Shown here piece after piece: positions 1-47,079 of a DNA stretch of 47,079 nucleotides (position 1 is its first letter; every line of letters begins with the position of its first letter). This stretch comes from Nodosilinea foveolarum (GTDB taxonomy: Bacteria; Cyanobacteriota; Cyanobacteriia; Phormidesmidales; Phormidesmidaceae). The position numbers were made by a program, and so were the translations under genes. The stretch is from positions 1 through 47,079 of the forward strand of contig QBMC01000014.1 in the NCBI GenBank assembly GCA_003242035.1, given 5' to 3'. Below the pieces are notes generated by a model. That model searched no databases and was not told the origin of the DNA. It worked only from the letters and a program-made list of their open reading frames with translations.

Positions 1-60
1 ATCGGGTTTTCAGTCCCTAACCTATCAAGCTATCTCTGCAAATGAAATAGCCCTGGTTCT

Positions 61-150
61 ATCTAAAACAATATTCTTAGAAACATAACTGACTAAAACA
101 ATATTTTTAGAAACATAACTGACTAAAACAATATTTTTAGAAACATAACT
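61..150. repeat. Three tandem copies of a 30-bp AT-rich unit
   Basis: Copies lie at 61-90, 91-120 and 121-150. The second and third are identical and the first differs at three positions. Each unit contains a dyad, CTAAAA, six bases, TTTTAG (one mismatch in the first copy), so the array presents three operator-like palindromes spaced exactly 30 bp apart. There are no unique spacers, so it is not a CRISPR. It sits directly upstream of a terminator. Whether it is an operator array or part of a 3' untranslated region cannot be told from here. Confidence 0.9.
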
Positions 151-156
151 GAAAAA

Positions 157-191
157 GATGCTTCCTCACAGCGGTGGAAACGTCTTTTTTT
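157..191 (+). terminator. Rho-independent terminator
   Basis: A hairpin with arms GATGCTTCC and GGAAACGTC (one C-A mismatch, one G-U pair) and a ten-base loop is followed at once by seven T residues (185-191). It would end a rightward transcript that enters from the left edge and runs through the 30-bp repeats, so the repeats probably belong to the 3' end of an upstream transcript or to a small RNA. No gene is visible at 1-156. Confidence 0.7.
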
Positions 192-324
192 GAGTATTTT
201 TGGGGTATGCGCTCTTTAGCCCCTCTCGTCGGCCATTGAGCGAATAGGTAGCTCTGTATTAAAAGGCTTGCTGCTAAGGGTTTGCGATATAGTAAATGCC
301 TGTAGATTTCTGATAATACCCGCT

Positions 325-3039
325 GTGACTATAGCTGCTGCCGACTTTCTAAATGCTGATATTTCCCGGCCTGCTAGGTATTTGGGCAATGAGCGCGGTG
401 CGGTTCATAAACCCTGGGAGACGGCGGATATTCGCTGGGTGCTCACTTACCCAGAGATTTATGAGGTGGGCGCTTCGAATCTGGGCCATATCATTTTGTA
501 CAGCATTTTGAATGCGCAGCCTCGACAACTGTGCGATCGCGCCTATCTTCCCGCCGCCGATCTCACCGAAAAATTAAGGGCTAGCCAAACGCCCATTTTT
601 GCCGTGGAGTCTCGCCGCAGTTTAGCGGAATTCGATATTCTCGGCTTTAGCTTGAGCTACGAGCTGGGCGCAACCAACATTCTAGAGATGCTTTCACTGG
701 CTCAGGTGCCACTAACCTGGCAAGAGCGTGAGGCTCCAGGCCCTTGGAACCCGGAAGATGGTAGCTGGCCCTTAATTTTCGCGGGCGGGCAAACGGCAAC
801 GTCTAATCCCGAACCCTACGCAGAGTTCTTTGACTTTGTGGCGCTCGGTGACGGGGAAGAACTGCTGCCCGAAATTGGATTAGTCCTTCAAGAAGGCAAA
901 GCGGCTGGGCTAAGTCGAGAAGCGCTGCTGCTAGATCTGGCGCAGGTGCCTGGGGTCTATGTGCCCAGATTTTACGACATGGCTTCGGATGGATCGGTGC
1001 ATCCTAACCGTCCGGATGTGCCCGCGCGAATTCTCAGACGGGTGGCACCACCCATGCCGGAGTACTCCATTGGCCTGGTTCCCTACGTTGAGACCGTGCA
1101 CGATCGCCTAACGGTCGAAATTCGGCGAGGCTGCACTCGGGGCTGTCGCTTTTGTCAGCCGGGAATGTTGACGCGTCCGGCTAGAGACGTGCCGCCAGAG
1201 CAGGTAATTGACACCATTGAGCGAGGTATGCGCGAAACTGGCTACAACGAGTTTTCGCTGCTGTCTTTGAGCTGTTCGGACTATCTGGCACTGCCTGCGG
1301 TAGGCGTAGAGATTAAGAATAGGCTGAAGGATGACAACATCAACTTGTCGCTGCCTAGCCAGCGCGTAGACCGGTTTGATGAAAACATTGCCAATATCAT
1401 CGGCGGTTTGCGGCAAACCGGGATAACCTTCGCACCTGAGGCCGGTACGCAGCGAATGCGCGACATCATCAACAAAGGACTGACGAATGAAGAACTGCTG
1501 CGCGGTGTGAAGACTGCCTACGAGCAAGGTTGGGAGCGTGTGAAGCTCTACTTTATGGTGGGACTACCGGGCGAAACTGATATTGATGTTATTGGCATTG
1601 CTGAGACGGTGCGCTGGCTGCGACGGGAGTGCTTTATCAAGGGCCGTCGGGCGCTAAAATTCAACATTACAATTTCTAATTTAACGCCTAAGCCGCATAC
1701 GCCCTTTCAGTGGCACTCGGTTTCGACCGAGGAGTTTCAGCGTAAGCAGGCTTTGTTGCAGGCTGAGTTCAATGCGATTCGTGGGGTGAAGGTGAACTTT
1801 ACCGACGTGCGAATTTCGGCCATGGAAGATTTTGTGGGTCGGGGCGATCGCCGACTCTCAGCAGTAGTCAAACGCGCTTGGGAACTAGGCGCGGGGATGG
1901 ATTCCTGGTGGGAGAGCGTGGAGAAGGCATTTGGCGCTTGGACGGAGGCGATCGCCGATGCTGGACTCGACTGGAAATACCGCCAAGTAGAGAGCGGCGA
2001 ATGGAGCCTTGACGAAAACATTGAGAGCGCCGAACATGCAGGTCAAGCCGTCAATGATGAGATGGAAGCTGTATTGGCTCGCCCGCTGCCCTGGGATCAT
2101 ATTGATACGGGGATCGAAAAGCAGTGGCTAAAAGATGACTTGAAGCGCGCCCTGGAAGCGGCAGTGGTTCCAGACTGTTCCTTTGAAGGCTGTTCTCACT
2201 GCGGCATCTGCGGCCCAGACTTTGGCCATAACGTGATCGTTCCGCCGCTAGAGATTCCTCAGTTCTCGGGCCACTTCGAACCTAATCAAACCCGCGCTCA
2301 GCGGCTCAGAATCAAGGTTGGCAAGCTAGGCGATATGGCCCTGATCGGTCACCTAGACTTTGCTCGGCTGTTAGACCGTGCGGTTCGCCGAGCCGCTTTG
2401 CCTATTGCCTTCACAGGCGGTTTTCATCCCGGCCCGCGAATTTCTCCGGCCAACGCGCTGCCGCTGGGTTTGACGAGTACCGGAGAAATTATTGACTTTG
2501 AGCTAACTCAAATTATTGCTCCAGAGGAGTTTGAATCGCGTATCAAAGTTCAGCTACCCGAAAATATTCCGCTCTATAGCGTGGAGCAGATTTCGCTAGA
2601 TCTGCCCTCGGCAACGAAGTGTTTGGATCGCGCTGAATACTTATTGGCAGTTGGCCTTGCAAATGAATCAATGGATGGATCGGCGGGTGAGTTAGTGGAT
2701 GCTGACTGGCTGGGTTGGTTAGCTCAAGTACTGGCGGCTGAGCAGATTATGCAGACTAAAACGACCAAGCGCGGCAAAAAGCAGGAAGTGGATTTGCGAT
2801 CGCGCCTTTTCGAACTCGATTTGGCTAGCGAGGCCGACTTAAACAGCCTGCCAGCGTCCGTCCGCCAACGCCTTACCCCCAACCGCAGTGAGCAAGGCAT
2901 ATTCCGCTACGTCGGGAGCTGTCGTAACGACGGTACTTTGCTCAAGCCAACCGACCTGGTTACCATGCTTGAATTTGTCAGCAACCAGACGCTACAACTG
3001 GCCCACGTCCACCGGGTTGGGCTAACGCTCAGCGCGTAG
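325..3039 (+). CDS. Radical SAM protein fused to DUF2344 (TIGR03960/TIGR03936 type)
   Basis: A B12-binding-like N-terminal part is followed by a radical SAM core and a C-terminal DUF2344 domain (from about residue 670). The [4Fe-4S] motif is C270-x3-C274-x2-C277. A second cysteine cluster, C618, C623, C626 and C629, precedes DUF2344 and may bind a further metal or cluster. The family is widespread and is often found near ribosomal or RNase E/G genes in other bacteria; its reaction is not established. The reading frame extends to a TTG at 268, but I prefer the GTG at 325: the conserved family sequence (ARYLGNE) begins soon after it, and a possible -10 (TATAGT, 288-293) lies between the two starts. 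It is a single gene with no operon partner. Family assignment is firm and the exact start is not. Confidence 0.88.
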   Translation: MTIAAADFLNADISRPARYLGNERGAVHKPWETADIRWVLTYPEIYEVGASNLGHIILYSILNAQPRQLCDRAYLPAADLTEKLRASQTPIFAVESRRSLAEFDILGFSLSYELGATNILEMLSLAQVPLTWQEREAPGPWNPEDGSWPLIFAGGQTATSNPEPYAEFFDFVALGDGEELLPEIGLVLQEGKAAGLSREALLLDLAQVPGVYVPRFYDMASDGSVHPNRPDVPARILRRVAPPMPEYSIGLVPYVETVHDRLTVEIRRGCTRGCRFCQPGMLTRPARDVPPEQVIDTIERGMRETGYNEFSLLSLSCSDYLALPAVGVEIKNRLKDDNINLSLPSQRVDRFDENIANIIGGLRQTGITFAPEAGTQRMRDIINKGLTNEELLRGVKTAYEQGWERVKLYFMVGLPGETDIDVIGIAETVRWLRRECFIKGRRALKFNITISNLTPKPHTPFQWHSVSTEEFQRKQALLQAEFNAIRGVKVNFTDVRISAMEDFVGRGDRRLSAVVKRAWELGAGMDSWWESVEKAFGAWTEAIADAGLDWKYRQVESGEWSLDENIESAEHAGQAVNDEMEAVLARPLPWDHIDTGIEKQWLKDDLKRALEAAVVPDCSFEGCSHCGICGPDFGHNVIVPPLEIPQFSGHFEPNQTRAQRLRIKVGKLGDMALIGHLDFARLLDRAVRRAALPIAFTGGFHPGPRISPANALPLGLTSTGEIIDFELTQIIAPEEFESRIKVQLPENIPLYSVEQISLDLPSATKCLDRAEYLLAVGLANESMDGSAGELVDADWLGWLAQVLAAEQIMQTKTTKRGKKQEVDLRSRLFELDLASEADLNSLPASVRQRLTPNRSEQGIFRYVGSCRNDGTLLKPTDLVTMLEFVSNQTLQLAHVHRVGLTLSA

Positions 3040-3113
3040 AATAGGGCATTCCAGCGGCCTATTGCCTACGCTATATGGCTTCTAACATCGCCCCGGTGAG
3101 TTGAGAAATCAAG

Positions 3114-3848
3114 ATGGTTCAGACCGATCAAAAGGTTGCTCGAATAGGGCTAGCAGGCGCTAGTCTGACGACTGCTTTATGCTTTGCGATCCTTATTAAT
3201 GTTATAGGCCCTAGAGAACAAGGCGCACTGGCACAGTCTGTCCGCCGCCAAGCTGTCTCGCAATCTAGAGCCAGGACAGTGGCCCAAACCAATTCCATTC
3301 AGTCGCCGCTCTCCGATCTAGATCAGTTTCCGCTGTTCCCCGCCCTTTCACTATCTCCCTATAAAGCTCAGATAGTCGCCTCAGATAACCTGCTCTCCCC
3401 TCTGGAAATGAAGCAGCCCAGCTTGTCCTGGATAGAGGATCAAATTGGCAATCGCTATGGGAGCGATCGCCTAGTCGAACGTTGGCGAGCCTACCGCGCC
3501 CCCGACAGCACTGGTCAAACCCTCAACTATGTAGATGTCATCGTTAACGAGTCCCTCTGGGATCTGCTCAATTACTTCGAACGCTACGCCTTCATCTCGC
3601 AGTTTGGCACCGCTGCCAAATACCAGGGCTACAACCTCCGCGTATTTCATACAGGCGACGAGCAAACCAGCCTAGACGCCAACGGCTCTAGCGTAAATGG
3701 CGTCAGAACCGCCGTACTGCGGGGCGCATACTTTTGTAACTTCGAGCAGTCAACCCTTCCCCCTAATCCAGTCCAGCCCTCGATACCCTGCAACATCGTC
3801 CTAGACGAATCGAGCCTACGGACGCGCGGCTCACGCCTACCCCGCTAA
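3114..3848 (+). CDS. Secreted protein of unknown function
   Basis: The protein has 244 residues. A hydrophobic stretch at about residues 12-32 followed by GALAQ looks like a signal peptide with cleavage near residue 40, so the mature protein is probably periplasmic or surface-located. The mature part has no motif I recognise. It is rich in aromatic residues (a YFERYAF stretch) and has two cysteines near the C-terminus that could form a disulfide. It starts 74 bp after the radical SAM gene on the same strand and may be co-transcribed, but nothing links their functions. It ends four bases before the convergent solute-binding gene. Probably restricted to cyanobacteria. Confidence 0.7.
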   Translation: MVQTDQKVARIGLAGASLTTALCFAILINVIGPREQGALAQSVRRQAVSQSRARTVAQTNSIQSPLSDLDQFPLFPALSLSPYKAQIVASDNLLSPLEMKQPSLSWIEDQIGNRYGSDRLVERWRAYRAPDSTGQTLNYVDVIVNESLWDLLNYFERYAFISQFGTAAKYQGYNLRVFHTGDEQTSLDANGSSVNGVRTAVLRGAYFCNFEQSTLPPNPVQPSIPCNIVLDESSLRTRGSRLPR

Positions 3849-3852
3849 CTCA

Positions 3853-5115
3853 TCACTCATCACTCATCTTTTCTCCCCCTCTCCCCTTCCGCCAAAAATC
3901 AAAGTACGCCGTCTGCACTGCCGCTGACAGCGGCAAAATCGGCTCGCTGTTTTGAATCGCTTCTAAAGGCAAAGCGCTACTAGCTAACACCTCTGGCAAA
4001 GCGGCCTCTTTTCCTAAAAAGATAGGAGACAAGCCCTCACCCGAGCGGGATATTTGCGTCGCTGGCCCAGTCTCCCAGCAATAGTCAATCCAGGTCTTTG
4101 CCGTCTCGTTCATAGGCGCTCCTTTGGGCCTTACCCAAACATCAGCCGACAGCAGCGATCCCTCTGTGGGTATCGTCATTTTCAGATCTTGATAGCGCTG
4201 CTGGGCCGCGACAATATCTGCCGACCAGCTAATAGCCACGTCTACGTCGTCATTGATCAGTGCCTTAAGAGCGTTTTCTCCGTCGTAGGTCTTGACCTGA
4301 CGATTGAGCTGGGCTAGCAAATCACCCAACTGCTCAGTTAGCTGTTGCTCCACCTCTGCGGCAGTTGGCGGCGTTTTAGTGCTGCTTTCAACGCTGGGAT
4401 TAAAGCTGCCGCTTCGAATCTTCTGTAATAGCCCCAAGACAATGCGCGGATGGTCTGGCATCGCAATGCGGTTTTGTAATGTCGGCTCTAGCAAATCGCG
4501 CCAGCTTGAAAATGGCTCTGCGCCCAATGGGGCCAGTACCTTTCCCTGACGGTAAACAATCGCCAGAGACTGCACCCTATAAGGCGCTGCCCAGAGGTTT
4601 TGTTCAGAGGCAGTGTTCTGATTCTTTGCCGCTGGATTCTGACCAATTTGGCCCTGAATGCCCTGATTAATCAATTGCTGCCAGTTTTGTAGCCAGTCGG
4701 CGGGTAATTTTTCTAATGATTCTGGCGCTAACTGAAGGGGTTCAATTAAATCTTGAGCGATCGCACTAATCAGCCAATAGTCGTCCAGGCTCACCAAATT
4801 ATCCGGCTGAAGCTGCTTAGGATCTTTTACCCAGGGCAATAGCTGCTTCAGCGAAAAGCTATTCGATTTCTTAGGTGATTGCCACCGCTGTAGTTGATAA
4901 AATAAGTCCGATAGCTGATTGAGCATTTGAAATTTGACTGGGGCAGTTGTCTGCTGCCGAAATTTCTTTAGCACTTCAGCCGGTACAGAATCGGTTAGTA
5001 GCGATATCGCCAGGGTATCAACGGCACTGGGCCGACAGCCTAACAAGGTGCTGCCAAGGGTTACCGCCGATCCCAACAGCAATGTTCTTCTATTTATCTT
5101 TATTTGCTGACCCAT
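3853..5115 (-). CDS. Extracellular solute-binding lipoprotein (PotD-like family)
   Basis: The 420-residue protein begins with a twin arginine (R9 R10), a hydrophobic segment and a lipobox LLGC with C27 as the lipidation site, so it is probably a Tat- or Sec-exported lipoprotein. The rest has the layout of bacterial solute-binding proteins of the spermidine/putrescine/iron class, with a segment near residue 300 reading DVDVAISWSAD, the usual place where this family describes a low-complexity ligand pocket. No ABC permease or ATPase gene is next to it, so it is an orphan binding protein and the ligand is unknown. Its start lies about 220 bp from the psbV stop, with an attenuator-like element in between. 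Confidence 0.75.
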   Translation of the reverse strand: MGQQIKINRRTLLLGSAVTLGSTLLGCRPSAVDTLAISLLTDSVPAEVLKKFRQQTTAPVKFQMLNQLSDLFYQLQRWQSPKKSNSFSLKQLLPWVKDPKQLQPDNLVSLDDYWLISAIAQDLIEPLQLAPESLEKLPADWLQNWQQLINQGIQGQIGQNPAAKNQNTASEQNLWAAPYRVQSLAIVYRQGKVLAPLGAEPFSSWRDLLEPTLQNRIAMPDHPRIVLGLLQKIRSGSFNPSVESSTKTPPTAAEVEQQLTEQLGDLLAQLNRQVKTYDGENALKALINDDVDVAISWSADIVAAQQRYQDLKMTIPTEGSLLSADVWVRPKGAPMNETAKTWIDYCWETGPATQISRSGEGLSPIFLGKEAALPEVLASSALPLEAIQNSEPILPLSAAVQTAYFDFWRKGRGGEKMSDE

Positions 5116-5232
5116 ACTTGATGACTCGTAAATTGCCGCACTGTTCGCGCAAATACCATCTATTACCGGGCTTCATCTTATCGCCCTGCTGTTGCCTTTA
5201 TGTCTGCCAGGGGATGCAGGTACACTCAAAGC

Positions 5233-5281
5233 GAAAAGCGCAAGAGACTGTCCTCCTGCGCTTTTCAAAGTTCAGTCTCTT
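5233..5281 (-). terminator. Probable psbV terminator built from two interleaved inverted repeats
   Basis: On the minus strand a 10-bp perfect stem (GAAAAGCGCA at 5266-5257 with TGCGCTTTTC at 5242-5233) ends in a T-rich run and is positioned to stop psbV transcription. A second perfect 9-bp repeat pair (AAGAGACTG at 5281-5273 with CAGTCTCTT at 5250-5242) is interleaved with it in the order B, A, B', A'. The two stems share one base and can form a pseudoknot or act as alternatives. The loop also holds an AGGAGG sequence. Confidence 0.6.
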
Positions 5282-5339
5282 TTAGCCGAGACCTATCTGT
5301 CGATAGTTAGATTGGGTCGATGACTTGATAGAACAGAGC

Positions 5340-5864
5340 CTACAGGGACTGTGTCTTACCTGCGCCCCACTTATCGCCCATAATTTTAGGCATCAGCAAA
5401 ATGTGAGCCGAAATAGCTTCCAAATCGTCTTCGGTAAGCCTGCGCATCTTAGGATATAGATCTGTGCTCTGGGTACTAGGGTGCAGCTCAGAGATCTCTG
5501 TGAGTCCATCGTAGGTGGTCGGATTGTGCAGGTAGTCTACCAGCGCTGCGATGTTATCGCGAGCGGGATAGGCTCCTTCTAAAGACTCAGTGTCTAAGCC
5601 GACGTTGGGATTGGTTTTAGTGATGCCGCCTACGTGACAGGTGGCACACGCCTGGTTGAACTGACGGCGACCGCGTAGAAATGTTTCTACCGGCAGGGTC
5701 GAGGTCTCGCCCTGATCGTTCATTTTGATGGTTCGCGTGGCTGGATCAATTTCAGCGGCGATCGCCTCATTGAAACCACTCCCCACTCCGCTGCCAAATA
5801 CACTGGCCACAAAGATGACAGCAACCGCTAGCCAAGCAGTACATCTCTTCAACAAATTTCTCAT
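5340..5864 (-). CDS. psbV: Photosystem II extrinsic cytochrome c-550 PsbV
   Basis: PsbV binds to the lumenal side of photosystem II and stabilises the oxygen-evolving cluster. The 174-residue precursor has a signal peptide ending AIAA at residue 37. The single haem site is C73-A-T-C76-H77, and H128 in ELHPS is at the position of the second axial ligand (His92 of the mature protein in Thermosynechococcus), so bis-histidine ligation is expected. The stretches GGITKTNPN and YPKMRRLTEDDL are typical. Unlike most PsbV proteins, which end in Tyr-Tyr, this one ends in GAGKTQSL. No psbV2 or petJ follows; the next gene is an unrelated solute-binding protein. The start has only a weak ribosome-binding site. 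Confidence 0.93.
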   Translation of the reverse strand: MRNLLKRCTAWLAVAVIFVASVFGSGVGSGFNEAIAAEIDPATRTIKMNDQGETSTLPVETFLRGRRQFNQACATCHVGGITKTNPNVGLDTESLEGAYPARDNIAALVDYLHNPTTYDGLTEISELHPSTQSTDLYPKMRRLTEDDLEAISAHILLMPKIMGDKWGAGKTQSL

Positions 5865-6107
5865 TTTTATGCTCGCTTCTCAGACACGCAACACAGCACT
5901 GACCCAAATGCAGCTAAACCACTGAGGTTAAACCGCAAAATGAATCGAATTATGCATTTATCATGCCACGAATAGGACGGCAGTAGTGCGGACAAGCGCG
6001 AAGATGCACGGATATCTCGCTGATTCTCTGGCGAAAGGCTAATAAGTCGCTCAGATTAGTTACCTTTCGTTACAAACAGCGGTTGTCTAGCGCCCCAATT
6101 AGCCTCT

Positions 6108-7079
6108 TTACGATTCCAGCGAGTCCGTGTTGCGCAGAACCGGCGCGACTTGTTTTTCTGGCTGCTTTTCTGAGCTGGCGGCAACAGCAGCGTGGGGTCT
6201 AGCAGCGATCGCCACCTTATTCACAGGGCGATGCAGCCGAATTAGCTGAGCCAAGCTCTGCTTAAGCTGAGTACGCGGCACAATCGTATCGACAAAGCCA
6301 TGCTTCAGCAGATACTCCGCTGTCTGAAAGTCATCAGGCAGCTTTTCGCGCACGGTTTGCTCCACTACCCGACGACCCGCGAAGCCAATGGTGGCCTCTG
6401 GCTCTGCCAAAATGATGTCTCCGAGCATGGCAAAGCTAGCCGTTACGCCGCCCGTGGTTGGGTGAGTTAAAACAGGAATGTACAACAGCCTAGACTCCCG
6501 ATGACGCTCTAACGCCGCGCTAATTTTTGCCATTTGCATCAGGCTCAGCATCCCTTCTTGCATTCTAGCCCCGCCGGAAGAGCAGACAATAATGGCAGGC
6601 AGCTTGTCGGCGGTGGCTCGTTCGATTAGCCGAGTTAGTTTTTCACCCACCACAGATCCCATACTGCCGCCCATAAAGCGAAAGTCCATAACGCCCAGCG
6701 CTGCGGGTTCTCCCCCAATTTGACCGAGTCCCGTTTGGACGCCATCTATTAGCTTGGTTTTTGCTTGGGTTTCGCGAATGCGGTCGGAATAGGCTTTGCG
6801 ATCGCGAAACCGCAGCGGGTCTTGCGGCGAAATTTGCGTATCTATTGGCGACCACGAACCCTCATCAATTAGCTGCTCAATGCGCTCTACGCTAAATACT
6901 CGGTGGTGAAATTTGCATTCCGGACACACCTGCTGATTTGCCTTCAAGTCTTTCGCATAGATCAGCTCATCGCAGCGCTCGCACTTCCGCCATAGGCCAT
7001 CGGCAATCTCGCGCTCATGTCGATTCTCGCTAATCAAACCTGTCTTCCTACGATTGGCAAACCAGTCAAATAATGACAT
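6108..7079 (-). CDS. accD: Acetyl-CoA carboxylase carboxyltransferase subunit beta
   Basis: AccD pairs with AccA to transfer the carboxyl group from carboxybiotin to acetyl-CoA, the first committed step of fatty-acid synthesis. The N-terminal zinc ribbon has C33, C36, C52 and C55, and the crotonase-like core contains the family stretches [11 protein letters not shown] and [11 protein letters not shown] use the ATG at 7079 (MSLFDWF), where this family normally starts; an ATG five codons upstream is also open. The roughly 35 residues after the core are alanine-rich and look disordered. It stands alone. Two CTGTTTGG(C/T)TGAC direct repeats lie upstream at 7132-7144 and 7158-7170. Confidence 0.95.
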
Positions 7080-7217
7080 TTTCCCGCTTATCAAACCTAA
7101 TTGGGTGGTTGCCCCAAATCGCTTAGCCCAACTGTTTGGCTGACGCTGTTTAACTCGCTGTTTGGTTGACAGCGCCTGACAGCATGATTTGACAAGGCAA
7201 ATTACTTTTCCATCCTA

Positions 7218-8063
7218 CTACAGCCCCATCGGAAAGAAGATAGATAGATAAGCCGCTATCAAAGCTTGACCGTAAAACAGCGTGAGCACTGCGCCCAACG
7301 CCAGATATGGCCCGAACGGGATATGTTGCTTTGATCCCAATATTCCTAGGGCGATCGCGCCACTACCCACAACCGCACCCATCGCCGCCGCCAAAAAGGT
7401 TGCTAGCAGCAAACCAGGCCAGCCCAACCAAGCCGCCATCATCGCGGCTAGCTTAGCATCACCGCCACCCATCGCGGCCTTGCCAAAGGCCCGACTGCCC
7501 GCAATACCTACCAAGTCAAACAGCCACAGGCCAAAAATACTTGCGCCGACTGCCGCCGCGACTCCGCTCATAACATGCACTAAGCTCGGCTCCGTCAAGT
7601 AGCCCATCCAGCCTTGAAACAGCCAGCCTAGAACCAATCCAGAAGCCGTTAAGCTATTCGGCAGCGTCATGGTATCTAGGTCAATGAGGGCTAATGCCAG
7701 CAGCCAGCACACAAACAGCCAATGCCCAGGAGTCGCCCAGCTTATGCCAAAAAGCCCGTATACCGATACAAACAGGCAAGCGCAGGAAAACTCCACCATC
7801 GGATAGCGAGCGGCAATCGGTAAGCGGCAGCTTCGACAGCGCCCTTTCAGCCACAGCCAGCCTAACACCGGCACGTTGTCGTAGGGCTTTAAGCGAGTTT
7901 TGCAGTTTGGGCAACGCGAAGGCGGATGCAGTAGAGACAGCCCTGCCGGTAGCCGATAGACCACTACGTTAAGAAAGCTGCCAACGGCTGCGCCCAGAAT
8001 GAAGATGAGGACGAACGGCAGCAGTTCGTAGAACAGGTCGGTGGAGAACAGCTCAGAACTCAT
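7218..8063 (-). CDS. pilD: Prepilin leader peptidase / N-methyltransferase
   Basis: An integral membrane aspartic protease that removes the leader peptide of type IV prepilins and pseudopilins and methylates the new N-terminus. The 281-residue protein has the N-terminal methyltransferase part with a four-cysteine site (C51, C54, C76, C79), followed by the A24 peptidase part with its first catalytic aspartate in DLDT (D128 or D130) and the second in the GxGD motif (G199-D202, MGGGDAK). About eight hydrophobic segments are visible. Length and layout match full-size PilD. No pil genes are adjacent, which is common in cyanobacteria. Confidence 0.92.
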   Translation of the reverse strand: MSSELFSTDLFYELLPFVLIFILGAAVGSFLNVVVYRLPAGLSLLHPPSRCPNCKTRLKPYDNVPVLGWLWLKGRCRSCRLPIAARYPMVEFSCACLFVSVYGLFGISWATPGHWLFVCWLLALALIDLDTMTLPNSLTASGLVLGWLFQGWMGYLTEPSLVHVMSGVAAAVGASIFGLWLFDLVGIAGSRAFGKAAMGGGDAKLAAMMAAWLGWPGLLLATFLAAAMGAVVGSGAIALGILGSKQHIPFGPYLALGAVLTLFYGQALIAAYLSIFFPMGL

Positions 8064-8168
8064 GGGCAGCAGTCGAAGTAGAAGACCTTCGTAGAGTGCC
8101 CAGATATCGACAATATTTGATGTGATTGAAGCGGTAGTCCTAGCTTCAACGACGTCAGTCAGAGGCTA

Positions 8169-8545
8169 CTAGAGCTGCCAAAAGCGAACCATCTCGATAA
8201 TCAAAATGGCGGCCCACACGAAGATGCTAATGCCCGCTGCGGCTGCGGCAATGTCTTTAATAATGCGGATACGCTCGTTATGATTAGGCTCTACAAGATC
8301 GCACAAAACTTCAATGGCGCTATTGAACAACTCAGAAATGAGCATCAGCCCCATTGCTAGCAATATCAAGTTGGTATCTATTCTATCCACTTTTGAAGCG
8401 AAAAGGAGACGAATAGCAAAATGATTGATAGAACGACTTTATAGGCGACGCTGAAGTCGGTGATCACTGCGACATGCAGACCCGCTAGAATTACTTTTAG
8501 CTTGCGAGCCGGGTTATAGCGAGCGCTGCGATATGGATGACTCAT
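8169..8545 (-). pseudogene. dgkA: Diacylglycerol kinase, split by a 5-bp tandem duplication
   Basis: The upstream frame starts at an ATG at 8545 and runs 55 codons (MSHPYRSARYNPARK...SLQKWIE) to a TAG at 8380-8378. The downstream frame continues the same protein (DTNLILLAMG...) and ends at 8169. Together they give about 123 residues with the fold of prokaryotic DgkA: amphipathic N-terminus, three membrane helices and the catalytic ELFNSAIE stretch. At the junction the plus strand reads TCTAT twice (8377-8381 and 8382-8386); removing one copy restores a single frame through KWIDTNL. The downstream frame has its own GTG at 8390, overlapping the first frame, so a two-piece product is possible. 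DgkA phosphorylates diacylglycerol or undecaprenol. Recent mutation, reversible slippage and assembly error are the alternatives. Confidence 0.85.
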
Positions 8546-8635
8546 GCTTGGAGCGCTGGTAGTTTGACTGTAGTTTAATTCTTTGAAGATGTAGTCTTTA
8601 GAGATTCTATCTTTCTCTAAGCTACGACAAACAAG

Positions 8636-9037
8636 CTATGCTACGCCCGGTTCAATTTGGCTAAAGGGGACAAAGCATTCTTGCGGCAGCAGCACTGGCT
8701 TGTCGCCGAATACGAGCTTGCCACGACGATTCAGGCGACCAATCGCGACGCCGATAGGCCGCTGCATCACTTCTGGATGCACTTCATAAAAGGTGCGATA
8801 GATCTGGCGAGCAGCTTTAATTAGTTCTGGATCTAGTAACACTGAATCATCTCCAAAGGCGAGTCGGTCGGTTTTTTCAGGCAGCATATTAGGCATTTTG
8901 TTTGGCCTAGCGTCAAGCCCACTTATAGCAGATCTACTGATGTCTACTCTATTAATGTTTGGCTTGTCTATAGTCGGCGGGGCCATTCTTGATGCTGATT
9001 TTACAGCTTCTCTTGCTCTTTCAACGACTCCATTCAT
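8636..9037 (-). CDS. Protein of unknown function, 133 residues
   Basis: I do not recognise this protein. The first 55 or so residues are polar and proline-rich and look disordered. The C-terminal half is more compact and conserved-looking (ELIKAARQIYRTFYEVHP, then RPIGVAIGRLNRRGKLVFG). There is no signal peptide, membrane helix or metal site. It lies alone on the minus strand between leuB and the broken dgkA, about 90 bp upstream of the latter. Codon use and HIP1-type context resemble the neighbours, so it is probably a native cyanobacterial gene. Confidence 0.6.
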   Translation of the reverse strand: MNGVVERAREAVKSASRMAPPTIDKPNINRVDISRSAISGLDARPNKMPNMLPEKTDRLAFGDDSVLLDPELIKAARQIYRTFYEVHPEVMQRPIGVAIGRLNRRGKLVFGDKPVLLPQECFVPFSQIEPGVA

Positions 9038-9132
9038 CAGAAATTGAAACTCCTAAACGACAATCGAAAACTCTAATAGCCTAAAGATAGCTGACAATGC
9101 TCACACAATAGTTTTCATGTACTATCTTTGCG

Positions 9133-10236
9133 CTATTCACTGGCCGCGATCGCCTTCCTCAACACCTCACCCATTTCCTTACATCCCACTGGCGTCATCC
9201 CTTCAGACATAATGTCGCCCGTTCGATAGCCCTGGTCTAGCACGGCTAGCACCGCCTGCTCAATCTTCTCAGCAGCAGCAGGCTGGCCTAAGCCGTAGCG
9301 CAACATCATCGCCGCGCTAAGCACTTGGGCCAGAGGATTGGCCTTGTCCTGTCCCGCAATATCAGGCGCTGACCCATGCACCGGTTCGTATACACCAGGG
9401 CCACTCTCGCCCAGACTGGCAGAGGGTAGCATACCGATACTGCCTGTTAGCATGGCTGCCGCATCCGAAAGAATATCGCCGAATAAATTACCGGTGACAA
9501 TGGTGTCGAACTGTTTGGGGGCGCGCACGAGCTGCATCGCGGCGTTATCTACATATAGATGAGAAAGTTCTACGTCTGAGTAGCTTTGGCTCAGGGTTGT
9601 GATGCGATCGCGCCATAGCTGCGAAACCTCCAGCACATTTGCCTTATCTACAGAGCACAGCCGCCCTCCCCGCTTTTGCGCCGTCTCGAAGGCAACTTTC
9701 CCTATCCGGTCAATCTCGCTGCTGGTGTAGACCATCGTGCTCACCCCGCGCTGCTCGCCGTTCTCCATCTCAAAAATGCCTTTCGGCGAGCCAAAGTAAA
9801 TGCCACCCGTTAGCTCGCGCACCACCATAATATCTACGCCCTCGACCACCTCTGGCTTCAGCGACGAGGCCGCTAGTAGCTGCGGTAAGATAGTCGCGGG
9901 ACGCAAATTGGCGAATAAACCCAATCCCGATCTGAGTCCTAGCAGTCCAGTTTCGGGCCGCTGGGCGCGAGGTAAATTGTCCCATTTGTAGCCGCCGATA
10001 GAGGCTAGCAAAACAGCGTCACTCTGGCGACAAGTTTCTAGCGTTTCGTCTGGCAGCGGCGAACCGGTTGCATCAATTGCCGCTCCGCCGATTAGCGCTT
10101 CGTTGAATTCGAAGGCGATCGCCTGCTGCTCGCCTATCTGCTTTAGGACGGCCACGGCCACAGCCATAATCTCTGGGCCAATCCCGTCTCCAGGCAGTAG
10201 CGTAATGCGATAGGTCTTATTAGTAGGGGCGATCAT
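9133..10236 (-). CDS. leuB: 3-isopropylmalate dehydrogenase
   Basis: LeuB oxidises and decarboxylates 3-isopropylmalate with NAD+ in leucine synthesis. The 367-residue length is standard. The N-terminus [13 protein letters not shown], the substrate loop with the arginines of RPATILP, the stretch [12 protein letters not shown], the metal-binding NLFGDILSD and the cofactor-binding [12 protein letters not shown] are all intact. It is divergent from hisC across a 147-bp gap, so the two amino-acid genes probably share a control region. No leuC, leuD or leuA is next to it. Confidence 0.96.
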
Positions 10237-10383
10237 GGTCGAACCAAGCTTGCGAGACAGAAGCCATAGTACCTGATGCTGAGCGTGTAAAATGCTGGGC
10301 GTGTAAAATACTATGCGTACTAAGTCGTAGGCGGTTCCTACGCAGTTCTTTTTTAGCTCTTTGGAGTAGGAAACCCCACCGGT

Positions 10384-11556
10384 ATGACCTTTTTGCGTGA
10401 CGATTTGACTCAGCTAGCGGCATACAAGTCTCCGCATCCCACCGACTCAGATGGCGAAGCAGACAGGGTTCAGCCAGTACTAGACGGCCTAGACACCAAC
10501 GAAAGCCCGCTCGACCTACCTGAAGATCTCAAGGCAGACTTAGCAGAAGCCTATTGTCATCAAATTTCGGCCAACCGTTATCCCAATGGCGATCACCAGG
10601 CGTTGAAACAGGCCATTGTTGACTACGCCCTGCGGTCGGGAAAAATCGCCCCTGAGATAATCAGCCCTGAGAATGTAACATTGGGCAACGGCTCAGATGA
10701 GCTGATTCGCTCTGTGCTGATGGCGACCTGTCTGGGTAACCACGGCTCCATTTTGGTCAGCGAACCGACGTTCTCGATGTACGGCATTTTGGCCAATACG
10801 CTCGGCGTCAAGGTTTGCCGACTGCAACGTCAAGACAATTTTGAGGCAGATACCGCCGCTGCTCAATCGGCTATAGAATCGCTAGGAACCGCTGATGTGC
10901 CTCCCGTACGAGCTGTCTTTATGGTGCATCCCAACTCGCCGACGGGCAACGCGCTAACGCAGCGAGAACTCGACTGGCTAAAGCAGCTCTCGACCGATGT
11001 TTTGGTAGTAGTAGATGAGGCTTATTTTGAGTTCAGCGGTCATACAACGCTGTCGGATGCCTTGAGCCGACCCAACTGGCTAGTGCTTAGAACGTTCTCA
11101 AAAGCGTTTCGACTGGCGGCTCATCGGGTTGGCTACGGCATTGCGCATCCTGCGATTATTTCAGCGTTAGAGAAGCTGCGGTTGCCCTACAACCTGCCTA
11201 GTTTTTCTCAGGCAGCGGCGCTAACGGCACTGGCTCATAGCGATCGCCTCCTCACTCAAATTCCCACGCTTATTAGCGAACGCGATCGCCTATCGCAAGT
11301 TCTATCAGAGCATCCCTATTTACAGGTGTGGCCCAGCGATAGCAACTTTATTTATGTGCGGTTGAGCGATCGCGGTCAAGCAGCGCTAGAAGTGACTAAG
11401 CAAGCCGACGGTCTGGTAAAAATGTTTGAGCAGTTGCGAGCGAGCGGTACGCTAATTCGACACACTGGCGGCGGACTGCGCATTAGCATCGGCACCGCTG
11501 CTGAAAATAGAAGAACGCTAGCCAACTTACAGCAGGTCTTAGGCAGCAAGCCGTAG
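10384..11556 (+). CDS. hisC: Histidinol-phosphate aminotransferase
   Basis: A fold-type I PLP enzyme that converts imidazole acetol phosphate to histidinol phosphate, and often also acts on aromatic amino acids. Visible features are DTNESP near residue 38, the NGSDELI cofactor stretch at about 102, HPNSPTGN at 182, DEAYFEF at 211 and the Schiff-base lysine K240 in [10 protein letters not shown]. The C-terminal arginine stretch GGGLRISIG contacts the substrate. The length of 390 residues is slightly above the bacterial norm because of a longer N-terminal segment. Monocistronic, divergent from leuB. Confidence 0.93.
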
Positions 11557-11609
11557 GATATCTACGAGGTACTCGCTACCCAACCTAAGGATCTACCAAA
11601 CCTGAGAAC

Positions 11610-12344
11610 CTACCAGACGAATCCAGATCGTACGCGCCGAATCGTTCTGGGCAACACGCCGACTAGCAGCGCAAAAGCCTGATCGGGCACTAAATCTACG
11701 GTGGCCTGATCGAAGTAGGTCTTGAACTGCTCTAGAATCATTCGCGCCCTATCGTCTGGGCGAGGCTGGTCGGTAAAGTTTTGAGTGAGCCGAATCCACT
11801 GAAGCCGAATCTTGATTGCGTTCTGATGGGCTTCATGAGAATCGGGACTGAGCAGCGACAGATTGCCGATAGGAATAACGCCCACAATACCTTCTGAATC
11901 TAAATCGCCCCCCACAGCAGCCCCTGGCCCAGCGAATTCAGCGTGGAATTCTCTGAGCACGATTAAGCCATTACGGCGACGGCTGTTGACAACCCAAAGC
12001 TGGCCGCTTTCTAGCTTTTCAACCACTTCATCAACTTTCAAATCTTGATTCACTGATTCGCCGAAAAACTTCCAGTGGCTTCGTGAGCCTGAGTGTACCG
12101 CTTTAGGAGCACATCCTTCTAACGGTTCTATTGCGGTGACTAGCTTTTTTACTGCCTTTTCTGTAGCCGCCTTTTCTGCTGTAGCCTCTCCTGATTGTAT
12201 ACCGGCACTGATACGATCAAAACGACCAGATAGTTCACAATGTATGGACGAGCCAGCCGTCTGCGCAACTTTCCCGACAGGAAGCTTAGAGGGTATAGGG
12301 ACTATAGAATTAGTAGCAGACTGAAGATCCATTGACTGGAGCAT
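11610..12344 (-). CDS. Protein of unknown function, 244 residues
   Basis: Not recognised. Residues 1-75 are low-complexity with an alanine/lysine/glutamate run (EKAATEKAVKK). The middle part contains WVVNSRRRNGLIVLREF, suggesting a small beta-rich domain, and the C-terminal part is helical (DDRARMILEQFKTYFDQ) ending in VLPRTIRRVRSGFVW. There is no signal peptide or membrane helix. Convergent with hisC (53 bp apart). Possibly a cyanobacterium-specific gene. The start is supported by an AAGGGG sequence upstream, and a second in-frame ATG four codons later is an alternative. Confidence 0.6.
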   Translation of the reverse strand: MLQSMDLQSATNSIVPIPSKLPVGKVAQTAGSSIHCELSGRFDRISAGIQSGEATAEKAATEKAVKKLVTAIEPLEGCAPKAVHSGSRSHWKFFGESVNQDLKVDEVVEKLESGQLWVVNSRRRNGLIVLREFHAEFAGPGAAVGGDLDSEGIVGVIPIGNLSLLSPDSHEAHQNAIKIRLQWIRLTQNFTDQPRPDDRARMILEQFKTYFDQATVDLVPDQAFALLVGVLPRTIRRVRSGFVW

Positions 12345-12597
12345 TCGTCTTGCGCCCCTTGGAGATAACGACAGGTAACCCCTCCTAATGTGATACGAAT
12401 TCTCGCCATAGAACCAAAGAACAAATACTTTTTATTCATTCTTTATAGAAATCTACGCAGTCCTTTACAGGCAGAACATAAAGCTCTGAGAAGGAAGCTA
12501 CCTGGACTCAGTAAATTTATTGAGTTTAGCTTGTAATTTTTTCAGCACATCACTCAACGTATCATCTCAGCTATCAGCCCAATCGAGACAAGACTCA

Positions 12598-12702
12598 ATG
12601 GCTGACAAATCGCTGATTTGGATATCAATACTAGTTGGCATTAGCGGAATGCAGCTTTATCTTTTCTTAAGAATGCTCTTGAAGACACCCTTTACTGATT
12701 GA
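12598..12702 (+). CDS. Possible 34-residue single-membrane-helix protein
   Basis: An ATG at 12598 opens 34 codons: MADKSLIWISILVG then a hydrophobic helix to about residue 28 and a short polar tail. The size and shape match the many small one-helix proteins of cyanobacterial thylakoid complexes, but it matches none that I know. The ORF can be extended upstream to a TTG at 12520. There is no convincing ribosome-binding site, and the stop overlaps the end of the convergent GNAT gene. The rest of the 346-bp gap (12345-12691) shows nothing else to me. Confidence 0.25.
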   Translation: MADKSLIWISILVGISGMQLYLFLRMLLKTPFTD

Positions 12703-13426
12703 CTTCGCCTTGTAGACGCTTTGATAGCAATAGCCGTTCAGGGCGAAGCCCTAGTCCTGCCAGTATTGGGTTACTGACTTCGCAAGGCTGATAACCGGCT
12801 TGCGTATAGAGCGATCGCGCCGCCTGATTGTCTGCCATAACATGTAGATAAACGCGATCAAATCCCCACTGTAGGGCAACGCTTTCGCAGGTGTGCAGGA
12901 GCTGCTTTGCCGCGCCCTGACGCCGATAGGTCGAGTCTATCGCTAGGTTTGATAAGTAGGCCCTTCTGGGTGGAAAAAAACGCCAGGTTTCGCAAGGGCG
13001 CTGAGAAATTTCGATGGTGCCAATAACAGTGCCAGCAGACAGCTTTTTGGAGGCCGTAGAATTGACTTTGGCCGCGACTAAACAAGCATATTGGCTGGAG
13101 TGTGTCTTTAGCCGAGTCCTGATATCTTCTCGGATGCCGATGCGCATTAGCCAATAAAACCAGTGGGTAGCCTCGACTTGGGGATAAAAACTGCTGAGTA
13201 ACACAGCAATCATTTGGGGCAAGTCTTCTATGCGGGCGGCCCGGACGCGAATCGGGGCTGACTTTTCTTCAGGCGATCGCTCCGATAACCGCTCTAATGA
13301 CTGATCTGATACCCATTCTGTAGATTGTGCAGCGCAGGAAAACAAAGACGGCTGACCAGAAGGCTTTGAGACGCTGACAACAACAGGTTTTAAAGGCAGC
13401 GTCGGCTCACCGTTAGTCGCGGACAT
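12692..13426 (-). CDS. GNAT-family N-acetyltransferase
   Basis: The GNAT fold occupies residues 60-240. The acetyl-CoA pyrophosphate-binding loop is YRRQGAAKQLL (the R/Q-x-x-G-x-A form), preceded by YLSNLAIDSTYR (beta-4) and followed by VYLHVMADNQAARSLYTQAGY, the classic beta-5/alpha-4 region of RimI-like enzymes. The first 55 residues are a polar, serine-rich extension without homology to the fold. The substrate (protein N-terminus, amine or antibiotic) cannot be predicted. Divergent from the cyclase gene across a 190-bp gap. Confidence 0.85.
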   Translation of the reverse strand: MSATNGEPTLPLKPVVVSVSKPSGQPSLFSCAAQSTEWVSDQSLERLSERSPEEKSAPIRVRAARIEDLPQMIAVLLSSFYPQVEATHWFYWLMRIGIREDIRTRLKTHSSQYACLVAAKVNSTASKKLSAGTVIGTIEISQRPCETWRFFPPRRAYLSNLAIDSTYRRQGAAKQLLHTCESVALQWGFDRVYLHVMADNQAARSLYTQAGYQPCEVSNPILAGLGLRPERLLLSKRLQGEVNQ

Positions 13427-13616
13427 AGTAAAAACTCAAAGCGGTTGGGAACTTTATGTAGGACGTTATACGCGGGCACCTCAGTCTGTATGAAGGGGCG
13501 ATCGCAAACGAATAAATGCCTTTGACAGTGAGGCTTTTGCACTTTAAATGCTAGCTCTTCACCTATCAGCCCTGGCGCCCCAACATGACATTTTCGGCCT
13601 AATGAGAGATTGATGC

Positions 13617-16600
13617 ATGGCAGTTAGAGAGCTTAGCCGACAGACAAAGGCATTCAAGCATAAAATCTTGGTGGTAGATGACGAACCCGACAATTTAGAT
13701 CTGCTCTACCGAACATTCTACCGAGATTTTAAGGTGATCAAGGCTCAAAGTGGCCAAGATGCTTTGGAAACGATGGCTGAGCAAGAAGATATTGCCGTCA
13801 TTATTTCTGATCAGCGAATGCCCGGTATGAGTGGGACAGAGCTGCTGCGGCTGACCGCTGATCGCTATCCTAACTCTATTCGCATCATGCTTACGGGCTA
13901 TACCGACGTAGAGGATTTGGTTGAGGCGATCAATACCGGCAAGGTTTTTAAGTATGTCACAAAGCCCTGGGAAGAGGACGACTTACGCACGGTAGTAAAT
14001 CAGGCGGTGGATACCCACAGCATATTGCAATCGCGGACGCAGGAGCTAAACCGAGCCGTTCGACAAGAAACCCTGCTGAATGCGATTACGAATACGATTC
14101 GCAGTGCGCAAACGTCTCAAGAGATGCTGAAGACCATCGTGGAAACGTTAGGTCATGCGTTTGAGCTGGACTACGGCATTGTGAAGCCGATTGTGGATGG
14201 CTCATTGGGAACGACCTCTTTTGAGTATTTGGGAACGGGATTGTCAGATGAGGTGCGATCGCCCGAAAACCGTTCGCAAACGCTCTCTTTACTGAACGAA
14301 ACCGTCTGGCCAACGGCGCTAACCCAGCACCTAGAAACCTTCGACGAAGTGATGACCGCTACGCCCACGGAAGCCAGCATTTCGGCTTACCAGCAGCTAA
14401 ATATTCAAACGAGCTTGCTCATTCCACTGAGCTGTAAGCAAGATGTACTGGCCGTGCTAGCTTTGCATAAATGCACGAACCACAAACCCTGGCAAGAGAG
14501 CGAGATTAAGCTCTTAACCACTTTGGCCGATCAAGCGGCGCTTGCCCTTTCTCAAACCTGGACTTACGAGCAGGTACAGGCCCTAGCCCAAAGAGAAGTG
14601 TTGATCAATACGATTACGCAAGCCCTACATGCTAGCTTAGAACCGGCGGAAATTTTCGCGGCGATCACTCAAAAGCTGGGTCAGGCGCTACAGGCCGATA
14701 GCTGTACGCTGTCGCTATGGACAGACACGCATTCGCAGTGCGTTGGTCGCTACGACGCCAGCGTAGAGTCGATGCCGACGCTGCCTGAAGCGGATATTGT
14801 GATCGACAGCGACGATATTCTTAGCAAACTGCTGTTTACGGCTGCGCCGGTAGTGGTGAGTACGCCAGGAGAAGCTGAAGCGGCTATGGCTAGCGAGAAA
14901 GCGTTACTAGCAGTACCCTTGTTGGCAGACTCTAGAATTACGGGCTGCATCATTTTACAGCAGTTGCATAGCGATCGCCAGTGGCAAATCGAGGAAGTGA
15001 ACCTGGCTCAAGCAGTAGCTAATCAGGCCGCCGTTGCGGTACAGCAAGCCAATCTGTACCAGCAAACGCGCCAGCAAGCAGAGCAGTTATTAGAGCTAGA
15101 CCAGCAGAAAAACGCCTTCTTTCAGAATATCTCGCACGAATTTAGAACGCCGCTAACGCTCACCATTGGCCCCTTAGAATCGGCGGTAGAGCGCAACGAA
15201 GGGCTGGATGCTGAGCAGTGTGTAATTGCCCTCCGAAATTCTCGGCGCTTACTCCGACTGGTGAATCAGCTACTGGACTTGCAGCGACTAGATGCGGGCA
15301 AAATGCAGCCCACCTTTCGCCCGTGCAATCTGGCCCAGTTTGCCACCGAAGTGGTCGAGGCATTCCAAACTTATTGCGAGCGTAAAGAGATTGCGCTGCG
15401 CACTGAAATTGCCGCCTGCCCAAACGTCTATTTAGACTTGGAAAAATTCGATAAAGTCCTTTACAACCTGCTGTCTAACGCTATGAAATTTACCCCGGCG
15501 GGTAAGTCGATTACGGTGCGCCTGAATCAGGTGAATGGTATGGCTAGGCTACAAGTGCAGGACGAAGGTATCGGCATTCGTGATGATCAAATACCTCATT
15601 TATTCGAGCGGTTTCGGCAGGCGGATGGATCGGCAAATCGACATTATGAAGGAACTGGGTTGGGGCTTTCGTTGGTAAAGGAGCTGACAGATTTGCACGG
15701 CGGCGACATCTCGGTGGAATCGGTTTACGGTGAAGGTACGACCTTTATGATTGAGCTACCGTTGGGGGCGGATCATTTGCCTGCTGAACAGGTAGTAGAG
15801 CAGGAACTGACGGCGCAAAAAGGTCGAGCGGCGGTGGAACTCTCTGATATTGAGACGGCGAGTGCTTCTGATAAAACGGTGATGTTGCCGCCTGAAGTGG
15901 AGGGGGCGACGGCTGAGCGAACGTCGTTTGAAGGCGCTCAAATATTGGTGGTAGATGACAATCCAGATTTGCGGGGCTATGTGTCTAGCGTGTTGCAGCG
16001 TCAGGGCTATCAGGTGCGGACGGCTGAGCAGGGCGCGGCGGGCTTGGAAATGGCGATGACTTATAAGCCCAATTTAATTATCACGGACTTGATGATGCCG
16101 GGTGTTAACGGGTTGGAGATGATTGAGCGGATTCGTAAGGATATGGATTTGCGAGGGACGCCCATCGTATTGCTAACGGCGAAGGTGGATAACGAAACGC
16201 GGCTAGAAGGGGTAGAGCAGGGCGCGGATGCTTATTTGTCTAAGCCGTTTAATGATCGCGAGCTGCTAGCGGAAGTGCGTAATTTGCTGGCGCTAAAGGA
16301 GAATGAGCAGAAGGTGGCGCAGCTCAATCAGTATTTGACTGAGTCGGTATTGCAACGATTTTTGCCGCCGTCTTTGGTGCAAAAAGCCAGTAAGGGCAAT
16401 CTTCAGCTCGATTTACGGCCTGAGCCTCGTTTGGTGACGATTTTGTTTAGTGACATTGTGGGCTTTACACAGCTTAGTAATACGTTGCGATCGCGCCGAA
16501 TAGCCGAATTGCTCAACGAATACTTAGAAACGATGACCCATGCCATCTTTAACAACGGGGGCACGGTGGATAAGTTTATGGGGGACGCGGTGCTGGCGCT

Positions 16601-16985
16601 GTTTGGTGCGCCTGAAGAGATGAGTCCGAATGAGCAGGTGAAAAGAGCGATCGCTGCTGCCCGCCAAATGTATAGCGATCTAGATATGCTCAATCAGCGG
16701 TGGGCAAAGCAGGGCATTGGCCCAGTGCAGTTTCGCTGCGGCATTCATCAGGGGACGGCAGTGGTGGGCATGTTTGGGAGCGCCGAGCGGTCTGACTATA
16801 CGGCGATTGGGCCAAGCGTGAATATTGCGGCTCGCATCCAAGAAGCGGCGACGGCTGAGACTATTCTGGTTTCTGCGGCGGTGGCGGACTATTTGGATGA
16901 GCAAGAAATCGTTAAGTTCGAGCCGCTGAAGCTGAAGGGTATTGACGAGACGGTATTGACCTTTGGCGTGAAGACTCGTTTGTAA
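13617..16985 (+). CDS. cyaC: CyaC-type adenylate cyclase with embedded phosphorelay
   Basis: Domain order: receiver 1 (about 14-135; D21, D22, phospho-acceptor D65, K116), GAF (150-310), GAF (325-480), HisKA with H507 in SHEFRTP, HATPase (about 600-725), receiver 2 (775-890; acceptor D824), and a class III nucleotide cyclase (930-1122) with metal-binding D946 and D990 and the purine-contacting K986. This is the layout described for Anabaena and Spirulina CyaC (receiver, GAF, kinase, receiver, cyclase), at about the same length, with one apparent extra GAF domain. By analogy, autophosphorylation at H507 and relay to D824 would control cAMP formation. Every catalytic residue I can check is present. 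Soluble; no membrane helices. Monocistronic or followed by the TonB-like gene 81 bp downstream. Confidence 0.9.
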   Translation: MAVRELSRQTKAFKHKILVVDDEPDNLDLLYRTFYRDFKVIKAQSGQDALETMAEQEDIAVIISDQRMPGMSGTELLRLTADRYPNSIRIMLTGYTDVEDLVEAINTGKVFKYVTKPWEEDDLRTVVNQAVDTHSILQSRTQELNRAVRQETLLNAITNTIRSAQTSQEMLKTIVETLGHAFELDYGIVKPIVDGSLGTTSFEYLGTGLSDEVRSPENRSQTLSLLNETVWPTALTQHLETFDEVMTATPTEASISAYQQLNIQTSLLIPLSCKQDVLAVLALHKCTNHKPWQESEIKLLTTLADQAALALSQTWTYEQVQALAQREVLINTITQALHASLEPAEIFAAITQKLGQALQADSCTLSLWTDTHSQCVGRYDASVESMPTLPEADIVIDSDDILSKLLFTAAPVVVSTPGEAEAAMASEKALLAVPLLADSRITGCIILQQLHSDRQWQIEEVNLAQAVANQAAVAVQQANLYQQTRQQAEQLLELDQQKNAFFQNISHEFRTPLTLTIGPLESAVERNEGLDAEQCVIALRNSRRLLRLVNQLLDLQRLDAGKMQPTFRPCNLAQFATEVVEAFQTYCERKEIALRTEIAACPNVYLDLEKFDKVLYNLLSNAMKFTPAGKSITVRLNQVNGMARLQVQDEGIGIRDDQIPHLFERFRQADGSANRHYEGTGLGLSLVKELTDLHGGDISVESVYGEGTTFMIELPLGADHLPAEQVVEQELTAQKGRAAVELSDIETASASDKTVMLPPEVEGATAERTSFEGAQILVVDDNPDLRGYVSSVLQRQGYQVRTAEQGAAGLEMAMTYKPNLIITDLMMPGVNGLEMIERIRKDMDLRGTPIVLLTAKVDNETRLEGVEQGADAYLSKPFNDRELLAEVRNLLALKENEQKVAQLNQYLTESVLQRFLPPSLVQKASKGNLQLDLRPEPRLVTILFSDIVGFTQLSNTLRSRRIAELLNEYLETMTHAIFNNGGTVDKFMGDAVLALFGAPEEMSPNEQVKRAIAAARQMYSDLDMLNQRWAKQGIGPVQFRCGIHQGTAVVGMFGSAERSDYTAIGPSVNIAARIQEAATAETILVSAAVADYLDEQEIVKFEPLKLKGIDETVLTFGVKTRL

Positions 16986-17066
16986 TCGCTTTCGTGCTGA
17001 TGCAGTGGGTTTGTTTTGAGTGCTAGCTTGTTAAAGCATGATCGCTAAGCATCCGAAACAAACCGC

Positions 17067-18035
17067 ATGGTTTTACCACTTCAAACCTGGCAGCATCAAG
17101 ATCCTAAAGGGCTGTGGCCAGCATTAGGGGGACTGACTGTATTGGCGCATATTGGCGTGATTGGGATGAGTGTGCCTTATCTGCTCTCTTTGCGGGAGGC
17201 TAGTGAACAGAACGCAGCGATCGCGATTCCAATCGAACTGAGCGTTGAGCCATCAGCGGATTCAGCCCCGGCAGAAACCCTTGCCATAGAGAATAATCAG
17301 CCTGCTGTTCAGGATAGTCAGGCAGTGGGGGAGTCGGCGATCGCTTCAAACCAGGAAACGGGTTCTTCAGCGCGATCGCACACATCTAAATCGCCCCCCG
17401 TTGAATCGTCTTCGACACCTGAAAAAATATCCGAGCAACCAAATAGTACCGCTGATCTTCAAGAAAAACCCGCTGAGAGTGAAGGGGATAAGGCTATTGA
17501 GGATTCTGGGACACCCGAGACACCTGAAACGCCCGAACCTGAAGCGCCCGAACCTGAAGCGCCCGAAGCCTCGTCTCAGCCTCCAGATAACTCGCCAGGA
17601 GACTCACCGCAAACGGTGAATGGCAGTCCTCTTCCACCGCCCCCAGACAATAGCCAAGTTGGTCAGTCGCTGCAAATGAGAGCGGTTGGTTCGCCAGACT
17701 ATGATCCTGTGGAAGATTTTGAAACTGCACCGCCTGAGCTAATTGATCTGGAGTATGTAGGGCTACTGCGCCCTGAGGAAGAGGGTTGCGGAGTGGTCAG
17801 CGCCTTAGCAGCTCAGTCTATTTTGACTTATCGAATAGCGGTTAGCGCAGACGGCACTATTTACGGCGCAAGCCTGCTGTCTGGCCAAGCCATAGCACCA
17901 GAGTCTGCGGATGCTGAAGCGGTGGCTTGCCTGATACAGAAGACGGGCATCAGGTTTAGCCGCCCAAATTCTAGTGAGGGTGCTAAGCCCATAGATGACA
18001 GTTTGCTGATGACGTTTGAGCTGAGCGAGCAGTAA
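17067..18035 (+). CDS. TonB-like protein with proline/glutamate-rich linker
   Basis: The 322-residue protein has one N-terminal membrane helix (about 22-42), a long linker rich in Pro, Glu and Ser with tandem EPEAP units (about 150-168), and a C-terminal globular domain of about 90 residues (from GCGVVSALAAQ) in the position of a TonB C-terminal domain. The arrangement is that of an energy-transducing protein that spans the periplasm. No exbB, exbD or TonB-dependent receptor is adjacent, and the C-terminal domain is divergent, so a general envelope-linker protein is the alternative. It starts 81 bp after the cyclase gene on the same strand. Confidence 0.6.
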   Translation: MVLPLQTWQHQDPKGLWPALGGLTVLAHIGVIGMSVPYLLSLREASEQNAAIAIPIELSVEPSADSAPAETLAIENNQPAVQDSQAVGESAIASNQETGSSARSHTSKSPPVESSSTPEKISEQPNSTADLQEKPAESEGDKAIEDSGTPETPETPEPEAPEPEAPEASSQPPDNSPGDSPQTVNGSPLPPPPDNSQVGQSLQMRAVGSPDYDPVEDFETAPPELIDLEYVGLLRPEEEGCGVVSALAAQSILTYRIAVSADGTIYGASLLSGQAIAPESADAEAVACLIQKTGIRFSRPNSSEGAKPIDDSLLMTFELSEQ

Positions 18036-18149
18036 GTTATGGTTTGGGCGATCGCTCACCTATAAACGGAATGCCTCACTGTGCGCCGCTAGAGTGCAAA
18101 CATCAAATCGTGTTATTGTATTCGAGCTAATATATAGTTAACTACTTTT

Positions 18150-18220
18150 GCGGGTGTAGTTTAGTGGTAAAACCCTAGCCTTCCAAGCTAATGATGGGGG
18201 TTCGATTCCCCCCACCCGCT
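18150..18220 (+). tRNA. trnG: tRNA-Gly (anticodon TCC)
   Basis: Seven-base acceptor stem GCGGGTG/CACCCGC, a D arm, an anticodon loop CTTCCAA giving TCC, and a T arm with GTTCGATTC are all present in 71 bases. The 3' CCA is not encoded. The variable region is short, as expected for a class I tRNA. Confidence 0.95.
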
Positions 18221-18294
18221 TCACTGTTACAAAATAGACAGCCCAGCAGAGCCAACATGAACTGACTCTGCTGTAAGTTCATCTAAAGATAACG

Positions 18295-18669
18295 CTATAC
18301 GACCGCTGGCTCTTTAACGGCTACGGACTGTTTACGCGTTGGACGCTTACGATCGCGCGCCCTCACCCCACCTGCCATCTCATACTCACTGCTATCTTTA
18401 TCGTAGCGAATCGCCACATTTGCCAGCATCTTGCCAGAAAACTTTGAGAGCGCCCTTTCCGACTCCTCGAAGGCGTTATAAGCCTCATCCACCTTAGAAA
18501 GCAGCGTATTGTAAGCATCCAAATCGGCGCTGACCTGGTCAATCTGTTTAGAAAAAGCCGCATTAGAAAAGCCACTGCCAAAATCAAGCTTCGGGTCAAT
18601 CGATCTCATTCCCGAAAGCCGCTTTGTCGCATGGGGCAGTACGGTAGATTTCTTTTTTGGTCTAGACAT
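18295..18669 (-). CDS. Conserved cyanobacterial protein of unknown function
   Basis: I start the gene at the ATG at 18669 (MSRPKKKST) because AAGGAGATCACT directly upstream is a strong ribosome-binding site; the frame is open for 17 further codons. The 124-residue product has a basic N-terminus, a central helical, probably coiled-coil segment (about 45-95), then YDKDSSEYEMAGGVRARDRKRP, a stretch I believe is conserved among cyanobacterial homologues. No membrane helix or catalytic motif is visible. It lies alone between the two tRNA genes. Confidence 0.75.
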   Translation of the reverse strand: MSRPKKKSTVLPHATKRLSGMRSIDPKLDFGSGFSNAAFSKQIDQVSADLDAYNTLLSKVDEAYNAFEESERALSKFSGKMLANVAIRYDKDSSEYEMAGGVRARDRKRPTRKQSVAVKEPAVV

Positions 18670-18779
18670 AGTGATCTCCTTAAAGATATATAAACGGTCG
18701 TAGGTGAAGACCTTGGCCAACTTAGGGCGTAGGGTGTCTTCGCTACGGTTAAAGTGCCCGCCAAAAAAGACAAATATTA

Positions 18780-18795
18780 CACGGATTACTCCGTG
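18780..18795. other. Small perfect hairpin CACGGA/TCCGTG
   Basis: A six-base-pair stem with a four-base loop (TTAC) lies upstream of the 124-residue gene on the minus strand. It is not followed by a T run on either strand, so it is not an obvious terminator. It could be an operator or chance. Confidence 0.3.
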
Positions 18796-18949
18796 CAGTT
18801 ACGCATTTTTGAGCAGAGAGGCGATCGCCCTCCCCTCCACTAACGTAAACCTACGGATCAACTACCCATAATTGCAACCAAGCAACAGCTTTTGCCAGAT
18901 CGTTCGCCTGATATTGCGAATCGTCTACAGGTTTAGGCAGCTCAAGGCG

Positions 18950-19123
18950 GCTGATGGGGCGATCGCCTACATCCATCGGCAAACCATTCGCATAGATCGA
19001 GCGATCGCCCAAGCCCATCGGCAAATCACCCCTATAGATCGGCAGATCGCCTACATACATCGGCAAACCATCCACACAACCAGACAAGTTGCCAGTACGA
19101 ATTGGCAAAACGCCCCGATAGAT
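18950..19123. repeat. 21-bp minisatellite, eight degenerate units
   Basis: Units of exactly 21 bp run from 18950, 18971, 18992, 19013, 19034, 19055, 19076 and 19097, with a partial ninth at 19118. Odd units near the left carry GCGATCGCC or GATCGCCTAC, and even units carry CATCGGCAAA, giving a 42-bp higher-order pattern that decays to the right. Because 21 is a multiple of three, both strands read through as heptapeptide repeats (for example GDLPIYR, GDLPMGL on the minus strand). The array ends 8 bp from the 3' end of tRNA-Arg. Confidence 0.85.
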
Positions 19124-19131
19124 TAACAAAA

Positions 19132-19205
<74 letters not shown>

Positions 19206-19349
19206 AAAAAAAGTGTCGGTGCGATGCACTTAACCTGCATAGCGAATATACCGCATTGCGATCAGGGATGCACCCACCAGCTCTGAGATTACTTCGGGCG
19301 AATCGGGCCTTTTGGGTACGCTAATTCAACAAATACGGTCACTGCTCCC

Positions 19350-20000
19350 ATGTTTTTGCTATCGCTTGAGGATGTCGAAATAATAGGTGTTCCGCACCCC
19401 AAGAGCGCTAAACAGGTGCCCGTACTGTGTTACGCAGATAAAAACTTTCGGCTGATGAGCATCTTCAGCGTCGATCAGCAGGCAGCGGCGCACGCGAGCT
19501 GGCGCGAGCTGACCGATAAACAAGGTAAAGTTTGCGTGCTGCTAGAAGAGACCTTTCGCTATAGCATCTGGAGCCAGGTTCGCATTGACCAGGGTTTGCT
19601 GGCTCCTACCGCCCCAGAAGCCTACATCAAAGCCTGCGTGGTGCTCGTTCAGTCTTTGTACAGTCGGGCGCAGGCGCTCGGTAGCCGACAGGCCGAAAGT
19701 TTAAGGGTAGGGCTACAGGTTAATACCACCCCTCAAATGCAGGCGGCAGGCGGCCTAGAAGCACTGCTAAAGTTGAACGTTGAAGCAGCAGGGAATGGGA
19801 CGGGTACTTTGCCTCGCTGGGAGGAAGACGACCTCAGCAGTCTTTTACTAGAGATGCATCGTCTGGGCTGTCAGTTCTTTGGGCGCAGCAAGTTTACTGG
19901 GCCAGCGATCGCCGCGCTAGAAGCCCTACCCAACAACGACAAAGCCCTGTTCCTAAGCTGGCTAAAACTCTCCTTACTCGGCAATCTTTGGCTGTCTTGA
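19350..20000 (+). CDS. Npun_F0813-family protein (unknown function)
   Basis: The 216-residue protein starts MFLLSLEDVEI and contains HPKSAKQVPVLCYADKNFRLM and CVLLEETFRYSIW, which I recall as features of the cyanobacterial Npun_F0813 family. The fold looks alpha/beta and soluble, with no signal peptide or metal motif. Function is unknown. It precedes the acidic helix-turn-helix gene by 88 bp on the same strand, and the two may form a small operon. An AAAGGAGG sequence at 20033-20040, just after its stop, has no start codon at a normal distance. Confidence 0.65.
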   Translation: MFLLSLEDVEIIGVPHPKSAKQVPVLCYADKNFRLMSIFSVDQQAAAHASWRELTDKQGKVCVLLEETFRYSIWSQVRIDQGLLAPTAPEAYIKACVVLVQSLYSRAQALGSRQAESLRVGLQVNTTPQMQAAGGLEALLKLNVEAAGNGTGTLPRWEEDDLSSLLLEMHRLGCQFFGRSKFTGPAIAALEALPNNDKALFLSWLKLSLLGNLWLS

Positions 20001-20088
20001 CAATTTGCCCACGGCTAGGCCAAAGCCTTTCCAAAGGAGGGAGAAAAGCTGCCATACTGAAAAGGCAATTGTGAAGGACATCGGCAGC

Positions 20089-21132
20089 ATGGCTCCGCGA
20101 AAACTATCTGACTCGGATAAAAGCGAACTCATCGACTTATACAAGCAGTCCGGCCAAACGACCACGACGTTGGCCGAGCAGTTTGGTGTCAGCAATAGCA
20201 CCGTAAGCCGCATTTTAAAGAGTACGATTCCGCCGGAGGAATACCGCGAGCTAATTTCGCAAAAGCGCATGGCCAGCTCGGATAAAGCCCCGCCTGCGAC
20301 CAAAGCCGGAGCCTCGAAGCAAACGGCCCCCGCTAAAAAAATCTTGCCAAACGTTAACCCCAGAGTCAGTAACGATGCGGCTCCACTGTCGAGAGATCGC
20401 GCAGACGACGCCTCAGAGCAAATTGAACCCCCTAAACTCAAGTTGGCTTCTCCTGCTTCTCCTGAGTCAACACCCGCAGCCAAAACGGAAAAAGGAACCC
20501 GTCGCCGTCGCCGCAGCCCCTCGAAGCAAGACGACGATGAACAGTTGCCATTGTTGACGGACCGCGAAGAGATGTCAGAAGATGTCTCTGAAGACAAAAC
20601 ACCCGAGAAAAAGGCCAGTCCGTCCAGGCCAGCCGCACCCAAGCTGGTGAGCGCCGAAGTAGATGACGACGATGATGACGACGATGATTTGGAGGGCCTA
20701 GATGAGACCCTGGGCGATGACTTTGGCGACGATGACGATGACGACTTAGACGAAGAGGACGACGATGAAGGTGAGGTTGATCTGCTCAAGCCCAAGCTCC
20801 AGTTGCAAAACGCAATGGAGATTATGCCGTTAGAATCAGCGGTACTGCCCAAGCCGTGCTACCTAGTGGTAGACATGCGCTCAGAGCTGATTACCCGTCC
20901 GCTCTCTGAGTTTGCCGATTTGGGCCAGGTGCCCTCTGCCGAAGAACAGTCGAAGACGCTGCCCGTGTTTGATAATCATCGAGTCGCACGGCGCTTTTCT
21001 CGCAATAAGCAAAGGGTAATCAAAGTGCCAGACGGCAACTTGATTACGCGAACTCGTCCCTATTTGCAGGCAAAGGGAATCACCCGGCTGCTGGTAGATG
21101 GTCAGGTGTTTGATTTAGATAGCGTGGATTGA
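20089..21132 (+). CDS. Helix-turn-helix protein with long acidic linker
   Basis: Residues 1-50 (counting from the ATG at 20089) form a transposase-like helix-turn-helix (TLAEQFGVSNSTVSRIL). Then comes about 150 residues of charged, probably disordered sequence with two acidic blocks made almost only of Asp and Glu (about 187-232), and finally a compact C-terminal domain of about 100 residues (KPCYLVVDMRSELI to FDLDSVD). I chose 20089 because AAGGA lies 11 bases upstream and the protein aligns from MAPRKLS; an earlier ATG at 20005 and a GTG at 20071 are open. It could be a DNA-binding regulator or nucleoid-associated protein. There are no recombinase residues and no terminal repeats, so it is not a transposase. 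Confidence 0.7.
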   Translation: MAPRKLSDSDKSELIDLYKQSGQTTTTLAEQFGVSNSTVSRILKSTIPPEEYRELISQKRMASSDKAPPATKAGASKQTAPAKKILPNVNPRVSNDAAPLSRDRADDASEQIEPPKLKLASPASPESTPAAKTEKGTRRRRRSPSKQDDDEQLPLLTDREEMSEDVSEDKTPEKKASPSRPAAPKLVSAEVDDDDDDDDDLEGLDETLGDDFGDDDDDDLDEEDDDEGEVDLLKPKLQLQNAMEIMPLESAVLPKPCYLVVDMRSELITRPLSEFADLGQVPSAEEQSKTLPVFDNHRVARRFSRNKQRVIKVPDGNLITRTRPYLQAKGITRLLVDGQVFDLDSVD

Positions 21133-21159
21133 CTACTCTGCGAGAAGGTGAAGCGCCTA

Positions 21160-21232
21160 CGACTACACTCAGCCACCTGGCTGCGTTTGGGGCTGTGGCT
21201 ACGTAACATTAACCGAGGGCTGAGCGTAGTCG
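21160..21232. repeat. Imperfect 15-bp inverted repeat between convergent genes
   Basis: CGACTACACTCAGCC at 21160-21174 pairs with GGCTGAGCGTAGTCG at 21218-21232 with a single mismatch and a 43-base loop. It occupies the gap between the helix-turn-helix gene and the minus-strand gene that ends at 21240. The right arm is part of a 20-base sequence found again at 28237-28256. Confidence 0.75.
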
Positions 21233-21238
21233 AAGCCC
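21219..21238 (-). repeat. Dispersed 20-bp repeat, copy 1
   Basis: This 20-base sequence is identical to 28237-28256. On the minus strand it begins one base after the TGA stop of the 99-residue gene and reads GGGCTTCGACTACGCTCAGC. Here it also forms the right arm of an inverted repeat. Confidence 0.8.
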
Positions 21239-21239
21239 G

Positions 21240-21539
21240 TCAATACTCTTGCTTGTCGCCCATTTGCTCGGCGTCTGGGCAGTCGTTGGTCATCAAGATT
21301 TCAGAGCCGCGTTTGGCAACGGTGGCAAGCTTCTGGCTAATAGAACCAATGCTCTCAACCCGGACTAGCTCTTCCCACGAGCACACCTCGTCCTCGTCTT
21401 CGGTCTCGTAGCGCAGGGTTACCAGGTCGCCTTCTATGCCTAGAACCGTCGCCGACTCAATCCAGCGCTGCTGGTCGCGCAGAAAGATTTGGACTTCGCG
21501 GCCATCGCAGGAAAGCTGATAAATCTTACGTTGCAGCAT
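21240..21539 (-). CDS. Small conserved cyanobacterial protein (DUF6679-like)
   Basis: The 99-residue protein starts MLQRKIYQLSCDGREVQIFLRDQQRW and continues with a beta-rich stretch (GDLVTLRYETEDEDE). I recall this as a cyanobacterium-wide small family, probably DUF6679, of unknown function. The sequence suggests a small beta-barrel or Sm/Tudor-like fold, but that is inference. No signal peptide. It is divergent from the creatininase gene (137-bp gap) and convergent with the helix-turn-helix gene. Confidence 0.65.
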   Translation of the reverse strand: MLQRKIYQLSCDGREVQIFLRDQQRWIESATVLGIEGDLVTLRYETEDEDEVCSWEELVRVESIGSISQKLATVAKRGSEILMTNDCPDAEQMGDKQEY

Positions 21540-21676
21540 GATTTAATTGCCTATCTCATGAGAGCAGCACCCGATTCTGATGCTGCGGATCGCTATGCTG
21601 AGCCGATAAGGACTACCAGCTTCATTTATTCTAGCAGCGCATAGAAAGAGAATCTTGTACTTATTAAGGAGAAGCC

Positions 21677-22426
21677 ATGTTATTACACCTGTCTACTTGG
21701 CCGGAAGTAGAGGATTATTTAACGCGATCGCGCGGCATTATCCTCCCCATTGGCTCCACCGAACAGCACGGCCCTACCGGACTCATTGGCACCGATGCGA
21801 TTTGCGCCGAAGCGGTGGCCCATGGCGTTGGCGAGGCTACCGATGCTCTAGTTGGCCCTACTATCAATGTCGGGATGGCGCTGCATCACCTGGCCTTTCC
21901 TGGCAGCATTAGCCTCAGACCTAGCACTCTCATTGCCCTGATTCAAGACTATGTGAAGCCGCTAGCGCGGAATGGATTTGAGCGGTTTTACTTTATTAAC
22001 GGGCATGGCGGCAATGTCGCCTCGATGAAGGCGGCTTTTTCGGAGACCTATGCCGCGATCGCCGATGCCAATCTCCCCAACGCCTCAAACATTCGCTGCA
22101 AGCTCGCTAACTGGTATCAAGGCGAAGCAGTCGGCAGCCTAGCGCAACAGCTCTACGGCGATCAAGAAGGCTCTCATGCCACGCCTAGCGAAGTCGCACT
22201 CACTCAGTACCTTTATCCCGAAGCGATTAAGCGGGCCAATCTCACGCCATCGGTAGCGCCTAAAGGTCGCTCTATATATAATCCCGCAGACTTTCGCCAG
22301 TTCTATACAGACGGACGCATGGGATCGAATCCAGATTTGGCTACGCCAGAACACGGACAGCAGTTCTATGATCTGTCGGTCAAAGAAATGGTTAATGGTT
22401 ATCTCTCCTTTTTGCAAGAAGAATAG
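21677..22426 (+). CDS. Creatininase-family amidohydrolase
   Basis: The family hydrolyses cyclic or linear amides with two metal ions. The metal ligands are visible as E29 and H31 in GSTEQHG, D40 in GTDAI, the histidine of NGHGGN (about residue 113) and the glutamate of ATPSEVA (about residue 174). At 249 residues it is full length. Cyanobacteria do not normally use creatinine, so the real substrate is unknown; relatives act in riboflavin/F420 and mycofactocin pathways. AAGGAGAAGCC directly before the ATG is a strong ribosome-binding site. Monocistronic. Confidence 0.88.
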   Translation: MLLHLSTWPEVEDYLTRSRGIILPIGSTEQHGPTGLIGTDAICAEAVAHGVGEATDALVGPTINVGMALHHLAFPGSISLRPSTLIALIQDYVKPLARNGFERFYFINGHGGNVASMKAAFSETYAAIADANLPNASNIRCKLANWYQGEAVGSLAQQLYGDQEGSHATPSEVALTQYLYPEAIKRANLTPSVAPKGRSIYNPADFRQFYTDGRMGSNPDLATPEHGQQFYDLSVKEMVNGYLSFLQEE

Positions 22427-22468
22427 TTAGCTATTACAACAACTTCAAACATCCTTTAAACAACAAAC

Positions 22469-22627
22469 ATGCGCCCTCCTCTAGTGCCTGCCGATTTTGT
22501 TGTACCCGATAGTCTCGAAGAACCCACCTGCTGCTTTAGAATGCTTACCAATTTCGTTCTGAAGATGGATGGTTACTATCGAAAGGATTTGAGTAAGATA
22601 CCTTGGTATTGGGAAGAACCCTTTTAG
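22469..22627 (+). pseudogene. 52-codon ORF, possible remnant of a GNAT acetyltransferase
   Basis: The ORF reads MRPPLVPADFVVPDSLEEP, then a stretch ending in FRMLTNFVL, then DGYYRKDLSKIPWYWEEPF. The first 28 residues resemble the N-terminus of GNAT proteins that start VPxDFxxPxxLET..FRLRMLT, but the acetyl-CoA-binding core is missing, as if an internal deletion joined the start and a C-terminal piece. It has no ribosome-binding site. It may equally be a genuine small protein. It lies in the 444-bp gap after the creatininase gene. Confidence 0.35.
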
Positions 22628-22668
22628 GAGCGTTCTTTTTGTTGAGTTTTTAGAATGTATGCGCACAG

Positions 22669-22694
22669 CAAGCGGTGAATGCATCCACCGCTTG
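22669..22694. other. Perfect 9-bp hairpin in the gap before the secreted protein
   Basis: CAAGCGGTG and CACCGCTTG flank an eight-base loop. There is no T run directly after it on the plus strand (AAAACG follows), so it is not a standard terminator. It lies about 20 bp upstream of the three 11-bp direct repeats and could be part of the same regulatory region. Confidence 0.5.
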
Positions 22695-22715
22695 AAAACG
22701 CTCGTCTTTTAACTC

Positions 22716-22748
22716 TGTGATATTTCTGTAATATTTCTGTGGTATTTC
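22716..22748 (+). promoter_or_regulatory. Three 11-bp direct repeats, operator-like
   Basis: Units TGTGATATTTC, TGTAATATTTC and TGTGGTATTTC follow each other without gap, putting TATTTC on one face of the helix three times; TATTTCT recurs at 22841-22847. Direct repeats with 11-bp period are how OmpR/PhoB-class regulators bind DNA (the cyanobacterial Pho box has this spacing, although its sequence differs). They lie about 125 bp upstream of the 988-residue secreted protein. Confidence 0.45.
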
Positions 22749-22870
22749 TGCCCGTGCTATGGCTATGGGTGTCAGAGCCATGGACAAGGTAACCCCCTTA
22801 GTGTCAATAATTACATACCGATTAGCGCTATCTATCGCGGTATTTCTAAATAAGATATAGGTTTTCTGAA

Positions 22871-25837
22871 ATGCGTTCATTGACTGCCCCCGTCTCTTCT
22901 GCTCGATCAAAAGTTTCTAGTTCACCGCTCAAGTCGATATTCACGCGTTTTCTGGAGGGCACTCCCAAGCTAGCCGTACTGCTTTTAATAGCAGGTAGCT
23001 TTAGTGCCGGACGTCCGGCGATCGCCCAAAATACCCAACCGCCTAATATCCCTGTTCGCAGCGAGGACGGCTCAGTCAACGTCAACAACAACGCCCTCGA
23101 CATTCGCACAGGGCCGCTAACCAATACCTCAGACATTCCCCTACCTAGTGGCTTGCCAGCAAGTACCACTAATGGCGTTAGCATTCCTGTCGATAGAACC
23201 CGACTGGCTCCTAATACCATTCGAATTAGCCCCGACCTATCTTACATTCAAGAAAATTTTAACCGCCTAGTTACCGGCCAAACGCCAGACTCTGACAATT
23301 TGCAGTACACCCTCCAACCGGACTCGGTACAAATTAGAACGACGTTTGCTTTAGTCTATCGTCGGGGCAATCACAGATTTGGAGAAGGTATTCAAGTCAG
23401 GATACTAGACGCGGCTGGAAATGAGAAAAGCTCCCAAACTGCCTTTGTGCGAGGCGACGTAATTACCATCGGCCCCGACGGACAACCGCTGCCCAACCAA
23501 CAGAGGGTTGAAGCTGTTTATGGCATAGGCGATGTCGTAGAGCTAAGGGTACTGAACTTAAGAAACGACAATACAGCAGCTTCCGAATCGGCTATTTATT
23601 TTACTAGAGATTTTAAATCGACCGGCCCTGATTCGGATGGAGGATTCATCGTCGAGGACTTTCGGGGCGGGGGTGACGTAGACTTTGACGATGGCGAGTA
23701 TGTGCAAGCGCCTACCGGTATAGGCAGCGCGATCGCCCGAGAAGAGCGCGGCAACCTCACCGTAGAAACCCGAGCGGTGCCGGTTGACCTAGAGCCTTTG
23801 GTCGAACAGGTTGTCGTAGAAGAGCAAGAGATTATAGAAAGCGACATCCAATCAGATGTCCAAGAAATTGAGCTAGCCAGAGAACGCGGTCAAGTCGAAA
23901 TCACGTCTTTCGAGCCTTCCATCTTACTCGGTCACGCCACGGGTGTTCGCGCAGAAAATGGCGATCAGCTATTGTACAACCGCTACTCAAACGCCAAAGA
24001 AGCCCGCTTAGGCAGCGACGGCGTCAGAATTGCTGGACAGCTCTCGCCGCTAATTGGCAATCCTAGCGCCCCGCCAACGCTGCTAACAGGCAACCTCCGC
24101 TTCGATCCTTTTGTTGACGACAATGAAGCTGGATTAGTCGCCAGACTAGGACTCACGCAGTTTCTTACCCGCACCCATCGTCTAGCTACGGACGAATTTG
24201 GCAACGACATTATGGGGCCAGACGAGGCCAGATTGCTAGAGCCAACCGGTCTATTTAGCAATCGGCGACTCGTCGGCTACGTGCCCACCAGTACCGCAGA
24301 TCCGGTGCAAGATGGACAAATCACCTCATCGGGTGGCATCTTCGAGCTGCCCGATGACAGAGCGGTGACCATTGCCCCGCCCGATTCGCAGCGGGTAGGA
24401 CGCGGTAGAGCTGCCTATACCGACAACGTAGGTGGATTGATCATTGAGCAAGCAGACGGGGCGCTGACGTTTGTACCGCAGTGGACAAAAGACGGCTATG
24501 CGCAGTCGCCAACCTCGCTAGCGGCTGGAGAAGCCACGCGAATTATTTACGCGCTAGTGCCTCAGCAGGCGGGCCAAAATCTTCAGCTAGACCAAACCTA
24601 CGCGGTCACAGCAGGCGGCAGCGAGTATCGAATTGCCGATGGAGGATTTAAGATTATCTCTGCTGATCGCCAGCCCCAAAACTTTGTAGAAGAAACCGCT
24701 GAAGTCTATGCCGTAGAAGATACGGTAGCCGCTGGCCAAAACGCTGCAAATAGTCTCTTTAATGGCATTCCAGGCGTATATACCGAAGTCCCCGGTGGCC
24801 AGCCAATCGCCACCTTCGATGTCTCTAATGCTGCCGAAGCCGACGCGCGAGTGGGCAACGAACTCTATACGCTGAGCGCTTTTCAAGAAGCCGGTCAGCC
24901 TGCCTACGCCCGCACGACAAGAGCAGGCGGGCTTTATCTATCGGGCGGTCTCACGGGCGGCCTGGGCAACCAAAGGGACACCGTATTTCTCTCTCGTCAG
25001 ACCACCGAATTTGCGCGCGACCAGTTGATCAACCGGCGCACCGTTAACACCTTCTCTACGCCGAGAACTCGCACAGACACCATCCGCACCGAGACCGGAA
25101 CCGTAACACAGCGCGAGGGCACCGCTGCTTTTATTATCAACCGACTGGGCGAGTTAGAGAATGCCGTCTTTACGCCTACGGGAGAGCCGACTACGGTTGT
25201 TGTAGGTGAAGGTGATCGAGAAACTCGAACGGAAGGAGAGGAGCAGCTAGGCGTTAGAGAGCAAATAGACTCAAAGACGGAAGATACGGTTCTTTCTGAG
25301 ACGATTGATGAGATTGCGCGGGATGAAGAGTCGATGACTCGCGAAGATAGCAATGCCAACCTCTCGGCAGTCTCGGGCGAGGCCGTGCTGGGCGGAGCCT
25401 ATAACTTTGGCAACACGCCTTGGACAACAGCGGCTAATACTGCCCGCGCCGAGCTGTTCTATAGAGACACGGTGTTTGGCCGCAGCCGTAACGGATCGGA
25501 GACGGGTGTGCGAGCTGAGGTCGTTTTTCATCCTTTTGGAGAAGTTAAGCGAGATGCCTATCGGTACGATGAAGCGGGCAATGTCGTGCCGGTGTATCAA
25601 ACTGAGCCGATGTTAGATGCTAGCGGCAATCAGATGGTGGAGACGGTGAATGGTGAGAATGGTGAGAGTGTAGATTTGGCGGTCAATCAGTTTGTGGTAG
25701 ATGAGGCGGGCGATCGCCTTCCCTTACGCATAGGAACCGGCAAAGCCAAAGGCCCCGGCGCATATCTGCGAGCAGAAAACGTCTTCAACGGCAGCGATGG
25801 CGTCGAGGTTGAGGGGGGCTTGCAAATCTCTTTTTAG
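22871..25837 (+). CDS. Large secreted or outer-membrane protein, 988 residues
   Basis: A hydrophobic segment at about 33-50 ends in PAIAQ, a signal-peptide cleavage site near residue 53. The mature protein is acidic and beta-strand-rich, with almost no cysteine, and it has two parts separated by a polar, glutamate/threonine-rich linker (about 760-835). The last 150 residues alternate aromatic and polar residues (AYNFGNTPW, AELFYRD, AEVVFHPFGEV) and the chain ends in GGLQISF with a terminal Phe, the usual signal for insertion of outer-membrane beta-barrels. I read it as a surface protein with a passenger and a C-terminal barrel. Function unknown. No secretion genes nearby. Confidence 0.7.
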   Translation: MRSLTAPVSSARSKVSSSPLKSIFTRFLEGTPKLAVLLLIAGSFSAGRPAIAQNTQPPNIPVRSEDGSVNVNNNALDIRTGPLTNTSDIPLPSGLPASTTNGVSIPVDRTRLAPNTIRISPDLSYIQENFNRLVTGQTPDSDNLQYTLQPDSVQIRTTFALVYRRGNHRFGEGIQVRILDAAGNEKSSQTAFVRGDVITIGPDGQPLPNQQRVEAVYGIGDVVELRVLNLRNDNTAASESAIYFTRDFKSTGPDSDGGFIVEDFRGGGDVDFDDGEYVQAPTGIGSAIAREERGNLTVETRAVPVDLEPLVEQVVVEEQEIIESDIQSDVQEIELARERGQVEITSFEPSILLGHATGVRAENGDQLLYNRYSNAKEARLGSDGVRIAGQLSPLIGNPSAPPTLLTGNLRFDPFVDDNEAGLVARLGLTQFLTRTHRLATDEFGNDIMGPDEARLLEPTGLFSNRRLVGYVPTSTADPVQDGQITSSGGIFELPDDRAVTIAPPDSQRVGRGRAAYTDNVGGLIIEQADGALTFVPQWTKDGYAQSPTSLAAGEATRIIYALVPQQAGQNLQLDQTYAVTAGGSEYRIADGGFKIISADRQPQNFVEETAEVYAVEDTVAAGQNAANSLFNGIPGVYTEVPGGQPIATFDVSNAAEADARVGNELYTLSAFQEAGQPAYARTTRAGGLYLSGGLTGGLGNQRDTVFLSRQTTEFARDQLINRRTVNTFSTPRTRTDTIRTETGTVTQREGTAAFIINRLGELENAVFTPTGEPTTVVVGEGDRETRTEGEEQLGVREQIDSKTEDTVLSETIDEIARDEESMTREDSNANLSAVSGEAVLGGAYNFGNTPWTTAANTARAELFYRDTVFGRSRNGSETGVRAEVVFHPFGEVKRDAYRYDEAGNVVPVYQTEPMLDASGNQMVETVNGENGESVDLAVNQFVVDEAGDRLPLRIGTGKAKGPGAYLRAENVFNGSDGVEVEGGLQISF

Positions 25838-25920
25838 GCTGCGGGGGTTCGAGGGCGCGCTAGAGTGACGGTGACGATTATTTGCATTTGCATCCGTTCC
25901 TATTGCACCCGAGACATTCT

Positions 25921-26802
25921 ATGGCTGAGCAACCCACGCCCAAGGTAATCTTATCCACGCTGCTGCCTGCGCTTAAGGTAGCAGCGGCTTACGCCCAGCA
26001 AATTCAGCAGCGCATTGCGTCGCACCCTAGTAAGTTTGAGGGCGACCATTTATTTGCCAATGCGCTGACAGATGCGGATCTGTCGGTGCAAACGTTTGTA
26101 GAGGTAACGCTGCTCGCTCAGTTTCCTAACGTGCGATTTTATGGAGAGGAATACGAAAAGTCTTACAACACCAAGTACTTTAGAGCCATTGATCTGGGGC
26201 CACCTGGAGACTTTCTCGTCACGCTCGATCCGATTGATGGCACTCGCTACTATATGGATGGCCATCCCAACTACATGATCATTTTGACCGTGCTAAATGC
26301 AGATGGGTTTGAAGGTGCGCTGGCGCTGATGCCAGGACGCGATCGCTACTACTACAGTCTGCGCGGCAAGGGCACCTTTGTCGGCAGCATGGACGATGCT
26401 TTTGACGAATGTAAGCCCTTGAAAATTGAAGATCCAGAGAATAAAGTGGTGTTGGGTTGGGCGCTGAGTCCTTTAGCGGAGTTGGTGCGATCGCACTACC
26501 CAGTCATCGACCTAAAAACCGAATATTCCACCGAAGTCGCCGTTCCCCCCATCAACGGCCTGCTCACTGGCGAAGTCTCCGGCGTCATTCTCGCTAGCGC
26601 CCAGTTCATCGACACCGCCGCGCTCTCCTTTATGGCCCAAGAAATGGGCTACTGCCTCACCACCTACAGCGGCGAACCGCTGCCGCCTCTCTCCCAAAGC
26701 AAAGACTACCGCTGGCCCCCGCTGATTGTCTCGGCCAACGAAACCATGCAGCAAACGCTCATTAAAGTAATGTCGTCGGCCAAACTACCCTGGCAAGACT
26801 AA
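25921..26802 (+). CDS. Inositol-monophosphatase-family protein
   Basis: The fold of Li+-sensitive Mg2+-dependent phosphatases is indicated by GEE (E76, E77), DPIDGT at residues 103-108, which supplies metal ligands, and a weakened third metal site FIDTAAL near residue 230 in place of the usual WDxAAG. The family includes inositol-1-phosphatase, CysQ and fructose-1,6-bisphosphatase; the substrate here is unknown. I start at the ATG at 25921; the frame is open to a TTG at 25882. The gene ends directly against the convergent AI-2E-family gene with no bases between the stop codons. Confidence 0.85.
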   Translation: MAEQPTPKVILSTLLPALKVAAAYAQQIQQRIASHPSKFEGDHLFANALTDADLSVQTFVEVTLLAQFPNVRFYGEEYEKSYNTKYFRAIDLGPPGDFLVTLDPIDGTRYYMDGHPNYMIILTVLNADGFEGALALMPGRDRYYYSLRGKGTFVGSMDDAFDECKPLKIEDPENKVVLGWALSPLAELVRSHYPVIDLKTEYSTEVAVPPINGLLTGEVSGVILASAQFIDTAALSFMAQEMGYCLTTYSGEPLPPLSQSKDYRWPPLIVSANETMQQTLIKVMSSAKLPWQD

Positions 26803-27867
26803 TTACGACTCGGCTGGAACATTGGGCTGAACTTTAGCCGCCGCCGGGGTGCCCTTCATCTCATCTATTTCTAACAGGCTCACGATAACGCTAGCCACCG
26901 GAATAGAGAGAAAAATACCCAGCACCCCGGCAATGCGAGCGCCCACAATCAGGGCAAAAAACATCACCACCGGGTTGATATTCAGCGAACCCTGCATAAT
27001 GCGCGGCATCAGCAAATTCTCTTCTACCTGCTGAAGCAGCGCGCAAATCACCACAGCTTGAACCGCGAGTGCCACACTTTGCGACAGCAAAAACAGCATC
27101 ACCAAGCCAATACCCAGCGTTGCCCCGATCCCAGGAATTAGATCGAACAGGCCCGCAACTACCGCCAGTGTCAGCGCGTACGGCACCTTAAATATAGCAA
27201 AAACAACAAACGTAGAGAAGCCAAAGAAGATCGAGAGCAGCAGCCGCCCCCAAAAGAATCCTAGCAGACTAGCTTGAACGGTTTGGGTGACCTGAACCTG
27301 ACGCTCCGGGGAGAGCGGTTTGATGAGTAAGTGCCAGAGGCGATCGCCATCGAGCAGCATAAACAACGTCACCACCGCAATCACAATAGAATGCAAAAAG
27401 TTTGTCAGCAGCGCCTGTAAAAAGCCAATACCCGCTCCTAATAAAACCGCCGTTTGATCGCGTAGCTGCATCCCTGCCGACTGCAAATCTACCTGAAAGC
27501 CCCAGCGTTGAAAAGTCTGCTCTAGCGCCTCTACTCTAGGCGTTAGCGAAGTCAAAAAGTCGGTGATGTTCTCAATCAGCGGTGGCCCTTCAGCAATCAC
27601 CGTCAGCAAAATCGCGGTCGCAAACCCACCCACCACCATCATCGAGAGCACAAAGATCACCATCACCGCGACATTGCGCGGCAAAAACCGCCGCAGCCAG
27701 CGCACCGGATGGCTCAGCAAAAAAGCCAGGATAGTCGAAGAGGTAAAGATAACAACAACAATCTCGAAATACTCTAAAACCTCAATAGCGGCCCAGCCAC
27801 AGGCAAACAGCAACAGATATCTCAGGAGCGCAGAGTTATTGAAGTGTTGCCACGGGCGATCTTGCAT
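26803..27867 (-). CDS. AI-2E family transporter (PerM/UPF0118)
   Basis: A polytopic membrane protein of 354 residues with about seven to eight hydrophobic helices: a short N-terminal pair, a central periplasmic or cytoplasmic segment (about 95-150) and a C-terminal block containing GLFDLIPGIGATLG and EENLLMPRIMQ, both typical of the family. Members export small molecules such as AI-2 or act as Na+/H+ antiporters; there is no basis to choose. It is followed upstream on the same strand by the DUF2288 gene with an 8-bp gap, so the two are likely co-transcribed. Confidence 0.88.
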   Translation of the reverse strand: MQDRPWQHFNNSALLRYLLLFACGWAAIEVLEYFEIVVVIFTSSTILAFLLSHPVRWLRRFLPRNVAVMVIFVLSMMVVGGFATAILLTVIAEGPPLIENITDFLTSLTPRVEALEQTFQRWGFQVDLQSAGMQLRDQTAVLLGAGIGFLQALLTNFLHSIVIAVVTLFMLLDGDRLWHLLIKPLSPERQVQVTQTVQASLLGFFWGRLLLSIFFGFSTFVVFAIFKVPYALTLAVVAGLFDLIPGIGATLGIGLVMLFLLSQSVALAVQAVVICALLQQVEENLLMPRIMQGSLNINPVVMFFALIVGARIAGVLGIFLSIPVASVIVSLLEIDEMKGTPAAAKVQPNVPAES

Positions 27868-27875
27868 AGAAACGT

Positions 27876-28166
27876 CTAAAGGCTATCCTGCACCAGAACA
27901 TAAGGCTGCACAATTAGAGACATAAACTGCTTATTTTCGCGGTTCCAGTCGGCTAGCTGTTCGGCAGTGGGTTTCACAATAAGCTGCTCATTAATCCAGC
28001 GGGAAACGGCTTGGGTGCTATCAGAAGCGATCGCCTCTGCCACCTCTACTAAATCTAGCTGCGCGTTCACCACCACCACCGCATCGCGTCCGGCATGGGG
28101 CTTCAACACCTCCCACTGCACAGGGCCAACCATCTTTTCCAGCTCTGCCCGCAAATCCTCTGCCAT
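27876..28166 (-). CDS. DUF2288 family protein
   Basis: A 96-residue soluble protein with the family stretches DAVVVVNAQLDLVEVAEAI, RWINEQLIVKPTAEQLADW and IVQPYVLVQ. Function is unknown. It lies 8 bp upstream of the AI-2E-family transporter gene on the same strand. Confidence 0.82.
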   Translation of the reverse strand: MAEDLRAELEKMVGPVQWEVLKPHAGRDAVVVVNAQLDLVEVAEAIASDSTQAVSRWINEQLIVKPTAEQLADWNRENKQFMSLIVQPYVLVQDSL

Positions 28167-28236
28167 GCCCGTCTTAAACTAACAACCCTTTCAAAGCATC
28201 TTACCTTGTCAAGCAAGCCTTCATCACTCATCGCAA

Positions 28237-28256
28237 GCTGAGCGTAGTCGAAGCCC
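28237..28256 (-). repeat. Dispersed 20-bp repeat, copy 2
   Basis: Identical over 20 bases to 21219-21238. On the minus strand it starts two bases after the TGA stop of plsC. There is no inverted partner here, so the sequence is repeated without its hairpin. Confidence 0.8.
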
Positions 28257-28258
28257 AC

Positions 28259-28897
28259 TCACCGCCCCAGTTCATGCAGCGCATGAATCTCATCCACACA
28301 CCGCTCCGTCACCGCCTTCAGCATCGCCTTATCTTTTTCTACCGGCGGTGGAATCAGTTCTCCAATTCGAATCGTCACCGGCGCGGGTCTAGGCAACGCC
28401 GACCCTTTCTTCAAAATTCGCTCAGTCCCCCACAGGCTAACGGGCAACAGCGGCACCTGAGCCTTAGCCGCAATCAGCGCCGCCCCCAGCTTAGGAGACG
28501 TCACCCGTCCATCCGGCGTTCGCACACCCTGCAAAAAAATGCCCACTGCCCAACCGTTCTCCAACTGCGTCAGCGCCGCTCGAATCGCACTGCGATCAGC
28601 CGACCCCCGCTTCACCGGATAGGCTCCATAAGCTCGAATGGCTGGAGCAAACACCGGCACCTCAAACAGCGACTCCTTCGCCATAAAAGACACCGGACGC
28701 CGCATACAGTTAGCCAGCAGCGGCGGATCAAAATTGCTGGCATGGTTCGCCACTACAATCAGCGGCTCCTCTAAAGGCACCCGCTTCGCCCCGTAAATGC
28801 GACCGCGCAAATAGCCATGCAGTACCGGGCTAACAATCGACCACTTAAACAGGTGGTAGAGCGCTAAGCTAACAAACGGTTCGCGATTCGAGGCCAT
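28259..28897 (-). CDS. plsC: 1-acyl-sn-glycerol-3-phosphate acyltransferase
   Basis: PlsC makes phosphatidic acid by acylating lysophosphatidic acid at the membrane. The catalytic HX4D motif is NHASNFD (H52 and D57 from the ATG I use at 28897), followed by FMAKESLFEVP and AYGAYPVKRGSADRSAI, which contain the acceptor-binding arginine region, and by FLQGVRTPDG, where the usual family motif is FPEGTRS; the Glu is replaced by Gln and the Thr by Val. That substitution may alter substrate choice. At 212 residues it is a normal length. The start is one of two ATGs; the other is three codons upstream. Confidence 0.88.
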   Translation of the reverse strand: MASNREPFVSLALYHLFKWSIVSPVLHGYLRGRIYGAKRVPLEEPLIVVANHASNFDPPLLANCMRRPVSFMAKESLFEVPVFAPAIRAYGAYPVKRGSADRSAIRAALTQLENGWAVGIFLQGVRTPDGRVTSPKLGAALIAAKAQVPLLPVSLWGTERILKKGSALPRPAPVTIRIGELIPPPVEKDKAMLKAVTERCVDEIHALHELGR

Positions 28898-28991
28898 GGG
28901 ATGCAATCTAGAAGTGCCTGAATCTTCCCATATTTTCTCGCATAGTTGATCAGAGATGAGGAGCAGGCAGTAGAGAGACCCTTTTCAATAA

Positions 28992-29023
28992 GAAAGCCCC
29001 AACCGGTTAGGGTCGAGGCTTTC
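28992..29023 (-). terminator. Rho-independent terminator of the plsX-fabH-fabD operon
   Basis: On the minus strand GAAAGCC pairs with GGCTTTC around an inner palindromic AACCGGTT stem, followed by TTATTG. It lies about 210 bp after the fabD stop and before plsC. Apart from this, the 334-bp gap 28898-29231 shows no gene I can support. Confidence 0.6.
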
Positions 29024-29231
29024 GCTTTCATATATTGAGTTCGAATGATTTGATAGTAGCGGCCTGTTAGGAGGGTTGCCGTGAAGTGAATCACGTATAC
29101 GTAGTGTTTTCTAACACAAAGTTTCTTTATACTACCGACATACTATAGCTAAAAAAAGGCAGGTTTGCTAGTAGGAAAAGAGCTGCTGTCTAAGCCTACT
29201 TAATGGCTTCAGCGATTGTGAGTAAGCTTTA

Positions 29232-30131
29232 TCAAGGGAGGCTTTTGGTCGCTGTTTGGTAATTTGCGATCGCCTCCAAACCATCCACATTATTCAAAAC
29301 CAACCCCTTGCAGGTCTTTTTAATCAAACCCGTCAGCACTTTACCTGGCCCCATTTCTACCACCGTATCAATCTCGTGCTCTGGCAAACTCAAAGAAATC
29401 TCTCGCCACCGCACAGATCCGGTCATCTGAGCGGTCAGTCTAGACTTAAGCGCCGCCGCCGCCGTCTCTGGCTGAGGGTCTACGTTAGACATCACTGGCA
29501 CCTGAGCATCGGCAAAGACCACCTCAGCTAAAACCGACTCAAATTCTTGGGCGGCATCGGCCATCAAAGGCGAGTGAAACGCACCGCCCACCTTCAGCTT
29601 CACGGTTCTCTTAGCTTTTACGCCATTCATCACCGTCTCCACCGCCTCCGGCGTCCCCGAAATTACCACCTGCATAGGGTTATTATCATTCGCCAACACC
29701 ACGCCGTCTGTCTCTGCGAGTTTGGCGTCTAGCTCCTCGCGATTAAAGCCCATAATCGCGGCCATTGCCCCTGCCGACGCCTCAGCCATCAGCTCGGCGC
29801 GACGCTTCACCAGCCGCAGACCCGAAGCAAAGTCGAACACGCCTGCTGCATACAGCGCCGAATATTCGCCCAGGCTGTGACCGGCAACAAGGCTAGGCTG
29901 ATGACCTTTTTCCGTGAATAGATCGGCGATCGCACATTCAATTACATACAGACAAGGCTGCGTATAGCGCGTGTCCTTCAGCTTCTCCTCGTCCTGACTA
30001 GCCGCCAGCACAGACCAGCCCAAAATGTCTTCAGCTTGAGCCAGCTTTTCGGCGCAAACTTCGGCCAAATCTTGACCCATCCCTACAGACTGCGATCCCT
30101 GTCCAGGGAAGACCCATGCCGTTTTTTTCAT
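29232..30131 (-). CDS. fabD: Malonyl-CoA:ACP transacylase
   Basis: FabD loads malonyl groups from CoA onto acyl carrier protein. The start is taken at the ATG at 30131 (MKKTAWVFPGQGSQ), which is where the family begins and lies 5 bp after the fabH stop; 36 more codons are open upstream but overlap fabH. The nucleophile S86 is in GHSLGEYSA, the substrate-binding arginine is in LRLVKRRAELM, and the catalytic histidine is in GGAFHSPLM. At 299 residues it is full length. Last gene of plsX-fabH-fabD. Confidence 0.95.
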   Translation of the reverse strand: MKKTAWVFPGQGSQSVGMGQDLAEVCAEKLAQAEDILGWSVLAASQDEEKLKDTRYTQPCLYVIECAIADLFTEKGHQPSLVAGHSLGEYSALYAAGVFDFASGLRLVKRRAELMAEASAGAMAAIMGFNREELDAKLAETDGVVLANDNNPMQVVISGTPEAVETVMNGVKAKRTVKLKVGGAFHSPLMADAAQEFESVLAEVVFADAQVPVMSNVDPQPETAAAALKSRLTAQMTGSVRWREISLSLPEHEIDTVVEMGPGKVLTGLIKKTCKGLVLNNVDGLEAIANYQTATKSLP

Positions 30132-30136
30132 CTGAT

Positions 30137-31177
30137 TTACTTGCCCCACTTTAAGATTGCCGCTCCCCACGAAAGCCCCGCGCCAAAGCCAGAGAGGGCT
30201 AATACGTCGCCAGTTTTGATTTTGCCGCTGCGAACCCATTCGTCTAGCGCAATGGGAATAGAGGCTGCGTCGGTGTTGCCATGCTCGGCCATATTGCTGA
30301 CGACGCGATCGCTCGAAATCTTCAGCCGCTTAGCCACCGCGTCCAAGATGCGCTGATTCGCCTGGTGCAAAATCAGCCAGTCAATATCGTCAACGGTAAG
30401 ATTAGCGTGAAAAAGCGACTTTTCCAGGACTTCCGGCACACGATTTACGGCAAAGCGATAGACCTCGCGGCCGTTCATAGTCACCGGGTTAAAGCTGCCT
30501 TTTTGTACCGTCACGTTCTCGGTCAGCGGCGTAGACTCGTGCTGATAGGAGGCATTCAGACAATCGTTTAAGGTGCCGTCGCTGTGCATTTCAAAGCTTA
30601 ATAGATTGTCGCTCGACTCGGATCTTTGTAAGACAATTGCGCCTGCCCCGTCGCCAAAGAGGACGCAGGTGCGGCGATCGCTCCAGTCCGTCAGCCTAGA
30701 GAGCAAATCGGCCCCGACCACCACCACCGTTTTATAAGCGCCCGTGCGAATAAACTGTGAGGCCGTCACTAAAGCAAAAACAAAGCCTGAGCAGGCAGCG
30801 GTAATGTCGAAAGCGATCGCTCGACTCGCGCCAATTTCATGCTGAATTTGGCAGGCAGAGCCAAACAAATCGTCGGGTGTGGAGGTGGCTAGGATGATTA
30901 AGTCTACGTCTGTGGGGGTGAGGTTGGCTTGGGCGATCGCATTTGCCGCCGCTTCTCCTCCCAAAGAGCGAATCGAGTCGCCGGGGTTGGCAATATGACG
31001 CTGGCGAATGCCCGTACGCGTTGCAATCCACTCATCCGAGGTATCTACAACCTTGGCGAGCTGTTCATTCGTTAACACCGTCTCCAGCTTTGCCGAACCG
31101 CTGCCTACAAAAGCCACACCGAACCGCTGCCCAAAAGCTTCCGAACCTGAACCAGCGCTATCTGTTTGCTGAGCCAT
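30137..31177 (-). CDS. fabH: 3-oxoacyl-ACP synthase III
   Basis: FabH condenses acetyl-CoA with malonyl-ACP to start fatty-acid synthesis. The triad is C129 in TAACSG, the histidine of ILHQANQ and the asparagine of EHGNTDA. The N-terminal 20 residues (Ser/Gly/Gln-rich) extend beyond the usual start of the fold at VAFVGSG; the ATG at 31177 lies 5 bp after the plsX stop, which supports it. At 346 residues it is slightly long because of this extension. Co-transcribed with plsX and fabD. Confidence 0.95.
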   Translation of the reverse strand: MAQQTDSAGSGSEAFGQRFGVAFVGSGSAKLETVLTNEQLAKVVDTSDEWIATRTGIRQRHIANPGDSIRSLGGEAAANAIAQANLTPTDVDLIILATSTPDDLFGSACQIQHEIGASRAIAFDITAACSGFVFALVTASQFIRTGAYKTVVVVGADLLSRLTDWSDRRTCVLFGDGAGAIVLQRSESSDNLLSFEMHSDGTLNDCLNASYQHESTPLTENVTVQKGSFNPVTMNGREVYRFAVNRVPEVLEKSLFHANLTVDDIDWLILHQANQRILDAVAKRLKISSDRVVSNMAEHGNTDAASIPIALDEWVRSGKIKTGDVLALSGFGAGLSWGAAILKWGK

Positions 31178-31182
31178 CTGTT

Positions 31183-32244
31183 TTATTCGCCCTTAGTGGC
31201 AGTAGCAGTGACAGTGACAGTGGCAGTGGCAGTAGCCGCAACCTTCTGATACTGGCCCTTAATCCGATCTACCACCTGCTTATCCACCGCATCTTTAGCC
31301 AACCGAATCGCATTAAAAATAGCATCCGATTTAGAGCTACCGTGACTAATCACCGCCACCCCCGCCACCCCTAGCAGCAACCCACCGCCATGCTCGGCCT
31401 GATCAATCCGCTGCTTAATCCGCTGCAAGTTGCCCTTTAGCAGAGCGCAGCCCACTTTACCCGCCACGCCCTGAGGCAGCTCCTCGCGCAAAATTTGCAG
31501 CACCGATTCGCCTACAGCCTCCGCAAACTTCAGCAAAATATTACCGGTAAACCCATCGCACACAATCACCTCAAAGTCGCCCGAAAGCACATCTCGGCCT
31601 TCCGCATTGCCCACAAAATTAATCGTAGACTGTTCAGCTAGCGTTTTGTGTACCTGAATTGCGACTTCGTTGCCCTTACTCTTCTCTTCTCCAATGTTGA
31701 GCAACCCGACTCTAGGACGGTCATTGCCCAGCACATGCTGCGAGTAAAGACTGCCCATTGCGGCAAACTGCTCTAAATATTTGGGCCGACAGTCTACGTT
31801 TGCGCCCACATCCAAAATCAGCACGGGCTTATTAGCAATCACCGTGGGAAACAAAGCCCCAATCGCAGGCCGATCAATCCCTTTAATTCGACCTAGTCGC
31901 AGCAGTGCTGCCGCCATCGCCGCCCCCGAATGGCCTGCCGACATCATGCCATCGGCTCGCCCCTTCTTCACCAAATTCATCGCCACATTAATCGAAGCGT
32001 CGGGCTTACGCTTGAGTGCCTTCAACGGCTCCTCATCCATTTCGACGGTTCCTTCCGCAGGCACAATTTCAATATCGCGCAGCAGCTTTGGCTGAGTCGA
32101 GGTCCGAATCTTCTCAGGATCGCCAACTAGCAGTACCTCTACGCCCAACTCAGCCTTCGCTCTAATCGCGCCAGCGACTGCTTCGGTAGGGGCGTAATCA
32201 CCCCCCATTGCGTCTACTGCGATGCGTACCTGCGTTGAACTCAT
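31183..32244 (-). CDS. plsX: Phosphate acyltransferase PlsX
   Basis: PlsX makes acyl-phosphate from acyl-ACP, feeding PlsY and phospholipid synthesis. The family stretches RIAVDAMGGDYAP, MMSAGHSGAAMAA, GALFPT, LLNIGEEKSKGN and VVCDGFTGNI-like (VIVCDGFTGNILLK) are intact, and the fold is complete by about residue 335. The last 19 residues are an Ala/Thr/Val tail (ATATVTVTATAT) coded by a hexanucleotide repeat and are not part of the fold. It heads the plsX-fabH-fabD operon, about 120 bp after rpaB. Confidence 0.95.
   Translation of the reverse strand: MSSTQVRIAVDAMGGDYAPTEAVAGAIRAKAELGVEVLLVGDPEKIRTSTQPKLLRDIEIVPAEGTVEMDEEPLKALKRKPDASINVAMNLVKKGRADGMMSAGHSGAAMAAALLRLGRIKGIDRPAIGALFPTVIANKPVLILDVGANVDCRPKYLEQFAAMGSLYSQHVLGNDRPRVGLLNIGEEKSKGNEVAIQVHKTLAEQSTINFVGNAEGRDVLSGDFEVIVCDGFTGNILLKFAEAVGESVLQILREELPQGVAGKVGCALLKGNLQRIKQRIDQAEHGGGLLLGVAGVAVISHGSSKSDAIFNAIRLAKDAVDKQVVDRIKGQYQKVAATATATVTVTATATKGE
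31195..31236. repeat. Seven tandem 6-bp units (AGTRRC) in plsX
   Basis: Seven hexamers, AGTGGC, AGTAGC, AGTGAC, AGTGAC, AGTGGC, AGTGGC and AGTAGC, encode the Ala-Thr/Val-Thr tail of PlsX on the minus strand. Loss or gain of units keeps the reading frame, so the tail length can drift without harming the enzyme. Confidence 0.9.
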
Positions 32245-32364
32245 TAAAGTTACGTCCCGTGCGGGCTAATAGAAACTTTACAAATTCTATCAGACTACCC
32301 ATCTGCTCCGCTTGATGCGATCAGTTTTTGGACTGGCTTTTATCGCACGGCCCCTATAGATTGA

Positions 32365-33093
32365 TCACTCTTCGCCTGGTTCTACAATCCGCTGAAATAG
32401 GTAGCCGGTTCCTCTCGCGGTCAAAATCAGCTCAGGATTGCTCGGATCGTCCTCTAGCTTGGCTCTTAACCGGGAGATATGGACATCGACAACGCGAGTA
32501 TCCACATGGCGCTCGGGCGTGTAGCCCCACACTTCTTGCAAAATTTCAGAGCGGGAAAATGGCTCACCCGACCGACTTACTAGTAGCTCTAGCAGGCTGA
32601 ATTCCATGCCTGTGAGCCGAATGCGCTCATCGCCTTTGTAAACCTGCCGCTTGTTGGTATCAATGCGGATGTTATTAATGGTGATGACGCCAGAACTGGG
32701 AATGCCCGATGCGCCTGTCTTTTCGACCCGACGCAGCACCGAGCGAATGCGGGCCTCTAGTTCCTTGGGCGAAAAAGGCTTCACGACATAGTCGTCTGCG
32801 CCTAGCTCTAGGCCCGTGATGCGGTCGGCTACGTCGCCCAGCGCGGTCAGCATAATAATCGGAATATCAGATTCTTTGCGCAGCTCCTGGCAGACCCCGT
32901 AGCCATCGAGCTTTGGCATCATCACATCGAGCACCACCAAATCGGGAACGGTGTTGCGGAAAGTTTCTAGCGCTTCTTCACCGTCAGCGGCGGTCACAAC
33001 ATCGTAGCCAATCATCGAAAGCCGTGTTTCTAAGATGCGGCGGATGCTCGCTTCATCATCGACAACCAGGATTTTTTCTTTAGCGCTGTCCAA
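32365..33093 (-). CDS. rpaB: OmpR-family response regulator RpaB (Ycf27)
   Basis: RpaB is the essential cyanobacterial regulator of high-light and photosystem genes and is paired with the kinase NblS (Hik33). The receiver domain has D12, D13 and phospho-acceptor D56 (VVLDVMMP) and K in VVKPFSP; the C-terminal winged helix contains ILQEVWGY and RHVDTRVVDVHISRLR, the recognition helix. I start at the TTG at 33093 because this gives 242 residues, the usual RpaB length, starts one residue before the usual (D)xxKEKILVVDD, and has TAGGAG upstream; 19 more codons are open to an ATG at 33150. The partner kinase is not in the window. Confidence 0.92.
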   Translation of the reverse strand: MDSAKEKILVVDDEASIRRILETRLSMIGYDVVTAADGEEALETFRNTVPDLVVLDVMMPKLDGYGVCQELRKESDIPIIMLTALGDVADRITGLELGADDYVVKPFSPKELEARIRSVLRRVEKTGASGIPSSGVITINNIRIDTNKRQVYKGDERIRLTGMEFSLLELLVSRSGEPFSRSEILQEVWGYTPERHVDTRVVDVHISRLRAKLEDDPSNPELILTARGTGYLFQRIVEPGEE

Positions 33094-33591
33094 GGCTTTC
33101 TCAACTCCTATAAAGTCGTGGTTAATAGTCCACTGTTTGATCCAAAGCACTTTGCCAAAGGTAAAGCAGGCTGTGAAGTTAAACTCGCTGTATTACGTTT
33201 AGCAACTCACTAGTGGCAGGAAATACTATCTCACAGGTCAATTGTATGTTGTAAAACGCTCTGAAAGCTAAACAGAAAAGGGCTTTCAATGTTTCTTAAG
33301 GTTTGTAGCGAGGCAAGAAGAACTGATAAGAATCGCTACAGCATTTGCCAGCTATGGACTTTTGATTGAGGAAAGTCTCTGTTTGTGCTTATTTTCTCAG
33401 CCTATTTACACTTCATTCGCAAACCGTAAGACGCTATTTTTGCAAAGAAATGTGTAGGAAGAGCCGCCAAAAGACGTATAGCGGGAGCCTGCGGTGGCGT
33501 TGTTTCTAAAACAGCTACCTCTAAAGCAATAGTTCCTCAGAAAGACATTAAGTACGTTTATACTATTCTTGAGATAAGTTAGCGATCGCCC
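33094..33591. other. 498-bp divergent intergenic region between rpaB and radA
   Basis: No ORF longer than about 30 codons looks real here. A possible -10, TATACT, lies near 33560 for radA, and the radA ATG is preceded by a HIP1 site rather than a ribosome-binding site. I looked for the RpaB-binding HLR1 element (paired TTACA-type hexamers at 10-bp spacing) and found no clear match. The length suggests complex control of rpaB or an unannotated small RNA. Confidence 0.4.
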
Positions 33592-35058
33592 ATGCCTAAA
33601 GTTCGATCTATCTATGTTTGCAATGCCTGTGGCGCAGAAGCCCGCCAGCACTTTGGCAAATGCCCTACCTGTGGCAGTTGGAATACATTGGTAGAGCAAA
33701 GAGTAGAGCCAAAGGAAAGCAGCACAACGCGGCCTAGCATGAAGTCGCGCACGGCCACCAGCGCCAGCAAACACAAGACGCCCGCCCAGCCGCGCCTATC
33801 GCTTACCTTCAACCAAATTCAAGATCATCCGCAGGCGCGTATCCCCTCTGGCTACCAAGAGCTAGACCGGGTGCTCGGCGGCGGCATTGTCCCTGGATCT
33901 TTAGTTTTACTAGGCGGCGATCCGGGGATTGGTAAGTCTACGCTGCTACTGCAAACGGCCAATCAGCTCGCGAGTAAAACGCCAATTCTATACGTCTGTG
34001 CGGAGGAGTCGGGTCAGCAGGTTAAATTGCGATCGCTCCGCCTAGACATCGCCAACAACGACAACAACAAACAGAGCATTACAGAGAATCTATATCTACT
34101 CCCAGAGACAAACCTGGAAGTGATCTTAGAAGAACTCGAATCGCTGCGGCCTCAAGTTGCAGTAATCGACAGTATTCAGGCATTGTTCTATTCAGCGCTG
34201 ACCTCTGCGCCAGGATCGGTTGCCCAGGTAAGAGAATGTACCTCGGCGCTCATGCAGCTTGCCAAGAAAGAGAATATTTCGCTGTTTATTGTGGGGCATG
34301 TGACCAAGGAAGGGGCGATCGCGGGGCCGAAAGTATTAGAGCATCTGGTCGATACGGTGCTGTATTTTGAGGGCGATCGCTTTGCTAGCCATCGCCTGCT
34401 GCGTTCTGTAAAGAACCGCTTTGGCGCAACCCACGAGATAGGCGTCTTTGAGATGATCGATAAGGGTTTAGCAGAAGTGTTGAACCCGTCTGAGCTGTTT
34501 ATGAGTTCTCAAGAAGAGAATGTGCCGGGAGTGGCTACCATCGTGGCCTGCGAAGGAACAAGACCGCTAGTGGTAGAGTTGCAGTCTTTGGTTTGTCCCA
34601 CTAGCTACAGCTCGCCGCGCCGCTCGACCACGGGCGTAGAACACAACAGACTGCTTCAGATTTTGGCCGTACTAGAAAAGAGAGTGGGCATTCCCTTGTC
34701 TAAACTAGATGCTTATGTCGCGTCTTCGGGCGGGCTGAACGTGGGAGAGCCAGCCGCAGATTTGGGCATCGCGGTGGCAGTGGCGGCTAGTTTTCGCGAT
34801 CGCATTATCGACCCCGAACTTGTCCTGATCGGCGAAGTGGGATTAGGCGGACAAATTCGCTCGGTCTCGCAGATGGAACTGCGGCTGAAGGAAGCGGCAA
34901 AACTAGGGTTCAAGCGGGCTTTGGTGCCTAAGGGACAAAAGCGAAGTGATTTGGGGATGGAGGTGATAGAAGTTGGAAGAGTGGTGGATGCGATCGCTAC
35001 GGCTTTGGCAAACTCGACTCAGCATGAAGAAGTCATCAGAGAAGATAGCGAGTCATAG
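33592..35058 (+). CDS. radA: DNA repair protein RadA
   Basis: RadA (Sms) is a RecA-like branch-migration ATPase used in recombination repair. Domains: zinc finger with C10, C13, C24 and C27; RecA-type ATPase with Walker A GGDPGIGKST (108-117) and a Walker B region VAVIDSIQ; the RadA-specific KNRFG motif (near residue 280); and a C-terminal Lon-protease-like domain without the catalytic pair. The 488-residue length is normal. It has a short basic linker after the zinc finger. Monocistronic, convergent with the symporter gene. Confidence 0.95.
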   Translation: MPKVRSIYVCNACGAEARQHFGKCPTCGSWNTLVEQRVEPKESSTTRPSMKSRTATSASKHKTPAQPRLSLTFNQIQDHPQARIPSGYQELDRVLGGGIVPGSLVLLGGDPGIGKSTLLLQTANQLASKTPILYVCAEESGQQVKLRSLRLDIANNDNNKQSITENLYLLPETNLEVILEELESLRPQVAVIDSIQALFYSALTSAPGSVAQVRECTSALMQLAKKENISLFIVGHVTKEGAIAGPKVLEHLVDTVLYFEGDRFASHRLLRSVKNRFGATHEIGVFEMIDKGLAEVLNPSELFMSSQEENVPGVATIVACEGTRPLVVELQSLVCPTSYSSPRRSTTGVEHNRLLQILAVLEKRVGIPLSKLDAYVASSGGLNVGEPAADLGIAVAVAASFRDRIIDPELVLIGEVGLGGQIRSVSQMELRLKEAAKLGFKRALVPKGQKRSDLGMEVIEVGRVVDAIATALANSTQHEEVIREDSES

Positions 35059-35092
35059 ATAGCGTAGCTTCTCCCATATCCATAGCTGCAAA

Positions 35093-36916
35093 TTAACCAT
35101 CTTCCGTACCCGGACGGCCCATTGGAAAGTTCGGGCGTTTGCTGAGCTGCCGCAGCCAGAAGCCACCAATCACGGCAATCACCAGCGATATCCAGCCCGT
35201 TAGCGACTGGAGCAGGAGGAAGCCGCCGACTGCGAGCATCGAACCGAAAAGCAATAAGATTGACGCGAGCACTCGCTGGATATCGAGGTTGAGGTTTTGC
35301 TGAGGTGGAATGCCCGTTCGCTGCCGTTGATTAGCCCAGCCGGGGCCACCGGGCCGCACTTTGGTATAGAAGCTGTCGAGCGTTTCGGGGCTTTCGGGGG
35401 GCGTTAGTAGGAGAGTCGCCACCCAGATCACGGTTGTGATGACAGAGGTCACCAATAGGCGGATGCCAAAGCTGTCGATGTTTATCCAGGGTGCGACGTT
35501 AGCGAAAAAGGCTTGACCGGCAGGGACGCTGGTAAAAAAGCCGACGATGAAGCCGCCCACCATTGCCGCTAGTTCGGCAGCGGCGTTGATGCGCCACCAG
35601 AACCAGCGCAGAATAAGCACTAATCCTGGGCCTGTACCAATGGCAATTACTAGGCGGAAGACAGTGGCTACGTCGGTAGAGATAAAGGCGGCGACTCCTC
35701 CCAAAATCGTCACCAAAACAGATGCGATTCTACCCGCAAACACCAGCTCGGATTGCGTCGCATCCGGGCTAATAAATCGACCGTAAAGGTCATTCGTCAG
35801 GTACGACGCGCCCCAGTTAATTAGCGTAGATACCGTGCTCATAAAGGCGGCAATGAGAGAAGCCACCACTAGGCCCAGCATTACCGGCGGCAAATAGTCG
35901 AGCATTAGCATGGGGTAGCCCAGCTCGCGATCTTCTAAGTTGGGATAAATTACCACCGCTGCTAGGGCCACAATAATCCAGGGCCAAGTGCGGACGACGT
36001 AGTGGAGAAGATTGAAGAACCAGGCCGCTTTTTCCGCTTCAGCTTCAGTTTTAGAAGCTGCTAATCGTTGAACAAACTCGCCGCCGCCATCACTTCTACG
36101 GAATGACCACCACTGCAAGAAGACATAGGCTAAGAAAGTACTCGAAGGAATGCCTGCGAGCGCACTCCACTCAATGCCGCCGTTTGCCACTTTGAGCGGG
36201 ATAAAGCTGATCATTTCGGGGTTAGTGGCCGCTGTGAACTGATCGACGAGCGATCGCATCCCACCAATCTCAGGCGAATTTACCGCTGCGATCGCCACCA
36301 CTACCGCCCCAAACAGCGCTAAAAAGAACTGAAAAAAGTCAGTTGCAACCACTCCCCACAGTCCTGAAAATCCCGCATAAACCAGCACTAATGCGCTAAT
36401 ACCAATCACACTAAACAGTTTGTTGCTCTCGTTTGGCTCAATCCCCACGCTCTGCCAAAGCTGCAAAGCATCCACCACTTTTGTCATTGCCAGCATGGAA
36501 TAGCCAATGCCAATACAGTTAATCGGCACCGCAAACAAAAACGCCTTTGTCCCACGCAGGACGGCTGCGGTATTGCCGCCGTATCGCAGCTCTGTCAGCT
36601 CAGCGTCGGTCACAATCTCCGAGCGCCGCCACATGCGAGCAAACACATAAATCATCACGACGTGGGCCACGCCAAAGCTCCACCATTCCCAGTTGCCCGC
36701 GATACCGCGATTGCCCACCACACCGGCAATGTACAGCGGCGTGTCGATTGAAAATGTTGTAGCGGCCATGCTTGTACCGGCTAGCCACCAAGGGAGCGAT
36801 CGCCCCGACACAAAGAAATCCACCATTCCCCCCGACGCCCGACGAGCCAGATAAATTCCTAGAATCATGGTGAGCACTAGATAGCTGATCACAATTACCC
36901 AGTCGATACTTTGCAT
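35093..36916 (-). CDS. Sodium:solute symporter family protein
   Basis: An SSS-family (LeuT-fold) membrane transporter of about 607 residues with 13-15 hydrophobic helices. The N-terminal stretches YLARRASGGMVDFFVSGRSLPW and GTSMAATTFSIDTPL are typical of helices 1-2, where the sodium and substrate sites are. The C-terminal tail after helix 13 contains two extra hydrophobic segments. The substrate (sugar, amino acid, pantothenate, proline or acetate type) cannot be read from sequence. I start at the ATG at 36916 (MQSIDWVIV); an ATG nine codons upstream is open. Confidence 0.85.
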   Translation of the reverse strand: MQSIDWVIVISYLVLTMILGIYLARRASGGMVDFFVSGRSLPWWLAGTSMAATTFSIDTPLYIAGVVGNRGIAGNWEWWSFGVAHVVMIYVFARMWRRSEIVTDAELTELRYGGNTAAVLRGTKAFLFAVPINCIGIGYSMLAMTKVVDALQLWQSVGIEPNESNKLFSVIGISALVLVYAGFSGLWGVVATDFFQFFLALFGAVVVAIAAVNSPEIGGMRSLVDQFTAATNPEMISFIPLKVANGGIEWSALAGIPSSTFLAYVFLQWWSFRRSDGGGEFVQRLAASKTEAEAEKAAWFFNLLHYVVRTWPWIIVALAAVVIYPNLEDRELGYPMLMLDYLPPVMLGLVVASLIAAFMSTVSTLINWGASYLTNDLYGRFISPDATQSELVFAGRIASVLVTILGGVAAFISTDVATVFRLVIAIGTGPGLVLILRWFWWRINAAAELAAMVGGFIVGFFTSVPAGQAFFANVAPWINIDSFGIRLLVTSVITTVIWVATLLLTPPESPETLDSFYTKVRPGGPGWANQRQRTGIPPQQNLNLDIQRVLASILLLFGSMLAVGGFLLLQSLTGWISLVIAVIGGFWLRQLSKRPNFPMGRPGTEDG

Positions 36917-37110
36917 GAGGACCTGCCTAAAAGTGCGTAGCAATCATGCCACGCTACCGTATTGCCCGCTACTTTCTGTAATGGGTCTTTAAGTGGGGCG
37001 TTCTAAAAGACAGCTCCAAAGGCAGCAAAAGCAATAAGATGAGCTGAAGATTTAGCCGGGATTCCTCATACCGGGGAGAATGGGCTAGAGCGGAGGCTGA
37101 AGGCGCTAGG

Positions 37111-38796
37111 TCAGATGCATTTGCCGGTGCAGGGGGCATTGGCATCTGCCACCCTTGGAATTTGAATAATAAATTCGCAACCCTGGCCAGGAGAAGATTT
37201 GCAGAACAATTTGCCTTCATGCTTTTTAGTCACTACGGTATGGCTAATAGAAAGACCCATACCCGTGCCTTTGCCGACCGGCTTAGTCGTATAGAAAGCA
37301 TCAAAGATGCGCGATTGAACCGCTGGGGACATGCCCAAACCATCGTCAGCAATAGAAATTTCTACCCAATCAGCGTTTGCTTCGCGAAAAACAGAGGTTC
37401 GTATCGTGATAGTTCCTCGCTTGCACCTGTCTTTCTTATCACCTTTGTCTGCCTCAGCCGCCTCATCCAAAGCATCAATAGCATTGGCCAGCAAGTTCAT
37501 AAACACCTGATTTAGCTGCCCAGGATAGCAGTCTACCTGAGGCAAATCGCCGTAGTCGCGCTCAACGGTAATCGCCAAGCTATCAGGACTCTCTTTGATT
37601 CGATGCTGCAAAATCAACAGCGTACTCTCTAAGCCTTCATGCACATCTACCGACTTCAAACCCTGCTCGTCAGAGCGAGAGAAATTGCGCAGCGACAGAA
37701 CAATTTGGCGGATGCGAGCGGTGCCTACCCGCATAGAGTTCAAAATTTTGGGTAAGTCTTCCTTAATAAAGTCAATATCAGCAGTTTCAAGCTCCTCTTC
37801 GATGGTCGCGATTGGGTTAGGATAGTGCGCTTGATAGCTAGAGATTAACGCCAATAGGCTATCGCTATACTCGCCTATTGGATTTAAGTTGGCATGAATG
37901 AAATTAACTGGATTGTTAATTTCGTGGGCCACGCCCGCAACTAGCTGACCCAAGCTAGACATTTTCTCGCTCTGCACTATCTGCACCTGAGCCTGCTGCA
38001 ACTCCGCTAGCGTTTTTTCTAGCGCCACGGCTTTTTGCTGCAAAGCCGACTCAGACATCTGTAAATCTTCATGACTCATTTGGATCTGACGGTTAGCCTG
38101 CCGCAGTCTCTTCTCAGCCACTTTCCGACGACGAACATACCAGCTCACTAATACCAGTAGGGCCACCCACGATATCGTCAACAGACAAAAGCTAATTACG
38201 CTAAAGAGGCTAGATAGCGCCAGTTCGTCGCTGTATTTGTTCAAGTTAGTGGAAACTTGCTCGTTAAGTAAATCAGACCATTGTTTTAGACCGCTGCTAT
38301 ATATTTCTTTTTGAACCTGATAAGACCCGCCAAATAATACCTCTAAAGCCTGCTCAAGCTGACCTTTATTCACTAAATTGAACGCCTTTGTCTCCATCTC
38401 AATTAGCTTCAAGTTAGCTTCATCAATCTGAACGGCATAAGGCGCATAAGCAGTAGGAGCCAGTTCAGTCGCTTGCTCAATGCTTTCTGTCAGTAAGGGT
38501 TCATTAGCGTCGTATCGTTGCTTCCAATCGAGGTTGCCGGTAGAGGCCGCCATGCGAGCGGACATCGTGAGCACTTCATCGTAATAGGTGATTTGGCTAT
38601 TGAGCTGCTGAAGCCGAAAGTCGGTCGTAATGCCATATCGAAAGTTTTTCGAGACAGTCGAGGTATTGAAGCTGCCAATAGCCACTAAGATCAGACTACA
38701 AATTACTGCAACCGTCAATATTGGCATCAAGAACTTGTCTGAGACCTTACCGAACCTAAGACGAGAGAATTTCATAGAAGATTTCATAGGAGGCAA
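37111..38796 (-). CDS. Membrane sensor histidine kinase, orphan
   Basis: The 561-residue protein has a membrane helix at 24-43, a periplasmic helical sensor (about 45-195, four-helix-bundle-like), a second helix at 197-220, a coiled coil (224-278) and a kinase core. H291 in AGVAHEINNP is the phospho-acceptor. The ATPase domain has the N box (NLLANAIDAL), DDGLGM, and GKGTGMGLSIS. The HisKA part is of the AHEINNP type, found in many cyanobacterial multi-domain kinases. No response-regulator gene is adjacent. The stimulus is unknown. Confidence 0.9.
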   Translation of the reverse strand: MPPMKSSMKFSRLRFGKVSDKFLMPILTVAVICSLILVAIGSFNTSTVSKNFRYGITTDFRLQQLNSQITYYDEVLTMSARMAASTGNLDWKQRYDANEPLLTESIEQATELAPTAYAPYAVQIDEANLKLIEMETKAFNLVNKGQLEQALEVLFGGSYQVQKEIYSSGLKQWSDLLNEQVSTNLNKYSDELALSSLFSVISFCLLTISWVALLVLVSWYVRRRKVAEKRLRQANRQIQMSHEDLQMSESALQQKAVALEKTLAELQQAQVQIVQSEKMSSLGQLVAGVAHEINNPVNFIHANLNPIGEYSDSLLALISSYQAHYPNPIATIEEELETADIDFIKEDLPKILNSMRVGTARIRQIVLSLRNFSRSDEQGLKSVDVHEGLESTLLILQHRIKESPDSLAITVERDYGDLPQVDCYPGQLNQVFMNLLANAIDALDEAAEADKGDKKDRCKRGTITIRTSVFREANADWVEISIADDGLGMSPAVQSRIFDAFYTTKPVGKGTGMGLSISHTVVTKKHEGKLFCKSSPGQGCEFIIQIPRVADANAPCTGKCI

Positions 38797-38929
38797 GCTT
38801 TGTGATCGCTCAAAAGCATTGTAAATACGAGGTGAATACGAGCAATGTCTGCGTTAAAACAGTCGCTATCCGTACGTAGGGTGCGTATTCAGAATGCCCA
38901 TTAAGACAGATGTAAAGTAAGGCCAACTA

Positions 38930-41539
38930 CTAGGTTAAAATTGCGCCGCCCATCAGCTTTTGATACCGTCGGGCCAACTCTTTCTCCATTAGCGGCCATC
39001 GCGTTAAGCCATCTCCGCCAGAATCACTCTTCTCAGCTAGCAAATCAACCGCTGCCTTTCGAGCCAGTTCTAAAACTTCCTGATCTTCTATCAAGCTAGC
39101 TAGGGCAAAATCTGGCAGTCCCGATTGCCTTGTCCCTAGCACCTGCCCCGGCCCTCTAAATCGCATATCCATCTCGGAGATAAAAAAGCCATCCTGAGAC
39201 TGTTCCAATACCTTGAGCCGCTGCATCGCCGGTTCGCTTTTGCTGCTGCTCATCAACAAACAAAAAGACTGATCGGCCCCACGACCCACCCGTCCTCGTA
39301 GCTGATGAAGCTGAGACAGGCCAAAGCGTTCAGCATGTTCAATTAGCATCACCGAAGCGTTTGGTACGTCTACGCCCACCTCTACTACCGTGGTCGAAAC
39401 CAGAACCTGCGTCTCCTGGTCTCTAAAGGCAGTAATCGCCGCATCCTTATCCGCAGAACTCATCCGTCCATGTAGCAAACCGACGCTAAACTCTGGGAAG
39501 ATAGTCTCTTGTAGTCTCGCATGTTCTTCTATCGCCGAGCGCAAATCTAATTTTTCAGACTCTTCTACCAGCGGAAGAACAACATAGACTTGCCGACCCT
39601 GCGCAATCTCTCTTCGGATTAAGTCGTAGGCGTCGGCTCTCTCTTTGCCTTTCAAGACGTTTGTTTTGATCGCTTTTCGTCCGGGCGGCAGTTCGTCAAT
39701 CTGGCTTACGTCTAAATCGCCGTGAATGGTTAGCGCTAGCGTTCTGGGAATGGGCGTAGCGGTCAGCGTCAAAACGTGAGGGTTGTTGCCCTTTTGTTGA
39801 AGTCTGGCTCGCTGCTGCACCCCGAATCTATGTTGCTCATCTATGGCTACTAGGCCCAGATTGGTGAACTTAACTGGGTCTTCAATCAGCGCGTGAGTAC
39901 CGACTAAAACGGGCAGCTCGCCCGTCATTAGCTCGCTGTGAATTTGCCGACGCTTAGCGGCCTTAGTCGAGCCGGTTAGCAGTTCTACAGGAATGTGCAA
40001 CAGATTGAACCATTCTACGAGTTTGCGATAGTGCTGCTCGGCCAGGACTTCTGTAGGAGCCATCAGCGCCGCCTGGTAGCCTGCCTGAATTGCGGCTAGG
40101 ATGCCCACCACGGCAACAACTGTTTTACCCGATCCAACATCTCCCTGTACTAGGCGGTTCATGGGCGTAGGTAGCTGCAAATCGTTCAAGATTTCTTGCA
40201 CGACTCTCTGCTGTGCGCCCGTCATCTTGAAGGGCAACACGTTATAGAAGTCGGTAATGAGCTGACCTGTGGGAGCCATCTGCACGTCGGTCTGCTGCTG
40301 TTGTTGTTCTTTTCTACGGCGTAGCAAGCCTAGCTGTAGGTAGAAGAATTCATCGAAGACGAGGCGGCGACGGGCGATCGCCAATTCTTCTGTACTCGGG
40401 GGAAAATGGATGTGGGCGATCGCCACCCTCAAATCCACCAATCCATGCCGCTCTCTCAGCTCCCTCGGCAACGGATCGCGCAGCTCCACCACAGAGGGCA
40501 GCGCTGCTACCACCGCCTTCCGAACCAAATCCGCCCCCACGCCATCCGTCAGCGGATACACCGGCACCACCCGGCCCACCTTCAGCGACTCAATCGGATC
40601 GCCCTCGCTGCCCAGCACCTCAATCTCCGGACTGTCGATGTTAATGCCGTATTTCGTCTGCTTCACCAAGCCCGACACGGCCACCACCGCACCCGGCGGA
40701 TAAAGTCTCTTTTGCTGCTCCTGCCAGCCTCGGGAGCCGAAGCGCCCGCCCGCCATAAACCGACTAATCTTCAGCCGCGAGCTGCTGTCATACACCATCA
40801 GCTCAAAAATAGTCAGCTTTGGATTGCGCGGACTCTTAAAAACGTTGCACCGCTTCACCGTTACCACAATCGTGACGGTCTCGCCAGGTTCTAAGTCGGC
40901 AATTTTGACCTGCTTCGCATAGTCAATATAGTCACGCGGATAGTAAAAGAGCGCGTCTCGAATGCTCAACAGCCCTAGCTTTGCCAGCTTTTCGGCTTTA
41001 TACGCGCCAACATTCTTTAGATAGGTCAGCGGTTGGTCTAAAGGGTGCGTAGAATGGGGGCGATCGCTCAACCCCGTCACATCTTTCGTCTTCGCCGTCT
41101 TCTTCCGCTTTGTCGTCTTCTTTTCTGTTGTTTCCTTACCGCCTTTCTTCGCCGCAGACTTTCCATTTGCCGAATAGCTCTCTCCGTTCTCAGCCAGCAA
41201 AGGCAACGCATCCGCCGCCTGCCTAGCCCGATGCAAAAACCGCCGCGTATCCGCCACCAAATGCTGTCGCTGAGAAAAAGAGAGATCGTGATAGTCATCA
41301 AATCTAGTTGCCAGATCTTGCCACTTATCGCGGCTAATCTGTCCCGCCAAATTCGCAGACAGCGTATTTATTTCCCCTGACAAACTGCCAGAGAGAAACT
41401 CATTAAACCGCTGCCGATGCCCTTCTAAGTTGTTAAAGCCATTTTCCGACTCTAGGCTCAGCGCCTTTTGCAAGCGCACCCAGTCGGGTAAAGCGGCAGG
41501 CTTAGTTTGTGAAGGGTCTACCACGGCCTCTAACACCAT
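38930..41539 (-). CDS. recG: ATP-dependent DNA helicase RecG
   Basis: RecG remodels stalled forks and Holliday junctions. The wedge (OB-fold) domain contains GETVTIVVTVKRC; the helicase core has Walker A GDVGSGKTVVA, motif II DEQHRFG, motif III TATPIPRTLAL, and motif VI HQLRGRVGRG. The N-terminal 185 residues are a cyanobacterial extension with a lysine-rich linker (AAKKGGKETTEKK), making the protein longer (869 residues) than the E. coli enzyme. All motifs are intact. Adjacent to the tnpB element. Confidence 0.95.
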   Translation of the reverse strand: MVLEAVVDPSQTKPAALPDWVRLQKALSLESENGFNNLEGHRQRFNEFLSGSLSGEINTLSANLAGQISRDKWQDLATRFDDYHDLSFSQRQHLVADTRRFLHRARQAADALPLLAENGESYSANGKSAAKKGGKETTEKKTTKRKKTAKTKDVTGLSDRPHSTHPLDQPLTYLKNVGAYKAEKLAKLGLLSIRDALFYYPRDYIDYAKQVKIADLEPGETVTIVVTVKRCNVFKSPRNPKLTIFELMVYDSSSRLKISRFMAGGRFGSRGWQEQQKRLYPPGAVVAVSGLVKQTKYGINIDSPEIEVLGSEGDPIESLKVGRVVPVYPLTDGVGADLVRKAVVAALPSVVELRDPLPRELRERHGLVDLRVAIAHIHFPPSTEELAIARRRLVFDEFFYLQLGLLRRRKEQQQQQTDVQMAPTGQLITDFYNVLPFKMTGAQQRVVQEILNDLQLPTPMNRLVQGDVGSGKTVVAVVGILAAIQAGYQAALMAPTEVLAEQHYRKLVEWFNLLHIPVELLTGSTKAAKRRQIHSELMTGELPVLVGTHALIEDPVKFTNLGLVAIDEQHRFGVQQRARLQQKGNNPHVLTLTATPIPRTLALTIHGDLDVSQIDELPPGRKAIKTNVLKGKERADAYDLIRREIAQGRQVYVVLPLVEESEKLDLRSAIEEHARLQETIFPEFSVGLLHGRMSSADKDAAITAFRDQETQVLVSTTVVEVGVDVPNASVMLIEHAERFGLSQLHQLRGRVGRGADQSFCLLMSSSKSEPAMQRLKVLEQSQDGFFISEMDMRFRGPGQVLGTRQSGLPDFALASLIEDQEVLELARKAAVDLLAEKSDSGGDGLTRWPLMEKELARRYQKLMGGAILT

Positions 41540-41594
41540 TTATTTACGCTCTTTACCCTAACGCGTAAGCGCCTGCTTTTCTACATCACCATGC

Positions 41595-41760
41595 GCTTCT
41601 TGACATGCTCCCCGGACTAAAGGCGCAGGGATTCTCCGGCTTAGAGGTTGAAACATAGCTGTTCCCCTCCGTACGGTTGGCTAGACGCATCATCGCGAAC
41701 TGCTTCTAGAGAAGGCTAACACTCACTCAACGTCCGTTTTTGTCTGTTGTGGACGTGTCC
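41595..41760 (-). ncRNA. Putative reRNA (omega RNA) of TnpB
   Basis: In characterised TnpB systems the guide RNA is transcribed over the 3' end of tnpB into the right end of the element, with the guide beyond it. The equivalent place here is the last part of tnpB and the right-end hairpin region. The call rests on position and family knowledge, not on a recognised secondary structure, and the limits are approximate. Confidence 0.3.
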
Positions 41761-42858
41761 CGCCCCAACTCGGTCTATATTCTTAGCTGCGTTCTCATCT
41801 CTATCATGCTCAGCGCCACAGCTAACGCAGAGAATGGAACGCACCGATAGCGCTATCTTCCCCCAACGGAAGCCGCAATCAGAACAAGTCTGACTGGTCG
41901 GCTCCCACCTGGAGATGATAGAGACAATGCGGTCTTTGTACTGGTTGGCCTTGGCTTCGCACATCGTGCGGAACTGCGCCCAACCCTGTTGACTGATTGC
42001 CCGAGAAAGCCGCCGATTCGCTAGCATCCCTTTCACATTCAAGTTTTCCAAGCTGACTGTTTGGTTTTCACGGATTAGCTTAGTACTTTGTTTGTGCAAG
42101 AAATCCTTGCGAGTGTTGCCAACTTTTAGATGCAGTCGGGCTAGCTTAAGCTTTGTCCGCTGCCAACGATTTGAGCCTTTTACCTGTCTAGCGAGCTTAC
42201 GATTCGTGCGAGCAATCAGCCGGTTCAGTCGGTCGTAGCTAGGACTATAGACGGGCTTACCCACTGAAGGGAAAGCAAACACCTTGATACCCAAGTCTAC
42301 GCCGATGGACTTACGCTTTGCCCTAACGCTTTTTTGCTGTACTTCGACTACAAAGCTTGCGTAGTACTGACCGGCTTTGCTGCGCAAGATAGTGACAGAG
42401 CTAGGTTCAGCGGGCAGTTTGCGTGACCACTTCACCTTGAACAATCCCATCTTGGCAAGAAACAGTTTGCTTCCTTTGCAGGAGAAGCCCGACTTAGTGA
42501 ATCGCGCTGACTGCTTGCCGTGCCGACGCTTGAACTTAGGGAAACGCACCTTCGGCCCTTGCCGCTTACCGCTGCAACTTTCGTAGAAGTTCTTGAACGC
42601 AACGCCCAAATCTTGAACCGACTGCTGCAACGGTACATTACTCACCTTCGACAACCACGACCGCTGCGGATACTGCTTAGCTAGCGTGATGCATAGTTTC
42701 TGCAACTCAGCATTAGACGGCCACTCGGTATCTTCAGGCGTTTGCATTACCCAGGCTAAAGCATCGTTCCACACAACCCGGCAGCAGCCAAACAGCTTTG
42801 ATAGCTCTTTAGCCTGTTGGTTTGTAGGGTAGATTCTGTACTGGTATCGTGCTTTCAT
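41716..42858 (-). CDS. tnpB: RNA-guided nuclease TnpB (IS200/IS605 OrfB)
   Basis: The 380-residue protein has the N-terminal helix-turn-helix/RNA-binding part (YQYRIYPTNQQ, a WND...LAW stretch), the RuvC-like nuclease with D188 in GVDLGIK, E271 in LENLNVKGM and D354 in DRDENAAKN, and the zinc finger C325, C328, C344 and C347. The catalytic triad is intact, so the protein should be able to cut DNA guided by its reRNA. No tnpA transposase lies with it, so mobility would depend on one elsewhere. A divergent small ORF lies 40 bp upstream. Confidence 0.92.
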   Translation of the reverse strand: MKARYQYRIYPTNQQAKELSKLFGCCRVVWNDALAWVMQTPEDTEWPSNAELQKLCITLAKQYPQRSWLSKVSNVPLQQSVQDLGVAFKNFYESCSGKRQGPKVRFPKFKRRHGKQSARFTKSGFSCKGSKLFLAKMGLFKVKWSRKLPAEPSSVTILRSKAGQYYASFVVEVQQKSVRAKRKSIGVDLGIKVFAFPSVGKPVYSPSYDRLNRLIARTNRKLARQVKGSNRWQRTKLKLARLHLKVGNTRKDFLHKQSTKLIRENQTVSLENLNVKGMLANRRLSRAISQQGWAQFRTMCEAKANQYKDRIVSIISRWEPTSQTCSDCGFRWGKIALSVRSILCVSCGAEHDRDENAAKNIDRVGAGHVHNRQKRTLSEC

Positions 42859-42898
42859 ACTTATAATTATGGCGTACTTATGACGGCATAGTGACGGA

Positions 42899-43024
42899 AT
42901 GGAAAAGCTAACGGCAAGATGTTCTGATGAAGAGTATGAAAAGCTTGTGGCCTATTGTAAGCAAAAGGAGAAGACACAAAACACCATCCTTTGTTGGTTG
43001 ATTAGCACGTTGATTGTTCGCTAG
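42899..43024 (+). CDS. Small ribbon-helix-helix-like protein beside tnpB
   Basis: A 41-codon ORF, MEKLTARCSDEEYEKLVAYC then KQKEKTQNTILCWLI, has the shape of the CopG/MetJ ribbon-helix-helix fold (one beta strand and two helices) and resembles the short Arc-like ORFs that accompany tnpB in cyanobacterial IS200/IS605 elements. It is divergent from tnpB across a 40-bp gap and might repress it. The C-terminus (ISTLIVR) is shorter than in relatives I recall, which often run 5-15 residues more, so it may be truncated. No clear ribosome-binding site. Confidence 0.5.
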   Translation: MEKLTARCSDEEYEKLVAYCKQKEKTQNTILCWLISTLIVR

Positions 43025-43049
43025 CACTCACCTGAGAGACGCGAGACTT

Positions 43050-43076
43050 AGCCCCCGCCCTGAAGGGAACGGGGCT
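43050..43076. other. Left-end hairpin of the IS element
   Basis: AGCCCC pairs with GGGGCT, and within it CCCT pairs with AGGG, with small bulges. Such imperfect hairpins at the ends of IS200/IS605 elements are the structures recognised by TnpA. Confidence 0.65.
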
Positions 43077-43152
43077 TGCCTTCTTTCTCTCAGACTCTCT
43101 TAATTCTGGTCAAGTGATGAGAGTCCAGCGGTCGAGAGTCCAGCGATTAATA

Positions 43153-46134
43153 TTACTCGGTTTCATTTAGCCTATCGTAAACTTTCTGAAGCATCCAGGC
43201 TTTGACGGCATCGCCAAACTCCGAGTTGTCGATGATCTTCGTGAAGATGTCCTGGTTGTCTTCCATGCGCTCAATCAAAGTATTTAGAAATACATCGTCA
43301 AAGCCGTATTTGAAGTTCTGGATCGAATTGCTTTTGGCCTGCTGCGATAGAGATGCGTTATTGACGAGTTCTTCTTCAATCTGGCTGAAGAAAAGCTTAT
43401 CGGCGTCTGCAAAGTCGGTCTTAAACCGTTTGTTTAAAATCTCGACAATCTCTGATAGTTTGGCCTGCATTTCCTTTTCTTTAGGAATGCCTGCATCAAG
43501 GCTAGGATATAGCAACGAGTTGGCATCTTTTTCTAGAATGATTTGGCCTTCTCGAATCTTTTGCAGGCGGTAATATTCCAGCCCGACTTCGTCGGTCAGC
43601 TTAAAGACTTCGCTCTGTAAGCGCTTTGGCAGCTTAGTTTGAAGCAGGCGAGCGAAGGCATAAAACTTCTCTAGCGCGACATCTGTAAAAGGCATAATTT
43701 GCGCGAGGAAGGCATAGAGACGGATGAAGGTAGCGATCGCGTTTTTGAACTCGTCTTGTGGGTCTTCTTCGAGTCCTTTGAAGCGATCGCACGCCGGGTC
43801 AATCAACGCATTCAGCCGCGCATGATCTCTGCGAGTAATTCGCTCAGTCGGCTTAAAGAACACTTTAGCAAAGGCGTCTATCTCGCTCTGCCAGATAATT
43901 TGAAAGCTATCAAGCTGATTTTTTAAGTCGTATAGGCGATTAGGATCGGTCGTAGACTCTAGAACAGTGCGCTCGTAATAGGGCTGAAAGGCGTCGATAA
44001 TTTCTTGTTCTTCGTTGGCAAAGTCTAGAACAAAGGTTTCTTCTTTCCCAGGGCAAATGCGATTGAGCCTAGAAAGGGTTTGTACGGCTCTGACCCCAGA
44101 AAGCTTCTTATCAACGTACATCGTATGCAGCAAAGGCTGATCGAAGCCGGTTTGATATTTATCGGCCACGATGAGTAGCTGGTATTCGCGCGTCTCAAAC
44201 TTTTCGGGCAGCTCTTTTTCCCCAAATCCATTCATGTCGGATTCGCTGTAGGCAATGCCGGTTTCTCGATCTGTAAAGCTAGTAAAGGCGACGAGCGCTC
44301 TAATATCTGTGTAGCCTTTTTTTGCGATGTATTTATCAAACTCTTCTTTGTAGCGGACAACGTGGGGGCGTGAGGCCGTTACTAGCATGGCTTTGGCTTT
44401 GCCGCCAATTCGATGCATCACGCATTGGCGGAAGTGTTCGACAATGATTTCTGTTTTTTGAGCCAGGTTGTGAGGGTGCAAGGAGAGGAAACGCGCGATC
44501 GCCCGACTTGCCTTCTTTTTATGAATCTGCGGATCGTCCTCAATGGCCTTGGTTAGCCGAAAGTAGGTTTTATAGGTGGTGTAGTTTTTCAACACGTCCA
44601 TAATGAAGCCTTCTTCAATGGCTTGCCGCATGGAATACAAATCAAAAGGAGCGGGCTTTCCCTCCTTATTTAGCTGCCCAAAGACTTCTAGCGTCTTCGG
44701 TTTGGGCGTGGCGGTAAAGGCAAAAAAGCTCAGGTTAGTCTGCTTGCCACGAGTCTGAGCGTGTCTTTGCACAGACTCGCGAATTTTGTCTTCGTCGTCT
44801 GCTTCGTCGCGATCGCTATTTTCAGCGCGGCTCAGATCCGTTACCGTTAGAGCTTCTTTCATCTGCTTAGTAGTTTCGCCGCCTTGCGAGCTGTGGGCTT
44901 CGTCCACAATTAGCGCATAGTTCCGCTGCGGCAGTTTGCCAATTTTATCTAGAACAAAAGGAAACTTTTGCAGCGTCGTGATGATGATATTGGTGCCAGA
45001 GGTCAGCGCCTTAGCAAGCTGCTCGGCGTTGCGGTCAATTTTTTGGACGACGCCTGCCACATGGTCGAATTGATAGATAGTGTCCTGTAGCTGCCGATCT
45101 AGTATCTTGCGGTCGGTGATGACAATAACAGAATCGAAAACTCGCGTATCTTTCTCGTTGTATAGGTTAGCGAGCTGATAGGTGAGCCAAGCGATAGAGT
45201 TGCTTTTGCCACTACCGGCGGAGTGCTGAATGAGGTAGTTGTGTCCTGCGCCGTTGGCTTTGGCATGGGCAGTTAGCTTGCGTACCACGTCTAGCTGGTG
45301 ATAGCGCGGGAAGATTAGGCTTTCTTTTTTGGCTGATTTCCCGTTGAGTTTGATGGTGTCCTGCTCTAAATGCAAGAAGCGGTCTATGATGTCGAGCCAG
45401 CTATCTTTGGCCCAGATGGTTTCCCACAGGTAGTACGTTCTGTGGCCCTGCGGGTTGGGTGGGTTGCCTGCGCCTTTTTGATAGCCTTGATTAAACGGGA
45501 GAAAGCGGGTTTTGCTGCCTTCTATGCGCGTGGTCATCCAGGCTTCGTCGGCGTCTACGGTGAAGTGAACAAAGGCGCGGCGTTTGAACTGAAAGAGGAG
45601 TTCGTGATTGTCCCGGTCTTGTTCGTATTGCGCTTTGGCATCTTCTACGTCTTGCCCGGTAAATTGGTTTTTGAGTTCTACGGTGGCGGTGGGTAAGCCG
45701 TTGACGCTTAGGAGTAGGTCGATGGAGTTTTGGTTTTGGGTGCTGTAGTATACCTGCCGGGTAACGGTGAGGATGTTTTGATCGTAGCGGGCGATTGTTT
45801 CGGGGTTGAGGTTGCTGGCGGGCTTGAAGTAGGCGAGTTTGAAGCGGACGCCGTAGTCGGTGATGCCGTGACGCAGTACGTCTAACATGCCTCTAAATTC
45901 GAGTTCTTGGTAGAGGCGCTGAAGGAATTTTGGCTCTACGGAGGAGCCGTGAATGTCGGACAGCTTTTGCCATGCCTGGGACTGGGAGGTGCTGACGAAT
46001 TGAAATAGAACGGTTCTGTCGAGCGCGAGTTCTTTGCTGAAGTTGGCCGCATCGCCCACCTGATAGCCGCTGCCGTTGCTTAAGCAGTCAACGATGGCAT
46101 CTTCAAAGGTTTTTTCGAGGATTTGGCTAGGCAT
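43153..46134 (-). CDS. hsdR: Type I restriction endonuclease subunit R
   Basis: HsdR cuts DNA after ATP-driven translocation by the HsdRMS complex. The N-terminal nuclease has the PD-(D/E)xK pattern with D139 and E153-L-K155; the SF2 helicase part has Walker A HSAGSGKSNS (304-313), DEAH at 411-414, and motif III FFAFTATP; the C-terminal helical part should bind the methyltransferase. At 993 residues it is full length with no interruption. hsdM and hsdS are not visible in the window. The gene 76 bp upstream on the same strand is the possible Ntn-hydrolase-like gene. The IS element sits directly downstream. Confidence 0.93.
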   Translation of the reverse strand: MPSQILEKTFEDAIVDCLSNGSGYQVGDAANFSKELALDRTVLFQFVSTSQSQAWQKLSDIHGSSVEPKFLQRLYQELEFRGMLDVLRHGITDYGVRFKLAYFKPASNLNPETIARYDQNILTVTRQVYYSTQNQNSIDLLLSVNGLPTATVELKNQFTGQDVEDAKAQYEQDRDNHELLFQFKRRAFVHFTVDADEAWMTTRIEGSKTRFLPFNQGYQKGAGNPPNPQGHRTYYLWETIWAKDSWLDIIDRFLHLEQDTIKLNGKSAKKESLIFPRYHQLDVVRKLTAHAKANGAGHNYLIQHSAGSGKSNSIAWLTYQLANLYNEKDTRVFDSVIVITDRKILDRQLQDTIYQFDHVAGVVQKIDRNAEQLAKALTSGTNIIITTLQKFPFVLDKIGKLPQRNYALIVDEAHSSQGGETTKQMKEALTVTDLSRAENSDRDEADDEDKIRESVQRHAQTRGKQTNLSFFAFTATPKPKTLEVFGQLNKEGKPAPFDLYSMRQAIEEGFIMDVLKNYTTYKTYFRLTKAIEDDPQIHKKKASRAIARFLSLHPHNLAQKTEIIVEHFRQCVMHRIGGKAKAMLVTASRPHVVRYKEEFDKYIAKKGYTDIRALVAFTSFTDRETGIAYSESDMNGFGEKELPEKFETREYQLLIVADKYQTGFDQPLLHTMYVDKKLSGVRAVQTLSRLNRICPGKEETFVLDFANEEQEIIDAFQPYYERTVLESTTDPNRLYDLKNQLDSFQIIWQSEIDAFAKVFFKPTERITRRDHARLNALIDPACDRFKGLEEDPQDEFKNAIATFIRLYAFLAQIMPFTDVALEKFYAFARLLQTKLPKRLQSEVFKLTDEVGLEYYRLQKIREGQIILEKDANSLLYPSLDAGIPKEKEMQAKLSEIVEILNKRFKTDFADADKLFFSQIEEELVNNASLSQQAKSNSIQNFKYGFDDVFLNTLIERMEDNQDIFTKIIDNSEFGDAVKAWMLQKVYDRLNETE

Positions 46135-46210
46135 CAGGGACGCTCCTTATGACGCTACGGCAGGCTTTTACGCTTACCCTGTAAGTATCTAACAGAATAA
46201 CTGTAAAAGG

Positions 46211-47079
46211 CTATAGCGCTTCCTCATCCAGCTTGTTGTTTCCCATGCCATCAATAAACTTATGATAGGCAGCTTCTCGAAAGATGTAGATTAAACGCTC
46301 TCTTTGAGCTTCGCTCAGGTCTTCTCTTAAGCTGCTGTCTTGATAGCAATCTTTGATGAAGGTAAAATCTTCTGACTGACTAAACTCTACTAGCTCATCG
46401 TCGCTGATGATGTTTGGGAGCTGATCTTCTATCAACGTAAGCGTATCTGGATCGTAGTATCGGACATCTGGCTTGCTGTGAGCAGAAAAGCTGCGGCCTT
46501 GAAAGTGGGGTTGACCTTCTAGAGAGGGCCAGTTGAGGCCAAAAAATTCTGAGGTGCCCGATTTGTAAAGCTTGGCGATTTGTATAGCGCCGTCTACTTC
46601 TCTAATATCAGGGTCTCTAGACATCTCGATTAGGACGCTTAAAGGTTCCATGTCTAGCGGATTTTCTTCTGTGTTGTTGTCTTCTCTATTCTCCCTGAGG
46701 TTCTTCCTTGCTGTCTTGCTGAGGGTTTCTGGATTACCTAAAAACGCATAGGTGAGGATCTTTCCGCTGTATTCTGGAGCGATAAAGCCTTCAGCATCTT
46801 TTGAATAAGATAGCTTCCAGATGCGGAAGCAGTTTTTTGACCAGCTCCAGCCGCCAAATAAGAACTCTGCTTCGCTTCGCATTTCATGAATATCTCGACT
46901 GCTGACTTCATTAATGATTGTGCCAACTAACGAAGTAAACATGTCCGTTAGGTAGGCTAGCACTTCTTCAATATCGGTGTGCGAGCTTTTTAATTTTTTG
47001 GTGAGTTTGATTGAGGATAGAAGGCTGAAGGGGTGACACAACGCTCGAAGGCTATGTGGCATATAGGTTTTGCCTTCTG
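46211..47079 (-). CDS. Unknown protein, N-terminus beyond window; possibly Ntn-hydrolase-like
   Basis: The frame stays open to the right edge, so the ATG at 47062 may be internal and the gene partial. The visible part contains EFLFGGWSWSKNCFRIW, TYAFLGNP, MEPLSVLIEMSRDPDI, FFGLNWPSLEGQ and YYDPDTL. I recall this order in a family whose N-terminus is like the proteasome beta subunit (Ntn hydrolase), and GGWSW with a later A-F-x-G would fit the fold, but the catalytic N-terminal residue would lie outside the window. It is 76 bp upstream of hsdR on the same strand, so it may belong to the restriction locus. Confidence 0.5.
   Translation of the reverse strand, partial: EGKTYMPHSLRALCHPFSLLSSIKLTKKLKSSHTDIEEVLAYLTDMFTSLVGTIINEVSSRDIHEMRSEAEFLFGGWSWSKNCFRIWKLSYSKDAEGFIAPEYSGKILTYAFLGNPETLSKTARKNLRENREDNNTEENPLDMEPLSVLIEMSRDPDIREVDGAIQIAKLYKSGTSEFFGLNWPSLEGQPHFQGRSFSAHSKPDVRYYDPDTLTLIEDQLPNIISDDELVEFSQSEDFTFIKDCYQDSSLREDLSEAQRERLIYIFREAAYHKFIDGMGNNKLDEEAL

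Follow-up and report, generated by a model that had tools for sequence, protein, structure and literature searches.

The window, the whole 47,079-nucleotide stretch of Nodosilinea foveolarum DNA analysed here, carries in region 8169-8545 two overlapping open frames on the minus strand, which share 13 bases. Both are pieces of one diacylglycerol kinase (DAGK) gene, a second paralogue in its genome. The 5′ piece (8378-8545) starts with ATG and encodes 55 residues, ending in KWIE before a TAG stop; the 3′ piece (8169-8390), listed as an open reading frame from an out-of-frame GTG, encodes 73 residues and starts with MDRIDTNL. By analogy, the 5′ piece would comprise the N-terminal tail and the first membrane helix, and the 3′ piece the second and third membrane helices together with the catalytic ELFNSAIE block. 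The single-chain layout of the DAGK_prokar family (a surface helix and three membrane helices, assigned here by analogy) is thus divided in the window copy between two frames.

The 3′ piece matches Pfam family DAGK_prokar (PF01219) at 61.5 bits, against a cut-off of 22.3, and retains the catalytic block E-x-x-N-x-x-x-E (as SELFNSAIE) along with the downstream K-D; the 5′ piece alone has no Pfam match at E up to 0.1. Compared with 12 relatives, the 3′ piece is 66-82% identical, and the 5′ piece is 49-67% identical to their N-terminal part (for L042, across 46 residues only).

The frame changes at a perfect 5-bp tandem doublet of 10 bases, TCTATTCTAT (8377-8386). All 31 translated related copies, from 30 genomes, read through this junction in a single frame as W-[VI]-D. 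(These are 31 of the 37 matches from 36 other genomes; those of G231, G105, G154, G190, G257, and G332 were left out.) Comparison of the junction sequences found the repeated unit in none of the 31, and in five of them (L032, L034, L104, L107, and L114) the local DNA contains the unit once. The break in the frame of this DAGK_prokar gene at the doublet was correctly observed. The initial annotation is confirmed on these points: it had described a DAGK-family gene broken at a 5-bp tandem duplication, with both halves conserved and the catalytic block kept.

As such, the doublet is unremarkable. The window contains 27 perfect 5-bp doublets, where 38.1 ± 6.0 are expected from 100 first-order Markov sequences, so that the count is not above chance; 16 of the 27 fall within 18 long open reading frames, and none of them extends to three units. 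Its position is another matter: by hand estimate, the chance that any of the 27 tracts would fall at the point of frame loss is about 0.6% (27 × 10 / 47079). This makes the duplication a reasonable, indeed likely, cause of the break.

The kinase family, whose characteristic reaction is the phosphorylation of diacylglycerol (or undecaprenol) at the expense of ATP, is widespread. A DAGK_prokar match was found in 53 of the 58 genomes searched, the window's genome included. Apart from one exception in G041, the matches score either high (97-124 bits, the strong class) or low (65-75 bits, the weak class). The weak class will be called group B, and it includes the window gene (66.4 bits); all 12 of the group-B relatives scanned match PF01219. 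In single-sequence searches, solved DgkA chains are matched at 1e-12 by the canonical copy on contig C11 of the window's genome, and at 0.0015 by a group-B relative. A profile built from group B aligns with these chains over its positions 46-112 (E from 2e-5 to 7e-4), and both the E-x-x-N-S-A-I-E block and the K-D block fall in register there. (Among DgkA structures is PDB 3ze3, of the Escherichia coli enzyme.) Group B therefore shares with the prokaryotic diacylglycerol kinase family both the profile match and the placement of the catalytic blocks, but it has diverged, and the window copy is in addition frameshifted. A further DAGK_prokar gene, in G041 (G041:C4:64042-64351), also appears as two overlapping pieces, which score 82.9 and 30.7 bits and one of which is interrupted by a TAG; the family is thus broken in another genome too.

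The initial annotation treated the window gene as the dgkA of its cell, and had named a second intact dgkA elsewhere, together with a tract that does not vary, as observations that would count against its reading. Such a second gene was looked for and found: the genome (4.75 Mb, 299 contigs) encodes on contig C11 (G000:C11) an intact DAGK_prokar gene of 117 bits, with no stops, flanked by ybeY-like and trpG-like open reading frames (names assigned by eye). Two DAGK_cat (PF00781) genes without stops are present as well. The C11 gene belongs to the same Pfam family and the same genome as the window copy, but it is intact and strong, whereas the window paralogue is of a kind that occurs sparsely and at differing places. 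Between group B and the canonical paralogue of the genome, BLASTP returned one short weak alignment (E 0.043). Elsewhere in the family, G003 has two strong-class DAGK_prokar genes (G003:C193 and G003:C269; L044 and L020) beside its group-B copy; L044 was fetched, yet was not used as a group-B copy. A literature search on undecaprenol kinase together with diacylglycerol kinase in cyanobacteria found nothing, and one on the locus name slr0054 gave nothing related.

Group B itself is thinly distributed. With a group-B protein as query, matches at E ≤ 1e-15 occur in 37 of the 388 genomes of the class, the window's genome included, a count that a broken copy with both pieces below the E limit would escape. 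The other 36 genomes hold 37 matches, none with an internal stop, and the sole two-piece case is that of the window's genome. (The G087 match is partial, at a contig end, and that of G332, the weakest at 42% identity, may fall outside group B.) Within the genus, group B is present in four of the six other genomes; in G001 and G004, only the distant canonical gene was found, and not group B. This pattern, 37 of 388 genomes together with absence from G001 and G004, marks the group-B gene as optional. G005 has two group-B copies (G005:C177, L035; and G005:C234, L034), one of them on a 6.7 kb contig; its assembly is listed at 7% contamination, so the copy on the 6.7 kb contig may be foreign.

The genomic address of the gene is also variable. 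Upstream of the window copy lies a gene for a conserved small protein of 133 residues (8636-9037, minus strand), which in relatives is found near leuB; downstream lies a gene for a type IV prepilin peptidase of the pilD type (7218-8063, minus strand), with Pfam domains A24_N_bact and Peptidase_A24. The small protein has a match in 28 of 33 genomes, the window's included, and its C-terminal part is the conserved one; it scores above the cut-off of no Pfam family, and NCBIfam gave no match up to E 0.1. The order hisC-leuB-small ORF-pilD-accD is common to the window and to L059-L062 (Phormidesmis or Leptolyngbya). Of 15 small-ORF loci (L079-L093), taken from the 27 other genomes that match the small ORF, 11 also have pilD, with 15-400 bases between the matches; in the remaining four, pilD was not seen within the fetched flank. 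The kinase is absent from the small ORF-pilD site in all 11 loci with both flanks (tblastn with both pieces, 1e-4). The window's genome has 575 bases in the corresponding gap.

In G005 and G006, the kinase lies instead between antiporter-like and permease-like genes (named by eye). The window's genome has such a pair close together without a kinase (L136, contig C188; one match stops at 2559 and the next starts at 2714). Another locus of this genome, L137, has an antiporter-like gene but shows no such permease. Neighbouring open reading frames of at least 70 residues were compared all against all for 12 group-B loci and the window. Adjacent neighbours are common only to L034 and L036 (on both sides) and to L035 and L037 (on the upstream side). 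Farther out, L033 and L041 show similarity 3-4 kb upstream, and small open reading frames of L037 and L041 are 44% identical over 84 residues. Inspection by eye of the upstream and downstream open reading frames at group-B loci revealed no common function, and operon context thus suggested none for the kinase. A fixed partner gene for group B was rejected, since the 12 loci share neighbours in two pairs only. Together, the kinase-free sites and the few shared neighbours indicate that the group-B gene appears to move without fixed company.

A mobile vehicle for group B was likewise considered and rejected, as none was found in plasmid, phage, viral-contig, or repeat searches: the plasmid collection contains nothing that matches window positions 7200-9100; neither plasmids nor phages gave a match to a group-B protein (L041); the group-B alignment gave 42 pattern stretches in viral contigs, none of which was confirmed; and region 8060-8700 has no direct or inverted repeats of at least 10 bases (seed 9). 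Among the loci fetched, the 95 bases before the gene and the 110 after it match solely the genome's own loci. Four other group-B loci (L035, L037, L038, and L041) have look-alike leaders of about 25 bases before the ATG, noted by eye, though only L035 and L037 share a neighbour gene; it is as if the leader were carried along with the gene. In L038 (G016:C45), the group-B gene lies between open reading frames resembling, by eye, a group II intron reverse transcriptase and an IS transposase.

How well have the two pieces been preserved? The 3′ piece keeps all 21 of its positions that are invariant among 30 relatives, and the 5′ piece all but one of 17, the exception being a proline replaced by isoleucine in the presumed first membrane helix. 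Four of the 30 relatives likewise deviate at one position of the 5′ part that is invariant in the rest. Neither piece has a second lesion. A comparison with 22 relatives, the first on the list, gives median pN values of 0.136 for the 3′ piece (0.126 among relatives) and 0.255 for the 5′ piece (0.150 among relatives). Saturation of synonymous sites, seen for each piece with 15 of these 22, makes dN/dS unusable, and with it any measure of relaxed selection or of how old the break is.

Amino-acid divergence was ranked over 22 rows, with nine more distant relatives left out. The median for the 5′ piece is 0.415, the highest (from Y10 on, 0.356, the second highest), and the 3′ piece, at 0.25, ranks second. 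In the window copy, the 5′ part has diverged 1.55 times as much as the 3′ part; among the 30 relatives this ratio ranges from 0.98 to 1.65, and only L034 exceeds the window copy. The branch leading to the window copy is long, at 0.38 against a median of 0.11. (L114, cut by a contig end, was left out of the invariant-position, pN, and branch analyses.) The higher 5′ divergence could reflect relaxed constraint, or merely the long branch. These figures allow a recent break, but they give no date.

Several other readings of the locus deserve comparison with gene loss. One is that the doublet is a sequencing or assembly error, and that the strain itself carries a single unit and an unbroken gene. 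The assembly is a draft of 299 contigs, the comparison set contains one genome per species and hence no second witness, and conserved pieces free of any other lesion are what such an error would leave. However, no other frame break was flagged in 11 gene blocks (13,626 bases) of the window, these being the blocks within 331-16982 that match open reading frames of the same-genus genomes G001, G002, and G004; the scan included no separate positive control, although the similar group-B search does display the split kinase as two pieces. Moreover, an exact 5-bp duplication is an uncommon kind of short-read error except in long repeats. An artefact is judged rather unlikely. Nor does the doublet look much like a genetic switch. 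The initial annotation suggested that the tract might turn the gene on and off by slippage, and a perfect tandem unit at the break, of a length that is not a multiple of three, is what expansion and contraction would need. Phase-variable tracts are expected to have many units, above chance; the tract at 8377-8386 has two, in a window where such doublets are commonplace, even inside long open reading frames, and the relatives lack the repeat at the junction. More units would also be expected by comparison with meningococcal opa genes, 83% of which (63 of 76) have five or more pentanucleotide units, with a mutation rate of 0.16 per month in tracts of nine or more units but 0.007 in those of five or fewer, according to passages of PMC7157529; the same passages describe tracts from 3 units up in mod genes. 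Slippage switching of the window kinase is unlikely, and as the explanation of this locus phase variation is very improbable.

A different possibility is that the two pieces are made separately, through re-initiation at the GTG or a translational frameshift, and assemble in the membrane as a functional split enzyme. The geometry is suggestive: the pieces overlap, the break would fall in a loop between membrane helices, and the 3′ piece is still conserved. In addition, an A_AAG just before the conserved TGG, noted by eye, is a weak possible -1 site, and a slip there would enter the second frame without a stop. According to passages of PMC4703834, E. coli DgkA is trimeric, with adjacent subunits contributing residues to one and the same active site. 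The start codon itself is uninformative. The listed GTG consists of the last base of the preceding codon and the TG of a conserved tryptophan codon, TGG; an out-of-frame ATG or GTG accordingly occurs at the junction in all 31 intact relatives (24 ATG and 7 GTG). As a by-product of the conserved TGG, its presence says nothing about design, and the split membrane enzyme that the initial annotation thought the overlapping GTG-started frame could give gains no support from it. By eye, there is neither a Shine-Dalgarno-like stretch before the GTG nor an X_XXY_YYZ heptamer. Furthermore, the paralogue is unsplit in all 36 other genomes carrying group B, and the 5′ piece lacks the invariant proline, though the four deviating relatives soften that point. 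The residues said in the same source passages to affect catalysis in the E. coli enzyme are Glu28 and Glu34, then Glu69, Asn72, and Glu76 (PMC4703834). These lie on both sides of the break point, so that neither piece should be active alone, provided that group B has counterparts of the E. coli positions Glu28 and Glu34. Two-piece assembly is possible but unsupported, and a functional split enzyme is very unlikely; that both pieces are translated by coupled re-initiation into a working split kinase, en route to a two-gene enzyme, is less likely still.

The window gene is instead very probably a recently inactivated accessory second DAGK paralogue, frameshifted by the 5-bp duplication. The best reading is that of an incipient pseudogene, a case of ordinary decay in a genome that keeps a stronger, intact member of the family. 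In this account of gene loss, replication slippage would have produced the tandem duplication, in the loop that joins membrane helices one and two, and so shifted the frame. Translation would then stop directly after the first helix; the other half, which carries the catalytic glutamates and asparagine, would be out of frame, and presumably no active enzyme would be made from the locus. The loss would be tolerated because the gene is optional. The event is judged recent because neither piece has a second lesion. Two observations sit less comfortably with gene loss: the 3′ piece is about as conserved as in the intact relatives, which would also fit a piece in use, and the window copy stands on a long branch.

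Frameshift pseudogenes created by short tandem duplication offer the obvious comparison. Like them, the window gene combines one duplication, one frame loss, and an optional gene, with no other lesion; no point of difference was found. (A search for literature on short tandem duplications that create bacterial frameshift pseudogenes found none.) The interpretation offered in the initial annotation is, overall, partly supported.

By itself, the loss matters little, as it involves one optional gene and one small duplication. The analysis does correct the idea of a bacterium losing its only DgkA-type kinase. Moreover, it brings to light a cyanobacterial lipid-kinase paralogue that appears and disappears from genome to genome and whose location shifts.
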